A DNA stretch of 64,000 nucleotides, from NCBI RefSeq assembly GCF_025486315.1, contig NZ_JAOOPY010000002.1:62001-126000 (forward strand), written 5' to 3'. The translations under genes and the position numbers were made by a program. Shown here one piece after another: positions 1 to 64,000 of the stretch. Below the pieces are notes generated by a model. That model was given only the letters and a program-made list of their open reading frames with translations, did no database searches and was not told the origin of the DNA. The DNA comes from Variovorax sp. N23 (GTDB taxonomy: Bacteria > Pseudomonadota > Gammaproteobacteria > Burkholderiales > Burkholderiaceae_C). How positions within the stretch are numbered: position 1 is the stretch's first letter; every line of letters begins with the position of its first letter.

Positions 1-313
1 CCTCGGCGGTCAGCACCTCGACGCGCTCGAGCACGTTGTGGACGGCGCTGGCCAGCGACTCGACCTTGCGCACCCGGGCCGGCCGGGCGTGGATGACGCC
101 GTTGGCGAACATCTGCTCGAAGGCCGCGCGGATGGCGCCCGTGCCCACCAGGCGCGGGCCGCCGGGGTGCACGCAGAACACCTCGTCGTCGTCGGCCCAA
201 CAGGCCATGAGGGCTTCGATGTCGCCGCGTTGCAGCGCCTCGTAGAACGCCGTCTCGACATCGTCGGCGGTGCCGCCGACAGCCGCGGCGCGGAGCTTGG
301 TCTTGGTGGACAT
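1..313 (-). CDS. NTF2-like / SnoaL-type domain protein (partial, 3' end outside window)
   Basis: The reading frame opens with an ATG at 313 on the minus strand and runs off the left edge, so only the first 104 residues are visible. After a short basic N-terminus, the motif DDVETAFYEALQRGD followed by a WADDDEVFCVHPGG stretch is the usual start of small alpha+beta-barrel proteins of the NTF2-like/SnoaL/DUF4440 group. These act as scaffolds or small enzymes with varied ligands, so no specific function can be given. It is transcribed divergently from lemA, with a spacer of about 130 bases. Family call is moderately secure; substrate unknown. Confidence 0.7.
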   Translation of the reverse strand, partial: MSTKTKLRAAAVGGTADDVETAFYEALQRGDIEALMACWADDDEVFCVHPGGPRLVGTGAIRAAFEQMFANGVIHARPARVRKVESLASAVHNVLERVEVLTAE

Positions 314-441
314 GGGTGGAGATGTAGGAGGAGCTGGGATTTTGCCTGCACTGCATGTCCGCTGGGCTATGCTTGCCGCCCACCCGCTGCCTGACGCATC
401 GTCGTGCAGGTGGACATCGAACGATCAAGGGAACACACACC

Positions 442-1044
442 ATGAAACGCTGGCTTCTGACCCTCTTCGCCGCGCTGTCGCTCGGCCTGCTCTCCGGCTG
501 CGGCTACAACCAGTTCCAGTCGCTCGACGAGGCCAGCAAATCGGCCTGGAGCGAGGTGCTCAACCAGTACCAGCGCCGCGCCGACCTGGTGCCGAACATC
601 GTCGCCACCGTCAAGGGCGAAGCCAACTTCGAGCAGGAGACGCTGACCCGCGTGATCGAGGCGCGCGCCAAGGCCACGTCGGTGCAGGTGACGCCCGAGA
701 CGCTCAACGACCCTGCCGCCTTCGCCAAGTTCCAGCAGGCGCAGGGCGAACTGTCGTCGGCGCTGTCCCGCCTGCTGGTGGTGTCGGAGCAGTACCCGAA
801 CCTCAAGGCCAACCAGGCCTTCCGCGACCTGCGCGTGACGCTCGAGGGCACCGAGAACCGCATCACCGTGGCGCGCAACCGCTACATCCAGACGGTGCAG
901 GAATACAACGTGCTCGCGCGCAGCTTCCCGACCAACATCACGGCGAAGATCTTCAGCTACGACCCCAAGCCGAACTTCAGCGTGCAGAACGAGGCGCAGA
1001 TCTCCACGCCGCCGACGGTCGATTTCGGCGCGCCGAAGAAGTGA
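442..1044 (+). CDS. lemA: LemA family lipoprotein
   Basis: The product is 200 residues. It has a lipoprotein signal with lipobox LSGC and the acylated cysteine at residue 20, followed by a mostly helical body typical of LemA (motifs NQYQRRADLVPN and ENRITVARNRYI). LemA proteins are helical bundles anchored to a membrane. Their biochemical role is unsettled, and they are often encoded next to TPM-domain proteins, as here. I chose the ATG at 442 because it starts directly at the signal peptide; an upstream in-frame start would bury the signal. The next gene begins 10 bases after the stop, so the two are probably cotranscribed. Confidence 0.93.
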   Translation: MKRWLLTLFAALSLGLLSGCGYNQFQSLDEASKSAWSEVLNQYQRRADLVPNIVATVKGEANFEQETLTRVIEARAKATSVQVTPETLNDPAAFAKFQQAQGELSSALSRLLVVSEQYPNLKANQAFRDLRVTLEGTENRITVARNRYIQTVQEYNVLARSFPTNITAKIFSYDPKPNFSVQNEAQISTPPTVDFGAPKK

Positions 1045-1054
1045 GCTGCGCCCC

Positions 1055-1960
1055 ATGAACGCGGCACGGCTGCTGCGGCATCTTGCTGGCCTGTTCGCGC
1101 TGGCGCTGGGCCTGTTCGGCGGCGCGCACGCCCAGGCGCTGCTGCCCGTGCCGGCGCTCAGCGCGCGGGTGATCGACCAGACCGGCACGCTCGATGCGTC
1201 GCAGCGCCAGGCGCTCGAGGCCAAGCTGGCCGCCTTCGAGCAGCGCAAGGGCAGCCAGATCGTGGTGCTGATGGTGCCCACCACGCAGCCCGAGGACATC
1301 GCGAGCTACGCCAACCGCGTGGCGAACGAGTGGAAGATCGGCCGCCGCGAGGTCGGCGACGGCGTGCTGCTGATCGTCGCCAAGGACGACCGCAAGATGC
1401 GCATCGAGGTCGCCAAGACGCTCGAGGGCGCGCTGCCCGACATCGCTGCGGCGCAGATCATCGACGACGCGATGAAGCCGCGCTTTCGCGACAACGACTT
1501 CGCCGGCGGGCTGGATGCCGCGGCCGACCAACTCATCGCCCGAATCTCGGGCGAGGCGCTGCCCGAGGTCGAGCGCCGCGGCGACGCGCGTTCCGGCGGC
1601 TTCGGCTTCGACTGGGAAAGCCTCGCGATCTTCCTGTTCTTCGCGGTCGTTGTCGGTGCGCCGATCGCACGCCGCATCTTCGGCGCCAGGCTGGCGCCCT
1701 TCGTGATGGGGCTGGGCGTCGGCGGGGTCGCCATGGCGATCACCGCGACGGCGCTGGTGGCCGTCGCTGCCGGCATCGCTGCGCTGGTCGTCACGCTGAT
1801 GTCGGGCGTCGGTCCGTTGATCAGCGGGGGCCGCCGGGGCGGCGGCTGGAGCACGGGCGGCGGCGGGGGCGGATGGAGCGGCGGTTCGTCCTCGGGCGGC
1901 GGCTTCAGCTCCGGCGGCGGCGGCGATTTTGGAGGCGGTGGCGCCTCGGGGGACTGGTAG
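1055..1960 (+). CDS. TPM-domain protein (YgcG family) with Gly/Ser-rich tail
   Basis: This 301-residue protein has a signal peptide ending near AHAQA (residue 28). A TPM domain follows at roughly residues 35-160, with the family pattern VIDQTGTLDASQR, then NRVANEWKIG and a GDGVLLIVAKDDRKMRIEV strand. One or two hydrophobic segments lie at about 187-255. The last 40 residues are almost only Gly and Ser. TPM domains are periplasmic and have been linked to photosystem repair in plants and to membrane-protein stress in bacteria; the bacterial role is unclear. It sits between lemA and a second TPM gene, a common arrangement. The low-complexity tail is normal for this family. Confidence 0.88.
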   Translation: MNAARLLRHLAGLFALALGLFGGAHAQALLPVPALSARVIDQTGTLDASQRQALEAKLAAFEQRKGSQIVVLMVPTTQPEDIASYANRVANEWKIGRREVGDGVLLIVAKDDRKMRIEVAKTLEGALPDIAAAQIIDDAMKPRFRDNDFAGGLDAAADQLIARISGEALPEVERRGDARSGGFGFDWESLAIFLFFAVVVGAPIARRIFGARLAPFVMGLGVGGVAMAITATALVAVAAGIAALVVTLMSGVGPLISGGRRGGGWSTGGGGGGWSGGSSSGGGFSSGGGGDFGGGGASGDW

Positions 1961-1962
1961 CC

Positions 1963-2481
1963 ATGGCGTCACTTCTTGCCAAACTGGGGCGGCTCTGGCG
2001 CCACCGCTCGGCCGACGAGGCCGCCGTGCGGCGCGTGCTGCCACCGGAGGTGCTCGCCCGACTGCAGGCCCGCGTGGCCGCCAGCGAACGTCGCCACACC
2101 GGCGAGATCCGCCTGTGCATCGAGGCCGGCCTGCCCGTGAGTTACCTGTGGCGCGGTGCGCCGGCGCGCGAACGGGCGATCATGCTGTTCGGCAAGCTGC
2201 GCGTCTGGGACACCGAGCAGAACAACGGCGTGCTGATCTACCTGCTGCTGGCCGAGCACGCGATCGAGATCGTGGCCGACCGCGGCATCGACCGCCACGT
2301 CGACACCCAGGCCTGGCGTGCGATGGCGCAGCGCATGGGCGGGGCCTTCCGCGAGGGCCGCTTCGAGGACGGGCTGACGCAGGCCCTGGAAGAGGTGTCG
2401 GCCCTGCAGATGGCGCATTTCCCGCGCGCCGAGGGCGAGCCCGACGTCAACGAACTGCCGGACGCGCCCGTCGTGATCTAG
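1963..2481 (+). CDS. Second TPM-domain protein
   Basis: This 172-residue protein starts two bases after the previous stop, so it is almost certainly in the same transcript. The central part (about residues 35-130) carries the TPM pattern: GEIRLCIEAGLP, then a WDTEQNNGVLIYLLLAEHAIEIV strand and GIDRHVDTQAW. Unlike its neighbour it has no signal peptide and no Gly-rich tail, which is typical of the short cytoplasmic-side TPM protein found in LemA clusters. Its stop codon overlaps the stop of the convergent cyclic-nucleotide-binding gene in the palindrome CTAG. Confidence 0.85.
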   Translation: MASLLAKLGRLWRHRSADEAAVRRVLPPEVLARLQARVAASERRHTGEIRLCIEAGLPVSYLWRGAPARERAIMLFGKLRVWDTEQNNGVLIYLLLAEHAIEIVADRGIDRHVDTQAWRAMAQRMGGAFREGRFEDGLTQALEEVSALQMAHFPRAEGEPDVNELPDAPVVI

Positions 2482-3155
2482 CGGCCGCCGAGCGGCCCGA
2501 AGTTCGAGGGCGCCAGGTCGGTGTCGAAGCCCGAGTCCAGCGCGGGCATGCCGGACGGCATCAGCGCGGCGTTGACGCTGGTCGGCGCGCTGTCGTGCTC
2601 GCTCAGGAGCCGGCGGTTGACGGCATGCGTGGCATCGAGCTCTCGCTGCATGGCCTTGGCCACCTGCGACAGCGTGCGCAGCCGGCGGTTGTTCTCGCGC
2701 ACCCGTCCGCCCAGCAGACTGGCGACGGCCAGCAGCAGGCGCGCCGCGATGGCCGGCTGCGTCTCGACCAGCCCGCGCAGCGCCTCGCGCGAGAGGATGG
2801 CCAGCTTCAGGTCGGAGAGCGCCGTGCAGGTGGCCGAACGCGGCGCCCCGTCGATCAGCCCCATCTCGCCGATCAGGCTGCCCGCGCCGATGAGCGAGAT
2901 CACCATGTTCTCGCCGGCTGCGCCGGTGGCATTCTCGGCGCGTACCTGGCCTTCGATCAGCAGCGCCATGAATTCGTTGCCGTCGGTCTGGCCTTCCTCG
3001 ATGAAGACGGTGCCGGCCGCGACGAAGGCGGGCTGCATGGCGTCGATCACCAGGCCCGCGTCATGGAAGTCGAGTTCGGCGACCGGCGAGGCGCGCATCA
3101 GCATCAGCACTGCCTGGTCGCGCAGGCTGGCGGCGGGGGGGCGCAGGTCGCTCAT
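2478..3155 (-). CDS. Cyclic-nucleotide-binding domain protein, downstream of pilU
   Basis: The product is 225 residues. A cNMP-binding fold occupies about residues 30-150, with the recognisable run VFIEEGQTDGNEFMALLIEGQVR and the phosphate-binding-cassette-like GSLIGEMGLIDGAPRSATC. The C-terminal part is helical and shows no helix-turn-helix that I can see, so this is not a classical CRP/FNR activator. It follows pilU by about 20 bases on the same strand, which suggests that it senses a nucleotide signal connected with pilus retraction or surface behaviour. That link is inference from position. Confidence 0.85.
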   Translation of the reverse strand: MSDLRPPAASLRDQAVLMLMRASPVAELDFHDAGLVIDAMQPAFVAAGTVFIEEGQTDGNEFMALLIEGQVRAENATGAAGENMVISLIGAGSLIGEMGLIDGAPRSATCTALSDLKLAILSREALRGLVETQPAIAARLLLAVASLLGGRVRENNRRLRTLSQVAKAMQRELDATHAVNRRLLSEHDSAPTSVNAALMPSGMPALDSGFDTDLAPSNFGPLGGR

Positions 3156-3176
3156 CGGCCGATACCCACGCGGCGC

Positions 3177-4313
3177 TCAGACGATGGCGAAGTGCTCGGT
3201 GCCGGCCGACAGGTCGGTCGAGCGGGCGCGCTGGCTGTTCAGCTTGATCTGCAGGCGCAGGTCGTTGGCCGAGTCGGCGTTGCGGATCGCATCCTCGAAG
3301 CTGATCGCGTTGCTCTCGAACAGGTCGAACAGCGCCTGGTCGAAGGTCTGCATGCCGAGGTTGCGGCTCTTCTTCATGATCTCCTTGATCTCGCCGACCT
3401 CGCCCTTGAAGATCATGTCGGAGATCAGCGGCGTGTTCAGCAGCACCTCGACCGCGGCAATGCGGCCCAGCCCGTCCTGCGTGGGAATCAGCCGTTGCGA
3501 GACCAGCGCGCGCAGGTTGAGCGACAGGTCCATCAGCAGCTGCGTGCGACGCTCTTCCGGGAAGAAGTTGATGATGCGGTCGAGCGCCTGGTTGGCGCTG
3601 TTGGCATGCAGCGTGGCCATGCACAGGTGGCCGGTCTCGGCGAAGGCCACCGCGTGCTCCATCGTCTCGCGGTCGCGGATCTCGCCCATCAGGATCACGT
3701 CGGGCGCCTGGCGCAGCGTGTTCTTCAGCGCGGCCTCCCAGCTGTCGGTGTCGATGCCCACTTCGCGCTGCGTCACCACGCAGTTCTTGTGCGGATGCAC
3801 GAACTCGATCGGGTCTTCGACCGTCACGATGTGGCCGAAGGAGTTCTCGTTGCGCCAGTCGACCATCGCCGCCAGCGTGGTCGACTTGCCCGAGCCGGTG
3901 GCGCCCACCAGGATCGTCAGGCCGCGCTTGGTCATCGACACGTCCTTGAGCACCTGCGGCATGCCCAGCCCGTCGATGGTCGGCAGCACGGCGGGGATGG
4001 TCCGCAGCACCATGCCGATCTTGCCCTGCTGCACGAAGGCGTTGACGCGGAAGCGGCCGATGCCGGTGGGCGAGATCGCGAAGTTGCATTCCTTCGTGCG
4101 CTCGAATTCCGCCACCTGCCGGTCGTTCATGATCGACCGCGTCAGCGCCACCGTGTGCTGCATGCCCAGCGACTGCCCCGACACCTTGGTGATCTTGCCG
4201 TCGACCTTGATCGCCGGCGGGAAGTCGGCAGTGATGAACAGGTCACTGCCGTTGCGGCTCACCATGAGCTTGAGCAGATCGTTGATGAACTGACTGGCCT
4301 GATCGCGTTCCAT
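3177..4313 (-). CDS. pilU: Type IV pilus retraction ATPase PilU
   Basis: This is a 378-residue GspE/PilT-family hexameric ATPase. The Walker A motif GATGSGKST lies at residues 137-145, the Asp box near VTVEDPIEF, and the Walker B region at VILMGEIRD around residue 208. It lacks the AIRNLIREGK signature of PilT and has PLISDMIFKGE in its place, which together with its length marks it as PilU, the PilT-dependent retraction partner. It lies downstream of pilT on the same strand with a spacer of 164 bases that holds a palindromic repeat. It acts at the inner-membrane base of the pilus machine. Confidence 0.95.
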   Translation of the reverse strand: MERDQASQFINDLLKLMVSRNGSDLFITADFPPAIKVDGKITKVSGQSLGMQHTVALTRSIMNDRQVAEFERTKECNFAISPTGIGRFRVNAFVQQGKIGMVLRTIPAVLPTIDGLGMPQVLKDVSMTKRGLTILVGATGSGKSTTLAAMVDWRNENSFGHIVTVEDPIEFVHPHKNCVVTQREVGIDTDSWEAALKNTLRQAPDVILMGEIRDRETMEHAVAFAETGHLCMATLHANSANQALDRIINFFPEERRTQLLMDLSLNLRALVSQRLIPTQDGLGRIAAVEVLLNTPLISDMIFKGEVGEIKEIMKKSRNLGMQTFDQALFDLFESNAISFEDAIRNADSANDLRLQIKLNSQRARSTDLSAGTEHFAIV

Positions 4314-4377
4314 GAAGTACCTGCCTGTCTGAGCTGAAAGGGTTGGCGCCTGCCAAGGACGCGGAAGGTTTTATGCC

Positions 4378-4472
4378 AGGAACGCCGCGGAACGGGCTTC
4401 GCCCGGCCGCTGGCGTTGCCCCCGGTAGGGGGAGGGCGAAGCGACACGCAGTGCGCGCAGCCTGGGGGCGAG
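4378..4472. repeat. Dispersed palindromic repeat, copy A
   Basis: The pilT-pilU spacer carries a GC-rich element built from several hairpins: GGGCTTCGCCC, CCCCCggtaGGGGG, and an outer pair AACGCC/GGCGTT. It ends with the block GCGACACGCAGTGCG. The same architecture and the same terminal block recur at 13498-13592. It resembles the intergenic palindromic repeats known from Comamonadaceae genomes. Lying inside a two-gene unit, it may affect mRNA stability or termination between pilT and pilU. Confidence 0.8.
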
Positions 4473-4477
4473 CATAG

Positions 4478-5521
4478 CTAGCCTGGGAAGTTTTCGGGGA
4501 TCTTGGCCTTGCCGCGCGCTTCTGCGGCACTGATCACGCCGCGGCGCACCAGGTCGGTCAGGTTCTGGTCCAGCGTCTGCATGCCCTGGCCGCTGCCGGT
4601 CTGGATCGACGAATACATCTGCGCCACCTTGCCCTCGCGGATCAGGTTGCGGATGGCCGAGGTGCCCAGCATGATCTCGTGCGCCGCCACGCGGCCCTGG
4701 CCGTCCTTGGTCTTGCACAGTGTCTGCGAAATCACGGCCTGCAGCGACTCCGACAACATCGCGCGGATCATCTCCTTTTCCTCGCCGGGGAACACGTCGA
4801 TGATCCGGTCGATGGTCTTGGCGGCCGACGAGGTGTGCAGCGTGCCGAACACCAGGTGGCCGGTCTCGGCGGCGGTCATCGCCAGCCGGATGGTTTCCAG
4901 GTCGCGCATTTCGCCCACCAGGATCGCGTCCGGGTCTTCGCGCAGGGCCGAGCGCAGCGCGTTGGCGAAGCTCAGCGTCATCGGGCCGACCTCGCGCTGG
5001 TTGATCAGGCACTTCTTGGACTCGTGCACGAACTCGATCGGGTCTTCCACCGTGAGGATGTGGCCGTACTCGGTCTCGTTGAGGTAGTTCACCATCGCCG
5101 CCAGCGTGGTCGACTTGCCCGAGCCCGTGGGGCCGGTCACCAGCACCAGGCCGCGCGGCTTGAGCGCCAGGTCGCCGAAGATCTTGGGCGCGTTGAGCTG
5201 CTCGAGCGTGAGGATCTTCGACGGAATCGTCCGGAACACCGCCGCCGCGCCGCGCGCCTGGTTGAAGGCGTTCACGCGGAAGCGCGCCAGGCCGTCGATC
5301 TCGAAGGAGAAGTCGACCTCCAGGAATTCTTCGTAGTGCTTGCGGTGCGTGTCGCTCATGATGTCGTACACCATGGCGTGCACCGCCTTGTGGTCGAGCG
5401 CGTCGACGTTGATGCGCCGCACGTCGCCGTGCACCCGGATCATGGGCGGCAGCCCCGACGAGAGGTGCAGGTCGGAGGCTTTGTTCTTGACGCTGAATGC
5501 CAGCAGTTGGGTGATGTCCAC
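4478..5521 (-). CDS. pilT: Type IV pilus retraction ATPase PilT
   Basis: The product is 347 residues with a GTG start at 5521. The frame stays open further upstream, but PilT proteins begin at MDITQLLAF. Walker A GPTGSGKST is at residues 130-138, the Asp box at TVEDPIEFVH, Walker B at AILVGEMRD, and the PilT signature AIRNLIREGK near residue 290. PilT powers pilus disassembly and twitching motility from the inner-membrane side. Its start is only 33 bases from that of the divergent YggS gene, so both promoters must overlap or lie within the coding starts. Confidence 0.96.
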   Translation of the reverse strand: MDITQLLAFSVKNKASDLHLSSGLPPMIRVHGDVRRINVDALDHKAVHAMVYDIMSDTHRKHYEEFLEVDFSFEIDGLARFRVNAFNQARGAAAVFRTIPSKILTLEQLNAPKIFGDLALKPRGLVLVTGPTGSGKSTTLAAMVNYLNETEYGHILTVEDPIEFVHESKKCLINQREVGPMTLSFANALRSALREDPDAILVGEMRDLETIRLAMTAAETGHLVFGTLHTSSAAKTIDRIIDVFPGEEKEMIRAMLSESLQAVISQTLCKTKDGQGRVAAHEIMLGTSAIRNLIREGKVAQMYSSIQTGSGQGMQTLDQNLTDLVRRGVISAAEARGKAKIPENFPG

Positions 5522-5554
5522 GAAGACCCTCGGTGACGTTTTGATACGCTTTGG

Positions 5555-6262
5555 ATGATTATGACGATGATTGCCGCCAACCTCCACCAAGTTCGATCGC
5601 GGATCGTGACCGCCTGCGCGGCGGCCGACCGCGACCCGGCGAGCGTGCACCTGCTCGCCGTCTCCAAAACCTTCCCGGCCGAGGCGGTGCGCGAGGCGCT
5701 GGCCGCGGGCCAGACTGCCTTCGGCGAGAACTACGTGCAGGAAGGCGTGGCCAAGATCGAGGCCCTGGCCGACGTGCGCGCGCAACTCGTGTGGCACTGC
5801 ATCGGCCCTCTGCAGAGCAACAAGACCCGGGTGGTGGCCGAGCATTTCGACTGGGTGCACAGCATCGACCGGCTGAAGATCGCCGAGCGCCTGTCGGAAC
5901 AGCGGCCGGCGGGGTTGCCGGCGCTGCAGGTCTGCCTGCAGGTCAACGTCGACGGCGGCGCCAACAAGTCGGGCGTGTCGGCCGACGAGGCGCTGGCGCT
6001 GGCGCAGGCCGTGGCGTTGTTGCCACGGTTGCGGCTGCGCGGGCTGATGGCGATCCCGGAACCTGCCGCCGATTTCGACGCCCAGCGGGCGCTGTTCCTG
6101 CGCGCGCGTGCCGTGTACGACCGCATCCGCGACAGCGGCATCGCGCTCGACACGCTCTCGCTCGGCATGAGCGCCGATCTCGAAGCGGCCATCGCGGCCG
6201 GCAGCACGATGGTGCGGGTGGGCACCGCGATCTTCGGCGGGCGGCCAAAGCCGGCCCTGTGA
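5555..6262 (+). CDS. yggS: YggS/PROSC family pyridoxal-phosphate homeostasis protein
   Basis: This 235-residue TIM-barrel protein has the PLP lysine in the motif LLAVSKTF (K38 from the first ATG), the GENYVQE motif and WHCIGPLQSNK. The phosphate-binding end SLGMSADLEAAI is also present. The family binds PLP and maintains B6 vitamer balance, and it affects proline and amino-acid metabolism; no enzyme activity is established. Three in-frame ATGs (5555, 5561, 5567) lie at the 5' end, so the exact start is uncertain by four residues. Divergence from pilT is a widely conserved arrangement. Confidence 0.94.
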   Translation: MIMTMIAANLHQVRSRIVTACAAADRDPASVHLLAVSKTFPAEAVREALAAGQTAFGENYVQEGVAKIEALADVRAQLVWHCIGPLQSNKTRVVAEHFDWVHSIDRLKIAERLSEQRPAGLPALQVCLQVNVDGGANKSGVSADEALALAQAVALLPRLRLRGLMAIPEPAADFDAQRALFLRARAVYDRIRDSGIALDTLSLGMSADLEAAIAAGSTMVRVGTAIFGGRPKPAL

Positions 6263-6272
6263 CGCCGGTCTT

Positions 6273-6752
6273 TCAGTTCCCCAGCGGCAATCGCGCGCTG
6301 CTTTTCACCTCCTCCATCACCGCATAGGTCCGCGTCTCGCGCACGCCGGGCAGCTGCCACAGCACCGTGCCGGCGAATTCGCGATACGCCGCCATGTCGG
6401 CCATGCGGGTCTTGAGCAGGTAGTCGAAGCCGCCGGCCACCATGTGGCATTCCATGATCTCGTCGCGCACCTGCACCGCCGCCTTGAAGGCGTCGAACAC
6501 ATTCGGCGTCGTGCGGTCGAGCAGCACCTCGACGAAGACGGTGAAGCCTCGTCCCAGCTTGTGCGGGTCGAGCCGCGCCTCGTAGCCCTGGATGTAGCCC
6601 TCGCGCGTGAGGCGCTGCACGCGCGCCAGCACGGCGGTGGGCGACAGCGCCACCGTCTCGGCCAGCTTGAGGTTCGAGAGGCGGCCATCCTCCTGAAGAA
6701 TCCTCAGGATTTTCATGTCGATGCGGTCGACTCCGGGTAATTCATTGCTCAT
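6273..6752 (-). CDS. Lrp/AsnC family regulator, probable putA activator
   Basis: This 159-residue protein has an N-terminal helix-turn-helix (about residues 8-65, motif DGRLSNLKLAETVALSPTAV) and a C-terminal ligand-binding RAM domain (about 72-152). It is divergent from putA, with 48 bases between the two ATG starts. In several alpha- and betaproteobacteria an Lrp-type regulator, PutR, activates putA in response to proline. This gene very likely has that role, especially because the PutA here lacks its own DNA-binding domain. The regulatory link is inferred from position. Confidence 0.9.
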   Translation of the reverse strand: MSNELPGVDRIDMKILRILQEDGRLSNLKLAETVALSPTAVLARVQRLTREGYIQGYEARLDPHKLGRGFTVFVEVLLDRTTPNVFDAFKAAVQVRDEIMECHMVAGGFDYLLKTRMADMAAYREFAGTVLWQLPGVRETRTYAVMEEVKSSARLPLGN

Positions 6753-6800
6753 TGGCTTCAGATTATCCGGCTGACGTGGTGAATTTTGGTGAATAACTCG

Positions 6801-9797
6801 ATGACGCCAGCGGCACGATCACAGCCATCCCTCCTGGAGTTTTTCATGCGCCTGCCGATCCCGTACCGCCCCGAACCCGACGTCGTCGCCCACCGTCTCG
6901 CCGCCCTTGAAGGCGCACTCGAATGGCACCAGGCCGCGCTGCATGCGGCACCCTGGGTCCAGGCCGTGCGGAACAACCCGCCGCCGTTCTGGGCCATGGA
7001 AAGCCTGCTGCGCGAGTACCCGATCTCCAGTGCCGAAGGCCTGGCGCTGATGCGGCTGGCCGAGGCCCTGCTGCGCGTGCCCGACGCCGAGACGGCGATC
7101 GCGCTGACCGCCGACCAGCTCGGCCGGGCCGACTTCGACGGCGCGGCCGACTCCACGCTGGCGCGGCTGTCGTCCTCGGCCATCGCGCTGTCCAAGCGCT
7201 TCCTGCCCGAGAGCGACCATCCGCCCGGCCTGCTGGCGCGCCTGGGCTCGCGCACCGTCGTCGCCGCCACGCTGCGCGCGGTGCAACTGCTGGGCCGCCA
7301 GTTCGTGCTCGGCCAGACCATCCGCGAAGCCATGGGCGAGGCGCGCAGCGCGCAGAAGAAGCAGCCGGCGCTGTGCTTCAGCTACGACATGCTGGGCGAG
7401 GGCGCCCGCACCGAGGCCGACGCGCAGCGCTACCAGCAGAGCTACGCCGACGCGATCCGCGCCATCGGCACCCAGTCGGACGCCGCACGCGCGCCCGAGC
7501 ACAACGACGGCATCTCGATCAAGCTCAGCGCCCTGCATCCGCGCTACGAAGACGCGCAGCGCGAGCGCGTGATGGACGAGCTGGTGCCGCGCGTGTGGCA
7601 GCTCTGCGCGCTGGCGGCCGACGCCAACCTGAACCTCACGATCGATGCGGAGGAGGTCGACCGGCTCGAACTCTCGCTGGACGTGTTCGAAGCGCTGGCG
7701 GCACGGATCGCGGCCGAGAAGCCGCAATGGCGCGGCTTCGGCCTGGCGATGCAGGCTTACCAGACGCGTGCGCTCGAACTCATCGGCGAGGTCGTCGCCA
7801 TCGCTCGCCGGCACGGGCTGCGCCTGATGTGCCGCCTGGTCAAGGGCGCCTATTGGGACGCCGAGATCAAGCGCGCGCAGGAGCTCGGCCTGCCGCACTA
7901 CCCCGTGTTCACCCACAAGCACCACAGCGACGTGAGCTACCTCGCCTGCGCGCGCGCCATGCTCGCCGCGCCCGACGCGATCTACCCGCAGTTCGCCACG
8001 CACAACGCCGGCACCATCGCGGCCATCCTGCAAATGGCGGGCGCGCAAGGTTTCGAGTTGCAGCGCCTGCACGGCATGGGCGAGGGCGTGTACCGCGAGG
8101 TCATGAAGGCGACGACGGCGCATGTGCGCGTCTATGCGCCGGTGGGCCAGCACAAGGACCTGCTCGCGTACCTCGTGCGCCGCTTGCTGGAAAACGGCGC
8201 CAACTCCTCCTTCGTGAACCAGCTCGGCGACGACGGCGTACCGGTCGACCGGTTGCTGGCGTCGCCGCTGCACGCGTCGCCGATGTCGTCGCTGCCCCTG
8301 CCGCCGCTGCTCTACGGGCCGGCACCCGCACGGCGCAACAGCGAAGGTCTCGACCTCGCCGTGGCCACGATGCGCGCGCCCTTGCTGGCGGCGCTGGCGA
8401 GCACGCCGGTGCCCGTGGTGCCGCTGGCCGATGCGGCGCGCGCCGAGCCCGCCGTGGCCGAGGCCCTGCGCGCGCTGCCGGCGTGGCGCGGTACGCCGGT
8501 TGCCCAGCGCGCGGCCCGGCTGCGCCACGCGGCCGATGCCTTGCAGGCGGACCTCCCGCGCTTCTGCGCGCTGCTGGTGAAGGAGGCCTTCAAGACCTGG
8601 GGCGACGCCATCGCCGAGGTGCGCGAGGCCGTCGACTTCCTGCGCTACTACGCCGACGAGGCCGAGCGGATCATGCAACCCGTGGCGCTCCCGGGACCGA
8701 CGGGTGAATCGAACGAGCTGCGCCTCGTCGCGCGCGGCCCGTGGGTCTGCATCAGCCCCTGGAATTTCCCGCTGGCGATCTTCGTGGGCCAGGTGGCGGC
8801 CGCGCTCGCGACCGGCAACACGGTGCTGGCCAAGCCCGCGGAGCAGACGCCCGGCGTCGCGCTCGAAGCGGTGAAGCTGCTGCACGCGGCCGGCGTGCCC
8901 GCCGATGCGCTGCAGTTGCTGCACGGCCCGGGCGAGACGGTGGGCGCCGCGCTGGTGGGCGCGCCCGGCGTGGCCGGCGTCGTCTTCACCGGCTCGACGC
9001 AGGTGGCGAAGATCATCCACCGCGCGCTGGCCGCGAAGGACGGCCCGATCGTCCCGCTCATCGCCGAGACCGGCGGCATCAACGCGATGGTGGTCGACTC
9101 GAGCGCGCTGCCCGAGCAGGTGATCGACGCGGTGGTCCAGAGCGCCTTCCGATCGGCCGGCCAGCGCTGCTCGGCGCTGCGCCTGCTGTGCGTGCACGAG
9201 GGCATTGCCGAGGGCGTGATCGAGATGCTCGGCGGCGCCGTGGCCGAACTCGCCAGCGGCGACCCGGCGCTGCTGGCCACCGACGTCGGCCCGCTGATCG
9301 ACGCCGAGGCCTTCGGCAACGTGGCACGCGCGGTCGACGCGCTGGCGGCGCACGGCCGTCCGATCGCCGCGTCACCGGTCGCCGCGCCGATGGCAAATTT
9401 CATCGCGCCCCAAGCCTTCGAGGTGCCCTCCATCGAGCACGTGCGCAGCGAGATCTTCGGCCCGGTGCTGCAGATCGTGCGCTGGTCGGGCGATCCGGCC
9501 GCGGTGGTCGAGCGCATCAATGCGTTGGGCTACGGGCTCACCTTCGGCATCCAGACGCGCATCGACTCGCGCGCCGCCGCGATGGCCGCCCAGGCCCACA
9601 TCGGCAACGTCTACGTCAACCGCAACACCATCGGTGCGGTGGTCGGCGTGCAGCCCTTCGGCGGCGAAGGCCTGAGCGGCACCGGACCCAAGGCGGGCGG
9701 GCCGCACTATCTCTATCGTTTCTGCGCCGAGCAGACCGTCACGATCAACACCGCGGCGGCCGGCGGCAACGCGGCGCTGCTTGCCGCAATGGCATAA
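6801..9797 (+). CDS. putA: Bifunctional proline dehydrogenase / L-glutamate-gamma-semialdehyde dehydrogenase (type A PutA)
   Basis: With the ATG at 6801 the product is 998 residues. The N-terminal half is the FAD proline dehydrogenase barrel (about 120-460), with [14 protein letters not shown] and [12 protein letters not shown]. The C-terminal half is the NAD-dependent P5C dehydrogenase (about 540-985), with the Rossmann region [10 protein letters not shown], the glutamate in AETGGINAM, and the catalytic Cys in SAGQRCSAL. There is no N-terminal ribbon-helix-helix domain and no extra C-terminal domain, so this is the short type A form that cannot repress itself. It oxidises proline to glutamate with substrate channelling. 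Alternative starts at TTG 6786 or ATG 6846 cannot be excluded. Confidence 0.95.
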
Positions 9798-9880
9798 GGT
9801 CCTGCATCCGCCGCATGGGGAGTGGCGCGCGGGCCGGCGCGGGGCTATCGTCCGCCCAGTCCATCCACCGAGGGTCTTCC

Positions 9881-11155
9881 ATGAGCGAGAAACTGTCCTT
9901 TGTCCATCCCACGCCCAACAGTCCGTGGGGCACCTACCTGCAGCAGGTCGACCGCGTGGTGCCGTACCTGGGCGACCTGGCCAAGTGGGCCGAGACGCTC
10001 AAGCGGCCCAAGCGCGCGCTGATCGTCGACGTGCCCATCGAGATGGACGACGGCCGCATCGCGCACTACGAGGGCTACCGCGTGCAGCACAACATGAGCC
10101 GCGGCCCGGGCAAGGGCGGCGTGCGCTTCCACCCCGACGTGACGCTGGAAGAAGTGATGGCGCTGTCGGCCTGGATGACGGTCAAGACCGCCGCCGTGAA
10201 CCTGCCCTACGGCGGGGCCAAGGGCGGCATCCGCGTCGACCCGAAGAAGCTGTCGCTGAAGGAGCTGGAGAAGGTCACGCGCCGCTACACCAGCGAGATC
10301 GGCATCATCATCGGCCCGCACACCGACATCCCGGCGCCCGACGTGAACACCAACGGCCAGATCATGGCCTGGATGATGGACACCTATTCGATGAACACCG
10401 GCGGCACGGCCACCGGCGTGGTCACCGGCAAGCCGCTGCACCTGGGCGGCTCGCTCGGCCGGGTGAAGGCCACCGGCCGGGGCGTGTTCGTCACCGGCCG
10501 CGAGGCGGCGCGCCGCCTGGGCCTGGACCTGCGCGGCGCCCGCGTCGCGGTGCAGGGCTTCGGCAACGTGGGCTCGGTCGCGGCCGAACTCTTCGCCGAG
10601 GCGGGCGCGAAGATCGTCGCGGTGCAGGACCACACCGGCACGGTCGTCAATGAGAACGGGCTCGACCTCGAGAAGCTCATCCCGATCTCGCGCACGCCCG
10701 CCGGCGCGGCCGGCTTCGAGGGCGGCGACAAGGTGCCCAACGAGCAGTTCTGGGAGGTCGCCTGCGACATCCTGATTCCCGCCGCGCTCGAAGGCCAGAT
10801 CACGGCCGAGCGCGCCAAGAAGACCAAGGCCAAGCTGGTGCTCGAAGGCGCCAACGGCCCGACCGTGCCGGAGGCCGACGACATCCTGGCCGAGCGCGGC
10901 GTGCTGGTGGTGCCCGACGTGATCTGCAACGCCGGCGGCGTGACGGTGTCGTACTTCGAATGGGTGCAGGACTTCTCGTCCTTCTTCTGGGACGAGGACG
11001 AGATCAACGTGCGGCTCGACCGCATCATGATGAACGCGCTCAACCAGATCTGGGACACGGCCGACAAGCACAAGATCACGCTGCGCACCGCCACCTACGC
11101 GGTCGCCTGCGAGCGCATCCTGATGGCACGGCAGGAACGCGGCCTGTATCCCTGA
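9881..11155 (+). CDS. gdhA: Glutamate dehydrogenase (Glu/Leu/Phe/Val family)
   Basis: The product is 424 residues, the length of hexameric NAD(P)-dependent GDH. The substrate-lysine region [12 protein letters not shown], the catalytic PYGGAKGGI, the [13 protein letters not shown] motif with its catalytic Asp, and the Rossmann motif [12 protein letters not shown] are all present. It deaminates glutamate to 2-oxoglutarate, or the reverse. It lies 83 bases downstream of putA on the same strand, so proline can be carried through glutamate into the TCA cycle by neighbouring genes. The ATG at 9881 gives the canonical N-terminus. Cofactor preference is not judged. Confidence 0.94.
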
Positions 11156-11253
11156 ACGACCCGGAACGACCGTGAACGCGCGGTCGCGGGAACATTGGGC
11201 GGCGCAACGGCTCTGACCGCGGGCCGGCTTCCACCGGGTAGCATTCCACGCCG

Positions 11254-11955
11254 ATGTCGCCTCTACCTTCCCGCTTCTTCCCGAGCCACCTCGCTGCGGC
11301 GCTCCTCGTCCTGGTCATCGCCGGTTGCGGCACCGGCTCGCCTAAGCGCGTCGTCTACGACCCGGAGGAGTTCGACTCGACCACCACCCATTCGCGCAGC
11401 TATGCCGCCACCGAGGCGCAGACCTGCGAGGCCGCGCGCCGCGCGCTGCTCAGCCAGGGCTACCTCATCACCGCGTCCAACGCCGACCTGGTGACCGGGC
11501 GCAAGAGCTTCCAGCCGGCCAACGAGGTGCATGTCGAGGTCGAATTCCGTGTGGTCTGCGCGCGTGACCAGTCGGCCAAGGCCAGCCAGCGCAAGAGCAT
11601 TGCCTTCGTCACGGCCTTGCAGGACCGCTACGGCATCAAGAAGACCAACAACGCGGCCAGCGTGGGCGTGGGCGCCATCGGCTCGCTGTCGCTGCCCTTC
11701 TCGTCGAGCGACGACGCGATGGTCAAGGTGGCGAGCGAAACGCTCACCGATGAGCGCTTCTACGACCGCTTCTATGCGCTGATCGACCGCTACCTGGTGC
11801 CCGGTGCGGTCGACGAGAAGGTGGAAGAGCCGCCTGTGCCGGGACAGGCGGTCAGCACGCCGGTGGTGCCGCAGCGCACGCCCGTCAGCACACCGCTGGC
11901 CACCCCGCCCGAGCCGGTGAGCACGCCGGTGGCGCCGGCGCCCGACCGCGGCTGA
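11254..11955 (+). CDS. DUF2242 lipoprotein
   Basis: This 233-residue protein has a lipoprotein signal peptide (lipobox VIAGC, Cys at about residue 25). The conserved DUF2242 body spans about residues 35-190, with YDPEEFDST and FQPANEVHVEVEFRVVC. The last 45 residues form a Pro/Ser/Thr-rich tail that repeats VSTPV-like units three times, as in surface or periplasm-spanning linkers. The family is common in Comamonadaceae and Burkholderiales and its function is unknown. It stands alone, convergent with the receiver gene. Confidence 0.85.
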   Translation: MSPLPSRFFPSHLAAALLVLVIAGCGTGSPKRVVYDPEEFDSTTTHSRSYAATEAQTCEAARRALLSQGYLITASNADLVTGRKSFQPANEVHVEVEFRVVCARDQSAKASQRKSIAFVTALQDRYGIKKTNNAASVGVGAIGSLSLPFSSSDDAMVKVASETLTDERFYDRFYALIDRYLVPGAVDEKVEEPPVPGQAVSTPVVPQRTPVSTPLATPPEPVSTPVAPAPDRG

Positions 11956-11967
11956 ACGCCGGCGGCG

Positions 11968-12369
11968 TCAGCCGTCCAGACGCTCGATGCCTTGCAGCGC
12001 CGCCTGCAGCTCGTCCACGCCGAAGGGCTTCTGCAGCCAGACCGTGCCGGGAATCGGGTTCGCAGGGCGGGGCTGCCCGGTGGCGAAGATGACGCGCAGC
12101 TTGTCCTGCGCCTGCAGGATGTCCACCAGATCCAGGCCCGACAGCGCGGGCAGGCCGATGTCCGTGAGCAGCACGTCGAAGGCGCCATCGATGAAGCGGT
12201 CGCGTGCGACCTCGGCGCTCTTCACGCCGGCGACCCAGTGCCCCAGCAACTCCAGCATCTCGACCATCGCCGACAGCGTGGCCGGGTCGTCCTCGACCAC
12301 CAGGATCCGCAGGCCGGAAACGGCGTCGGTGTCGGCCGGGGCGGAGGTGGGGGGCGCAGGAGCTTGCAT
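11968..12369 (-). CDS. Single-domain response regulator (receiver only)
   Basis: This 133-residue protein consists of one CheY-like receiver domain (about residues 20-130) after a Pro/Ala-rich leader. The acidic pair is in VVEDD (residues 26-28), the phospho-acceptor is D70 in LLTDIGLP, and the conserved lysine is in WLQKPFG (K114). There is no output domain and no histidine kinase nearby, so it probably works by protein-protein contact or in a phosphorelay with a partner encoded elsewhere. Confidence 0.9.
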   Translation of the reverse strand: MQAPAPPTSAPADTDAVSGLRILVVEDDPATLSAMVEMLELLGHWVAGVKSAEVARDRFIDGAFDVLLTDIGLPALSGLDLVDILQAQDKLRVIFATGQPRPANPIPGTVWLQKPFGVDELQAALQGIERLDG

Positions 12370-12401
12370 GTCACGGAGGGCTGGGAAAGGCCCACTTTAC
12401 G

Positions 12402-12419
12402 CGCAGGCGGCCGCCTGCG
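12402..12419. repeat. Perfect 18-bp palindrome between arginase and receiver genes
   Basis: Each strand reads CGCAGGCGG followed by CCGCCTGCG. It lies 33 bases upstream of the receiver gene start and 55 bases after the arginase stop. There is no T-run after it on either strand, so it is not a typical intrinsic terminator. It could be an mRNA-stabilising hairpin or a protein site. Confidence 0.5.
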
Positions 12420-12473
12420 GCTTCCGTCAGGTCGTTTTCGTACGTAGGAAGGCCGCTGAAGCGCCCCGCGCGC

Positions 12474-13394
12474 TCAGCGTGCCAGCGTCGACTTTCCCAG
12501 CAGGCTTTCGATGAGTTCGACCGCGACTTCGGCCGTGCGGTTGCGCACATCGAGCGCCGGGTTGAGCTCGACCACGTCGAGTGAGCCGAGCCGGCCGGTG
12601 TCGGCCACCATCTCCATGCACAGCTGCATCTCGCGGTAGGTCGGGCCGCCGCGCACGGCGGTGCCCACGCCGGGCGCGTCGGCCGGGTCCAGGCAGTCGA
12701 GGTCGAAGCTCACATGCAGGTGCGTGTCGTCGTCCACGTCCTGCAGCGCCTCGGTCATGGTGTTGCGCATGCCGTGCTCGTCGAGGTGGCGCATGTCGAA
12801 CACGGTGAGCCCGAGCGCGCGGATCGCCTGCTTCTCCTCGGCGTCGACGCTGCGGATGCCGATGAAGCGGATGGCCTCGGGGCCGAGGGCGGCGCGCTCG
12901 CCGCTCCAGCCGGTGAGTGCCGCCGGGCCGCGCCCGAGCAGGCAGGAGACCGGCATGCCGTGGATGTTGCCGCTCGGGCTGGTGCCGTGCGTGTTGACGT
13001 CGGTGTGCGCATCGAGCCACAGCACGCGCAGCTTCTGCCCGCGCTGCCGCGCATGCCAAGCCACCGCGCTGATCGAGCCGATCGCCAGGCTGTGGTCGCC
13101 GCCCATCATCAACGGCAGCCGGCCGGCGCCGAGCGCGGCGTCGACCGCGTCGTACACCGCACGGTTCCAGGCGACGGCTTCGTCGAGGTGGCGCAGGCCG
13201 TCCGAGGGCGCGCTCCACGGCGTCGCCGGGCCGGCGAGGTTGCCCGCGTCGACCACCTGGAAGCCCAGGCGCGCCAGCGTGCCGGGCAGGTCGGCCACGC
13301 GCAGCGCGTCCGGCCCCATGCCGGCGCCGCGCACGCTGGCACCGATGTCGGTCGGCGCACCGATGAGTTCGACGGTGGGGATCATGGACGCCAT
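12474..13394 (-). CDS. rocF: Arginase
   Basis: The product from the ATG at 13394 is 306 residues, the standard arginase length. The ureohydrolase metal motifs are all visible: GGDHS, DAHTDVNTH and SFDLDCLDP, plus the ELNP segment near the C-terminus. It hydrolyses arginine to ornithine and urea with a dinuclear Mn centre. An in-frame start at 13460 would add a non-conserved leader reaching towards the palindromic repeat, so I prefer 13394 (13385 is equally possible). Together with putA and gdhA nearby, it could feed arginine carbon through glutamate semialdehyde to 2-oxoglutarate. Confidence 0.93.
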   Translation of the reverse strand: MASMIPTVELIGAPTDIGASVRGAGMGPDALRVADLPGTLARLGFQVVDAGNLAGPATPWSAPSDGLRHLDEAVAWNRAVYDAVDAALGAGRLPLMMGGDHSLAIGSISAVAWHARQRGQKLRVLWLDAHTDVNTHGTSPSGNIHGMPVSCLLGRGPAALTGWSGERAALGPEAIRFIGIRSVDAEEKQAIRALGLTVFDMRHLDEHGMRNTMTEALQDVDDDTHLHVSFDLDCLDPADAPGVGTAVRGGPTYREMQLCMEMVADTGRLGSLDVVELNPALDVRNRTAEVAVELIESLLGKSTLAR

Positions 13395-13497
13395 GATGCC
13401 CAGAAGGCGCGCCGCCGTGTGTGGGAAAAGGGCGTCAGCGCCAGTTATCAGTGATGCCATTGCGCTGCGCGTCACCCGCAGCCGATGAACCCGGCAC

Positions 13498-13592
13498 GGC
13501 CAGGGCACCCGCGGAACTGGCTTCGCCAGGCCGCCGGGTGCGCCCCCTTGAGGGGGAGGCGGCGACACGCAGTGCGCCGCATCGGGGGTGGG
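13498..13592. repeat. Dispersed palindromic repeat, copy B
   Basis: This is the second copy of the element at 4378-4472. It again contains nested hairpins: an outer pair CACCCGCGG/CCGCCGGGTG around GGCTTCGCC, then CCCCCTTGAGGGGG, then GCGGCGACACGCAGTGCGCCGC-type symmetry. It lies between the TetR gene stop (13600) and the arginase gene. Both copies share the orientation of the GACACGCAGTGCG block. Confidence 0.8.
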
Positions 13593-13599
13593 TTTCATC

Positions 13600-14247
13600 T
13601 CAGCGCAGGCCGAGCACGCGCCACGCCAGCTTGGACAGGGCCGCCACCGTTTCTTCCGCCGTGAACCGTCCGCCGGGCCGGTACCAGGTGTAGAGAAAGC
13701 CCGGCAGGCTGCAGGCCGCCAGCGCGGTGATCATCGGGTCGTCGAAGTCGAAGTCGCCGTCGCGCCGGCCTTCTTCCAGCAGGGCGCAGAGCCTGTCGTA
13801 GAAGTGGCGCGCCAGCTTCTTTTGCGCCGCGCGGTAGGCCGGGCGGTAGGCCTGCGGCTCGCGGTACGGGAACACGGCGCAGGGGTGGTGCGCGATGGTG
13901 GCGCGGATCAGCCGCTCGATGCCCTCGGTCACTTTCGTGCGCGCCGGGCGGGTGTCGTCCGCCGGGAAGTCCATGGCCGTGAAGCAGTCGACCGCCGGGC
14001 GCCACGACAACCGCTCGAAGATCTCCTGCTTGTCGCGGAAGTAGTAGTAGACGAAGGGCTTGGTCACGCCGAGCTGGCGGACGATCTGTGCCATCGTGGT
14101 GGCGGCGTAACCTTGCTCGGCGAAGAGCGTGGTCGCGGCCTGCAGGATGCGTTCGCGCTGGAGGTCGGTCGCTTCGGTGGCGGCGCGCTGGCGGCCGGTG
14201 CTCACGGCGTCGCGGGGATGTTGTTCTATCTTCGTTCTTCTACCCAT
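13600..14247 (-). CDS. TetR family transcriptional regulator
   Basis: This 215-residue protein has a TetR-type HTH at about residues 25-75 (ILQAATTLFAEQGYAATTMAQI, then VTKPFVYYYFRDKQEIF). The C-terminal ligand domain resembles regulators of fatty-acid or efflux genes, but the ligand cannot be read. The ATG at 14247 lies exactly inside a 14-bp perfect palindrome, suggesting autoregulation. No obvious target gene follows: arginase lies about 200 bases further on behind a palindromic repeat. The target may be the divergent exported protein at 14433 or a distant gene. Confidence 0.9.
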   Translation of the reverse strand: MGRRTKIEQHPRDAVSTGRQRAATEATDLQRERILQAATTLFAEQGYAATTMAQIVRQLGVTKPFVYYYFRDKQEIFERLSWRPAVDCFTAMDFPADDTRPARTKVTEGIERLIRATIAHHPCAVFPYREPQAYRPAYRAAQKKLARHFYDRLCALLEEGRRDGDFDFDDPMITALAACSLPGFLYTWYRPGGRFTAEETVAALSKLAWRVLGLR

Positions 14248-14253
14248 GGGTAG
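14240..14253. promoter_or_regulatory. Palindrome over the tetR start codon, candidate operator
   Basis: The sequence CTACCCATGGGTAG is a perfect 14-bp palindrome and includes the ATG of the TetR gene at its centre. TetR proteins usually bind palindromes of this size near their own start. Seen: the palindrome and its position. Inferred: that it is the operator. Confidence 0.5.
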
Positions 14254-14432
14254 GATTGTTGGTGGCGCTCCCGGTCCTGACAAGCGTCGAAAGCGCTACG
14301 GCTGCTATCGCAAACCCTGATCGACGCGCCTGCCGTGGCGACACAGCGCTACACAAGATTTCGTGCGTCGCTTACACCGGCTTCACATGGCAGGGGCAGC
14401 ATGGCAGCTCGTTCACTCCAGGAGCTTCCATC

Positions 14433-14807
14433 ATGAAAAAACTCACGCTCTCCCTCGCGACCTGTGCTGCCGTGCTGCTGCCGCTCGGTGCCATGACGCT
14501 GCCGACCGCCGCCCAGGCGCAGGCCTCCATCGTCATCCGGACCGCGCCGCCGCCGCCACGCGCCGAACGCGTGCCGCCGCCGCGCCGTGGCTATGTCTGG
14601 GCCCCAGGTCACTACGAAGCGCGTGGCGGTCGCTATGTGTGGGTGCGCGGTGAGTACGTTCGGGCGCGCCCGGGCTACGCCTACCGCGCGCCGCAATGGC
14701 AGGATCGCGGTGGCCGCTGGGAATACAACCGGGGCGGCTGGGACCGCGACGGCGACGGCGTGCCGAACCGGGCCGACCGCCGTCCGAACAACCCGCACCG
14801 CAACTGA
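14433..14807 (+). CDS. Exported WXXGXW-repeat protein
   Basis: The product is 124 residues. It has a signal peptide cleaved near AQAQA (about residue 31), then a Pro/Arg-rich segment with VPPPRRGYVWAPGHYE and YVWVRGEYV repeats of the YXWXXG(H/E)(Y/W) type found in BcpO-like exported proteins. It ends in a short basic Asn/Arg-rich tail. A good ribosome-binding site (AGGAGC) stands about ten bases before the ATG at 14433. Such proteins are thought to sit in the periplasm or envelope; their role is unknown. It is divergent from tetR. Confidence 0.85.
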   Translation: MKKLTLSLATCAAVLLPLGAMTLPTAAQAQASIVIRTAPPPPRAERVPPPRRGYVWAPGHYEARGGRYVWVRGEYVRARPGYAYRAPQWQDRGGRWEYNRGGWDRDGDGVPNRADRRPNNPHRN

Positions 14808-14814
14808 CAGCGGG

Positions 14815-15540
14815 TCAGAACAGTCGGAAGATCAGCGGCAGCAGCAGGGCCGCGAGCACCACCTGCAGGCCGAGCGCCAGGCCGGCATAGGCCCCGGCAT
14901 CGGCGTTCACCTGCAGCGCGCGGGCTGCGCCGATGCCATGCGCGGCGGTGCCCAGCGCGAAGCCGCGCGACCGCCAGCCGGCCGGCGTGGTCCGAATGCG
15001 CAGCGCGTCGAACAGGTACTTGCCCGACAGCGCGCCGATCAAGCCGGTGAGCACCGCGAAGACCGCCGACAGCGCCGGGATGCCGCCGATCTTCTCGGCG
15101 ATGCCCATGGCCACCGGCGCGGTGACCGACTTGGGTGCCAGCGACATCACCACGTCGTGCGGCAGCCCGACCGCCCACCCCAAGGCCACCGCGGAGCCGC
15201 CCGCCGCGGCACCGCCGAGCAGGGCCGCCAGCAGCACGCGGCCGAAGCGTGCCCGCAGTTCGACCCGTCGCTGCCACAGCGGCCAGCCCAGCGCGACGAC
15301 CGCCGGTCCCAGCAGGAAGTGGATGAACTGCGCGCCAGCGAAGTAGGTCGGATAATCGACCTTGGTGAGCGTGAGGCCACCCGCGATCGTCACGATCGAC
15401 CACAGCACCGGGTTGGCCCAGGGCGCATGGCCCAGGCGCACATACGCCGCCTGCGCGAGCAGGTACACCACCAGCGTTGCCGTCAGCCCGAAGAGGGGCG
15501 AGGCGGAAAGGTAGACCCAGAGCTGGACGAAGTGCGGCAT
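14815..15540 (-). CDS. lrgB: LrgB family membrane protein
   Basis: This 241-residue polytopic membrane protein has the LrgB/CidB signature LAPKSVTAPVAMGIAEKIGG around residue 145 and the later GTAAHGIGAARAL. It follows lrgA by four bases. LrgAB proteins were first described as holin-like modulators of autolysis. Bacterial members have also been shown to import pyruvate, and the plant LrgA-LrgB fusion PLGG1 exchanges glycolate and glycerate. Since glcD is directly upstream in the same unit, transport of glycolate, lactate or a related 2-hydroxy acid is a plausible role here. Confidence 0.92.
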   Translation of the reverse strand: MPHFVQLWVYLSASPLFGLTATLVVYLLAQAAYVRLGHAPWANPVLWSIVTIAGGLTLTKVDYPTYFAGAQFIHFLLGPAVVALGWPLWQRRVELRARFGRVLLAALLGGAAAGGSAVALGWAVGLPHDVVMSLAPKSVTAPVAMGIAEKIGGIPALSAVFAVLTGLIGALSGKYLFDALRIRTTPAGWRSRGFALGTAAHGIGAARALQVNADAGAYAGLALGLQVVLAALLLPLIFRLF

Positions 15541-15544
15541 CGCG

Positions 15545-15889
15545 TCAGGGCGCCTTTCGGTCCGGCCAGTAGAGCACCAGCGCCGTGACGGCCAGGCCGA
15601 TCCAGGTCGACAGCGCGATCACCACCAGCATGCGGCCGCCGTACTGCGACAGCAGCGCCAGGTGCGTCATCACGCCGACGCCCACCGGGATGAAGAGCAG
15701 CGAGAGGTGCGACAGCAGGAAGTTCGCGCATTCGGCCACCGGCTCGCGCACGAGGGCGAAGCGAAGCGCCGGCACCAGCAGGATCAGGCCCAGCACCGGC
15801 CCGGGCAACGGCAGCGAGAAGCCGCGCGAGAGCACTTCGCCGATCGACTGGAACACCAGCAACCACGCCAGACCGCGCAAGCCCTTCAT
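15545..15889 (-). CDS. lrgA: LrgA/CidA family membrane protein
   Basis: This 114-residue protein has four predicted hydrophobic segments and the CidA/LrgA pattern LPLPGPVLGLILL near residue 27, followed by FIPVGVGVMTH. It starts 11 bases after the glcD stop and ends four bases before lrgB, so glcD-lrgA-lrgB reads as one operon. The N-terminus at 15889 is the only reasonable start given the family length. It probably pairs with LrgB in one transport complex. Confidence 0.92.
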   Translation of the reverse strand: MKGLRGLAWLLVFQSIGEVLSRGFSLPLPGPVLGLILLVPALRFALVREPVAECANFLLSHLSLLFIPVGVGVMTHLALLSQYGGRMLVVIALSTWIGLAVTALVLYWPDRKAP

Positions 15890-15900
15890 CGGCGCGGGCG

Positions 15901-17403
15901 CTAGAAGCGCGGCAGGTCCGGGTGCGGCAGGCGGCCGCCGCGCACCACCTGCTTGCCGTACTCGGCGCAGCGCTGCAGGGTCGGGATCACCTTGCCGGGG
16001 TTGAGCATGCCTTCGGGGTCGAAGGCGCGCTTGACGCCGAACATCTGCTCGTTCTCGGCCGCGGTGAACTGCACGCACATGCTGTTGAGCTTCTCGACGC
16101 CCACGCCGTGCTCGCCGGACACCGTGCCGCCCATGGCGACACTGGTCTCGAGGATGTCGGCGCCGAACAGCTCGCAGCGGTGCAGTTCGTCGGGGTCGTT
16201 GGCATCGAACAGCACCAGCGGGTGCAGGTTGCCGTCGCCTGCGTGGAACACGTTGCAGCAGCGCAGGTTGTACTTCTTCTCCATCTCCTGTATGGCGAGC
16301 AGGATGTCGGCCAGGCGCTTGCGCGGGATGGTGGAGTCCAGGCACATGTAGTCGGGGCTGATGCGGCCGGAGGCGGGGAAGGCGTTCTTGCGGCCGCTCC
16401 AGAACTTCAGACGCTCGTCCTCGTTCTCGCTGCAGGCGATGGCCGTGGCGCCGCACCGGCGCAGCACGTCGGTCATGCGGCCGATCTCTTCCTCGACCTC
16501 CTCGATCGTGCCGTCGGATTCGCACAGCAGGATGGCGGCGGCGTCGAGGTCGTAGCCGGCTTTCACGAAGTCCTCGACGGCGGCGGTCATGGGCTTGTCC
16601 ATCATCTCGAGCCCGGCCGGGATGATGCCGGCCGCGATCACCGCCGCTACGGCATCGCCGGCTTTGCGCACATCGTCGAAGCTGGCCATGATGCAGCGCG
16701 CCAGCTGCGGCTTGGGCACCAGCTTGACGGTGACCTCGGTGGTCACGGCCAGCATGCCTTCGCTCCCGATGACCAGCGCGAGCAGGTCGAGTCCCGCGCC
16801 GTCGAGCGCCTCGCTGCCGAACTCGATCGGCTCGCCCTCGGCGGTGAAGCCGCGCACGCGCAGCACGTTGTGCAGCGTCAGGCCGTACTTCAGGCAATGC
16901 ACGCCGCCCGAGTTCTCGGCCACGTTGCCGCCGATGGTGCAGGCGATCTGGCTCGACGGATCGGGCGCGTAGTAGAGGTTGAAGGGGGCGGCCGCCTCGC
17001 TGATGGCGAGGTTGCGCACGCCGCACTGCACGACCGCGGTGCGGGCGTAGGGGTCGATCTTCAGGATGCGGTTGAACTTGGCCAGCGACAGCGTCACGCC
17101 CATCGCATGCGGCATCGCGCCGCCCGACAGGCCGGTGCCCGCGCCGCGCGCCACCACCGGCACGCCGAGCCCATGGCAGGTCTTAAGCACGGCCGCCACC
17201 TGCGCCTCGGTCTCGGGCAGGGCCACCACCAGCGGCCGTTGCCGGTAGGCCGTGAGGCCGTCGCATTCGTAGGGCGTGGTGTCTTCGGCGTGCCAGATCA
17301 GCGCATGGGCCGGCAGGTGGGCCTGCAGGGCGCGGACGATCTGCGACTGGCGCTCGCTGCGCTGCATCAGGTCGTGCTGGCTGGGCGTGGTGGGCGCATT
17401 CAT
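15901..17403 (-). CDS. glcD: FAD-linked glycolate/lactate oxidase subunit (GlcD-like)
   Basis: The product is 500 residues. An N-terminal FAD-binding PCMH domain occupies about 55-235 (VVARGAGTGLSGGAMP and CTIGGNVAENSGG), followed by the FAD-oxidase C-terminal domain with NVFHAGDGNLHP and GTVSGEHGVG. These motifs match the GlcD subunit of glycolate dehydrogenase and related D-lactate dehydrogenases. No glcE or glcF is adjacent, so it either works alone, uses partners encoded elsewhere, or has another 2-hydroxy-acid substrate. It lies 43 bases downstream of purU and just upstream of lrgAB. Confidence 0.92.
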   Translation of the reverse strand: MNAPTTPSQHDLMQRSERQSQIVRALQAHLPAHALIWHAEDTTPYECDGLTAYRQRPLVVALPETEAQVAAVLKTCHGLGVPVVARGAGTGLSGGAMPHAMGVTLSLAKFNRILKIDPYARTAVVQCGVRNLAISEAAAPFNLYYAPDPSSQIACTIGGNVAENSGGVHCLKYGLTLHNVLRVRGFTAEGEPIEFGSEALDGAGLDLLALVIGSEGMLAVTTEVTVKLVPKPQLARCIMASFDDVRKAGDAVAAVIAAGIIPAGLEMMDKPMTAAVEDFVKAGYDLDAAAILLCESDGTIEEVEEEIGRMTDVLRRCGATAIACSENEDERLKFWSGRKNAFPASGRISPDYMCLDSTIPRKRLADILLAIQEMEKKYNLRCCNVFHAGDGNLHPLVLFDANDPDELHRCELFGADILETSVAMGGTVSGEHGVGVEKLNSMCVQFTAAENEQMFGVKRAFDPEGMLNPGKVIPTLQRCAEYGKQVVRGGRLPHPDLPRF

Positions 17404-17446
17404 GGCGTCACTCTATTCCGAATCCAGGCCGAAGGGCGGCCGGCCG

Positions 17447-18292
17447 CTACTTGAAGATGACGGTCTTGTGGCCGTTCATGAGCACGCGGCGTTCGCTGTG
17501 CCACTTGACGGCACGTGCCAGCACCTGGCTCTCGGTGTCGCGGCCGCGGGCCGTCAGGTCTTCGACCGTGTCGGTGTGGTCGGCGCGGGCCACGTCCTGC
17601 TCGATGATCGGGCCTTCGTCGAGGTCGGCCGTCACGTAGTGCGCCGTGGCGCCGATCAGCTTCACGCCGCGGTCGTGCGCCTGGTAGTAGGGCTTGGCGC
17701 CCTTGAAGCTGGGCAGGAACGAGTGGTGGATGTTGATGGCGCGGCCGGCCAGCCTGGCGCACAGGTCGTTGCTCAGCACCTGCATGTAGCGCGCCAGCAC
17801 CACCAGTTCGGAGCCCTCGGCCTCGATGATCTCCAGCTGCTTCGCTTCGGCCTGCGGCTTGGTCGCCGCCGTCACCGGGATGTGGTGGAAGGGCACGTTG
17901 TAACTGGCGGCCAGCTGGTAGAAGTCGCGGTGGTTCGAGACGATGGCGCGCACGTCGATGGCCAGCAGGCCGCTCTTCCAGCGGAACAGCAGGTCGTTGA
18001 GGCAGTGGCCTTCCTTGCTGACCAGGATGACGGTCTTCACCGGCTGACTGGCGTCGTGCAGCTTCCAGTCCATGCCGAAGCCCTGGGCCAGTTCGCCCAG
18101 TTCCCTGGCGAGGGCATCGCGGTCGTGGGCGGTGCAGGCGAAGCGCACCCGCATGAAGAACAGGCCGGTGCCGTGGTCGTTGTACTGCGCCGCTTCTTCG
18201 ATGTTGCCGCCGCGCTCCAGCAGGAAGCCCGAGACGGCGTGGACGATGCCGGTGCGGTCCGGGCAGGAAAGGGTCAGGATGTACGCGCTCAT
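17447..18292 (-). CDS. purU: Formyltetrahydrofolate deformylase
   Basis: This 281-residue protein has an N-terminal ACT domain (about 1-85, opening with LTLSCPDRTGIVHAV) and a C-terminal formyltransferase-fold hydrolase domain (about 90-280). The latter shows NIHHSFLPSFKGAKPY and the catalytic Asp region TADLDEGPIIEQD. It hydrolyses 10-formyl-THF to THF and formate, balancing one-carbon pools when glycine and methionine vary. It is the first gene of the minus-strand purU-glcD-lrgA-lrgB run. A 93-base spacer separates its start from that of the divergent aminotransferase. Confidence 0.95.
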   Translation of the reverse strand: MSAYILTLSCPDRTGIVHAVSGFLLERGGNIEEAAQYNDHGTGLFFMRVRFACTAHDRDALARELGELAQGFGMDWKLHDASQPVKTVILVSKEGHCLNDLLFRWKSGLLAIDVRAIVSNHRDFYQLAASYNVPFHHIPVTAATKPQAEAKQLEIIEAEGSELVVLARYMQVLSNDLCARLAGRAINIHHSFLPSFKGAKPYYQAHDRGVKLIGATAHYVTADLDEGPIIEQDVARADHTDTVEDLTARGRDTESQVLARAVKWHSERRVLMNGHKTVIFK

Positions 18293-18385
18293 AAGGGCGC
18301 AGATTGTCGCAGCCCTGTGGTGGTGCCGTCGAAGTGCCAGAATCGCCCTTCCTTTCTTCGTGTCCGTTCAGCAGAGGAGCGACCC

Positions 18386-19720
18386 ATGGCCATCCCCGAC
18401 TTCAACATGGACAACCAGTGGTTGCCCTTCACCCCCAACCGCGCCTTCCGCAAGGACCCGCGGGTGTTCACCGCCGCCGACGGCATGGTGTTCACCACGC
18501 ACGACGGCCGGAAGGTCGTCGATGGCATCTCGTCGCTGTGGTGCGTGGGTGCGGGCCACAACCGAAAGCCCATCAACGAGGCGATCAAGACGCAGCTCGA
18601 CACGCTCGACTACGCGACCGCCTTCCAGGTCAGCAACGACAAGGCCTTCAAGGCCGCCGAGATGATCGCGGCCATGGCGCCGGGCGACCTGAACAAGGTG
18701 CTGTTCTGCAACTCCGGCTCTGAAGCGGCGGACACCTCGCTGAAAGTGGCGCTGGCCTACCACCGCGCCCGCGGCGAGGGCCATCGCAACGTGTTCATCG
18801 GCCGCGAGAAGGGCTACCACGGCGTGGGTTTCGGCGGCATGTCGGTGGGTGGTATTCCGGGCAACCGCAAGACCTTTGGCACGGCCTTCCTGCCGCGCGT
18901 GGACCACATGCGCTTCATCCACGACCCGGTGAACCATGCCTACATCCACAACCAGGAGCCGGTGTGGGCCGACGACCCATTGCTGGAGCTGGAGCAGCGC
19001 ATCCTGCCGCTGCACGACCCGAGCAACGTGGCGGCCATCATCGTCGAGCCGATCGCGGGTTCGGCCGGCTGGTACGTGCCGCCGAAGGGCTACCTGAAGC
19101 GGCTGCGCGAGATCTGCGACAAGCACGGCATCCTGCTGATCTTCGACGAGGTCATCACCGGCTTCGGCCGCCTGGGCACGAACTTCGGCGCCGACTACTA
19201 CGGCGTGGTGCCGGACATGCTGAACTTCGCCAAGGCGGTGACCAACGGCGTGATCCCGATGGGCGGCGTGATCTGCCGCGACAAGCTGTACGACGCGATG
19301 ATGGCCACCGACGCACCCGAGCATGTCGTCGAGTTCTTCCACGGCTACACCTACTCGGGCCACCCGGTGGCGGCGGCCGCGGCCATCGCCACGCTCGAGC
19401 TGTTCCAGAAGGAGCAGCTCTTCTCGCGCGCCGGCGAGATGGGCCCGGTGCTGGGCGATGCCTTCCACAGCGTGTTCAAGGGCCTGCCCAACGTGATCGG
19501 CATCCGCAGCCTGGGCCTGGCCGCGGCGGTGGAGCTGGCGCCGATGGCCGGCGCGCCCGGCAAGCGGGCCTACGACATCTTCGTGGACTGCTTCCACAAG
19601 GGCGCGCTGGTGCGCCCGGCCGGCGACGTGATCGTGATCGCGCCGCCGTACATCGTGGAGAAGTCGCACATCGACACGCTGGTCAACACGCTGGCGGATT
19701 CGATCAAGAAGGCCGCTTAA
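18386..19720 (+). CDS. Omega-amino acid (beta-alanine) : pyruvate aminotransferase
   Basis: This 444-residue class III aminotransferase has SGSEAADTSLKVA near residue 115, EPIAGSAGWYVPPKGYL, the cofactor Asp in LIFDEVITGFGRLG, and the PLP lysine in NFAKAVTNGV. The N-terminal FNMDNQWLPFTPNRAF is characteristic of the beta-alanine/omega-amino acid group that uses pyruvate as acceptor. An AGGAG site lies eight bases before the ATG at 18386. The stop overlaps the convergent lipoprotein stop in TTAA. The exact amine donor cannot be read from sequence. Confidence 0.92.
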   Translation: MAIPDFNMDNQWLPFTPNRAFRKDPRVFTAADGMVFTTHDGRKVVDGISSLWCVGAGHNRKPINEAIKTQLDTLDYATAFQVSNDKAFKAAEMIAAMAPGDLNKVLFCNSGSEAADTSLKVALAYHRARGEGHRNVFIGREKGYHGVGFGGMSVGGIPGNRKTFGTAFLPRVDHMRFIHDPVNHAYIHNQEPVWADDPLLELEQRILPLHDPSNVAAIIVEPIAGSAGWYVPPKGYLKRLREICDKHGILLIFDEVITGFGRLGTNFGADYYGVVPDMLNFAKAVTNGVIPMGGVICRDKLYDAMMATDAPEHVVEFFHGYTYSGHPVAAAAAIATLELFQKEQLFSRAGEMGPVLGDAFHSVFKGLPNVIGIRSLGLAAAVELAPMAGAPGKRAYDIFVDCFHKGALVRPAGDVIVIAPPYIVEKSHIDTLVNTLADSIKKAA

Positions 19721-20541
19721 GTGGGGCGCCTGAGGCTGGCGCAGTAGTCCTGCGGGGGCAGCGGCGCTGTCGGCCAGAGGCTGTCGTAGTCGCTGGTCGG
19801 GCCCTCGGGTATGGCCGACGCCGTGGACAGCAATTGCACGGTCGCGATCTTGAAGTCGCTCGGCAGGTGCTGCGGCACGCCCAGCGACCGCAGCACATGG
19901 CCGGCGCCGGCGATCAGCAGCACCGTCTTGCCCGGCTGACGCGCCTTCACCACTGCCTGCGCCATGGCGCGGTCGCGGGCGATCTGGATGCGCGTCATCG
20001 GCCCGATCTGCGATTCGGGCAGCAGGTGGCAGTGGCCCTCGCGGACGGCCTGCTGCTGCGCTTGGCGGGCGCTGTCGCCCAGCTGCGCGTCGAGAGAGAC
20101 GTCGGCCATCGCGTCCTTCATGCGCGCCCGCGGCAGGTTGGCGCCCAGGACCGGCACGCCGGCGCGCACCGCGGCCATCACGGCCGGGCCGTAATCGGCC
20201 CAGGGCCAGGCCTTGTCGTTCCAGCTCAGTGCGGTGCGAATCTGTTCTTCGGTGGCGTCGGCCGGCAGGTGGCCGGTGCCGTTGCCTTCCTCGGCCATCT
20301 CCAGCGTCAGCGCGGCCAGGCGCCCGCGCGCGACCAGCGTCTCGACGGCTTCGCGCTCGATGACGTGGTGCTCGGGCGCGTCGTGCTGTTCGCCGATCAG
20401 CACGGCGTCGGCCGGCAGCAGCGCCGCGATGCGGCGGGCCACCGGCGCGTCGGCTGCGGGCGGCGCGGATACGCAACCTCCCAGCAGGGCCAGACAGACG
20501 AGAAGGGCGAAATGCGGTGCGGCCAGACGCGAACGAGGCAT
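19717..20541 (-). CDS. ChaN-family (haem/iron-regulated) lipoprotein
   Basis: From the ATG at 20541 the product is 274 residues with a lipoprotein signal (lipobox LLGGC, Cys about residue 23). The ChaN/DUF399 domain follows: VLIGEQHDAPEHHVIERE near residue 50, LTLEMAEEG, and the C-terminal LLIAGAGHVLRS. The family contains the cofactor-binding ChaN of Campylobacter, which binds haem at the outer membrane. In other bacteria the role is not defined. The frame stays open upstream to 20673, but the signal peptide fixes the start. Convergent with, and overlapping by four bases, the aminotransferase gene. Confidence 0.85.
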   Translation of the reverse strand: MPRSRLAAPHFALLVCLALLGGCVSAPPAADAPVARRIAALLPADAVLIGEQHDAPEHHVIEREAVETLVARGRLAALTLEMAEEGNGTGHLPADATEEQIRTALSWNDKAWPWADYGPAVMAAVRAGVPVLGANLPRARMKDAMADVSLDAQLGDSARQAQQQAVREGHCHLLPESQIGPMTRIQIARDRAMAQAVVKARQPGKTVLLIAGAGHVLRSLGVPQHLPSDFKIATVQLLSTASAIPEGPTSDYDSLWPTAPLPPQDYCASLRRPT

Positions 20542-20679
20542 GGCCGCTCGCCGGCTCAGAACGTGTGAAGGAACCGTCGCGAGCGCCCCGAGCTTGCATC
20601 GAGGACCGGAGCCGCACTGGCGTGCGGTGAGGACCGCAGATGCGAGATCGGGGTGCGCAGCAGGTTCATTCACACGTTC

Positions 20680-20991
20680 TCAGTGGACCAGCACCGGGGT
20701 GTGCGCCAGTTCGGCGTAGCCCTCGAGCGTGTCCTCGACCTCTTCCTGCGTGGGCGTGTTGAGCTGCCAGGCGGTGATCTGCTGCTGGAACAGCTCGGCC
20801 CAGGAGCCGTCGAGGTAGACCTCCTTGCCGGAGCGCTTGTCGACGATCTCGAAGCCGTGGCGGGCCAGCACCGGCAGGTGCGGCTGCACGGGGGCTTCGC
20901 CCTCGGTGGGCTGCACATGCACGACCGCGAACGAATCGGAGTCGTACAGCATGTTCATGGCGGGGCCGGTGAGGATGTCGATGGCGTTCAT
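20680..20991 (-). CDS. DUF3567 family protein
   Basis: This 103-residue soluble protein has the DUF3567 pattern MLYDSDSFAVVHV, then GFEIVDKRSGKEVYLDGSWAELF and a C-terminal TQEEVEDTLEGYAELA. The family is almost restricted to Betaproteobacteria, where it is short, highly conserved and of unknown function. It is transcribed in the same direction as the ChaN-like gene, which starts about 140 bases further on, and it follows the DUF3108 gene by 74 bases. Confidence 0.88.
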   Translation of the reverse strand: MNAIDILTGPAMNMLYDSDSFAVVHVQPTEGEAPVQPHLPVLARHGFEIVDKRSGKEVYLDGSWAELFQQQITAWQLNTPTQEEVEDTLEGYAELAHTPVLVH

Positions 20992-21065
20992 GGGTGTTAG
21001 ATAGCAATCAACGCGCCAGTTTCAAGAAGCGTCGAAACTTTCACGGCGCGAAAGCCATTGACGGC

Positions 21066-22193
21066 TCAATTCGGCCCGCCGGCGGGCAGCCGTTCGCGCA
21101 AACGCATGTCGGCGAAGTCGCCGTTCGCCTGTGTCAATTTGAACCGTACCGGCAGATAGCCCAGGGCCGGCGCCAGCCACAGCTCGACGGTGTCGTCGTA
21201 GGGCTTGCGTGGGTTGCGGGTCAGCTTGCGGGCGACGAAATCGCCGGCCGGCAGGTGCAGCAGCTCTTCTTCGCCGATCTTGAAGATCCACAAATCGGCG
21301 TCGCGCGTGCCCACGGTCTGGATGGCGATCGCCCCGTCCGTCGTGTAGCGCGCGGGGTCGCCCGCCATCAGCGCGCCCAGTTGCAGCATCACGCTCAGGC
21401 GGTCCTGCGCGCCGGGCATGAGGGCGACCGGCGGCGCGTTGTTGCTGAACACGACCTGACCCTGGTCGCGCACGAAATGCGAGGCGACCTCGGCCTTGCG
21501 GGTGTCGGAGAAGCGCGTCGGCTCGATGCCGCCCGGGCCGATCGTGCCCTGGCTGTGCTGCGATCGCAGCGTGACGAAGAGCGCGCCCATCGACAGGCGC
21601 GCGTCGTAGGCCTGCCCGTCCTGCTTCCATTCGAGCTCGCCGAAGAGGTTCATCGGTGCCGATCCGAGCTGGCCGGTGGCGGAGAACTTGAGCCGTACCG
21701 AGCCGGGCAGCTTCGCCGTGAGGGGCGGCGCGATCGGGGCCGATGCCACGGCGGGCGCGCTCGCGGCCGGCTCGGGCGCCGGCGCCCGAGCCTGGCCGGC
21801 GTCGCTGGAGCTGGCGGCCGTCGTGGTGCTGTCGGGCTCGGTCGGTGCCTCGGCCGTCGTGACGGGCGGCGCGTCGGCAGCGGGTGCCGCAACAGGCTCG
21901 GGCGCGGGTGGTGCCGGGCGGGGTTTCGGCGGTGGCTTGGGCTTTGGCGCAACGGCCAGCTTCGGCGGCGGCTTCGGCGCCTCGACCACCGGCGGGGCCG
22001 GCGGCGCGACCACAATCGTCCGGGTGATGAAGCTCTGGGCCAGCGACTCGCTCGGCCGCAGCATCGCGCCCGACACCCAGCCCAGCAGCGCCAGATGCGC
22101 CGCGACGACGACCGTCGCCACCGCGGCCAGCGTGCGCCAGGGCGGGCGCTCCGGCGGTGCGGCACCGTGGGGCGGGAGGAGGGCGGCGGTCAT
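21066..22193 (-). CDS. DUF3108 domain protein with TonB-like N-terminus
   Basis: The product is 375 residues. It starts with one membrane segment (about 20-45), followed by a long Pro/Ala/Lys-rich stretch (about 65-155, e.g. PKPPPKLAVAPKPKPP) that should span part of the periplasm. A beta-rich DUF3108 domain occupies about 160-370, with SVRLKFSATGQLG, LPAGDFVARKLTR and LWLAPALGYLPVRFK. The architecture recalls TonB-type linkers. DUF3108 function is unknown; an outer-membrane or periplasmic lipoprotein-like role is likely. Confidence 0.87.
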   Translation of the reverse strand: MTAALLPPHGAAPPERPPWRTLAAVATVVVAAHLALLGWVSGAMLRPSESLAQSFITRTIVVAPPAPPVVEAPKPPPKLAVAPKPKPPPKPRPAPPAPEPVAAPAADAPPVTTAEAPTEPDSTTTAASSSDAGQARAPAPEPAASAPAVASAPIAPPLTAKLPGSVRLKFSATGQLGSAPMNLFGELEWKQDGQAYDARLSMGALFVTLRSQHSQGTIGPGGIEPTRFSDTRKAEVASHFVRDQGQVVFSNNAPPVALMPGAQDRLSVMLQLGALMAGDPARYTTDGAIAIQTVGTRDADLWIFKIGEEELLHLPAGDFVARKLTRNPRKPYDDTVELWLAPALGYLPVRFKLTQANGDFADMRLRERLPAGGPN

Positions 22194-22294
22194 GGTCAGA
22201 GGTGGATCGGGCGGCGCGCTGGAGGTTCACCTCGGTACACTGCCGCCCGTTCAACCAGTTTAGTTGCGATGCCGCCACCGGCACCGCCGTTCCC

Positions 22295-23374
22295 ATGAAA
22301 CTCGCCACCCTCAAGGACGGCTCGCGCGACGGCCAGCTGGTCGTCGTCTCGCGCGACCTCACGCTCGCCCACTACGCCACCGGCATCGCCAGCCGGCTGC
22401 AGCAGGTGCTCGACGACTGGGGCTTCATGAGCCCGCAGCTGCAGGACCTGTACGACGAGCTCAACAGCGGCCGCGCGCGCCACGCCTTCCCCTTCGACCC
22501 CGCCCAATGCATGGCGCCGCTGCCGCGCGCCTACCAGTGGGCCGACGGCTCGGCCTACCTCAACCACGTCGAGCTGGTGCGCAAGGCCCGGAATGCCGAA
22601 GTGCCCGAGAGCTTCTACACCGATCCGCTGATGTACCAGGGCGGCAGCGACGATCTTCTGGGCCCGATGGACGACGTGGTGGTGCCGAGCGAATCGATGG
22701 GCATCGACTTCGAGGCCGAGATCGCGGTGGTCACCGGCGACGTGCGCATGGGCGTCACGCCCGAGCAGGCGCTCGACGGCATCCGCCTGGTGATGCTGGT
22801 CAACGACGTGAGCCTGCGCGACCTCATCCCCGCCGAACTGGCCAAGGGCTTCGGCTTCTTCCAGAGCAAGCCCGCCACCGCCTTCAGCCCCGTGGCCGTC
22901 ACGCTCGACGAGCTGGGCGAGGCCTGGCGCGAAGGCCGCGTCCACCTGCCGCTGCAAAGCAGCTGGAACGGCCGCAAGGTCGGCCTGTGCGACGCCGGCG
23001 ACGAGATGACCTTCCACTTCGGCCAGCTCATCGCCCACATCGCCAAGACGCGCAACGTGCGCGCCGGCAGCATCGTCGGCAGCGGCACCGTGAGCAACAA
23101 GGGCGTGGAGAAAAACGGTCGCATGGAATGGCCCAAGGGCTACTCCTGCATCGCCGAGAAGCGCTGCATCGAGACCCTCCAGGACGGCCAGCCGAGCACC
23201 GAGTTCATGCGCTACGGCGACACCATCCGCATCGAGATGAAGGGCCTGGATGGCCGCTCGCTGTTCGGCGCGATCGACCAGGAGATCGTGGCGCCGGGTG
23301 GGCGGGAGCGTGCGGCGGCTGCTGCTGCGAGCGCGCTGAAGGCGCAGGCAGCAGCAGACGTTGCCGGGGGCTGA
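22295..23374 (+). CDS. Fumarylacetoacetate hydrolase family protein
   Basis: The product is 359 residues with an FAH-type fold. The N-terminal domain (about 1-100) has YQWADGSAYLNHV. The catalytic domain carries the metal-binding MGIDFEAEIAVVTGDV, NDVSLRDLIPAEL, and GSGTVSNKGV. Members cleave C-C bonds in acylpyruvates or fumarylacetoacetate, or act as decarboxylases; this subgroup is often annotated as 2-keto-4-pentenoate hydratase-like. No homogentisate gene is nearby, so the substrate is open. The C-terminal 30 residues are Ala-rich and probably not conserved. Confidence 0.88.
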   Translation: MKLATLKDGSRDGQLVVVSRDLTLAHYATGIASRLQQVLDDWGFMSPQLQDLYDELNSGRARHAFPFDPAQCMAPLPRAYQWADGSAYLNHVELVRKARNAEVPESFYTDPLMYQGGSDDLLGPMDDVVVPSESMGIDFEAEIAVVTGDVRMGVTPEQALDGIRLVMLVNDVSLRDLIPAELAKGFGFFQSKPATAFSPVAVTLDELGEAWREGRVHLPLQSSWNGRKVGLCDAGDEMTFHFGQLIAHIAKTRNVRAGSIVGSGTVSNKGVEKNGRMEWPKGYSCIAEKRCIETLQDGQPSTEFMRYGDTIRIEMKGLDGRSLFGAIDQEIVAPGGRERAAAAAASALKAQAAADVAGG

Positions 23375-23380
23375 TGCGCT

Positions 23381-25042
23381 GTGCCCACTTCGCCTGAGCA
23401 GTTGTTGGCGTGACTCGCCGAGCCTGAAAGTCATCGGCTGGAGTTCAAGGAAGCCAAGCTGAAGTACGACTTCGAGAAGCTCTTGAAGTACTGCGTGGCA
23501 CTGGCCAACGAAGGTGGCGGCACCATCGTGCTGGGTGTGACGGACAAGCGACCGCGCAGGATCGTCGGCTCCTTGGCCTTCGATGAGCCGGGCCGCACCG
23601 AGGCCGGTCTGCACCAGAAGCTGGGCCACCGTATTCCCGTGGAAGAGCTTCGGTTGCCGGAGGGGCGCGTCGTGATCGTGCATGTGCCTTCGCGGCTGCC
23701 GGGTACGGCGTGGCAGATCGATGGCCGCTATTACAAGCGGGCGGGGGATGATCTCGCGCCGCTGAGCGATCACGAACTGCGAGCCATGTTCGCGGAAACG
23801 GGACCGGACTTTTCGGCGCAACCTTGTCCAGGGGCAACACTGGTCGACCTGGCGCCGGAATCCGTCGCAGTGTTCCGCGATCGCTGGGCGCAGAAGTCGG
23901 CCGATCCGCGCAAGCACGATTGGAGCGATGCTGAAACGCTGCGCAATGCGGAACTGCTGGTCGAGGGCGACCGGGTCAGCTACGCGGCACTGATCCTGCT
24001 GGGCACACGAGCTGTTCTGGGTCGCTGTCTGCCTCAGGCTGAGCTGATCTTCGAGTACCGGTCGTCCGAGGCTGCCGGTCCGGCGGCTGACCGCGAGGAA
24101 TACCGCGAAGGCTTTCTGGCCTGGCAAGACAAGCTCTGGAAAAAGATCAATCTGCGCAATGATCGGCAGAGTTACCAGGACGACTTCTTTCGCATGGACC
24201 TGCCGACTTTCGACGAGGTGCCGGTGCGCGAAGCCGTGCTGAATGCGCTGGCGCATCGCGACTATCGCTTGGGTGGTTCGGTGTTCGTGAGGCAGTACGC
24301 CAAGCGACTGGAAGTCGTGAGCCCTGGCGGTCTGCCGCCGGGCATCACGCCCGAAAACATCATCGATCAGCAGAATCCCCGCAACCGCCGCCTGGCCGAG
24401 GCTTTGGCCAAGTGCGGCCTGATCGAGCGATCGGGTCAGGGTCTGAACCTGACGGTGGAAAGCGCGGTTCGGCAGGGCAAGCCCTTGCCCAGCTTGGCCG
24501 GAACAGCGGCGCACGAGGTGCGATTGACGTTGGAAGGCGGCGTGCGCAACCCAGCGTTCGTTCGCTTCATGGAGCGCCTGGGTGAAGAGACGCTGCGGTC
24601 GTTCTCGACTCTGGACTACCTGGCGCTGGAATGCCTTCAGCAGGAGCGGCCCTTGACGCCTGTATTGCAGGAGCGCCTGCCGGCGTTGGCGGCCGCGGGC
24701 GCCGTGGAGGTGCTTGGCCGTGGGAAGAGCGCACGCTACATCTTGGCGGCAGCGCTCTATGCCGCGCTAGGCGCCAAGGGCACCTACACGCGCAAGCGCG
24801 GGCTCGATCATGGAACCAACAAGGCGCTGTTGCTGAAGCATCTCCGAGACCAAGGGCAGGCCGGGGCGCCGCTGAGCGAGTTTCGTCAGGTGCTGCCGGC
24901 GCTGCCGGTCAAGGCGGTGCAGCACCTGCTGGACGAGTTGCGCAACGAGGGCGCCATTCGTGTGCTGGGCCAGCGGCGATGGGCGCGGTGGCATTTGGCG
25001 GATTCCCCCGTCTTTAACCCTGGCGGGCCGGAAAAGGTTTAA
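23381..25042 (+). pseudogene. AlbA_2 (Schlafen-type) / ATP-binding regulator gene with an in-frame TGA at codon 11
   Basis: From the GTG at 23381 the frame reads MPTSPEQLLA, then TGA (23411-23413), then LAEPESHRLEFKEAK and 530 further residues without interruption. The LEFKE motif is the beginning of the AlbA_2 DNA-binding domain (about residues 15-135). Behind it lie a GHKL-like ATPase segment (VREAVLNALAHRDYRLGG) and C-terminal winged-helix parts. TGA occupies a position where a Trp codon (TGG) would be one change away. If translation restarts at TTG 23483, the first strand of the AlbA_2 domain is lost. The gene is either a recent pseudogene, a short-leader product, or subject to readthrough. 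Such proteins are often accessory and mobile; GC looks lower than in neighbours. Confidence 0.75.
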
Positions 25043-25208
25043 AGCGCCGCTTTGGTGGGTGAAATAGTTCTTAAAAATCAAGCACTTATAAAGACCATCG
25101 GCGTGCCTGAGTGCCCGAAGTCAAGTTTAAGGGGCTGAAGAAAGCACTGCCGTGTCTGCGCGCCCAGCTCATCGAAGAGCTGGTGCATCCGTGAAGACCG
25201 GCTGATTC
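25043..25208. other. Intergenic region with an AT-rich patch and a small hairpin
   Basis: The 166 bases between two convergent genes begin with a markedly AT-rich stretch (about 25062-25092, including CTTATAAAG), unusual for this genome. They also contain CCAGCTC-ATCGAA-GAGCTGG (25164-25183), a hairpin without a T-run. A 27-codon GTG frame at 25111-25194 shows no recognisable similarity and is not called as a gene. Confidence 0.5.
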
Positions 25209-26378
25209 CTACTTCGCGAACGCCCGCCGCGACCCGTCCGGGAACACCTCGTCGTCGCGATCCGGCTGGCCGTTGGCGTCCCAGGTGCGCTCGCGCATGA
25301 CGCGGCCCTGGTTGTCGTAGGCCGACTCGCTCTGGAGGCGGCCCGCTTCGTCGAAGCGGCGGTGCAGGCCCACCGGCAGCAGGCGGCCGCGCGGTGCGGG
25401 GGCGCTGAAGCGGCCCTGCGCGGCGCGTTGGCCGTTGTCGTGGAACTCGGTGATGTCGGCCACGCGCTCCAGCCCTTCGCCGCTGTAGACCGTCGTGCTG
25501 CGCGGTTGGCCGTTGAGGTAGAAGCTGTCGTCGCTCAGCGCCGCGCCGGCCGGGTTCCAGCGCTGCTCGCGCAGCAGCGAACCGCGCTCCGAATACTCCG
25601 CCTCGCGCTGCTTCACGCTGCCGCGCTCGCCCACCAGCGCCGCCAGTTCGTAGCGCTTGACGCCCTCGGACGAGAAGCGCTGTTCGATGCGCTGGTTGCC
25701 CGCCAGCTCGTCGATCGATTCGGGCTTGCCGTTGTCGTAGAGGCGTTCGCTGCGCACCCGCTTGCCGGCCACGAAGGCCAGGCGCGCGCGCAGGCCGCCG
25801 TTGGCGTCGAACAGCTCGACCTGCGACGGCGCACTGCCGCCGAAGCCGCACAGCCGCGCATCGTCCGCTGCCGGCGCAAGCACCGCCTTGTCGGCACAGC
25901 GCAGCGCCGACAGCTGGCCCGTGGGCGTGAACTCCGCCGACGCGCGCTCCCCGCCCGGCTCGGTGTAGAACGCGACCCGGCGCAGCTGGCCGTTGGGGTG
26001 GAAGCTGCGCACCAGGCCCAGCTCGCGGCCGTCGTCGTAGGTCGCCTCGCGCAGCAGCTGGCCGTCGGGGTAGAACTCGCGGGCGCGGCCGTGCAGGTTG
26101 CCCCGGGCGTTCACGCTGTGTTCCTTGGCCAGCTTGCCGCGGTCGTAGTAGCGCACGGCCCCCATGAAGACACCGTTGCGCAGCTCCTGCTCGCGCTGCA
26201 GTTCGCCGCTGTCGCGGTCCTTGCAGCGCATCACGCCGGTCTTGCCCTGGGTCGTGTTGCCGTTGGCCGGGTTGACGCGCTCGCCGTTGAGGTCGCAGTC
26301 CTGCACGGCGTGCGCGGTGCCGCCGGCCAGTGCCAGCAGCAGCGCGGCCGCGAGGGCCACGACGACGCGCGTGCTCAT
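25209..26378 (-). CDS. Exported YwqK-repeat protein
   Basis: This 389-residue protein has a cleavable signal peptide (AHA around residue 28). A series of imperfect repeats of about 24 residues follows, of the type G-x-(L/R)-x-x-Y-x-x-G-(Q/K)-L: REFYPDGQLLREATYDDG, RSFHPNGQLRRVAFY, AYDNQGRVMRERTWDANG. These are the MORN-like YwqK repeats, often annotated as toxin-antitoxin immunity-like proteins. Two cysteines near the mature N-terminus could form a disulfide. The start ATG overlaps the stop of marC as ATGA, so translation is coupled. Function unknown. Confidence 0.82.
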   Translation of the reverse strand: MSTRVVVALAAALLLALAGGTAHAVQDCDLNGERVNPANGNTTQGKTGVMRCKDRDSGELQREQELRNGVFMGAVRYYDRGKLAKEHSVNARGNLHGRAREFYPDGQLLREATYDDGRELGLVRSFHPNGQLRRVAFYTEPGGERASAEFTPTGQLSALRCADKAVLAPAADDARLCGFGGSAPSQVELFDANGGLRARLAFVAGKRVRSERLYDNGKPESIDELAGNQRIEQRFSSEGVKRYELAALVGERGSVKQREAEYSERGSLLREQRWNPAGAALSDDSFYLNGQPRSTTVYSGEGLERVADITEFHDNGQRAAQGRFSAPAPRGRLLPVGLHRRFDEAGRLQSESAYDNQGRVMRERTWDANGQPDRDDEVFPDGSRRAFAK

Positions 26379-26974
26379 CGGCCCATCTCCAGGACCAGCG
26401 ACTTGAGCCCGCGGATCATCATCTCCACCGCGACGGCCACCAGGATCAGGCCCATCAGCCGCTCGAGCGCGAGCACCACGCGGTCGCCGATCAGGCGCTG
26501 GATGCGGTCGGACAGCACCAGCACCAGCGCGCAGACGGCCATGGTCACGCTGAGCGCGGCGATCCATTCGAGCCGGCGTTCCGGCGCCTGCGACACCAGC
26601 AGCATCACGGTGGCCAGCGCCGACGGGCCGGCCAGGGCGGGAATGGCCAGCGGCACGATCAGCGGCTCGCGCGTGTCGGTGCTCTCGTAGGCGGTGTGGT
26701 TCGGGAAGATCATGCGCAGCGCGATGAGAAGCAGCACCACCGCCCCCGCGATCTGCAGCGACAGCCCCGACAGCCCCATCACCCGCAGGAAGCTGTCGCC
26801 GACGAACATGAAGGCCAGCAGCAGCACGAAGGCGATCAGCACCTCGCGCAGGATCACGCCCGCGCGCCGCTCGGGCGCCACATGGCGCAGCGCGTTGGCG
26901 AAGATGGGGATGTTGCCCAGCGGGTCGCAGATGAGCAGCAGCAGCACCGTGGCGGAGGCGAAGGTGTAGGTCAC
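26375..26974 (-). CDS. MarC family inner-membrane protein
   Basis: This 199-residue protein has six hydrophobic segments and the MarC pattern LLLICDPLGNIPIF near residue 16, with a second half ending in GLILVAVAVEMMIRGLK. MarC proteins were once linked to multiple antibiotic resistance, but that link was later withdrawn and their transport role is not known. It is followed by the YwqK-repeat gene with a four-base overlap and is divergent from the copper chaperone gene. Confidence 0.92.
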   Translation of the reverse strand: MTYTFASATVLLLLICDPLGNIPIFANALRHVAPERRAGVILREVLIAFVLLLAFMFVGDSFLRVMGLSGLSLQIAGAVVLLLIALRMIFPNHTAYESTDTREPLIVPLAIPALAGPSALATVMLLVSQAPERRLEWIAALSVTMAVCALVLVLSDRIQRLIGDRVVLALERLMGLILVAVAVEMMIRGLKSLVLEMGR

Positions 26975-26989
26975 GGGCCCATTATCTGT

Positions 26990-27020
26990 TGCAAAACGTG
27001 TACATGTTGGCTCCGATAAT
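26990..27020 (+). promoter_or_regulatory. Candidate promoter for the PCu(A)C gene, with an embedded imperfect palindrome
   Basis: TTGCAA (26990-26995) and GATAAT (27015-27020) are separated by 19 bases, somewhat long for a housekeeping promoter. Between them lies AACGTGTACATGTT (26995-27008), an imperfect inverted repeat that could bind a dimeric regulator. The downstream gene starts at 27112. Confidence 0.4.
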
Positions 27021-27111
27021 CGCTCGCAGCACCCCCCGAGACGCCGTGCCGTTGAACTCGCACACCGCCTTCCGGTCCACCGTCTGCCATCCGAAATTTC
27101 TGGAGACCTGC

Positions 27112-27603
27112 ATGCCCTTCATCCCTTCGCTGCGTCGCGCTGCCCTTTGCATGGCGCTCGCCGCAGCCGGCGCATCCGCGCTCGCCCAGCCGGCCGCGCC
27201 GGTCGAGGTGCAGGACGCCTGGGTGCGCGCCGCCGTGCCCGGCCAGAGCGGCACCGGTGCCTTCATGAAGCTCACGGCGCGCGCCGGCCTGCGCCTGGTC
27301 GGCGTCAGCACGCCGGTCGCCGGCGTGGCCGAGGTGCACGAGATGAAGATGGAGGGCGACACGATGCGCATGCGCGCCATCCCGGGCCTCGACCTGCCGG
27401 AACACAAGACCGTCGAGCTCAAGCCCGGCGGCTACCACCTGATGCTGATGGACCTGAAGCATCCGGTCGCCAAGGGCACGACGATCCCGCTGACGCTGCA
27501 GTTCCAGGACGCGCAGGGCGCCAAGAGCACGCTCTCGCTGGATGCCCCGGTGCGCTCGGCGGCGCCTGCCGGCGCGGCGCCGGCGCACATGTACAAGCAC
27601 TGA
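27112..27603 (+). CDS. Periplasmic copper chaperone PCu(A)C
   Basis: The product is 163 residues. It has a signal peptide ending at ALAQ (about residue 26), then the PCu(A)C fold with the H(M)x10Mx21HxM-type copper site: VHEMKMEG, MRMRAIPG and GGYHLMLMDLK. The protein delivers Cu(I) to cytochrome oxidase and other cuproproteins. No SCO or oxidase gene is nearby. A TGGAGA site precedes the ATG at 27112. The C-terminus ends HMYKH and may add a weak metal ligand. Confidence 0.92.
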   Translation: MPFIPSLRRAALCMALAAAGASALAQPAAPVEVQDAWVRAAVPGQSGTGAFMKLTARAGLRLVGVSTPVAGVAEVHEMKMEGDTMRMRAIPGLDLPEHKTVELKPGGYHLMLMDLKHPVAKGTTIPLTLQFQDAQGAKSTLSLDAPVRSAAPAGAAPAHMYKH

Positions 27604-27663
27604 TCGCCGACGTTGCTGCGGGCACGCTGGGGTAAGCTGGCGGACCCACAGCCGGAGACACCC

Positions 27664-28383
27664 ATGAGCGATGCGACATCCCCTTTCGCCTTCAGCCAGT
27701 TCGTCCCGGGTTTCGACTTCCTGAAGAACCTTGCCGGCGGCGCGAACCCGGGCGGCGGCGCCGTGCCCGGCATGCCGAGCCTGTCGAGCTGGGTGGCGCC
27801 GACGCTGTCGGTCGAAGAGGTCGACAAGCGCATCCAGGAACTCAAGACGGTCCAGTACTGGCTCGAGCAGAACGGCCACGCGCTCAAGGCAACCATCCAG
27901 GCGCTCGAGGTGCAGAAGATGACGCTGTCGACCCTGCGCGGCATGAACGTGCAGATGGAAGACCTGGCCAAGGTCTTCACCCGCGCGGCCGCCGCCGCGG
28001 AGCCGACGGCGCCCCCGGCCGCACCGCCCAGCGCGCCGGCTGCAGCGGCGGCCCCCGAAGAGGCCGAGGCTGAGCCGTCGTCGGCCACACCGCCGCACAA
28101 GAGCGGCAAGAGCGCCAAGAGCGCCGCCGCCGCCGCCGCGCCCGGCGTGGTCGATCCGCTGCAATGGTGGAACGCGCTCACGCAGCAGTTCCAGCAGATC
28201 GCCCAGACCGCCATGCAGGACGCCGGCCACTCGAAGATGCTCGGTGGTGCCGATGCGCCCGTGGCGCGGCCGGCTGCCGCGGCCAAGAAGGCGGCAGCCG
28301 GTAAGAAGGCCACGAAGCCCTCGCAATCGACGAAGACCACCGCGCGCAAGACGCCGGCCGCATCGCGCTCACGCAGCCGATGA
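27664..28383 (+). CDS. phaM: PhaM-type polyhydroxybutyrate granule protein
   Basis: The product is 239 residues. The N-terminal part (about 1-110) matches the PhaM domain: FAFSQFVPGFDFLKNL, SLSSWVAPTLSVEEVDKRI and EVQKMTLSTLRGMN, with a helical region. The C-terminal tail (about 205-239) is rich in Ala and Lys (AAKKAAAGKKATK). In Ralstonia, PhaM activates PHB synthase and its basic tail binds DNA, so granules are shared between daughter cells. The tail here is consistent with the same double function. No pha synthesis genes lie in the window. Confidence 0.88.
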   Translation: MSDATSPFAFSQFVPGFDFLKNLAGGANPGGGAVPGMPSLSSWVAPTLSVEEVDKRIQELKTVQYWLEQNGHALKATIQALEVQKMTLSTLRGMNVQMEDLAKVFTRAAAAAEPTAPPAAPPSAPAAAAAPEEAEAEPSSATPPHKSGKSAKSAAAAAAPGVVDPLQWWNALTQQFQQIAQTAMQDAGHSKMLGGADAPVARPAAAAKKAAAGKKATKPSQSTKTTARKTPAASRSRSR

Positions 28384-28423
28384 AGCCGTCTTGCGCCCAC
28401 CCCGAACATTCCGGACCCCGCGC

Positions 28424-29686
28424 ATGAAACTCTTTCCCACCGGCCACGCCACCCATCCGCAATGGATCATGGCCGCCGGTCTCGCCCTGGCCCAGGTGCG
28501 CGCGCAGATGGCGCTGCCCGAATACGCCTCCGCGCCGACGCTGGGCCTGCTCTACATCACCGACCACTACGCGGACCACGCGCAGGAGATCCTCGACCAC
28601 CTGAGCGCCGAGCTGCCGGAGGTGACCGACTGGTCCGGCACCGTCGCCGTCGGCGTGGCCGCCAACAACGCCGAGTACTTCGATGAGCCGGCGTTGAGCC
28701 TGATGCTGTGTGCGCTGCCGAGCGACCAGTACCGCGTGTTTTCGGGGGTGGCGCCGCTGGGCAGTTCGGAGATGGCCGGCTTCGAGGCGCACACGGCACT
28801 GGTCCATGCCGACCCGCGCACGCACGAGCTGGCCGAACTGATCGGCGAGATGGCCGGGCGCACCGACACCGGCTACCTGTTCGGCGGCCTCTCCTCGGGG
28901 CGCGACGAATCGCTGCAGTTCGCGATCGGCGGCAACGGCAACATCCGCGGCCACGGCGCGGCCGGTGGCGTTTTTTCGGGCGGCATGTCGGGCGTGCTGT
29001 TCGGCGAAGGTGTGCGGCTGGTGTCGCGCGTCACACAGGGCTGCCAGCCGGTGTCGCGCGAACGCGAGATCACCGAGGCCGACGGCAACCTGCTGCTCAA
29101 GCTCGACGGCGAGCCGGCGCTCGACATGCTGCTGTCTGACCTGAACGTGTCGCTCGACGAGCCGCAGACGGCGATCGAAGCGGTGCGTGCGACGCTGGTG
29201 GGCCTGGTCGACGCGGGCAGCGACGGCATCCGCCGCACCGGCGACCTGGGGTCCGACGTGCTGGTGCGCCACATCATCGGGCTCGACCCGACGCGCCGCG
29301 GCATCGCGATCGCCGATGTGGCCGAAGCCGGCATGCGCATGAGCTTCTGCCGGCGCAACGCGCAGGCCGCGCGCGCCGACCTGATGCGCATCTGCGCCGA
29401 GATCCGCGAGGAACTCGAGCCCGAGGAGCAGACGCTCGCGACCGCACGCGCGGTGGCCGCCGGCGAGGCCGAGGCCGCCCCGCATCCGGCGCGCCGCGTG
29501 GCCGGTGCGGTGTACGTCAGCTGCTCGGGCCGCGGCGGGCCGCACTTCGGCGCGCCCAACGCCGAGATGCAGATCGTCCGGCATGCGCTGGGCGACGTGC
29601 CGCTGACCGGCTTCTTCGCGGCCGGCGAGATCGCCCGCCACCACGTCTACGGTTACACCGGCGTGCTGACGGTCTTCGTCGCCTGA
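28424..29686 (+). CDS. FIST domain sensory protein
   Basis: This 420-residue protein has a FIST N domain (about 30-240) and a FIST C domain (about 250-400, with SCSGRGGPHFGAPNAE near residue 365). FIST domains are thought to bind small ligands, possibly amino acids, and often occur in signalling proteins. This one carries no kinase or cyclase output domain and no transmembrane segment, so it would be a stand-alone sensor. Its stop is immediately followed by that of the convergent DadA-family gene, with no spacer. Confidence 0.88.
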   Translation: MKLFPTGHATHPQWIMAAGLALAQVRAQMALPEYASAPTLGLLYITDHYADHAQEILDHLSAELPEVTDWSGTVAVGVAANNAEYFDEPALSLMLCALPSDQYRVFSGVAPLGSSEMAGFEAHTALVHADPRTHELAELIGEMAGRTDTGYLFGGLSSGRDESLQFAIGGNGNIRGHGAAGGVFSGGMSGVLFGEGVRLVSRVTQGCQPVSREREITEADGNLLLKLDGEPALDMLLSDLNVSLDEPQTAIEAVRATLVGLVDAGSDGIRRTGDLGSDVLVRHIIGLDPTRRGIAIADVAEAGMRMSFCRRNAQAARADLMRICAEIREELEPEEQTLATARAVAAGEAEAAPHPARRVAGAVYVSCSGRGGPHFGAPNAEMQIVRHALGDVPLTGFFAAGEIARHHVYGYTGVLTVFVA

Positions 29687-30913
29687 TCAGCCCTTCGCGA
29701 AGGCGAATTCGACCTCGGGCGACATCCCGCTGACGATGCGGGCGATCGACTTGCCGGCGCCGCAGGCGTGGATCCAGCCCGGCGCGCCCGGTGCGACGTT
29801 CAGGAACAGGTTGCGCCTGCGGGTGCGGCCGATCAACGGCAGGCCGCTGGCGCTGCGGGCGTAGGGCGTGGTGGTCAGCACCGCGCCGCGCGCATCGACC
29901 AGGCCGGGGAACAGGGTCTCGACCCGCGCGAGCATGCGCGCCAGCCGCACGTCGTCGCGCAGCGCGGCAGCGGCACTCTCGGCCCGCACCGTCGTCCATA
30001 CCCGCAGCCGGTCGCCGTCCGGCGTCGTGACGCGCTGCAGGCGCAGCCGGCTGCCCAGGTCCTGCAGCATGACCTGCGGCGCCCGCTCCGGGTTCTTCAG
30101 CGGCAGCAGCACCGAATGCTCGTGGACCAGCCGCAGCCGCAGCGGCACGCCCAGCCCCTGCGCCACCGGCGCGCTGCCGCTGCCCAGGGCCATCACGTAG
30201 GCGTCGGCACGCAGCGTGGTGCGTTCGCCGTCGGCGTTGCGCAGTTCGACATGGTCGACCCGGCCCTCGCGTGCATGCAGCTGGGTCACCGTGTGGTTCA
30301 TGAGGAAGTGCACCCCGGCGGCACGGCACATGAAGATGGCGCTGCCGACGAAGCCGCTGGCATCGGACGAGGTGCCTTCGCGCGTGAAGGCGGCGCCGGC
30401 GAGCTGGCCGCGCAGGGGTTCGAGCGAGGGCTCGATGCGCAGGGCTTCGTCCGCCGAGAGCAGGTGCAGCACGCAGCCCAGCGCATGGAGGCGCGGCACA
30501 CCGCGCGCGAATTGCTCGAAGGCCTCGGTGTCGGTGTAGATCCGCATCCAGCCTGCGCCCCGGGGCGGCTGCGTCACGCCCGCCTCGCGACCCAGCGCAC
30601 GCACGCTTTCACGGCTGTAGGCGCTCAGGCGCGCCAGATGTTCCATGCGTTCCGTGGGCCGATGGGCGGCGCCGGTCAGGTAGCCGGTCCAGCCGTGCAC
30701 GCGGTTGCGCACGCGCTCGAACGCGGAGCGCCACAGGGCGCCGGGACGTTGGGCGGGCGGGGTGTCGGCGGGCGAGGGCGTTTCGACCAGACCCCGCACC
30801 TTGGCCGCGGGCGTGCCGTGGCGGTCGATCACGGTCACCTCGTGGCCGAGTTGCTGGAGGTAGTAGGCCGAAGCGACGCCAAGCAGCCCGCCGCCCAGAA
30901 CAATCACGCGCAT
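29687..30913 (-). CDS. DadA-family FAD amino-acid dehydrogenase/oxidase under a glycine riboswitch
   Basis: The product from the ATG at 30913 is 408 residues. It starts with the FAD dinucleotide motif VLGGGLLGVASAYYL and VIDRHG, and ends with a second FAD contact region GLPLIGRTRRRNLFLNVAPGAPGW. This is the DAO/DadA fold: D-amino acid dehydrogenases, glycine and sarcosine oxidases. The leader carries a glycine riboswitch on the same strand, which argues for glycine or a glycine-like imino acid as the physiological substrate rather than D-alanine. An AAGGA site lies seven bases before the ATG. Substrate unproven. Confidence 0.85.
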   Translation of the reverse strand: MRVIVLGGGLLGVASAYYLQQLGHEVTVIDRHGTPAAKVRGLVETPSPADTPPAQRPGALWRSAFERVRNRVHGWTGYLTGAAHRPTERMEHLARLSAYSRESVRALGREAGVTQPPRGAGWMRIYTDTEAFEQFARGVPRLHALGCVLHLLSADEALRIEPSLEPLRGQLAGAAFTREGTSSDASGFVGSAIFMCRAAGVHFLMNHTVTQLHAREGRVDHVELRNADGERTTLRADAYVMALGSGSAPVAQGLGVPLRLRLVHEHSVLLPLKNPERAPQVMLQDLGSRLRLQRVTTPDGDRLRVWTTVRAESAAAALRDDVRLARMLARVETLFPGLVDARGAVLTTTPYARSASGLPLIGRTRRRNLFLNVAPGAPGWIHACGAGKSIARIVSGMSPEVEFAFAKG

Positions 30914-31000
30914 GGTCCAAATCCTTGTGGGATGGCACAAACGGCGGATGCACGACAAGCTGTGTGGTCGCTGGTCGGATCCGGGGTTCGGGTTGCCGCT

Positions 31001-31097
31001 CCCTCTGTCCTTGGTACCTGAGAGATTCGCCCGCACGCGACGTGCGACGGGGTTGCTCCTTCGGTGCATCGCGCCAGGGCGATGGCTCTCCAGACGG
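31001..31097 (-). ncRNA. Glycine riboswitch (gcvT type), single clear aptamer
   Basis: Read on the minus strand, the leader contains CTGGAGAGCC, then CACCGAAGGAGCAA, then GAATCTCTCAGGTACCAAGG and GACAGAGGG. These are the conserved core elements of the glycine aptamer, in the right order and spacing. GGAGAG pairs with CTCTC to close P1. About 88 bases separate it from the dadA-like ATG and would hold the expression platform. Upstream, a GCAGGAGAGCGGG segment (about 31176-31196) could be the remnant (ghost) of a first aptamer. I see only weak resemblance there. Confidence 0.9.
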
Positions 31098-31264
31098 CTA
31101 GATCAATAGACGCAGTCATCGAACCGGCATGCGGTTCACCTCGGCGTTCATGGGAGTTTGCGCGTACGGTGGGGTGAGAACACCCGCTCTCCTGCAGACC
31201 TGGAGTTTACCCTTGTTGACAATTTGGTGCGGCTGGCCGTTCGGCCTATGTGACGATGTGGTTT
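31098..31264. other. Riboswitch upstream leader region
   Basis: These 167 bases separate the riboswitch from the HTH gene stop (31265). They should hold the promoter of the riboswitch transcript on the minus strand, for example around TTGTCAACAAGGGTAAACT (31209-31227, reverse strand). They also hold the possible degenerate first aptamer. I see no coding potential. Confidence 0.45.
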
Positions 31265-32032
31265 TCAGGGCGCTCGCACGGCGCTGGCGGGTTTGGCGTC
31301 GCTGCGGCGCAGGCGCGTGAAGGCCTCGAACTCCCAGTTGCGCATGCCCAGGAGCAGGGTGTAGCCCTCGCGGTCGTTGGGTGAGAGCTTCTGGTCGGTC
31401 TGGTGCTGCTGCGCGAAATCCTGCGCCACCCGCTGCAGCCGCTCGAGGAAGGAGGGCGCCAGGGCCCGGCTGATCGAGCCGTGCACCAGCAGCAGGCCCT
31501 CGGCCGGGCCGTCGAAGCCGCCGCGGTAGTAGTCGAGCACCACGTTCTCGCGGAAGAAGTCCATGACCGGCCCGTGCGGCCGCCAGCGGAAGGTCTTGGC
31601 CAGCTTGAGCCGGTAGCGATTGAGCGGCCGCAGCTCGATGATGCCGATGCGGTCGAGCTGCACCAGGCAGGCGATGCATTCCGCTTCGGTGATGCGGTAG
31701 GCCGCCACGATCTGCTCCAGCGTCCATTGGCTCAGCACGTTGATGGCCACCAGCAGCAGCTTCTTGTCGCGCACCACCGCCTTCTCCTGCTCCTGCGTCA
31801 GCTCGCGCAGCAGCGGCTGGGCGTCGGCCACGCGGCGGGCCAGCTCGGCGAAGTCGATCTTGAGCGCCCGGCAGATGGCGTCGACCCGGCTCAGCGGCAT
31901 GTCGCCCTTGGCCAGCATCCGCTTGACGCTGGATTCAGCCATGCCCAGACCGCGCGCCAGATCGGCGTAGGTCATGCGGGCGCTCTTGAGTTCGTTCTTC
32001 ACGGCCTGGACGAGGTCGATGGTGGTGCTCAT
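31265..32032 (-). CDS. HTH (XRE-like) regulator with C-terminal sensor-like region
   Basis: This 255-residue protein has an N-terminal XRE-type helix-turn-helix (about residues 5-65: TYADLARGLGMAESSVKRMLA) and a 190-residue C-terminal part. The latter includes a second possible winged helix (LSQWTLEQIVAAYRITEAECIACLVQLDRIGIIEL, about 105-140) and a conserved-looking FRWRPHGPVMDFFRENVVLDYY. The gene is divergent from the lipid operon starting at 32161. Two copies of a 19-bp motif stand between them, one beginning 16 bases from this start, so it probably represses itself and the operon. The signal it senses is unknown. Confidence 0.87.
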   Translation of the reverse strand: MSTTIDLVQAVKNELKSARMTYADLARGLGMAESSVKRMLAKGDMPLSRVDAICRALKIDFAELARRVADAQPLLRELTQEQEKAVVRDKKLLLVAINVLSQWTLEQIVAAYRITEAECIACLVQLDRIGIIELRPLNRYRLKLAKTFRWRPHGPVMDFFRENVVLDYYRGGFDGPAEGLLLVHGSISRALAPSFLERLQRVAQDFAQQHQTDQKLSPNDREGYTLLLGMRNWEFEAFTRLRRSDAKPASAVRAP

Positions 32033-32047
32033 GGAAGACGAGTCCTT

Positions 32048-32066
32048 GGTACTGTTTTTCGATACC
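32048..32066 (+). promoter_or_regulatory. Operator-like 19-bp motif, site 1
   Basis: GGTACTGTTTTTCGATACC has GGTA/TACC ends spaced by 11 bases. It is identical at 16 of 19 positions to the reverse complement of site 3 at 35662-35680. It begins 16 bases from the start codon of the HTH regulator, in the regulator-operon spacer. Confidence 0.6.
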
Positions 32067-32087
32067 GATCGGCTTGGATTGGCAGAC

Positions 32088-32106
32088 CGTATCGATTTTC
32101 GATGCC
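32088..32106 (+). promoter_or_regulatory. Operator-like 19-bp motif, site 2 (weaker)
   Basis: CGTATCGATTTTCGATGCC shares the core TTTTCGAT-CC with site 1 and contains the inverted repeat ATCGA-TTT-TCGAT (32091-32103). It lies exactly 40 bases from site 1, about four helical turns, and 55 bases before the start of the operon gene at 32161. Confidence 0.5.
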
Positions 32107-32160
32107 AAATTGTTCCGGTGGCAACTAGATTCCGCTCCCACCGCACCACCGGAGTCCACC

Positions 32161-33048
32161 ATGCATCGATCCAAGCGCTTCCCGACCTGGCCGCTGTTCC
32201 AACGCCTGGCGCCGCAGCTCGCGCCACTGGAGGGGCGCGAGCGCGCGCTGCTCTGGCTCGTCGCGGCCTTCGTGCTGGTCGCCTGCTTCGGGCCGGCGGT
32301 GCCCGACCCCACGTCGGCGACCGGCGCCGGCTTCGCGGACATGCGGGCCTGGCACGGCCTGCCCTTCGCGATGGACGTGGCGAGCAACCTGCCGTTCGCG
32401 GTCTTCGGGGTCTGGGGCCTGTTGCGGCTGCGGCGCTTCGACACGCTGCACGAGCGCCTGCGCTCGGCCGGCGCGCTCGACTGCGCCTGGCTGTTCTTCG
32501 CCGGGTTGGTCTTCACGGCGGCCGGCTCGGTCTTCTATCACCTGCAGCCCGACGCGCTGCGGCTCGCGGCCGACCGCGCCGGCATGGCGATCGCCTTCGC
32601 CGGCATGCTCGGCCTGGCGGTGTGCGAGCGGGTGAGCCTGCGCGCCGGCTGGCCGGCGGCCTGCGTGGCCTTCGCAGGCGGCCTGATGGCGGTGACGGTC
32701 TACCACGAGCGCGGCGACGTGCTGCCCTGGGCGGTGGTGCAGTTCGGCGGCATGGCGCTGGTGCTGGGGCTCGCGCTGCTGCGGCCGGTGCCGGGCGCGA
32801 TGGGCCTCAAGCTCGGCGCGGTCATCTTCTTCTATGCCGCGGCCAAGCTCCTCGAGCTGGGCGATCACTGGGTCTTCGAGGCGACCGGCCAGATCGTCTC
32901 GGGCCACACGCTCAAGCACCTGGTCGCGGCCTGCGCGGCCTGGCCGGTGCTGCAGGCGGTCGACGGGTTGACGTGTCGGGCCCTGCGGCACAATCCACGC
33001 GCCGCCGCCATGACGGCCCGAGGAGCCCCGACAGGGACATTCGAATGA
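32161..33048 (+). CDS. CREST-superfamily (ceramidase-like) membrane protein
   Basis: This 295-residue protein has about seven hydrophobic segments. It carries the spaced metal-ligand motifs of the CREST superfamily: GSVFYHLQPD with S-x3-H near residue 120, then the Asp in LAADRAGMAIAF, and HTLKHLVAACAAWP near residue 260. These match alkaline ceramidases and related membrane amidases. It probably hydrolyses an amide or ester in a membrane lipid, but bacterial substrates are unknown. It is the first gene of a three-gene operon and ends with an ATGA overlap with the next gene. A TTG start at 32074 would place operator-like DNA in the coding region and is rejected. Confidence 0.75.
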   Translation: MHRSKRFPTWPLFQRLAPQLAPLEGRERALLWLVAAFVLVACFGPAVPDPTSATGAGFADMRAWHGLPFAMDVASNLPFAVFGVWGLLRLRRFDTLHERLRSAGALDCAWLFFAGLVFTAAGSVFYHLQPDALRLAADRAGMAIAFAGMLGLAVCERVSLRAGWPAACVAFAGGLMAVTVYHERGDVLPWAVVQFGGMALVLGLALLRPVPGAMGLKLGAVIFFYAAAKLLELGDHWVFEATGQIVSGHTLKHLVAACAAWPVLQAVDGLTCRALRHNPRAAAMTARGAPTGTFE

Positions 33049-34982
33049 CAACACCCGCCGCCGCTGCTTCGACCGAGGTCCACGCGAACCAGTTCGCCCT
33101 GCTGGGCCAGCGGCGCTTCGCCCCCTTCTTCTGGACGCAGTTCGCCGGCGCGGCCAACGACAACCTCTTCAAGTTCGCCTTCACCGTGATGGTGACCTAC
33201 CAGCTCCAGCTGAGCTGGATGCCGCCGGCCATGGCGGGCCTGGCGATCGGCGCGCTCTTCATCCTGCCCTTCCTGCTGTTCTCTGCGACCGCCGGGCAGC
33301 TGACCGACAAGTTCGACAAGACGAGGATGATCCGCGTCGTCAAGAACCTCGAGATCGCCATTATGGCGATCGCCGCCTGGGGTTTCGTGCGGGCCGACGC
33401 TGCCGTGCTGCTGGGCTGCGTGTTCCTCATGGGCCTGCATTCCACGCTGTTCGGCCCGGTCAAGTTCGCCTACCTGCCGCAGGTGCTCGACGCGCGCGAG
33501 CTCACCGGGGGCAACGGCATGGTCGAGATGGGCACCTTCGTCGCCATTCTGCTCGGCCAGGTGGCCGGTGGCCTGCTGGTGGCGCTGCCGGGCATCGGCC
33601 ACACGACGGTGGCGGTGGCGTGCGTGGGGCTGGCGCTGGTGGGGCGCGGCGTGGCACAGGCGATCCCGGCCGCGCCGGCGACCGATCCGAACCTCGTCAT
33701 CAACTGGAATCCGTTCAGCGAAACCTGGCGCAACCTGAAGCTGGCGCACGGCAACATCGTCGTCTTCCGTTCGCTGCTGGGCATCTCGTGGATGTGGTTC
33801 TTCGGCGCGGTGTTCCTGAGCCAGTTCCCGAGCTTCGCCAAGGAGGTGCTGCACGGCAACGAGCAGGTCGCCTCGCTGCTGCTGGTGGTGTTCTCGATCG
33901 GCATCGGCATCGGCTCGCTGCTGTGCGAGACGCTCAGCCGCCGCCAGGTCGAGATCGGCCTGGTGCCGCTCGGCGCCATCGGCATGAGCGTGTTCGCGAT
34001 CGACCTGTACTTCGCTTCGCGCGGCCTGCCGGCGGTGCCGGAGATGGGCCTGGGCGCGTTCGTGGCGCAGGCGGCGCATTGGCGCGTGATGGCCGACCTC
34101 GGCCTGCTGTCGCTCTTCGCCGGGCTCTACAGCGTGCCGATGTACGCGCTCATTCAACTGCGCAGCCAGCCGACGCACCGCGCGCGCATCATCGCGGCGA
34201 ACAACATCCTCAACGCGCTCTTCATGATCGCCAGCTCGGTCATCGCCGGCGCGCTGCTCAAGGCCGGCTTCACCATCCCGCAGATCTTCCTGTTCACCGG
34301 CATCGCCAACGCGGTGGTGGCCTTCTACATCTTCATGCTGGTGCCCGAATACCTGCTGCGTTTCGTGTCCTGGCTGCTGTCGCACTTCATCTACCGCTTC
34401 CGCATCCGCGGCGACGAGCACATCCCGACCGAGGGCGCGGCGGTGCTGGTGTGCAACCACGTGAGCTTCATCGACGCCGTGCTGCTGATGGCGGCCAGCC
34501 CGCGGCCGATCCGCTTCATCATGGACCACCGCATCTTCCGTGTGCCGGTGCTGGGCTGGCTCTTCAGGCTGGCCAAGGCGATCCCGATCGCGCCGCAGAA
34601 GGACGACCCGGTCGCCTACGAACGCGCCTTCGCGCAGGCGGTCGACGTGCTGCGTGAAGGCGACCTGCTCGCCATCTTCCCCGAGGGCGCCATCACCCGC
34701 GACGGCACGCTGCAGCCCTTCAAGGGCGGCGTGATGAAGATCCTCGGCGCCGCCCGTGCCGAGGGCATGGATCCGCCGGTCATCCCGATGGCGCTGACCA
34801 ACCTCTGGGGCTCCTTCTTCAGCCGCATCGAACAGCGCGACGGACAGAACGTCGCCATGGTGCGGCCGTTCCGCCGGGGGCTGTTCAGCCGCGTGGGGCT
34901 CAACGTCGGGCCGGCCGTGCCCGGCTTGGAGGTGCAGCCCGAATCGCTCCAGTCGCGCGTCAGCGGGCTGCTCGCTGCTTGA
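33045..34982 (+). CDS. MFS transporter-acyltransferase fusion (LplT/PlsC-like)
   Basis: The product is 645 residues. The first 430 or so form a 12-segment major facilitator (opening FFWTQFAGAANDNLFKF, with TAGQLTDKFDK between segments), resembling the lysophospholipid flippase LplT. The last 200 residues are a PlsC-type acyltransferase with motif I NHVSFID (the HX4D catalytic pair), then FPEGAITRDG and VIPMAL. Such fusions are expected to bring lysophospholipids inward and reacylate them. It overlaps the preceding gene by four bases (ATGA) and the next by one base (TGATG). Functional reading from domain knowledge. Confidence 0.9.
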   Translation: MTTPAAAASTEVHANQFALLGQRRFAPFFWTQFAGAANDNLFKFAFTVMVTYQLQLSWMPPAMAGLAIGALFILPFLLFSATAGQLTDKFDKTRMIRVVKNLEIAIMAIAAWGFVRADAAVLLGCVFLMGLHSTLFGPVKFAYLPQVLDARELTGGNGMVEMGTFVAILLGQVAGGLLVALPGIGHTTVAVACVGLALVGRGVAQAIPAAPATDPNLVINWNPFSETWRNLKLAHGNIVVFRSLLGISWMWFFGAVFLSQFPSFAKEVLHGNEQVASLLLVVFSIGIGIGSLLCETLSRRQVEIGLVPLGAIGMSVFAIDLYFASRGLPAVPEMGLGAFVAQAAHWRVMADLGLLSLFAGLYSVPMYALIQLRSQPTHRARIIAANNILNALFMIASSVIAGALLKAGFTIPQIFLFTGIANAVVAFYIFMLVPEYLLRFVSWLLSHFIYRFRIRGDEHIPTEGAAVLVCNHVSFIDAVLLMAASPRPIRFIMDHRIFRVPVLGWLFRLAKAIPIAPQKDDPVAYERAFAQAVDVLREGDLLAIFPEGAITRDGTLQPFKGGVMKILGAARAEGMDPPVIPMALTNLWGSFFSRIEQRDGQNVAMVRPFRRGLFSRVGLNVGPAVPGLEVQPESLQSRVSGLLAA

Positions 34983-35650
34983 TGGGCGGGCTGCGCGACG
35001 CTTTCTGGGGCGCCCTCGGTGCGGTGCCGCCGGCGTTCTGGCACGCCTTCACCTGGCTGGGCGACAGCGGCCTGCTGCTGCCGGCGTCGGTGCTGATCGC
35101 GTTGCTGCTGTGGCTGTCGCCGGGCGGCGGCCGCTGGACCGCGTTCAGCTGGTGCCTGGCCTTCGGCGTCGGCGGGGCGGTGATCGTGGTGTCGAAGCTG
35201 GCCTTCCTGGGGTGGGGCGTGGGCAGCGCCCGGTTCAACTTCACGGGGTTCAGCGGCCACACGGCGATCAGCACCAGCGTGTGGTCGGTGGCCTTCTGGA
35301 TGGTCGCGGCGCGGCAGTCGCCCGCCGTGCGCCGCGTGGCGGTGGCGGCTGGCTGGGCCCTGGGCGCGGGCATCGGCGCCTCGCGTCTGGCGATCTTCGC
35401 GCACTCGGTGTCGGAGGTCGCGGCCGGCCTGCTGCTGGGCATCGCGATCTGCCTGGCGTTCCTGCGGCTGGTGCGCGCGCAGCCGGCGCCGCGCGTGCCG
35501 TGGCCGGTGATGCTGCTCGGGCTGCTGCTGCCGCTGGCCTTCCAGTCGCCGGGCGCGCCGGCGCCGACGCAGGATCTGCTCGAAGCCATCGCCGTCCGGC
35601 TGGCCGGCATCGAGCGCCCTTACACCCGGGACGATCTGCATCGGACGTGA
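34982..35650 (+). CDS. PAP2-superfamily membrane phosphatase
   Basis: This 222-residue membrane protein has several hydrophobic segments and PAP2 elements: FSGHTAISTS (motif C2, SGH) and ASRLAIFAHSVSEVAAG (motif C3, R and H). The KX6RP motif C1 is not obvious; SKLAFLGWGVGSARFNF occupies its place. It would dephosphorylate a lipid phosphate such as phosphatidate, PGP or undecaprenyl pyrophosphate. It is the third gene of the operon, with the ATG at 34982 embedded in the previous stop. Confidence 0.85.
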   Translation: MGGLRDAFWGALGAVPPAFWHAFTWLGDSGLLLPASVLIALLLWLSPGGGRWTAFSWCLAFGVGGAVIVVSKLAFLGWGVGSARFNFTGFSGHTAISTSVWSVAFWMVAARQSPAVRRVAVAAGWALGAGIGASRLAIFAHSVSEVAAGLLLGIAICLAFLRLVRAQPAPRVPWPVMLLGLLLPLAFQSPGAPAPTQDLLEAIAVRLAGIERPYTRDDLHRT

Positions 35651-35661
35651 GGTCTTGAATC

Positions 35662-35680
35662 GGTATCGAAATCCGGTACC
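35662..35680 (-). promoter_or_regulatory. Operator-like 19-bp motif, site 3
   Basis: On the minus strand the sequence is GGTACCGGATTTCGATACC, matching site 1 at 16 of 19 positions and sharing the following GAT. On the plus strand it is part of a longer inverted repeat, ATCGGTA...TACCGAT (35659-35683). It lies 12 bases after the PAP2 gene stop and about 97 bases before the start of the next operon. Confidence 0.6.
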
Positions 35681-35776
35681 GATGGCACTGTAATGGAGGC
35701 CTGGTGCATTGATATGCGCCTTTTCGGTAAGCTGAGGTCGATCATCTGATCACCTTCACAACGCCGCGAGGCTTTC

Positions 35777-36262
35777 ATGCAGAACCTTCCCTCCCTCGTC
35801 TCTCTCCAGCGCGACACGCGGGCCTGGCAGCTCCAGGTCTGGACCTCCTTCGGTGTCGCCGTGTCGCTCTGTGCCATCGGCCTGGGCTGGCTGCCCGGCG
35901 CGGCGCTCGACCGCGCCTTCATGGTGATGGGCTACGTGTTCTGCCTGTCGGCGGCGTTCGTGCTGGCGAAGTTCGTGCGCGACAACCAGCACGGCACGGT
36001 CCGCTCGGCCGGCGATACGCCGATGTGGAAGCTGGTGGTGTGGGGCGGCTTCCTCACCGCCATGGGGCTGACCGGCTGGGGCCTGCTGCGCATGGAGATC
36101 CATGAGACCTACAAGGCCTTCCTCGGCGTGAGCTGGCTGTTCCTCATCAGCGCGGCCTTCACCCTGGCCAAGACGCTGCGCGACCGCCACGAGGCGGATC
36201 TGGCCGAGGCCCGCCTGCAAGGTCGCCGCGAAGCCCGCGCCGTCGATGCCACCGCGGAATGA
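35777..36262 (+). CDS. YiaA/YiaB family inner-membrane protein
   Basis: This 161-residue protein has four hydrophobic helices arranged as two repeats. Each repeat ends in a short basic motif, FVLAKFVRDN (about residues 55-65) and FTLAKTLRDRHE (about 128-138), the hallmark of the YiaA/B two-helix domain. Function is unknown; enterobacterial homologues are small inner-membrane proteins. It is the first gene of the second operon, behind operator-like site 3. The next gene begins 34 bases after its stop. Confidence 0.88.
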   Translation: MQNLPSLVSLQRDTRAWQLQVWTSFGVAVSLCAIGLGWLPGAALDRAFMVMGYVFCLSAAFVLAKFVRDNQHGTVRSAGDTPMWKLVVWGGFLTAMGLTGWGLLRMEIHETYKAFLGVSWLFLISAAFTLAKTLRDRHEADLAEARLQGRREARAVDATAE

Positions 36263-36296
36263 CCCGCGGCGCCCCAACCCTTTCAGGAGCACTCTC

Positions 36297-36734
36297 ATGA
36301 AAAAGATGTTCGTCGTTTCCCTGCTGGCCGCCTGCACAGCCCTCGCGGCGCAGGCGCAGAGCGAAGCCTCGGCGGCCCTGTCGCTGGTGCCGGTGGCCTC
36401 GGTGGTCGGCACCGCCTCGGTGGCGGGCGCCTCCGCCAGCGCCGTGGTGGCCGTGCCGGTGGCCCTGTCGGTGGGTGGTGCCGCGCTCACGGTGGTGGCG
36501 GTCGAGGCCTCGGCCGAGGGCACCGTCTACCTGCTGGAGCGCGCGTCGGATGGCGCTCGCGCCAGCGTCCGCTTGGCCGGCCATGCAGCGCAGGGCAGCG
36601 CGATCGCGGTGGGCACCGTCGTCACGGTGGACGTGATCGGCAGCGGCGTCGTGCTGTCGGCCGCGGGCGAGATGATCGCCTTCATTCCGAACGCCATCGG
36701 CCGTGCGCTGCTTCACAACGAGAGGCTGATGTGA
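36297..36734 (+). CDS. Exported hypothetical protein
   Basis: The product is 145 residues. It has a clear Sec signal peptide (KKMFVVSLLAACTALA, cleavage near AQA at residue 20), then an Ala/Val/Ser-rich hydrophobic region (about 28-70) and a small beta-rich part (TVYLLERASDGARASVRLAG). It ends with possible membrane contact around VVTVDVIGSGVVLSAAGEMIAF. I do not recognise the family. It sits in an operon with envelope proteins and its stop overlaps the GTG start of the next gene, so expression is coupled. Confidence 0.75.
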   Translation: MKKMFVVSLLAACTALAAQAQSEASAALSLVPVASVVGTASVAGASASAVVAVPVALSVGGAALTVVAVEASAEGTVYLLERASDGARASVRLAGHAAQGSAIAVGTVVTVDVIGSGVVLSAAGEMIAFIPNAIGRALLHNERLM

Positions 36735-37624
36735 ACCCGCGCACCCCGACCCATTTCGGTCGCTACGACGATTTCGGGCGCGAGGTGGAGGCGCCGCGCT
36801 GGTCGTGGCGTGTGCGTGCCGCGCTGCGCATCGCGCTGCTCGCGGCGACGGTCGTGCTGGCCGGGTTGTTCCTCTTCCCCACCGAATCGCACGCGGGCCG
36901 CTCGTGCGAGCAGGCCCGCCCGACGGTGAGGCAGGTGCAGCAGGGCCTGACGCTGGCCGAACGCACGGCGCAGGCGCTGGACGCCAGCGGCGCGCGCGTG
37001 GTGCTGCTGGCGCGCGCCGGGCAGGATCTCGGCAAGTACGGGCTGCGCTGGTCGCACATCGGCATCGCCTACAAGACCGAGGCCGGCCCGTGGCACGTCG
37101 CGCACAAGCTCAACCAGTGCGGCACAGCAGTCTCCGGTCTCTATCGCCAGGGTTTGGGCGAGTTCTTCCTCGACGACCCCTGGCGCTACGAGGCGGCGTG
37201 GTCGGTGCCCACACCGGCCGTGCAGGCGCAACTGTCCGCGCTGCTGGGCGTGGCGCCGGTCGATGGCATCGGGCGCCTGCACACGCCGGCCTACAGCCTG
37301 GTGAGCTATGCGTGGGCCGACAGGTACCAGCAGTCGAACCAGTGGGTGATCGAGACGCTGGCGCTGGCCATGGAGCCGTCGACCATCGCCGACCGCGGCC
37401 AGGCCCAGGCGTGGCTGCGCTTGAAGGGCTATGTGCCGACCACGCTCAAGCTCGGCCCGCTCACGCGGCTCGGCGGCCGCATGAGCAAGGCCAACGTCGC
37501 CTTCGACGACCACCCCAACGACAAGCGCTTTTCCGACCGCATCGAGACGGTCACGGCCGATTCGGTGTTCGCCTGGCTGCAGCGCAGCGAGCTGGGCACC
37601 GCGCCGGTCACACTCGGGTTGTAA
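36731..37624 (+). CDS. DUF2145 exported protein
   Basis: This 297-residue protein starts at GTG 36731 inside the GTGA overlap. It has one membrane or signal segment (about 30-50, ending SHAGRSC) and a DUF2145 domain. Recognisable parts are LRWSHIGIAYKTEAGPWHVAHKLNQCG near residue 105 and FDDHPNDKRFSDRIETVTADSVFAWL near the end. Conserved His, Cys and Asn residues suggest a papain-like (NlpC/P60-like) peptidase fold, but that is a guess from the motif layout. Function unknown. Confidence 0.85.
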   Translation: MNPRTPTHFGRYDDFGREVEAPRWSWRVRAALRIALLAATVVLAGLFLFPTESHAGRSCEQARPTVRQVQQGLTLAERTAQALDASGARVVLLARAGQDLGKYGLRWSHIGIAYKTEAGPWHVAHKLNQCGTAVSGLYRQGLGEFFLDDPWRYEAAWSVPTPAVQAQLSALLGVAPVDGIGRLHTPAYSLVSYAWADRYQQSNQWVIETLALAMEPSTIADRGQAQAWLRLKGYVPTTLKLGPLTRLGGRMSKANVAFDDHPNDKRFSDRIETVTADSVFAWLQRSELGTAPVTLGL

Positions 37625-37640
37625 AAACAAGGAGGAACTC

Positions 37641-38723
37641 ATGAGCAAATCGCTTCGTCTCTCGGAAAAATGGTTTCGCCGCGGGCTGTGGCTGGTGGCG
37701 CTGGTGTTCGCCAGCTTCCTGATCGGGCTCGGCGGCACGCTGGTCGGCGACCTGCCGCAGGTCGAGCGGGCCCTGCAACTGGACGACTTCATCGATCGCG
37801 CGGCCGCCGAGCCCTTGCGGGCCGGCGTGCGGGAGGCCGAGCGCACCGAGCAGCAGGCCGCCCGTGAACTGGAGCAGGCCGAGCTGAAGCTGTCGGTCGC
37901 GCAGCAAGCCAGCCGCACGGCGCGCGAGACCTTCGGCAACTGGGTCGCGACGCGCCGCGCCACAGCCCAGCCCGACCAGGACGCCGAACTCATCGCGCGC
38001 ACCCGTGCGCTCGACGGGCTGAAGGCCAAGGAAGACCAGGCGCAGCAGCAGGTCGACGCGCAGCAGCAGGTCGCGCTCGATGCCCGCCAGGCGCAGGAAG
38101 CGGCACAGCAGAAGCTGGCCGTGCTCGAGGCCGACGCGCAGGAGAAGCTGCGTGCCGAGTACCGACGCGTCGAGTTGCGCGTCTTTGGCTACCGTCTGGC
38201 GCTCACGCTGCCCCTGCTGCTCATCGCCGGGTGGCTCTTCGTGAAGAAGCGCAAGAGCACCTACTGGCCTTTCGTCTGGGGCTTCATCTTCTTCGCGCTG
38301 TTCGCCTTCTTCGTCGAGCTGGTGCCCTACCTGCCGAGCTATGGCGGCTATGTGCGCTACGTGGTGGGCATCGTGCTCACGGTGCTGGTCGGGCGCTATG
38401 CCATCGTCGCGCTCAACCGCTACCTCGCGCGCCAGAAGCTGGCCGAGGCGCAGCCCGACATCGTGCGGCGCGAGGAACTGAGCTACGACACCGCGCTGGC
38501 GCGCCTGGCCAAGAGCGTGTGCCCCGGCTGCGAGCGGCCGGTCGACCTGAAGAGCCCGGCGATCGATTTCTGCCCGCACTGCGGCATCGGCCTGTTCGAC
38601 CATTGCCGCGCCTGCGATGCGCGCAAGAGCGCCTTCTCGAAGTTCTGCCACGCCTGCGGCACGTCGGCACAGACGCAAACACTTTCGGGCCAGCCAACGG
38701 TGGCTGGCGTCTTGCCTGCGTGA
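37641..38723 (+). CDS. Coiled-coil membrane protein with C-terminal zinc ribbons
   Basis: This 360-residue protein has a membrane segment at about 16-35, then a long Gln/Ala/Glu-rich coiled coil (about 55-180). Three more membrane segments follow (about 186-260). The cytoplasmic tail (about 291-345) has four CxxC pairs: CPGC, CPHC, CRAC and CHAC, a double zinc ribbon. I do not recognise a named family. The design suggests a membrane sensor or scaffold with a zinc-stabilised cytoplasmic head. It starts 16 bases after DUF2145 with an AGGAGG site before the ATG. Confidence 0.8.
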   Translation: MSKSLRLSEKWFRRGLWLVALVFASFLIGLGGTLVGDLPQVERALQLDDFIDRAAAEPLRAGVREAERTEQQAARELEQAELKLSVAQQASRTARETFGNWVATRRATAQPDQDAELIARTRALDGLKAKEDQAQQQVDAQQQVALDARQAQEAAQQKLAVLEADAQEKLRAEYRRVELRVFGYRLALTLPLLLIAGWLFVKKRKSTYWPFVWGFIFFALFAFFVELVPYLPSYGGYVRYVVGIVLTVLVGRYAIVALNRYLARQKLAEAQPDIVRREELSYDTALARLAKSVCPGCERPVDLKSPAIDFCPHCGIGLFDHCRACDARKSAFSKFCHACGTSAQTQTLSGQPTVAGVLPA

Positions 38724-38787
38724 TAGAAGCTTGTGCGGCGCATGGCGCCGCGTTTCACAGAACCAGTTCGATATTCAAGGAGTCCTC

Positions 38788-39168
38788 ATGAGCATTTTCG
38801 GCAAGATTTTTTCCAAGATTTTCCCGTCGGCCAACGCGGCTGAAGTCCAGGCCGCCCCGGCGCCTGCACCCACGGCCAGCGCGCCCGCGGCGCCGGCACC
38901 GCCACCCTCGATCCCGCTGGGCGACGTCCCGGCCATCCTGGATGCGATGCCGGGGGCTGCGGGTCTGAACTGGCGCACGTCGATCGTCGATCTGCTCAAG
39001 TTGCTCGGCCTGGACAGCAGCCTTGCCGCGCGCAAGGAACTGGCCGGCGAAATCCTCTACAGCAATGGCGAGCCGGGTTCGGCCGAGTGGAACATCGGTC
39101 TGCACAAACAGGTGATGACCCGCATCGCCGCGAACGGCGGTACCTTGCCGGCAGAACTGCGCGACTGA
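38788..39168 (+). CDS. DUF3597 family protein
   Basis: This 126-residue protein has a short amphipathic N-terminus (MSIFGKIFSKIF), a Pro/Ala linker (about 20-45) and a compact DUF3597 domain (about 46-126). The domain shows LNWRTSIVDLLKLLGLDSS and NGEPGSAEWNIGLHKQVM. The domain is LysM-like in size and of unknown function. It is the last gene of the operon and is followed by a strong terminator. Confidence 0.88.
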   Translation: MSIFGKIFSKIFPSANAAEVQAAPAPAPTASAPAAPAPPPSIPLGDVPAILDAMPGAAGLNWRTSIVDLLKLLGLDSSLAARKELAGEILYSNGEPGSAEWNIGLHKQVMTRIAANGGTLPAELRD

Positions 39169-39189
39169 GTCGCGGCCACCCTGCAACCG

Positions 39190-39215
39190 AAGCCCGTCGC
39201 CGACGGGCTTTTTCT
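39190..39215 (+). terminator. Intrinsic terminator after DUF3597
   Basis: AGCCCGTCG and CGACGGGCT pair around a single base and are followed by TTTTTC. It closes the five-gene operon that starts at 35777 and lies just before the stop of the convergent tgt. Confidence 0.88.
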
Positions 39216-39221
39216 TGGGCG

Positions 39222-41440
<2,219 letters not shown>

Positions 41441-41559
41441 GGTGCTTGAGGGCCGGACGGGCCCGTGCCAAGGAGGCGGACAGGGGAAGAAGAGCGGCGG
41501 GATTGTCCCACGGCGGAAAAGGCCGGATGCGCGGCAGGGCGGCGCGGCAGAATCGGTGC

Positions 41560-42546
41560 ATGACCACGCCACCCGTTCCGAACCCCGACGCCGCGGACGT
41601 GTCGGCGCCACGCTTTGGCGATGCGCCGCAGCATGTGCTGGTCACGGGCGGCACGGGCTTCGTCGGCAGCCATCTGGTCGCGGCGCTGCGGGCCGACGGC
41701 CACACCATCACCGTGTGGACGCGCGATGCCACGGCCGCTGCCCGGCGTTTCGATGCGTCTGTGCACTGTGTGCAGCAGCTCGACGAGATCCCCGCGTCGC
41801 CCGCGGTCGACGTGGTGGTCAACCTCGCGGGCGCACGCATCGTCGGCCCGCGCTGGACCGCCGCGCGCCAGGCCGCCTTGCTCGCGAGCCGTGCGGGGCT
41901 GACCGATGACCTGGTCGCCTGGATCGCCCGCCGCCCGGTCAAGCCCTGGCTGATGCTGTCCGGCTCGGCCGTCGGCTACTACGGCGTGCAACCGCAGGGC
42001 GATGCGGCGGAACTGACCGAGGCGAGCCCGCCGCAGTCCCTCTTCATGTCGCGCCTGTGCCAGGCGTGGGAAGCGTCCGCACACGCCGCGGCCGCCCACG
42101 GCGTGCGGGTCGCCTGCCTGCGCTTTGGCCTGGTCCTGGGGCACGGCGGCGCATTGCCGGGGCTGCTGATGCCGGTGAAGATGGGCGTCGGCGGCCGGCT
42201 CGGCACCGGGCGGCAGTGGGTGTCGTGGATCCATCTGCAGGACCTGCTGGGCGCCATGGCCCACCTGTGGCGCATGGCGGCGACCCCCGGCGCGCTCACC
42301 GAGCCGCTGGCCTGGAACTTCACGGCGCCCGAGGCCTTGCGGCAGGAAGACTTCATGCGCACCGCCGCCCAGGTGCTGCACCGTCCGTTCTGGTTGCCCG
42401 TGCCGGCCGCGCCGGTGCGCCTCGCGCTCGGCGAGCAGGCCGACGTGCTGCTCGAAGGTCAGCGCGTCGCGCCGAAACGCCTGACCGACACCGGCTTCCG
42501 CTTCCGTTTCCCCGACGCGCGCGGCGCGCTGCAGGACCTCTGCTGA
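41560..42546 (+). CDS. TIGR01777 family NAD(P)-dependent epimerase-like protein
   Basis: This 328-residue extended SDR protein has the dinucleotide motif VTGGTGFVGSHLV near residue 29, VVNLAGARI, SGSAVGYYG with the SDR Tyr, and WVSWIHLQDL. The C-terminal DUF1731 extension is also present (VPAAPVRLALGEQADVLLEGQRVAPKRL). The family (YfcH-like) binds NADP; its substrate is unknown. It starts at the ATG at 41560 and its stop is two bases before the GTG of recG, so both are likely cotranscribed. Confidence 0.92.
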   Translation: MTTPPVPNPDAADVSAPRFGDAPQHVLVTGGTGFVGSHLVAALRADGHTITVWTRDATAAARRFDASVHCVQQLDEIPASPAVDVVVNLAGARIVGPRWTAARQAALLASRAGLTDDLVAWIARRPVKPWLMLSGSAVGYYGVQPQGDAAELTEASPPQSLFMSRLCQAWEASAHAAAAHGVRVACLRFGLVLGHGGALPGLLMPVKMGVGGRLGTGRQWVSWIHLQDLLGAMAHLWRMAATPGALTEPLAWNFTAPEALRQEDFMRTAAQVLHRPFWLPVPAAPVRLALGEQADVLLEGQRVAPKRLTDTGFRFRFPDARGALQDLC

Positions 42547-42548
42547 AC

Positions 42549-44675
42549 GTGCCGCGCAAGCCGTCGTCGCCCACGCCCGACCCGTCGAAGCCGACGGCGG
42601 CGCCGTCCGCGCCCGTCTCACCGGGTACGGGCCCGAGCCTGGTGCAGCGCGCGCTGCGCAAGCTCGGGCTGCTGCGCGACATCGACTTCGCGCTCTACCT
42701 GCCGATGCGCTACGAGGACGAGACGCGCATCGTCCGCCTGGCCGACCTGCGCGATGGCGACCTGGGCCAGATCGAGGCGGTCGTGACCGAGAGCGAGGTG
42801 AGCTTCCGGCCGCGCCGCCAGCTCGTCGTGACGGTCGACGACGGCAGCGACACCTGCCAGCTGCGCTTCTTCAATTTCTATCCGTCGCAACAGAAGCAGC
42901 TGGCCGTCGGCGCCCGCGTGCGTGTGCGCGGCGAGGTGCGCGGCGGCTTCCTCGGGCGGCAGATGATGCACCCGACGGTGAAGGCGGCCGGCACCGTGCT
43001 GCCCGATGCGCTGACGCCGGTCTACTCGACCATCGCCGGCCTGGCGCAGCCGGTGCTGCGGCGCGAGGTGCGCGCGGGCCTGGCGCGTGCCGTGCTCGAC
43101 GAAACGGTGCCTGCGCAGATCGGTCTGCGCGGCGCCTGGCCGCTGCGCGATGCGCTCAACTTCCTGCACTACCCGACGCCCGACGTGTCGATCGCCGCGC
43201 TGGAAGACCACAGCCATCCCGCCTGGCAGCGCCTGAAGGCCGAAGAGCTGCTCGCGCAGCAACTGTCGCAACTGCAGGCGCGGCGCGAGCGGGCGGCGCA
43301 GCGCGCGCCGGTGCTGGCACCGTCGCCGGCCGCGGAGTCGCTGCATGCGCGCCTGCTGGGCGTGCTGCCCTTCGCGCTCACCGGCGCGCAGCAGCGCGTG
43401 GGCGAGGAGATCACGCACGACCTGGCGCGCACGGCACCGATGCATCGTCTGTTGCAGGGCGATGTCGGCTCGGGCAAGACGGTGGTGGCCGCGCTCGCGG
43501 CGGCGCGCTGCATCGACGCCGGCTTCCAGTGCGCGCTGATGGCGCCCACCGAAATCCTCGCCGCGCAGCACTTCGGCAAGCTGATCGGCTGGCTCGACCC
43601 GCTGCTGGCCGAGCGCGGCCTGCGCGTGGCCTGGCTCACGGGCAGCCAGAAGAAGAAGGAGCGCGACGCGATGGCGGCGGCGGTCGAGAGCGGCGAGGCG
43701 GCGCTGGTGATCGGCACGCACGCCGTGATCTCCGAGAAGGTGCGCTTCAAGCGCCTGGCGCTGGCCGTCATCGACGAGCAGCACCGCTTCGGCGTGGCGC
43801 AGCGGCTGGCGTTGCGGGGCAAGGCCGGCGGCGACCTCGAGCCCCACCTGCTGATGATGAGCGCCACGCCTATCCCGCGCACGCTCGCCATGAGCTACTA
43901 CGCCGACCTCGACGTTTCCACCCTCGACGAACTGCCGCCCGGCCGCACGCCCATCGTCACCAAGCTGGTGGCCGAGCACCGGCGCGACGAGGTCATCGAC
44001 CGCATCCGCCACCAGCTCGCGCAGGGCCGGCAGGTGTACTGGGTCTGCCCGCTGATCGAGGAAAGCGAGGCGGTCGACCTGCGCAATGCCACCGAGACCC
44101 GCGACGAACTTGCCGGCATGCTGGGCGATGCGGTGCAGGTCGGCCTGCTGCATTCGCGCATGCCGACGGCCGAGAAGCAGGACGTGATGGCGCGCTTCAC
44201 GGCCAACGAGGTGCACGTGCTGGTGAGCACGACGGTCATCGAGGTCGGCGTCGATGTGCCCAATGCGTCGCTGATGGTGATCGAGCATGCGGAGCGCTTC
44301 GGCCTGTCGCAGCTGCATCAGCTGCGCGGGCGTGTGGGGCGCGGTGCCGCGGCGTCGGCCTGCGTGCTGCTGTACGCGCCGAACGAAGGCGGGCGCGTGG
44401 GCGAGACGGCGCGCGCGCGGCTGCGGGCGATGGCCGAGACGAGCGACGGCTTCGAGATCGCCCGGCGCGACCTGGAGATCCGCGGGCCTGGCGAATTCCT
44501 CGGCGCGAAGCAGTCGGGCGCGCCACTGCTTCGCTTCGCCGACCTTACCGACGACGCACTGCTGCTCGACTGGGCGCGTGCGCTGGCGCCGAAGATGCTC
44601 GACCAGCATCCCGCGCTCGCGCAGAGGCACGTGGACCGTTGGCTGGGCAGCAAGGCGGAGTACCTCAAGGCCTGA
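42549..44675 (+). CDS. recG: ATP-dependent DNA helicase RecG
   Basis: From the GTG at 42549 the product is 708 residues. An N-terminal wedge/OB domain spans about 60-170 (LYLPMRYEDET, LRFFNFYPSQQKQL). The helicase core follows: GDVGSGKTVVA (Walker A), MAPTEILAAQHF, DEQHRFGV (DExH) and QLRGRVGRG. RecG remodels stalled forks and R-loops. A short Pro/Ser/Thr-rich leader of about 30 residues precedes the wedge domain. Position upstream of oxyR is common in Betaproteobacteria. Confidence 0.96.
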   Translation: MPRKPSSPTPDPSKPTAAPSAPVSPGTGPSLVQRALRKLGLLRDIDFALYLPMRYEDETRIVRLADLRDGDLGQIEAVVTESEVSFRPRRQLVVTVDDGSDTCQLRFFNFYPSQQKQLAVGARVRVRGEVRGGFLGRQMMHPTVKAAGTVLPDALTPVYSTIAGLAQPVLRREVRAGLARAVLDETVPAQIGLRGAWPLRDALNFLHYPTPDVSIAALEDHSHPAWQRLKAEELLAQQLSQLQARRERAAQRAPVLAPSPAAESLHARLLGVLPFALTGAQQRVGEEITHDLARTAPMHRLLQGDVGSGKTVVAALAAARCIDAGFQCALMAPTEILAAQHFGKLIGWLDPLLAERGLRVAWLTGSQKKKERDAMAAAVESGEAALVIGTHAVISEKVRFKRLALAVIDEQHRFGVAQRLALRGKAGGDLEPHLLMMSATPIPRTLAMSYYADLDVSTLDELPPGRTPIVTKLVAEHRRDEVIDRIRHQLAQGRQVYWVCPLIEESEAVDLRNATETRDELAGMLGDAVQVGLLHSRMPTAEKQDVMARFTANEVHVLVSTTVIEVGVDVPNASLMVIEHAERFGLSQLHQLRGRVGRGAAASACVLLYAPNEGGRVGETARARLRAMAETSDGFEIARRDLEIRGPGEFLGAKQSGAPLLRFADLTDDALLLDWARALAPKMLDQHPALAQRHVDRWLGSKAEYLKA

Positions 44676-44701
44676 GCCGCCTGCGGGTTCGGGCTCTTGC
44701 G

Positions 44702-44707
44702 CATAAT
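44702..44707 (+). promoter_or_regulatory. -10-like element CATAAT just before oxyR
   Basis: CATAAT ends seven bases before the GTG start of oxyR at 44715. A transcript started from it would begin at or within a base or two of the start codon, giving an almost leaderless mRNA. The -35 region is not clear. Confidence 0.4.
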
Positions 44708-44714
44708 CGCTGCG

Positions 44715-45680
44715 GTGACCCTCACCGAACTCAAATACATCGTCGCGGTCGCCCGGGAGCGGCATTTCGGCAAGGCGGCGGACGCCTGCTACGTGTCGCA
44801 GCCGACCTTGTCGGTGGCGATCAAGAAGCTCGAGGACGAGCTCGAAGTGAAGCTCTTCGAGCGCAGCGCCGGCGAAGTGACGGTCACGCCCCTGGGCGAG
44901 CAGATCGTGCAGCAGGCGCAGAGCGTGCTCGACCAGGCCGCCAGCATCAAGGAGATCGCCAAGCGCGGCAAAGACCCGCTGGCCGGCCCGCTGAACCTGG
45001 GCATCATCTACACGATCGGGCCCTACCTGCTGCCCGACCTGGTGCGCCAGAACATCGCGCGCACCCCGCAGATGCCGTTGATGCTGCAGGAGAACTTCAC
45101 CGTCAAGCTGCTCGAGATGCTGCGCGCCGGCGAGATCGACTGCGCCATCATGGCCGAGCCCTTTCCGGACACTGGCCTGGCGGTGGCGCCGCTCTACGAC
45201 GAGCCCTTCGTCGCGGTGCTGCCCACGAGCCATCCGCTGGCGGTGCGCGAGTCGATCAGCTCCGACGAACTCAAGAACGAGACGATGCTGCTGCTGGGCA
45301 CAGGCCATTGCTTCCGCGACCATGTGCTGGAGGTCTGCCCGGAGTTCGCGCGCTTCTCGAGCAATGCCGAAGGCATCCGCAAGAGCTTCGAGGGCTCGTC
45401 GCTGGAGACCATCAAGCACATGGTGGCGTCGGGCATGGGCGTGACGCTGGTGCCGCGGCTGTCGGTCCCGGCGGAGGCGCTCCGGCCGAGGGGCCGCGGC
45501 CGCAAGGAGCCCGAGCCGATGGTGCGCTACCTGCCCATCCACGACGGCGAAGGGCGCGAACCGCCGATGCGGCGCGTCGTGCTGGCCTGGCGCCGCAGCT
45601 TCACGCGCTACGAGGCGATCGCGGCGCTGCGCAATGCGGTCTATGCCTGCGAGCTGCCTGGGGTGAAGCGGCTGTCCTGA
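44715..45680 (+). CDS. oxyR: Hydrogen-peroxide sensor OxyR (LysR family)
   Basis: The product from the GTG at 44715 is 321 residues. The LysR-type HTH is at about 1-60 (YIVAVARERHFGKAADACYVSQPTLS). The redox pair falls exactly at C199 and C208 in GTGHCFRDHVLEVC, as in E. coli OxyR. It oxidises to a disulfide with H2O2 and activates peroxide-defence genes; dps directly downstream is a classic target. A TTG at 44697 would overlap the -10-like element and add a non-conserved leader, so GTG is chosen. Confidence 0.96.
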   Translation: MTLTELKYIVAVARERHFGKAADACYVSQPTLSVAIKKLEDELEVKLFERSAGEVTVTPLGEQIVQQAQSVLDQAASIKEIAKRGKDPLAGPLNLGIIYTIGPYLLPDLVRQNIARTPQMPLMLQENFTVKLLEMLRAGEIDCAIMAEPFPDTGLAVAPLYDEPFVAVLPTSHPLAVRESISSDELKNETMLLLGTGHCFRDHVLEVCPEFARFSSNAEGIRKSFEGSSLETIKHMVASGMGVTLVPRLSVPAEALRPRGRGRKEPEPMVRYLPIHDGEGREPPMRRVVLAWRRSFTRYEAIAALRNAVYACELPGVKRLS

Positions 45681-45816
45681 TCCGTGCGCGGCCTCGGCCT
45701 ACGCGCAGCGGCGCGGCAAGCGGCAATGGCTGCGATAGAGTCCCGCTGTTGCGATGGCGCCAGCAGGCTCCTAAAGTCGCGAACGTCCCATTCAATCCAT
45801 CGAAGGAATCGTCGTC

Positions 45817-46422
45817 ATGGCAAAAGCACCCAGCAAGTCCCAGAAGAAGGCCAAGTCTCCGATCACGTCCGCCCCCGCTGCCGGCGCCGGCAAGGTGCCC
45901 GCCAAGGGCGGTGCCAGCGTGGCGCAGGAGTCGGGCAGCCGCAACGCGCCGATCATCAACATCGGCATCGACCGGCAGGACCGCGCCGCCATCGCCGAAG
46001 GCCTGAGCCGCGTGCTGGCCGACACCTACACCCTGTACCTCACGACGCACAACTTCCACTGGAACGTGACGGGCCCGCACTTCAACTCGCTGCACGCGAT
46101 GTTCATGGGCCAGTACACCGAGCTGTGGACCTCGACCGACGTCATCGCCGAGCGCATCCGCGCCCTGGGCCATTACGCCCCCGGCTCTTACGCCGAATTC
46201 AGCAAGATCGCGACGGTGCCCGACGTGCCGCCGGTGCCGCCCAAGGCCATGGAGATGGTGCGCATCCTGGTGAAGGGCCATGAAACCGTGTCCCGCATCG
46301 CGCGCGAGTTCATCCCCGTGGCCGAAGAGGCCGGCGACGACCCGACCGCCGACATGCTGACTGCGCGCTGCACGGTGCACGACCAGACGGCATGGATGCT
46401 GCGCTCGCTGCTCGAAGAGTAA
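45817..46422 (+). CDS. dps: Dps DNA-binding ferritin-like protein
   Basis: This 201-residue protein has a four-helix ferritin core at about 45-200 with the Dps ferroxidase pattern [11 protein letters not shown], followed by a D/E cluster in [14 protein letters not shown]. The first 40 residues are Lys/Ala/Ser-rich ([13 protein letters not shown]), longer than in E. coli Dps, and could bind DNA. It stores iron with H2O2 and protects DNA. It lies 136 bases after oxyR, with its own spacer and a terminator behind it, so it probably has its own OxyR-dependent promoter. Confidence 0.95.
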
Positions 46423-46456
46423 ATTCGTGCGGGGGCGCAGGCCCCGTGGTGAATCG

Positions 46457-46480
46457 GAGCGGCACAATGCCGCTCTTTTC
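46457..46480 (+). terminator. Intrinsic terminator after dps
   Basis: GAGCGGCA and TGCCGCTC are perfect arms around CAA, followed by TTTTC. It stands 34 bases after the dps stop and just ahead of ubiA. Confidence 0.8.
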
Positions 46481-46495
46481 GCTTCTGGAGCTTCC

Positions 46496-47389
46496 GTGAA
46501 GGCTGGCGGGCGCCTCGCGCTGTACTTGGACCTCATCCGTTGGAACCGGCCCGCCGGGTGGCTGCTGCTGCTGTGGCCGACGCTGGGGGCGCTGTGGTTC
46601 GCCGCGGGCGGGTGGCCCGGCTGGCATCTGCTGGCGGTCTTCGTGGGGGGCACGGTGCTCATGCGCAGCGCCGGCTGCTGCGTCAACGACGTGGCTGACC
46701 GCGACTTCGACCGGCACGTCAAACGCACCGCCCAGCGGCCGGTGACCAGCGGCGCCATCTCGGTGAAAGAGGCGCTCGGGTTGGGCGCCGTGCTGGCGCT
46801 GGTCGCCTTCGGGCTGGCGCTGACCACCAATACAGCGGTGATCGTCTGGGCCTTCGTCGGGCTGGCCGTGACGCTGGTCTACCCGTTCGCCAAGCGCTTC
46901 GTCTCGCTGCCGCAGGCGGTGCTGGGCATCGCGTTCTCGATCGGCATTCCGATGGCCTTCTGCGCCGCGGGTGGTGCGGTGGTGTCGGCGTCCGAGGCGT
47001 TCGCACGGGTGCCTCTCGACGGCTGGCTGCTGCTGCTGGGCAACCTGGGGTGGGTGCTGGCCTACGACACCGAGTACGCCATGGTCGACCGCGACGACGA
47101 CCTGAAGATCGGGATGAAGACCTCGGCGATCACCTTCGGGCGCTTCGATGTGGCGGCCGTGATGCTGTGCTATGCCCTGTTTCTCGTGCTGTGGGGCGCG
47201 GTGGGCCTTCGCGCCGGTCTGGGCGTCGCCTTCGCGGTGGGTCTGGCCGCGGCGGCGGTGCAGGTCGCCTGGCACTGGCGCCTGATCCGCCATCGCACCC
47301 GCGAAGGCTGCTTCCGGGCCTTCCGGCTGAACCACTGGGTCGGGTTCGCGGTCTTCGCCGGCATCGTGGCGGACCATGCGCTCCGCTGA
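46496..47389 (+). CDS. ubiA: 4-hydroxybenzoate polyprenyltransferase
   Basis: This 297-residue protein starts at GTG 46496. It is an integral membrane prenyltransferase with about nine helices. The first Asp-rich motif is [15 protein letters not shown] and the second is [13 protein letters not shown]. It attaches the polyprenyl tail to 4-hydroxybenzoate in ubiquinone synthesis. The GTG stands 17 bases behind the dps terminator, with a TGGAGC site before it. It is convergent with proC. Confidence 0.95.
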
Positions 47390-47406
47390 ATCGTGGCCGC
47401 CGGGCC

Positions 47407-48243
47407 TCAGGTGCTGCCGAACTCCGCCGCCAGCTCGCGTGCACGCTGCTCGGCGGTGCGGATCGCGGTCTTGAACTGCGCCTTGACGCCCGCGGCTTCC
47501 ATCGCGCTCAGGGCCGCATAGGTGGTGCCGCCCTTGGACGTCACGCGCTCGCGCAGCACCGACGGTGGCTCGGTCGAGGCCTGTGCCAGCGCGGACGCGC
47601 CGGTGAAGGTGCCGATGGCCAGTTGCTGGGCCTGCGCCGGCGGCAGGCCCATCTCGATGCCGGCCTCGGTCATGGCTTCGATGAAATAGAAGACATAGGC
47701 CGGGCCCGATCCGGAAACGGCCGTGACGGCGTCGAGCGCGCTTTCGGTGTCGACCCACAGCAGCTGCCCGGTCGGCGCCAGCACCTGTTCGACCAGGCGG
47801 CGTCCGTCGGCGCTTACGGCGGGCCGGGCGAACAGGCCGCTCATCCCCTGGCCGATGAGCGCGGGCGTGTTGGGCATGGCGCGCACGACGTTGTCGGTGC
47901 CAAGCCAGGCCGCAATGCTGTCCGACGAAATGCCGGCCGCCACGCTCAGGTGCAGCGCGCCCGGGGTGAGGTCGCGCACGGGGCGCGCGGCGTCGGCAAA
48001 GGTCTGTGGCTTGACGGCCCAGACCACGACCTGGCAGCGGCCCAGCGCATCGCTGGCGCTGGGCTGCGCCGAGACGCCGAAGTCGCGCGCCAGCCGCATG
48101 CGCGCCTCTTCGAAGGGCTCGACCACCTCCACCGATGCGGTCGGAAGGCCCTGGCGGAGCAGGCCGCCCAGGATGGCGCTGGCCATGTTGCCGCCCCCGA
48201 TGAAGGCGATGACGGGCAGGGCGGCGGCGGTGAGATCGGGCAT
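47407..48243 (-). CDS. proC: Pyrroline-5-carboxylate reductase
   Basis: The product is 278 residues. The NAD(P)-binding start is [18 protein letters not shown], followed by [16 protein letters not shown] and the catalytic C-terminal domain with [15 protein letters not shown] and [16 protein letters not shown]. It makes proline from P5C, the opposite direction to PutA at 6801. The ATG at 48243 fits the family length. It is divergent from the ribosomal operon. Confidence 0.96.
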
Positions 48244-48329
48244 GGCGATGTAGCGAAATGGGGTGTCGGGACGTGGCGAGGCGGAATTGTCGCTCCGGCG
48301 GCACAATGCGATCCTTCGCACAGCGGTGG

Positions 48330-48358
48330 TTGACAAGCCCGAAAAGGACTGACAAAAT
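48330..48358 (+). promoter_or_regulatory. Strong promoter of the spc operon
   Basis: A perfect -35 TTGACA (48330-48335), a 17-base spacer and CAAAAT (48353-48358) form a good housekeeping promoter. It lies about 140 bases upstream of rplN. A leader hairpin GCTTCGC/GCGAAGC (48364-48386) follows at the expected transcript start. Confidence 0.75.
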
Positions 48359-48497
48359 CGCGGGCTTCGCTTCAAAAAGGCGAAGCATTCCGCCCAGACG
48401 GATGCATCCCAAGTGGTTTGGGGTGCTGACGACGGGCCCAAGACTGACTGTGCAGCGCCATGGGGCTCTGCACGGTACAAGTTGGGAACTACTAGCA

Positions 48498-48866
48498 ATG
48501 ATCCAAACTGAATCCCGGCTCGACGTGGCCGACAACACGGGCGCGAAATCCGTCCTGTGTATCAAGGTGCTCGGTGGCTCCAAGCGGCGCTATGCCAGCG
48601 TGGGCGACGTCATCAAGGTCAGCATCAAGGAATGCGCTCCTCGTGGGCGTGTCAAGAAGGGCGAGATCTACAGCGCCGTCGTGGTGCGTACCGCCAAGGG
48701 CATCCGTCGCGCAGACGGCTCGCTCGTCAAGTTCGACGGCAATGCCGCCGTACTGCTCAACGCCAAGCTGGAGCCGATCGGCACCCGCATCTTCGGACCC
48801 GTGACGCGCGAACTGCGTACCGAGAAGTTCATGAAGATCGTCTCGCTGGCTCCCGAAGTTCTGTAA
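48498..48866 (+). CDS. rplN: 50S ribosomal protein L14
   Basis: This 122-residue protein begins [17 protein letters not shown], the universal L14 start. It is the first gene of the spc operon here, with its own promoter and a leader of about 130 bases. In many bacteria the S10 operon (ending in rpmC-rpsQ) is directly upstream; in this window the upstream genes are proC, ubiA and dps. Confidence 0.98.
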
Positions 48867-48879
48867 GGACAAGCAGGCT

Positions 48880-49197
48880 ATGAACAAGATTCGCAAGGGC
48901 GACCAGGTCATCGTGTTGGCCGGCCGCGACAAGGGCAAGCGCGGCACGGTGTCGCTGCGCAAGGACGATTCGTACCTGATCGTCGACGGCGTCAACATCG
49001 TCAAGAAGCACGCCAAGCCGAACCCGCTCAAGGGTACGACCGGTGGCATCGTCGAGAAGACCATGCCGATCCATCAATCCAACGTGGCGATCTTCAATGC
49101 CGCGACCGGCAAGGCCGATCGCGTGGGCATCAAGGTCGCGGACGGCAAGCGCGTTCGCGTCTTCAAGTCCAGCGGCGACGAAATCAAGATCGCCTAA
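48880..49197 (+). CDS. rplX: 50S ribosomal protein L24
   Basis: The product is 105 residues with an N-terminal KOW motif ([17 protein letters not shown]). L24 starts assembly of the large subunit near the exit tunnel. It begins 13 bases after rplN. Confidence 0.97.
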
Positions 49198-49208
49198 GGG
49201 GAACTCAC

Positions 49209-49748
49209 ATGGCACGTCTCCAAGAAATCTACCGCGACAAGATCGCGAAGGACCTGACCGAGAAGTTCGGCTACAAGTCGCCGATGCAGGTTCCGCGTCT
49301 GACCAAGATCACGCTCAACATGGGCGTGGGTGAAGCAGTCGCCGACAAGAAGGTTCTCGACAACGCTGTCGGCGACCTGACCAAGATCGCCGGCCAGAAG
49401 CCGGTCGTCACCAAGTCGAAGAAGGCCATCGCCGGTTTCAAGATCCGCGAAATGCAACCCATCGGCTGCATGGTCACGCTGCGCGGCGTGCAGATGTATG
49501 AGTTCCTGGATCGTTTCGTCACCGTGGCCCTGCCGCGTGTTCGCGACTTCCGCGGCATCTCTGGCCGCGCCTTCGACGGCCGTGGCAACTACAACATCGG
49601 CGTGAAAGAGCAGATCATTTTCCCCGAGATCGAATACGACAAGGTCGATGCCCTGCGCGGTCTCAACATCAGCATCACGACGACGGCCAAGACCGACGAA
49701 GAAGCCAAGGCGCTTCTCGCTGGTTTCCGTTTCCCGTTCAAGAACTGA
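49209..49748 (+). CDS. rplE: 50S ribosomal protein L5
   Basis: This 179-residue protein has [15 protein letters not shown] and the conserved [19 protein letters not shown]5 binds 5S rRNA in the central protuberance. Spacing of 11 bases from rplX. In E. coli the S8 feedback site lies near the start of this gene; I could not verify such a structure here by eye. Confidence 0.98.
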
Positions 49749-49756
49749 GGCGAACC

Positions 49757-50062
49757 GTGGCTAAACAATCCCTGATCCAACGCGAACTCAAGCGCGACAA
49801 GCTGGTCGCCAAGTTCGCTGCAAAGCACGCCGAACTGAAGGCCGCCTCGAACGACCTGAAGAAGAGCGACGAAGAGCGCGCTGCTGCCCGTCTGGGCCTG
49901 CAGAAGCTCCCGCGCAACGCGAACCCCACGCGTCAGCGCAACCGTTGCGCCATCACCGGTCGCCCTCGCGGCACTTTCCGTCAATTCGGTCTGGCCCGCG
50001 CCAAGATCCGTGAACTGGCTTTCGCTGGCGACATCCCCGGTGTCACCAAGGCCAGCTGGTAA
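49757..50062 (+). CDS. rpsN: 30S ribosomal protein S14 (zinc-free long form)
   Basis: The product is 101 residues from GTG 49757. It has no CxxC pairs, so it is the long zinc-independent type, with the C-terminal [19 protein letters not shown]. It begins eight bases after rplE. Confidence 0.97.
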
Positions 50063-50082
50063 GCCAGGCAGGAGCAAACAAC

Positions 50083-50478
50083 ATGAGCATGAGTGATCCC
50101 ATTGCCGACCTGCTGACGCGTATCCGTAACGCGCAGATGGTGGCGAAGCCCACCGTGTCGATCCCGTCTTCCAAGGTGAAGGCTGCGATCGCACAAGTCC
50201 TCAAGGACGAAGGCTACATCGACGGTTTCGAAGTCAAGACCGAAGCCGGCAAGTCCGAGCTCGTCATCACGCTGAAGTACTACGCTGGCCGTCCGGTCAT
50301 CGAGCGCATCGAACGCGTGAGCCGCCCCGGCCTGCGCGTCTACAAGGCCAGCGCAGCCATCCCGCAAGTCCAGAACGGCCTCGGCGTCGCCATCGTCACG
50401 ACCCCCCAGGGCGTGATGACCGACCGCAAGGCGCGCGCTACCGGTGTCGGTGGCGAAGTCCTGTGCTACGTCGCCTAA
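50083..50478 (+). CDS. rpsH: 30S ribosomal protein S8
   Basis: This 131-residue protein has [14 protein letters not shown] at the N-terminus and the C-terminal [17 protein letters not shown]8 binds helix 21 of 16S rRNA and in E. coli is the translational repressor of this operon. Confidence 0.98.
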
Positions 50479-50502
50479 CCGAGACATTGAGGAGTCACTG
50501 AA

Positions 50503-51036
50503 ATGTCCCGAGTCGGAAAAATGCCGGTCGCCATCCCCGCAGGTGTGGATGTGTCGATCAAGGACGACCAGATCAACGTGAAGGGCACGGGCGGCACGCT
50601 CGCGCTGACGCGCAATGCCCTGGTCAACGTCGTCAACAAGGACGGCAAGCTGAGCTTCGAGCCCGCCAACGAATCGCGTGAAGCCAACGCGATGAGCGGC
50701 ACGTTCCGCCAGCTCGTCAACAACATGGTCGTCGGCGTGACGAAGGGCTTCGAGAAGAAGCTCAACCTCGTCGGCGTCGGTTTCAAGGCTGCGGCCTCGA
50801 ACAACAAGTTGAATCTGCAAGTCGGTTACTCGCACCCGGTCAACATCGAGATGCCCCAGGGCATCACGGTGGCCACCGCGACCCCGACCGAAATCGTGAT
50901 CAAGGGTGCTGACCGTCAGCGCGTTGGTCAAATCGCCGCTGAGATCCGCGCTGTTCGTCCGCCCGAGCCCTACAAGGGCAAGGGCATCCGTTATTCGGAC
51001 GAGAAGATCGTGATCAAAGAGACCAAGAAGAAGTAA
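50503..51036 (+). CDS. rplF: 50S ribosomal protein L6
   Basis: The product is 177 residues with two repeated L6 domains. Markers are [15 protein letters not shown] at the start and [14 protein letters not shown] near the end. L6 sits near the factor-binding site. Confidence 0.98.
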
Positions 51037-51047
51037 GGGGCAGCAAA

Positions 51048-51416
51048 ATGATGTTGACCAAAAAAGCACAACGTCTGCGCCGCTCGCGTCAGACCCGCAT
51101 CCGGATCGCCACGCAAGGCGTTGCTCGCCTGACGGTGAACCGCACCAACCTGCACATCTATGCCACCGTCATCTCCGACGACGGCACCAAGGTGATCGCC
51201 ACTGCATCGACGGCCGAAGCCGAAGTGCGCACGGCGCTGGGTGGTTCGGGCAAGGGCGGCAACGCCGCTGCAGCCACCGCCATCGGCAAGCGCATCGCTG
51301 AAAAGGCGAAGGCTGCCGGTGTCGAGAAGGTCGCCTTCGACCGCGCTGGTTTCGCGTACCACGGCCGCGTCAAGGCGCTGGCCGAGGCCGCCCGCGAAGC
51401 CGGCCTGCAGTTCTAA
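51048..51416 (+). CDS. rplR: 50S ribosomal protein L18
   Basis: This 122-residue protein binds 5S rRNA together with L5. It has a basic start ([13 protein letters not shown]) and the C-terminal [24 protein letters not shown]. Two adjacent ATGs (51048 and 51051) are possible starts and I cannot choose between them. Confidence 0.97.
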
Positions 51417-51434
51417 ACGGACACGAGATTCAAA

Positions 51435-51953
51435 ATGGCAAAGATTCAAGCAAGAACGCAGAACGAAGGCCCTGAAGACGGTTTGCGCGAGAAGATGATC
51501 GCGATCAACCGTGTCACCAAGGTGGTGAAGGGTGGTCGTATCCTCGGTTTCGCGGCACTCACCGTGGTCGGCGACGGCGACGGCAAGGTCGGCATGGGCA
51601 AGGGCAAGTCGAAGGAAGTGCCGGCAGCCGTGCAGAAGGCCATGGAAGAAGCCCGCCGCAACCTGTTCCAGATCTCGATCAAGAACGGCACGCTGCATCA
51701 CCGCGTGACGGGTCACCATGGCGCCGCTTCGGTCGTCATGATCCCCGCCCCGAAGGGTACCGGCATCATCGCCGGCGGCCCGATGCGCGCCGTGTTCGAA
51801 GTCCTGGGCATCACCGACATCGTGGCCAAGAGCCATGGTTCGTCGAACCCCTACAACATGGTCCGTGCCACGCTGGACGGCCTGAAGAACTCGACGACTG
51901 CGTCCGCCGTTGCTGCCAAGCGCGGTCTGACGGTCGAAGAGCTGTTCGCCTGA
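51435..51953 (+). CDS. rpsE: 30S ribosomal protein S5
   Basis: This 172-residue protein has the S5 double-stranded RNA-binding half ([17 protein letters not shown]) and the C-terminal half with [20 protein letters not shown]5 takes part in decoding accuracy and lies at the mRNA entry site. Confidence 0.98.
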
Positions 51954-51967
51954 ACAGGAGCATCGAC

Positions 51968-52156
51968 ATGACGACGCAACAACAGACCACCGTCAAGGTG
52001 CAGCTCGTGAAGAGCCCGATCGGCACCAAGGAATCGCATCGCGCGACCGTGCGTGGCCTCGGCCTGCGCAAGCTCAACAGCGTGAGCGAGCTGCAGGACA
52101 CGCCCGCCGTGCGCGGCATGATCAACAAGATCAGTTATCTGGTCAAAGTTCTGTAA
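51968..52156 (+). CDS. rpmD: 50S ribosomal protein L30
   Basis: This 62-residue protein has [23 protein letters not shown], the typical L30 fold start. L30 is absent from some bacteria but kept here in its normal place between rpsE and rplO. Confidence 0.96.
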
Positions 52157-52167
52157 GAGAGACTGAT

Positions 52168-52599
52168 ATGGAACTCAATGGCATCAAGCCGGCTGCCGGC
52201 GCCAAGCACGCCAAGCGTCGCGTTGGCCGCGGTATCGGCTCCGGCATCGGCAAGACCGCAGGTCGCGGTCACAAGGGCCAGAAGTCCCGCGCGGGCGGCT
52301 TCCACAAGGTGGGCTTCGAAGGCGGTCAAATGCCTCTGCAGCGCCGTCTGCCCAAGCGCGGCTTCAAGTCGCAATCGCTCAAGTACAACGCTGAAGTCAC
52401 GCTGACGTCGCTCGAAGTCCTCGGCGCTGCCGAAGTCGACATGCTGACGCTCAAGCAGGCTGGTCTGGTCTCGCACATGATCAAGGTCGTCAAGGTCATC
52501 AAGACCGGCGAACTGACCAAGGCTGTCAAGCTGACGGGCATCGGCGCGACCGCCGGCGCCAAGGCTGCGATCGAAGCTGCCGGCGGCAGCGTCGCCTAA
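52168..52599 (+). CDS. rplO: 50S ribosomal protein L15
   Basis: The product is 143 residues with the Gly/Arg-rich N-terminus ([21 protein letters not shown]) that reaches into 23S rRNA, and an L18e-like C-terminal domain. It lies directly before secY with a 25-base gap. Confidence 0.98.
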
Positions 52600-52624
52600 A
52601 AGACCGGACTGAAAGAAGCTCTCC

Positions 52625-53935
52625 GTGGCAACTAACGCGGCAACGCTCGCAAAGACAGGCAAGTTCGGTGACCTCCGTCGCCGGCTGGTCTTCTTGCTGC
52701 TCGCGCTCGTGGTCTACCGGATCGGCGCGCACATCCCTGTGCCGGGCATCAACCCGGACCAGCTGGCGCAGCTCTTCCAGGGCCAGCAGGGCGGCATCCT
52801 GAGCCTGTTCAACATGTTCTCGGGCGGTGCGCTGTCGCGCTTCACCGTGTTCGCGCTGGGCATCATGCCGTACATCTCGGCGTCGATCATCATGCAGTTG
52901 ATGACCTACGTGCTTCCGAGCTTCGAGCAGTTGAAGAAGGAAGGCGAGTCGGGTCGTCGCAAGATCACGCAGTACACGCGTTATGGCGCGCTGGGCTTGG
53001 CGCTGTTCCAGTCCTTCAGCATCGCTGTCGCACTCGAATCGTCGGCCGGCCTGGTGATCACCCCGGGCTTCGGCTTCCGGATCACTGCCATGGTCAGCCT
53101 GACGGCGGGTTCGATGTTCCTGATGTGGCTCGGCGAGCAGATCACCGAACGCGGTCTGGGCAACGGCATCTCGATCCTGATCTTCGCGGGCATCGCCGCC
53201 GGTCTGCCCAACGCCATCGGTGGCCTGGCTTCGCTGGTGACCACCGGTGCCATGAACCCGATCATCGCCTTGTTCATCATCGCGGTCGTGGTCCTGGTGA
53301 CCTACTTCGTGGTGTTCGTCGAACGCGGTCAGCGCAAGATCCTCGTGAACTATGCGCGGCGCCAGGTGGGCAACAAGGTGTACGGCGGTCAGTCGTCGCA
53401 TCTTCCGCTGAAGCTGAACATGGCCGGTGTGATTCCGCCGATCTTCGCGTCGTCGATCATCCTGCTGCCGGCCACCGTGGTGGGCTGGTTCAGCACCGGT
53501 GACAGCATGCGCTGGATCAAGGACATTGCCGGCGCACTCACGCCGGGTCAGCCGATCTATGTGATGCTCTACGCTGCTGCGATCGTCTTCTTCTGCTTCT
53601 TCTACACGGCCCTCGTGTTCAACAGCAAGGAAACGGCCGACAACCTGAAGAAGAGCGGGGCGTTCATTCCGGGCATCCGTCCGGGTGACCAGACGGCGCG
53701 CTACATCGACAAGATCCTGGTTCGCCTGACGTTGGCCGGCGCGGTGTACATCACCTTCGTCTGTCTGCTGCCGGAGTTCCTGATCCTCAAATACAACGTG
53801 CCGTTCTATTTCGGCGGCACCTCCCTGTTGATCATCGTGGTTGTCACGATGGACTTCATGGCCCAAGTACAGAACTACATGATGTCGCAGCAATATGAAT
53901 CGCTGCTCAAGAAGGCCAACTTCAAGACATCTTGA
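52625..53935 (+). CDS. secY: Protein translocase subunit SecY
   Basis: This 436-residue protein starts at GTG 52625 and has ten transmembrane helices. Recognisable parts are the plug/TM2 region ([29 protein letters not shown]) and the cytoplasmic loop residues contacting SecA and the ribosome. It forms the Sec channel with SecE and SecG. The position after rplO is universal. Confidence 0.98.
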
Positions 53936-53973
53936 GCACTGCTGCAACATCGAACACGTTTTAGGAGAGTCAT

Positions 53974-54087
53974 ATGAGAGTTTCGGCTTCGGTCAAGACC
54001 ATCTGCCGCAATTGCAAGATCATCCGCCGCAAGGGTGTGGTGCGTGTGATCTGTACCGACCCGCGCCACAAGCAGCGCCAGGGTTGA
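53974..54087 (+). CDS. rpmJ: 50S ribosomal protein L36 (zinc form)
   Basis: This 37-residue protein starts at ATG 53974, preceded by TTAGGAGAG. It has the zinc ligands C11, C14, C27 and H32 in [14 protein letters not shown] and RHKQ, so it is the zinc-binding (C+) paralogue. It follows secY after 38 bases; the initiation factor gene infA, which stands between secY and rpmJ in Burkholderia and Ralstonia, is absent here. Confidence 0.95.
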
Positions 54088-54110
54088 TCAAAGAGTATTA
54101 GAGGACGCAC

Positions 54111-54476
54111 ATGGCACGTATTGCTGGCATCAACATTCCGCCGCACAAGCACGCTGAGATCGGCCTGACCGCCATCTTTGGCATCGGTCGCACCCGCGCC
54201 CGTCAAATCTGCGAAGCGAGCGGCATCGACTATTCGAAGAAGATCAAGGATCTGACCGACGCCGATCTCGAAAAGATCCGCGACCAGATCGCTCTCTTCA
54301 CCATCGAAGGCGACCTGCGTCGCGAGACGACGATGAACATCAAGCGATTGATGGACATCGGCTGCTATCGCGGCTTCCGCCATCGCCGTGGCCTGCCGAT
54401 GCGCGGCCAGCGCACGCGCACCAATGCCCGTACCCGCAAGGGTCCGCGCAAGGCCGCGCAGTCCCTGAAGAAATAA
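54111..54476 (+). CDS. rpsM: 30S ribosomal protein S13
   Basis: The product is 121 residues. It begins [14 protein letters not shown] and ends with the basic tail [15 protein letters not shown] that contacts tRNA in the P site. It opens the alpha operon part of the cluster. Confidence 0.98.
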
Positions 54477-54489
54477 GGATTGAAACAGC

Positions 54490-54894
54490 ATGGCTAAAGC
54501 TCCTGCCAATAACGCCGCACAGCGCGTTCGCAAGAAGGTTCGCAAGAACGTTGCGGACGGCATCGCTCACGTGCACGCCTCGTTCAACAACACGATCATC
54601 ACGATCACGGACCGTCAGGGCAATGCGCTGTCGTGGGCCTCGTCGGGTGGTCAGGGCTTCAAGGGTTCGCGCAAGTCGACGCCCTTCGCCGCCCAGGTGG
54701 CTTCGGAAGTTGCCGGCCGTGCTGCTGTCGAACAAGGCATCAAGAACCTCGACGTCGAGATCAAGGGCCCCGGCCCCGGTCGCGAATCGTCGGTGCGCGC
54801 CCTGGCTGCGCTCGGCATCCGGATCAATTCCATTGCCGACGTGACGCCTGTGCCGCATAACGGCTGCCGTCCGCAGAAACGTCGGCGAATCTGA
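54490..54894 (+). CDS. rpsK: 30S ribosomal protein S11
   Basis: This 134-residue protein has [19 protein letters not shown] and the C-terminal [16 protein letters not shown]. It forms part of the platform near the mRNA exit. It is followed by an unusually long spacer (163 bases) containing a terminator-like hairpin. Confidence 0.98.
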
Positions 54895-54940
54895 TCGCTT
54901 GGCGATCAGGTGCCGCCGCATTCAAGCGTCGACACCGACC

Positions 54941-54978
54941 GCGCAGTCCGCTTCACAGCGGCTGCGCATTTTGTTTTT
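54941..54978 (+). terminator. Terminator-like hairpin between rpsK and rpsD
   Basis: GCGCAG-T-CCGC pairs with GCGG-CTGCGC around TTCACA, with one bulged base, followed by ATTTTGTTTTT. It could reduce read-through into rpsD or mark the end of one transcript. Confidence 0.7.
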
Positions 54979-55057
54979 CACAAGCCCACCGCCATCGGCA
55001 CGCCGCTGATGGCTCCTGCAGATCACCGCTGCAGCAGATGACACAAAGGAAGATCAC

Positions 55058-55681
55058 GTGGCACGCTACCTCGGCCCCAAGGCCAAACTCTCCCGCCGCG
55101 AAGGCACCGACCTGTTCCTGAAGAGCGCCCGTCGCTCGATCCAGGACAAGTCCAAGTTCGACTCCAAGCCCGGCCAGCATGGCCGCACCTCGGGTCAGCG
55201 CACCTCCGACTTTGGTCTGCAACTGCGTGAAAAGCAGAAGGTCAAGCGCATGTACGGCGTGCTCGAGAAGCAGTTCCGCCGCTACTTCGAGGAAGCCGAT
55301 CGTCGCCGTGGCAACACCGGCGCCAACCTGCTGTTCATCCTCGAATCGCGCCTGGACAACGTCGTCTACCGCATGGGCTTCGGCTCGACCCGCGCCGAGG
55401 CACGCCAGCTCGTGTCGCACCGTGCCATCACGGTGAACGGCCAGTCGGTCAACATCGCGTCGTACCTGGTCAAGACCGGTGACGTGATCGCCGTGCGCGA
55501 CAAGTCGAAGAAGCAGACCCGCATTGCCGAAGCGCTGCAACTGGCGGCACAAGTCGGTATGCCGGCGTGGGTGGAAGTGAACGCCGACAAGGCCGAAGGC
55601 ACCTTCAAGAAGGTCCCGGATCGCGACGAATTCGCCGCCGACATCAACGAATCGTTGATCGTCGAACTCTATTCGCGTTGA
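55058..55681 (+). CDS. rpsD: 30S ribosomal protein S4
   Basis: The product is 207 residues from GTG 55058. It has the N-terminal [15 protein letters not shown] without the zinc cysteines of some S4 forms, and the S4 RNA-binding domain [24 protein letters not shown]4 nucleates 30S assembly and in E. coli represses the alpha operon. Here it is set apart from both neighbours by spacers carrying terminator-like hairpins. Confidence 0.98.
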
Positions 55682-55688
55682 TCCCCTG

Positions 55689-55716
55689 CTCGCGCCCGTT
55701 GGCGCGAGTTGTTTTT
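55689..55716 (+). terminator. Terminator-like hairpin between rpsD and rpoA
   Basis: CTCGCGCC and GGCGCGAG pair perfectly around CGTT, followed by TTGTTTTTG. It stands eight bases after the rpsD stop and 94 bases before rpoA. Confidence 0.75.
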
Positions 55717-55809
55717 GTTGATCCCGTTCCTGGCGTGCCCTGCACGCGCGCCGGGCGCTTCACCAGCCTTACCGGTGTAACGAACCGGGGGTATTGAGAG
55801 GAAGTCTGC

Positions 55810-56799
55810 ATGCAAACCACCCTGCTGAAACCCAAGACCATCCAGGTCGAGCAACTGGCCGCCAACAAGGCAAAGGTCACGCTCGAGCCTTTCGAGCGCG
55901 GCTACGGCCACACGCTCGGCAACGCGCTGCGTCGCGTACTGCTGTCGTCGATGGTCGGTTATTCGGCCACCGAAGTGACGATCGCCGGCGTGCTCCACGA
56001 GTACTCGTCGATCGATGGCGTCCAGGAAGACGTCGTCAACATCCTGCTGAACCTCAAGGGCGTGGTGTTCAAGCTCCACAACCGCGACGAGGTCACGCTG
56101 AGCCTGCGCAAGGACGGCGAAGGTCCGGTGCTGGCGTCGGACATCCAGACGCCGCACGACGTCGAGATCATCAACCCCGACCACGTGATCGCGCACCTGT
56201 CGCAAGGCGGCAAGCTCGACATGCAGATCAAGGTCGAAAAGGGTCGTGGTTACGTGCCCGGCACGATGCGCCGCTATGCGGACGAACCGACGAAGTCGAT
56301 CGGCCGCATCGTTCTCGACGCGTCGTTCTCGCCCGTCAAGCGTGTGAGCTACACCGTTGAAAGCGCCCGCGTCGAGCAGCGCACCGACCTGGACAAGCTG
56401 CTCATCGAGATCGAGACCAACGGCGCCATCACCGCTGAAGACGCGGTCCGTGCCTCGGCCAAGATTCTGGTGGAACAGCTCGCGGTGTTCGCGCAGCTCG
56501 AAGGCGGCGAACTCGCTGCGTTCGATGCGCCCGCCCCGCGCAGCGCCCAACAGTTCGATCCGATCCTGCTGCGGCCGGTCGACGAGCTCGAACTTACGGT
56601 GCGTTCGGCGAACTGCCTGAAGGCCGAGAACATCTACTACATCGGTGACCTGATCCAGCGCACCGAGAACGAGCTGCTCAAGACCCCCAACCTGGGTCGC
56701 AAGTCGCTCAACGAAATCAAGGAAGTCCTCGCGTCGCGTGGTCTCACCTTGGGCATGAAGCTCGAAAGCTGGCCGCCGGCCGGCCTCGACAAGCGTTAA
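55810..56799 (+). CDS. rpoA: RNA polymerase alpha subunit
   Basis: This 329-residue protein has the N-terminal dimerisation domain (about 1-235, with [19 protein letters not shown]) and the C-terminal DNA/activator-binding domain (about 250-325, with [21 protein letters not shown]). It scaffolds RNA polymerase assembly. Because a terminator-like hairpin lies upstream, part of its transcription may come from a promoter in the 55717-55809 spacer. Confidence 0.98.
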
Positions 56800-56869
56800 T
56801 CCGACAACGCAAAAACCGGGCAGTACCTGACACGGCTGCCTTTATTAGAAACCTCAAAGGAACATCACC

Positions 56870-57271
56870 ATGCGTCACGGTCACGGCCTCCGCAAACTCA
56901 ACCGCACCAGCTCGCACCGCCTCGCGATGCTGCAGAACATGATGAATTCGCTCATCGAGCACGAAGTCATCAAGACCACGGTCCCCAAGGCCAAGGAACT
57001 GCGCCGCGTCATCGAACCGATGATCACGCTGGCCAAGAAGCCGACGCTCGCCAACAAGCGCCTGGCTTTCGACCGCCTGCGCAGCCGCGACAGCGTCGTG
57101 AAGCTCTTCGCCGAACTGGGCCCGCGCTACAACACGCGTCCGGGTGGCTACACGCGCATCCTGAAGATGGGCTTCCGCGTGGGCGACAACGCCCCGATGG
57201 CGCTCGTCGAACTGGTCGACCGTCCCGACGTGAAAGAAGTGGCTGCCGATGAGCAGACCGCTTCAGAATAA
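56870..57271 (+). CDS. rplQ: 50S ribosomal protein L17
   Basis: The product is 133 residues and begins [18 protein letters not shown]17 lies near the tunnel exit. It is the last protein gene of the cluster. The promoter -10 of the following tRNA gene directly adjoins its stop codon. Confidence 0.98.
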
Positions 57272-57273
57272 GC

Positions 57274-57279
57274 TATAAT
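57274..57279 (+). promoter_or_regulatory. -10 element TATAAT for tRNA-fMet
   Basis: A perfect TATAAT lies two bases after the rplQ stop and ten bases before the tRNA. The -35 would fall inside the end of rplQ (TGAGCA, 18 bases upstream) and is weak. Confidence 0.6.
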
Positions 57280-57289
57280 TCCATCTTGC

Positions 57290-57366
<77 letters not shown>

Positions 57367-57372
57367 AATTGA

Positions 57373-57405
57373 AAGGCCCTGTTTTCGAACAGGGCCTTTT
57401 TGTTT
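57373..57405 (+). terminator. Intrinsic terminator after tRNA-fMet
   Basis: AAGGCCCTGTT and AACAGGGCCTT are perfect 11-base arms closed by a TTCG tetraloop and followed by a T-rich run (TTTGTTTTT). It starts seven bases after the CCA end. Confidence 0.92.
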
Positions 57406-57485
57406 TTGGCGACGAGCCGCGCCGCACGAGCAGTGCAAACACAGCGGCGAAACACAGCGCCAAGCACAGCGGCGAAAAATCAAGG

Positions 57486-57506
57486 AAAAAGGGGCCGCAG
57501 CCCCTT
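57486..57506 (-). terminator. Intrinsic terminator of the aminobenzoyl-CoA operon
   Basis: On the minus strand AAGGGGC and GCCCCTT pair around TGCG and are followed by TTT. It stands about 30 bases after the ridA-like gene stop, at the 3' end of the operon. Confidence 0.82.
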
Positions 57507-57535
57507 CCTGGTTTTATTTGATCGGTTGGATCCGG

Positions 57536-57934
57536 TCAGTCTGGCAGCACGGCCGTCACTTCGATCTCGACCTTGGCGCGCGCCTCGACCAACGCGGCCA
57601 CCTGCACGCAGGTCATCGCGGGAAAGTTGCGGCCCATGGCATCCCGATAGACCGGGCCGAGTTCGGACAGACGTGCGTTGTACTCGTCGCGGTCGGTGAT
57701 GTACCAGGTCATGCGCACCATGTGCTCCGGACCGGCGCCGGCTTCGCGCAGCACCTCGGCGATGTTGCGCAACGCCTGCCCGCACTGGGCGATGAAGTCG
57801 TCGCTCTCGAATTGCTGCTGTCCGTTCCAGCCGATCTGGCCGCCGACGAAGATCTGCGTGCCACGCGCGGCGATGCCGTTGGCATAGCCCTTGGGCGGCA
57901 ACCAGCCGGCGGGTTGAAGAAGCTTGTTCATCAT
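57536..57934 (-). CDS. RidA/YjgF family protein of the aryl-CoA operon
   Basis: This 132-residue protein has the RidA pattern: GIAARGTQIFVGGQIG near residue 25, then GAGPEHMVRMTWYITDRDEYN and the substrate-binding Arg and Glu region (FPAMTCVQVAALVEARAKVEIEV). RidA proteins hydrolyse reactive enamines and imines to ketone plus ammonia. The start overlaps the ligase stop as ATGA, so it is firmly part of the operon. The ring-reduction product of 2-aminobenzoyl-CoA is an enamine-type compound, so deamination of a pathway intermediate is a reasonable role; this is inference. Confidence 0.9.
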   Translation of the reverse strand: MMNKLLQPAGWLPPKGYANGIAARGTQIFVGGQIGWNGQQQFESDDFIAQCGQALRNIAEVLREAGAGPEHMVRMTWYITDRDEYNARLSELGPVYRDAMGRNFPAMTCVQVAALVEARAKVEIEVTAVLPD

Positions 57935-59541
57935 GATGTCTGTCTCAGTTTGAAGCGCTGGAGCTTGCCGGTTTCGGTGCGGGGCAGCACGTCGACGAAC
58001 TCGATCTCGCGCGGGTACTTGTAGGGGGCGATGGTGGCCTTGACGTGGTCCTGCAGCGCCTTGCACAGTGCGGCATCGCCGGTGTGACCGGGCCTGAGCA
58101 CGCAGTAGGCCTTGACGATCATGCCGCGGTCGTCGTCGGGCTTGCCGATAACGCCGCATTCGGCCACCGCTGGGTGTTGCAGCAGGGCGTCTTCGACCTC
58201 CGGGCCGCCGACGTTGTAGCCGGCGGTGATGATCATGTCGTCGGCACGTGACTGGTAGAAGAAGTAGCCGTCATCGTCCTGACTGAAGGCATCGCCGGGG
58301 TAGTTCCAGCCGTTCTTCACATAGGCGGTCTGGCGCGCATCGTCGAAATAGCGGCAGCCCACCGGGCCCTGGATCGCGAGCTTGCCGACGGTGCCGCGTG
58401 GCACCTCGTTGCCGTCGTCGTCGACCACCTTGGCGATGAAGCCCGGCACCGCCTTGCCGATGGCGCCGCGCTTTACCTCGTGGCCAGCCGCCGAGATGTA
58501 GATGTGAAACACCTCGGTGCCGCCGATGCCGTCGAGCATCTCGATGCCGGTCGCGTCCTTCCACAACTGTCGCGTCGCATCCGGCAGCGCCTCGCCGGCG
58601 CTCACCGTGATGCGCAGCGTCGGCACGCCATGCTGCTTGGCAAAGGGCGCCATCTGCCGGTAGAAGGTCGGCGCGGTGTAGACGATGGTCGCGCCGGTCT
58701 CGTTGATCAGCTTGACCATGCCTTCCGGCGTGTACGGGATGTCGGGGTAGTAGATCGACGAGCCGGCCCACATCGGATAGACCAGCAGGCCGCCGAGACC
58801 GAAGGTGAAGGCCAACGGCGGCGAGCCCATCACGATGTCGTCGCTCGTCGCCTTGAGAATATGGCGCGGCCAGGTCTCGCACATCGCGAGCACGTCGCGG
58901 TGCGTGGTGGCGGGCGCCTTGGGCTTGCCGGTGGTGCCCGATGTGAAGGCCAGCAGGGCGATGTCGTCAGCCGAGGTCGGGCACGCGGAGAACACGCCGC
59001 TCTTCGTCGCGGCGAGCGCTTCGAGCGCATCCGGTGCGTCGGACTTGAAGGCGAGCACCTTCCGCAAGGTCGGGTTCGCCTGCTGCGAGATCAGCATCTC
59101 GTCGATGAGCTTCGCCTCGCACAGTGCGACGGCGGGCTTGGACTTTTCGATGATGTCGTTGAGTTCGCGCGCGCGCAGCAGCGGCATCGTCGCCACGGCG
59201 ATGAGCCCGGCCTTCACCACAGCCAGCCACGCCAGCGCCATCGGAATCGAGTTGCCACCGCGCAAGAGCACGCGGTTGCCAGGCACCAGGCCGAGGTCTT
59301 CCGTCAGCACCTGCGCCATGCGGTTCACTTCGACCGCCGCCTGCGCATAGGTGAGCGTGCGCGTGGGCGAACGCAGCATCGGCTTGTCGGCGAAGCCCTT
59401 GGCTGCGGCCTTGTCGAGCAGTTCCTCGACCAGGTTCAACTGGTCGGGCAACTGCAGTTCCGGCAGGTCGTATCGAAAGACCGGCAGCAGCTCGGGCGGT
59501 GGCAGCCCATCGTGGACGAAACGGTCGATTTGTGCGCTCAA
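57931..59541 (-). CDS. Aryl-CoA ligase, probably 2-aminobenzoate-CoA ligase
   Basis: The product is 536 residues of the AMP-forming ANL family, benzoate-CoA ligase subgroup. The P-loop is LLAFTSGTTGKPKA (about 195-208), followed by the adenine-binding GEALPDATRQLW and DGIGGTEVFHIY. The hinge and C-terminal domain carry SRADDMIITAGYNVGGPEVE and the catalytic lysine in PRTETGKLQRF. It would activate an aromatic acid to its CoA thioester. The gene context with the monooxygenase/reductase favours 2-aminobenzoate; benzoate or salicylate are alternatives. It starts three bases after the dehydrogenase stop. Confidence 0.88.
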   Translation of the reverse strand: MSAQIDRFVHDGLPPPELLPVFRYDLPELQLPDQLNLVEELLDKAAAKGFADKPMLRSPTRTLTYAQAAVEVNRMAQVLTEDLGLVPGNRVLLRGGNSIPMALAWLAVVKAGLIAVATMPLLRARELNDIIEKSKPAVALCEAKLIDEMLISQQANPTLRKVLAFKSDAPDALEALAATKSGVFSACPTSADDIALLAFTSGTTGKPKAPATTHRDVLAMCETWPRHILKATSDDIVMGSPPLAFTFGLGGLLVYPMWAGSSIYYPDIPYTPEGMVKLINETGATIVYTAPTFYRQMAPFAKQHGVPTLRITVSAGEALPDATRQLWKDATGIEMLDGIGGTEVFHIYISAAGHEVKRGAIGKAVPGFIAKVVDDDGNEVPRGTVGKLAIQGPVGCRYFDDARQTAYVKNGWNYPGDAFSQDDDGYFFYQSRADDMIITAGYNVGGPEVEDALLQHPAVAECGVIGKPDDDRGMIVKAYCVLRPGHTGDAALCKALQDHVKATIAPYKYPREIEFVDVLPRTETGKLQRFKLRQTS

Positions 59542-59544
59542 GGT

Positions 59545-60732
59545 CTACTCCCGCAAGACGGATTTGCCGATGATGAGTTGCTGGACCTCCGTCGCGCCTT
59601 CGTAGATGCGAAGCGCGCGGATGTCGCGGTAGAGGCTCTCAACTTTCGTGCCCACTTGCACGCCGAGGCCGCCGTGCATCTGCAGCGCCATGTCGATCAC
59701 GCGCTGTGCGTTTTCGGTGGCGCACATCTTGGCCATCGCGGCGGCCGCGGTGTAGTCGCCGAAGGGCTGGCCGGTGCGTTCGCCTTCGTCGCGCATCCAT
59801 GCGGCGCGGTACGTCAGCAAGGCGGCACTGTCGATGAGTGCGGCCATGTCGCCGAGCTTGGCCTGCGTGAGCTGGAAGTCGGCCAGCGTCTGCCCGAACA
59901 TGCGCCGCGACTTCGCGTGCGCGATGGCTTCGCTCAGTGCGCGCCGAGCCATGCCGAGTGCGGCGGCGGCCACCGACGCACGAAAGATGTCGAGCGTGCG
60001 CATCGCCAGCTTGAAGCCGCCATTCAGCTCACCGAGCTGTGCACCGTGAGGCACCTCGCAGGCACCAAAGCGCAGCGTCGCGAGCGGATGCGGTGCCATC
60101 ACCTGGATGTGTTCGCTCGCGTCCAGACCCTGGGCATCGGCATCGACGATGAACGCGGTGATGCCGCGCGTGCCGCCGGTGGGTTCGGTCTTCGCGAACA
60201 CGCAGTAGAAGTCGGCGATGCCGCCGTTGCTGATCCACGTCTTCGCGCCGTCGAGCCGCCAGGCCGCGCCGGTGTCGACGGCCTGCATCGCCATCGCGCC
60301 GACATCGGAGCCGGCCTCGGGTTCGCTCAGTGCGAAGGCCGCGATCTTGTCGCCGCGCGCGACGGCACCCAGGTACTCGGCCTGTTGCGACGCACTGCCG
60401 GCGAGCGTGATCGCGCCGCTGCCCAGGCCTTGCATCGCAAAGGCGAAGTCGGCCAGCGGCGAATGGAAGGCGAGCGTCTCGCGCAGCAGCACGAGCGCGC
60501 GCGAGTCGAGCCGTTCGAGTGCACCGCCGAAAGCCGCGGGCACGCAGTAGCGCAGCCAGCCGCCGCTGCCCAGGCGCTTCACCCAGTCGCGGCAGGCGGC
60601 GCGGTCGTCGCGCTCGTCGACGTCCTGCGATGCGGCCCACGGCAGCAGCCCGCGCGCGAGTGAGCGGTGCGCATCGTCGAAGAAGGGCAGCGCGAGGTGC
60701 GCAATGGATGGATCGATCTTGGGGGCCGACAT
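59545..60732 (-). CDS. Acyl-CoA dehydrogenase
   Basis: This 395-residue protein has the usual three-domain fold: [15 protein letters not shown] (FAD/substrate loop near residue 135), [16 protein letters not shown], then the C-terminal helical domain with [21 protein letters not shown] and MHGGLGVQ. It ends in [11 protein letters not shown], where the catalytic Glu lies. It probably oxidises an alicyclic or ring-opened acyl-CoA in this pathway. It starts two bases after the crotonase-fold gene stop. Confidence 0.9.
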
Positions 60733-60734
60733 GC

Positions 60735-61589
60735 TCAGTCTCCGCCGAAGACCGGCTTCTGTTTGGCCGCGAAGGCTTCATAGGCGCGCGTGAAGTCGGC
60801 CGTCTGCATGCAGATGGCTTGTGCTTGCGCCTCGGCCTCGATCGCCTGCTCGATGGTCATCGACCACTCCTGCGACAGCATCGTCTTCGTCATGCCGTGC
60901 GCGAAGGTCGGGCCGGCGGCGAGGTCGCGGGCCATCCGGGTCGCCGCAGCGAGCACGGCATCGCTCGGATGCAGCGCGTTGAAGAAGCCCCATGCGAGGC
61001 CTTCGTCGGCCGTCATGGCGCGGCCGCTGAACAGCAGTTCCGACGCGCGGCCCTGGCCGATCATGCGCGGCAGCAGGGCGCAGGCACCCATGTCCGCACC
61101 GGCCAGGCCGACGCGCGTGAACAGGAAGGCGGTGCGTGCCGAGGGCGTGCCGTAGCGGAGGTCGCAGGCCAGCGCGATCATCGCGCCGGCCCCGGCGCAG
61201 ATGCCGTCGATGGCGCCGATGACCGGCTGCGGGCACTGGCGGATCGCCTTCACCAGGTCGCCCGTCATGCGCGTGAACTCGAGCATCTCGGGCATGCGCA
61301 TCTTCGTGAGCGGCCCGATGATCTCGTGCACGTCACCGCCCGAGCAGAAGTTGCCGCCGGCGCCGGTGACGACCACCGCCTTCACGTCGTTGGCGAAGTG
61401 CAGGGCGCGGAACAGGTCGCGCAGTTCGGCGTACGACTGGAAGGTCAGCGGGTTCTTGCGCTCGGGCCGGTTGAGCGTGACGGTGCCCACGCCGTCCTCG
61501 TAGGACCACTGAAAGTGCGTGGCCGTGTAACCGGCCTTCGCCTCGAATTGCGCGTGCATGGGGTTGCCCGCGCCGATGTAATGCTTCAT
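60735..61589 (-). CDS. Crotonase-fold (enoyl-CoA hydratase family) protein with unusual active site
   Basis: The product is 284 residues. The oxyanion-hole motif [13 protein letters not shown] (about residue 80) and [20 protein letters not shown] are present. By eye, the two glutamates that add water in true enoyl-CoA hydratases seem replaced: the first by Met in GAGAMIA, the second by Arg or Val in [13 protein letters not shown]. So the reaction may be hydrolytic ring opening, isomerisation or C-C cleavage rather than hydration. The gene starts inside the MarR stop (ATGA overlap). Confidence 0.85.
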
Positions 61590-62068
61590 GCCGTCTCCGC
61601 CGTGGTCGTAAGGGGGGTGGTGTGCTGCTTGACCTTGCCGAGCAGCTTGTGGAGTTGCGAGATCTCCTTGGCGTTGAGGCCGGCGAAGGCCTCGACGATC
61701 CAGGCCTCGTGCTGCTGCGCCATCTCATGGAAGAGCTTGCGGCCGCGCACGGTGAGGCGAACGCGCCAGGCGCGCCGGTCGCCCTCGACATTCACGCGCT
61801 CCACCAACGCTTCGGCCACCAACTGGTCGGTGATGCCGGTCACGTTGCCGCCGGTCACCATCATGCGGCGCGACAGCTCGTTCATCTTCAGGCCTTCGGG
61901 CGAACGCTCGAGCTGCGCCATCAGGTCGAAGCGCGGCAGCGTGGTCGCGAACTGCTCGCGCAGGCCGTTGCGCACTTCCTTCTCGATGAGCTGCGTGCAG
62001 GTGAGCAGGCGCAGCCACAACCGCAGTTCGTCGGGGTGTTCGCTGTGCGCGCGGGCTTCGAGGTCCAT
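61586..62068 (-). CDS. MarR family regulator
   Basis: This 160-residue winged-helix protein has [38 protein letters not shown] and the wing [17 protein letters not shown]. MarR proteins in aromatic operons commonly respond to aryl-CoA thioesters, and this is a good candidate for such control. It is embedded inside the operon, starting directly after the stop of the monooxygenase gene and overlapping the next gene, so regulator and enzymes are made together. Confidence 0.92.
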
Positions 62069-64000
62069 TCAGCGCTCCTCTTCGCTGGCGACCTTCACCG
62101 GCACCGCCGCCATCGCCTGCTGCTTGGCGATCTCGCGGTACATCTGGTCGCGGCCTGCCGTGTAGGGCTTCGGCCACTCGACGTCGCGGCTCTGCAGCTT
62201 GGCGGCCTCGTGCAGCGTCCACGCCGGGTCGGCCAGGTGCGGGCGCGCGACGGCGCACAGGTCGGCGCGGCCGGCCGCGATGATGCTGTTGGCCTGGTCG
62301 GCGTCGGTGATGGCGCCGACCGCGATGGTCGCGATGCCGACCTCGTTGCGGATGCGGTCGGCGAAGGGCGTCTGGTACATGCGGCCGTAGATCGGCTTGG
62401 CGTTGCGCGTGGTCTGGCCGGACGACACGTCGATGAAGTCGCAGCCGGCGTCCTTGAACAGGCGCGCGATCGCGACCGCGTCGTCGTCGGTGTTGCCGCC
62501 GGGCGCCCAGTCGTGCGCCGAGATGCGCACGCTCATCGGTCGCTCTTCGGGCCAGGCCGCGCGCATCGCGGCAAACACTTCGAGCGGGTAGCGAGCGCGC
62601 CCCGCGATGTCACCGCCGTACTCGTCGGTGCGCTGGTTGGTGAGTGGGCTCAGGAAGGACGCGAGCACGTAGCCGTGCGCGCAGTGCAACTCGAGCCAGT
62701 CGAAGCCGGCCTCGGCCGCGCGCTTCGTCGACGCCACGAACTGGTCGCGCAGCCGGTCCATGTCGGTGCGTGTCATCGCGGCCGGCGTCTGGTTCTGCTC
62801 GCCGTAGGCCAGGGCGCTCGCGGCCATCAGCGGCCAGTTGCCGTCGGGCAGCGGCTCGTCGGTGCCTTCCCAGCCGACCTGCGTCGAGCCCTTGGGGCCG
62901 CTGTGGCCGAGCTGCATACCGATCTTCGCGCTGCTCTGCGTATGCACGAAGTCGACGATGCGCTTGAAGGCCGCACCTTGCTCGTCGGTGTAGAGGCCGG
63001 GGCAGCCCGGCGTGATGCGGCCTTCGGGCGTCGGGCTGGTCATCTCGACGAAGACCAGCGCCGCGCCGCCCATGGCGCGTGCACCCAGGTGCACCAGGTG
63101 GAAATCCTGCGGCACGCCGTCGACCGCGCTGTAGGTCGCCATCGGCGAGACCACGATGCGGTTCTTCAGTTCGAGGCCGCGCACCTTGAAGGGCGTGAGC
63201 ATCGGCGGGATCGGCTGGCCGCCCGCCAGCCATTTCTCGTAGCCGCCGAGCCAGGCCGCGTCGCGCAGGCGCAGGTTCTCGTGGCTGATGCGCTGGCTGC
63301 GCGTGAGCATCGAATAGGCGAACTGCTCGATCTGCATGCCGGTGTAGCGCGAGACGTTCTCGAACCACTCGGTCGAGTTGCGTGCGGCGTTCTGGATCTT
63401 CAGCACCTCGACGCTGCGGCGTGCCTCGTAGCCGACGAGCACCTCGTCGATGCTGCCGCCGTGGCCGAATTCGTCGGCCAGGTCGATGGCGTCTTCCATG
63501 GCCAGCTTGGTGCCCGAGCCGATCGAGAAGTGGGCTGTGTGGGCTGCGTCGCCCATCAGCACGACCGGCACGGTCTTGCCACCGATGTCGACGCGGTGCG
63601 TCCAATGCTTGCAGATCACGCGCGGGAAGCGGATCCAGTTGGCCGAGCCGCGCAGGTGCGACGCATTGCTGATGAGCGAATGCCCACCCAGATACCTGGC
63701 GAACAGCTTCTCGCAGAAGGCAATGGCTTCGGGCTGCTCCATCTGGTCGAGGCCGTGTGCCTTCCAGACCTCCTCGGGCGTCTCGACGATGAAGGTCGAG
63801 GTGGTCTCGTCGAACTGGTAGGCGTGCGCCTGGAACCAGCCGTGTTCGGTCTCCTCGAACGCGAAGGTGAAGGCGTCGAAGGTCTGGTGCGTGCCGAGCC
63901 AGACGAAGCGGCACTTGCGCAGGTCGATGTCGGGCTGGTACGCCTCGGCGTAGCGCGTGCGGATGCGGCTGTTGAGGCCGTCGCTGGCGATCACCAGGTC
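62069..64000 (-). CDS. 2-aminobenzoyl-CoA (or salicylyl-CoA) monooxygenase/reductase, partial
   Basis: The visible 643 residues are the C-terminal part; the 5' end lies beyond the right edge. The first 250 or so are the end of a flavoprotein aromatic monooxygenase ([13 protein letters not shown], then the FAD motif [14 protein letters not shown]). From about residue 270 a complete Old Yellow Enzyme barrel follows ([54 protein letters not shown]). This fusion is the architecture of 2-aminobenzoyl-CoA monooxygenase/reductase from Azoarcus evansii, which hydroxylates and then reduces the ring. Automated naming often calls it salicylyl-CoA 5-hydroxylase. The choice of substrate is uncertain. Confidence 0.88.

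Follow-up and report, generated by a model that had tools for sequence, protein, structure and literature searches.

The lrgA and lrgB genes of Variovorax sp. N23 probably encode a two-subunit glycolate carrier, standing beside the glycolate oxidase gene glcD in the place of the permease LldP/GlcA; we put the probability of this reading at roughly 0.7. It is the most likely function given three observations: the linkage of lrgAB to glc genes in several layouts, the alternation with lldP beside glcD, and a broken lldP in one relative (G264). Algae release glycolate as one of their major carbon compounds, and bacteria that feed on it are traced by glcD as a marker gene. In the scheme that we propose, LrgB would be the core membrane subunit and LrgA its small partner, and the pair would carry glycolate over the inner membrane to GlcDEF. 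GlcDEF (GlcD from the operon described here, GlcE and GlcF from another locus) would oxidize glycolate to glyoxylate and hand on the electrons. In this way LrgAB would fill the role that an LldP/GlcA-type permease has in other glc operons, having taken its place beside glcD; its substrates probably also include lactate, glycerate or short hydroxy acids like them. We infer glycolate as the substrate, uptake as the main direction, an elevator-type mechanism and any role for purU.

The purU-glcD-lrgA-lrgB locus

In the 64,000-nucleotide stretch of DNA that was analysed (the window), purU, glcD, lrgA and lrgB are consecutive on the minus strand with gaps of 43, 11 and 4 bases, in exact agreement with the original prediction. 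Each product has Pfam domains above the gathering score: ACT and Formyl_trans_N in PurU (17447..18292; 281 aa), FAD_binding_4 and FAD-oxidase_C (PF01565 and PF02913) in GlcD (15901..17403; 500 aa), LrgA in LrgA (15545..15889; 114 aa; PF03788, E 1.3e-25) and LrgB in LrgB (14815..15540; 241 aa; PF04172, E 2.1e-68). The assignment of PurU as a formyltetrahydrofolate (10-formyl-THF) deformylase was confirmed both by its ACT and formyltransferase domains and by TIGR00655 (342.5 bits, cut-off 285.95). The adjacent lrgA and lrgB, with lrgA 4 bases ahead, belong by their Pfam scores to the LrgA/LrgB membrane protein family, and lrgB is the single PF04172 match in the whole genome. The NCBIfam models for LrgB (TIGR00659, NF007983 and NF003291) and LrgA (NF003155) all scored below their curated cut-offs, which does not place the pair among the CidB/LrgB lysis modulators.

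The divergent neighbour on the plus strand encodes a class-III omega-aminotransferase (AptA-like; 18386..19720; NF052567 616 bits, cut-off 500) and was left outside the proposed system. The intergenic stretch between the two directions (18293..18385, from the gene coordinates) is the likely site of the operon promoter. A scan of 14500-18700 for the sigma-70 consensus gave zero matches, and a promoter/terminator scan at the locus gave no signal above chance.

Because GlcD scored below the curated cut-offs of the best NCBIfam GlcD models (730.5 against 897 for NF008408; 495.4 against 567.9 for TIGR00387), its identity needed other proof. It scores best among the 13 rows that match the glcD model in the genome, some of which are pieces of one frame and one of which is glcE. 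The genome's own GlcE (488.4, cut-off 284) and GlcF (689, cut-off 333) both exceed their cut-offs and are encoded together at C45, away from the window. In near relatives without glcD beside lrgAB, a glcD orthologue lies directly 5' of glcE in 14 of 15 genomes, being 89-92% identical to the window glcD in 13 and 80% identical in a 14th. (Sixteen genomes were first taken for this set; L045 was removed, as the end of its glcD adjoins lrgA at a contig end.) This position groups the window glcD with glcEF, and its product is the D (FAD) subunit of a multi-subunit GlcDEF glycolate oxidase. A stand-alone lactate or D-2-hydroxyacid oxidase is ruled out by the same orthologue preceding glcE. Of the 'glycolate/lactate oxidase' first proposed, the glycolate oxidase thus stands and the stand-alone enzyme does not, with glcE and glcF elsewhere in the genome.

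Linkage to glycolate oxidase genes and alternation with lldP

Absence of glcD-lrgAB linkage in relatives had been named beforehand as grounds against a transport role; linkage was present, and above chance. Among near relatives, a glcD of >70% identity adjoins lrgAB in 56 of 71 loci, counting those with at least 2.5 kb of upstream DNA. In a family sample of 150 genomes, drawn independently of linkage, lrgAB is next to glcD, glcE or glcF in 38 of the 74 genomes with LrgB. The latter count leaves out fragments of already counted genes (G318, G320), the 38 do not include G448, where glcF is 5.5 kb off, and the two sets partly overlap (identical glcD coordinates, e.g. G384 and G307). By chance, ~0.5 of 82 LrgB places would be expected within 6 kb of glcD/glcF in genomes of ~4 Mb, and 39 were observed, although the genomes are kin and the places are therefore not independent trials. 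Four layouts occur within the family: glcD-lrgAB; glcD-glcE-lrgAB-glcF (L328-L331); glcE-lrgAB-glcF (L332, with G264 similar); and glcE-glcF-lrgAB with a divergent LrgB (L169, L333-L336). A fifth, glcD-glcE-glcF-lrgAB, was found in two other families of the order (L165 and L180, from one genus, and more loosely L142).

Both the excess over chance and the variety of layouts argue against LrgAB being a holin/antiholin autolysis pair that adjoins glcD through shared ancestry or chance. That reading has behind it the historic annotation as holin-like (NCBIfam names) and a report, in part of PMC8805020, of S. aureus CidA and LrgA as functional holins; we regard it as very improbable. The predicted structure of LrgB also appears carrier-like. 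The AlphaFold core matched CitS best (151 residues superposed at 3.0 A with Z 11.9, below the caution line of ~13 for helical proteins), and the top 8 structural matches were all CitS entries. Foldseek alone gave no match to the LrgB model at E 0.001, and a PDB sequence search gave no convincing match for LrgA or LrgB (best E 0.07 and 0.71). An excerpt of PMC8396727 places LrgB in the CPA/AT superfamily. Genomic context gives good support to LrgAB as a transporter of the glycolate type that is linked to its oxidase, and not as a lysis factor.

At the order level, 135 of 140 LrgB places had no glc gene within ~6 kb, some being truncated by contig ends; the 140 were fetched among the matches listed, leaving out the window's own and nine others. 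In a draw of 398 genomes from the phylum, glcF and lrgB were at most 6 kb apart in four (G049, G158, G264, G762), all in the window's order. Outside the order, 42 genomes of this draw had both genes and no listed pair within 6 kb; rows were compared by eye, and G506, G751 and some second copies had no listed LrgB position. No glc gene was named among the annotated neighbours of plasmid-borne LrgAB (6 of 119 records, incompletely annotated). Within the family sample, 76 of 150 genomes had no LrgB at E 1e-20, yet 142 had GlcD, and four LrgB genomes (G392, G435, G352, G365) had neither GlcD nor GlcF at the thresholds used. A single clade of all glc-linked LrgB (A+B+C), the alternative to repeated recruitment, was not rejected (AU p 0.087; p 0.188 for A+B), and no residue signature common to the three glc-linked lineages was found; one comparison set used 24 of 80 named loci, with 182 of 184 rows long enough.

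The lldP family is of the glycolate/lactate permease type. Among the 15 near relatives whose glcD is away from lrgAB, lldP lies directly 5' of glcD in 11; in the LrgB loci it does so in 0 of 80, over the DNA available per locus. The order lldP-glcD-glcE-glcF occurs in G431 (L350), which belongs to the same genus as the window. In G264, the lldP ahead of glcD is broken into pieces with stops, and lrgAB sits between glcE and glcF; the operon there is a presumed one, as the glcD-glcE junction spans two contig ends, with ~268 GlcE residues and the last 18 of GlcD absent from the assembly. Strict alternation of LrgAB or LldP at the genome level is ruled out: the two co-occur above expectation (both in 37 of 150 genomes; odds ratio 2.8, p 0.004), and the window genome itself has LldP, at C9. 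Avoidance of having both beside glcD was not significant in the family sample (2 of 142 GlcD genomes, p 0.33; p 0.15 when the broken lldP of G264 was excluded). Nine further glc loci (L359-L367) were chosen from genomes without lldP within 2 kb and without lrgAB beside glc; one had lldP 4.7 kb away and eight had neither.

The frequent co-occurrence, and the LldP of the window genome, would also suit a relief valve, with LrgAB as an outlet for glycolate, glyoxylate or some other acid at times of pathway overload. Parts of two reports agree with this, in that E. coli YohJK lowers intracellular 3-hydroxypropionate (PMC7642389) and PftAB transport runs along the pyruvate gradient (PMC5626966). The alternation beside glcD with an uptake-type permease family, and the broken lldP of G264, favour uptake instead, and we consider export quite unlikely.

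A somewhat stronger competitor to glycolate uptake, possible if still rather unlikely, is that LrgAB is a broad lactate/pyruvate carrier like PftAB, for which glycolate is not the main substrate. Its company with glcD would then reflect the use of D-lactate, on which GlcDEF is active, and the permease with which it alternates is of a family for lactate as well as glycolate. In G375, lldP and lrgAB come after the genes of two distantly related FAD/Fe-S oxidase proteins (25% identity to GlcD, 24% to GlcF), which hints at a different 2-hydroxyacid there. Characterised bacterial LrgAB carry pyruvate, according to parts of PMC5626966, PMC8805020 and PMC12632267. Against this, the linked partners are glcD, glcE and glcF themselves, and other neighbours belong to the glycerate pathway: in L137 and L143, genes for tartronate-semialdehyde reductase, a 2-hydroxyacid dehydrogenase and glycerate kinase stand 5' of lrgAB, and in L255 tartronate-semialdehyde reductase lies 3' of it.

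purU and the photorespiration analogy

The part of purU in the system is uncertain. If it takes part, PurU would drain 10-formyl-THF when glycine derived from glyoxylate loads the one-carbon pool, and purU-glcD-lrgAB might form a dedicated glycolate/one-carbon module, a full mirror of photorespiration that requires PurU. In keeping with this, 58 of the 63 near-relative loci that extend 6.5 kb or more upstream contain purU, which stands 43 bases 5' of glcD in the window, and a GcvA-like LysR gene (217.7 bits, below the cut-off of 288) is found in 19 of the 63. The title of a 2008 paper by Collakova, cited in PMC8232240, reports plant 10-formyl-THF deformylases to be essential for photorespiration. 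However, purU is at most 120 bases from glcD in just 18 of the 45 near-relative loci holding both, and none was found in the glcD-glcE-lrgAB-glcF, glcEF-lrgAB and glcDEF-lrgAB loci that were retrieved. It also occurs near lrgAB without glcD (13 of 63 near-relative loci, and L246 and L343) and beside glcD without lrgAB (L347, L366), which fits plain synteny. In addition, the LrgB copy number is listed as 0.32 for genomes with the Calvin cycle and 0.48 for the rest (part of PMC7895386), which does not favour a general photorespiratory role. A dedicated module is unlikely on these grounds. The adjacency of purU, and with it the one-carbon link that had been predicted, is lineage-specific, limited to a subclade.

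The likeness to plant photorespiration is weaker than the case for a glycolate permease. LrgAB and PLGG1 are of the same family. The glycolate oxidase of plants uses FMN and comes from a different family than GlcD, and the oxidase step is thus analogous, not homologous.

LrgAB among known carriers

In the literature searched, which took in few subscription papers, we met no description of lrgAB within an operon for glycolate oxidase. We tentatively suggest that LrgAB may serve many Burkholderiales as their native permease for glycolate (in some lineages also for glycerate), that glycolate oxidase operons may have acquired it on more than one occasion instead of the unrelated LldP/GlcA, and that glycolate transport by PLGG1 may be an old bacterial trade rather than a plastid invention. 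If LrgAB does let glycolate in, a family mostly annotated as lysis factors would be given a definite metabolic function across a large group of bacteria, and ideas on where the photorespiratory transporter of plants came from could be tested in bacteria.

PLGG1, the plant plastid glycolate/glycerate transporter, is an LrgA-LrgB fusion that shares with the window pair the family PF04172 and the proposed substrate glycolate; in L137 and L143, lrgAB has glycerate-pathway neighbours. Unlike PLGG1, the window has two separate proteins, genetically tied to GlcDEF; the likeness is one of family and description. Parts of PMC5626966 and PMC8805020 describe glycolate/glycerate transport by PLGG1 and pyruvate transport by LrgAB relatives in B. 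subtilis and S. aureus. Like the window pair, the pyruvate carriers of B. subtilis (PftAB, or YsbAB) and of S. mutans and S. aureus (LrgAB) combine LrgA with LrgB; transport of a small monocarboxylate and, for PftAB, its facilitated mode are proposed further likenesses. PftAB differs in being pyruvate-induced under LytST control (in part of PMC5626966), whereas the neighbours of the window lrgAB are glycolate oxidase genes, and many relatives have a GcvA-like LysR gene.

The GlcA/LldP glycolate-lactate permease occupies the same position beside glcD in relatives and would have the same task, but is of another protein family (PF02652), so that LrgAB would be a non-homologous replacement. In E. 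coli, a glcA-type permease is reportedly linked to the glc operon, to judge by the title of a paper cited in PMC12632267. GlcD, GlcE and GlcF of the E. coli operon are all present in the window genome; there, unlike in E. coli, they are split, with glcD next to lrgAB, glcE and glcF at C45, and lldP at C9.

Split glycolate oxidase genes

The genes purU (17447-18292), glcD (15901-17403), lrgA (15545-15889) and lrgB (14815-15540) lie on the minus strand, and their span, order and gaps of 43, 11 and 4 bases agree with the original prediction. Domain searches on the window proteins identified both LrgA and LrgB, scored PurU above its curated cut-off, and returned the glcD product as a GlcD-type FAD enzyme for which the best models all scored below their cut-offs. 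When the glcD models were run against the whole genome, the window gene came top (495.8 bits; runner-up 352.3), and a genome search gave a single LrgB match. Divergent from purU is an AptA-like omega-aminotransferase gene (18386-19720), as in many relatives.

Both GlcE and GlcF of this genome score above curated cut-offs. Their genes lie together 155-158 kb into contig C45, with no adjoining glcD and with a YoaK-like frame, named by eye, between them (fetched locus L098, 4558-7776). We then considered the best 80 LrgB matches in named genomes, of which 71 had at least 2.5 kb upstream. The predicted linkage in relatives was borne out: glcD (>70% identity) precedes lrgAB in 56 of the 71. In the 15 genomes where it does not, an orthologue 80-92% identical to the window glcD is found elsewhere, directly before glcE in 14, with glcF next within the short flanks in 5. 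(A sixteenth genome queried, L045, was left out; its glcD end adjoins lrgA at a contig end.) The window gene is therefore the D subunit of GlcDEF, and the glycolate oxidase genes of this species are split: glcD with lrgAB, glcE and glcF at C45, and an LldP permease on contig C9.

Two side observations concern glc loci. A glcF with one internal stop codon occurs in G591, G625 and G526, three genomes from a single genus that does not belong to the order. In several relatives, an aminotransferase-like protein is encoded near glcD (L060, 591-1763); it has weak PhnW/BhcA-type NCBIfam matches and no Pfam family at E 0.001.

Extent and layouts of the glc-lrgAB association

In a family sample of 150 genomes, at the thresholds used, LrgB was present in 74, GlcD in 142 and GlcF in 142. 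Among its 82 LrgB places, glcD or glcF lay within 6 kb in 33 of the 48 at least 60% identical to the window LrgB, and in 6 of the remaining 34. In total, 38 genomes had lrgAB beside glc genes (one at 5.5 kb was left out). In the order sample, LrgB occurred in 127 of 300 genomes; of 140 places inspected among the matches listed, with ~6 kb per side where the contig was long enough, 5 had glc genes nearby and 135 did not. Among the matches listed for 398 genomes of the phylum, there were four close glcF-lrgB pairs, all within the window's order and none outside it. Two family genomes have an LrgB of the window's lineage in two pieces, perhaps decaying (G318:C1:1002074-1002795; G320:C29:19319-20030).

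Besides purU-glcD-lrgAB and purU-lysR-glcD-lrgAB, the fetched loci included: glcD-glcE-lrgA-lrgB-glcF (L328-L331); glcE-lrgAB-glcF with glcD elsewhere, next to lysR and purU (L332, L347); glcE-glcF-lrgAB, whose LrgB is more divergent (L169, L333-L336); and, in two other families, glcD-glcE-glcF-lrgAB (L165 and L180, one genus; L142, looser; in genome G762, glcF is 0.5 kb before lrgB). The lrgA match is weak in L331 and L336. In G264, a single contig has the last part of glcE, lrgA, lrgB and glcF at one end and glcD at the other, with ~0.8 kb of glcE missing from the assembly, from which we infer the order glcD-glcE-lrgAB-glcF. Thus lrgAB can follow glcD, lie between glcE and glcF, follow glcF, or follow the whole set. 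In a quick LrgB tree (182 rows), glc-linked members fell in three places; a careful tree (65 rows) gave the same picture, with a single glc-linked clade not rejected (AU p 0.087). However LrgB itself evolved, arriving at these layouts takes several physical rearrangements in which the link was either retained or restored.

lldP and purU as neighbours

Among the 15 near relatives without glcD beside lrgAB, 11 have lldP immediately ahead of glcD; its family (PF02652) is reportedly also that of the permease for glycolate tied to the E. coli glc operon. Not one of the 80 near-relative LrgB loci shows this arrangement within the DNA fetched per locus. This contrast is strong, but the genomes are close kin. 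Across the family sample, LrgB and LldP co-occur above expectation and avoidance of the two together beside glcD is not significant, both of which count against a simple swap. Of the 142 GlcD genomes in that sample, 12 have lldP no more than 2 kb from glcD; ten of these, fetched, read lldP-glcD-glcE-glcF without lrgAB (nine with lysR before lldP), including a congener (G431, L350). G326 (L330) has intact lldP and lrgAB within one glc run, and G264, with lrgAB between glcE and glcF, has a broken lldP before glcD (G264:C1, L348 1541-3244; pieces in different frames, internal stop codons). On one strand of G375:C30 (L338, 2097-8225), genes for an FAD/Fe-S oxidase pair distantly related to GlcD (25% identity) and GlcF (24%) are followed by lldP and, ~0.5 kb on, by lrgA and lrgB, perhaps a set for another 2-hydroxyacid. 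Eight of nine fetched glc loci from genomes with neither neighbour had neither lldP nor lrgAB, so other glycolate routes must exist.

These loci repeatedly have a GcvA-like LysR gene in front, be it ahead of glcD, of lldP-glcDEF or of lrgAB (L022 5679-6578 and related loci). It is likely a glycolate regulator in this family, and 19 of the 63 near-relative loci that extend 6.5 kb or more upstream contain it.

LrgB family copies are rarer in Calvin-cycle genomes (0.32) than in others (0.48), according to PMC7895386, which argues against a general tie between LrgAB and photorespiration. For purU itself, 58 of the same 63 loci carry the gene; of the 45 near-relative loci holding both, however, just 18 have it no more than 120 bases from glcD, and the fetched loci of the other glc-lrgAB layouts showed no purU. 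Teamwork of PurU with the glycolate genes is plausible but unproven, and the adjacency is quite possibly plain synteny.

Carrier likeness and glycerate genes

The AlphaFold model of LrgB (mean pLDDT 81.8) aligned best with the citrate carrier CitS, a member of the 2-hydroxycarboxylate carriers whose structure entries are titled elevator-like. The score (Z 11.9, 151 residues, 3.0 A) does not reach the level under which the tool advises caution for helical proteins, and a Foldseek search by itself returned no match at E 0.001, so this likeness, and the carrier-like fold it would imply, is suggestive only. LrgB is placed in the CPA/AT superfamily by PMC8396727. No report of LrgAB inside a glycolate oxidase operon was found in the literature searched; we also drew on PMC5626966, PMC12632267, PMC7642389 and PMC8232240.

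The glc-lrgAB association is real, conserved and functionally telling. LrgAB most likely belongs to a known kind of transporter, and we infer glycolate as substrate from context: LrgAB would admit glycolate into the cell, and its oxidation by GlcDEF would maintain the inward gradient.

In two genomes of another family, genes for tartronate-semialdehyde reductase, a 2-hydroxyacid dehydrogenase and glycerate kinase run into lrgAB (L137, ~6100-10500, minus strand; L143, ~2200-6700, plus strand); judged by eye, the same runs also include part of a TRAP permease and an amidase-like frame. Models were run on the L143 proteins, where the reductase and kinase each exceed a cut-off and the dehydrogenase falls below; L137 was assigned by 73-92% identity to L143. 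L255 has its tartronate-semialdehyde reductase gene, also scoring above cut-off, after lrgB. By their gene content, the L137 and L143 runs point to glycerate transport by LrgAB in that family; according to PMC8805020, glycolate and glycerate are both substrates of the plant plastid transporter PLGG1.
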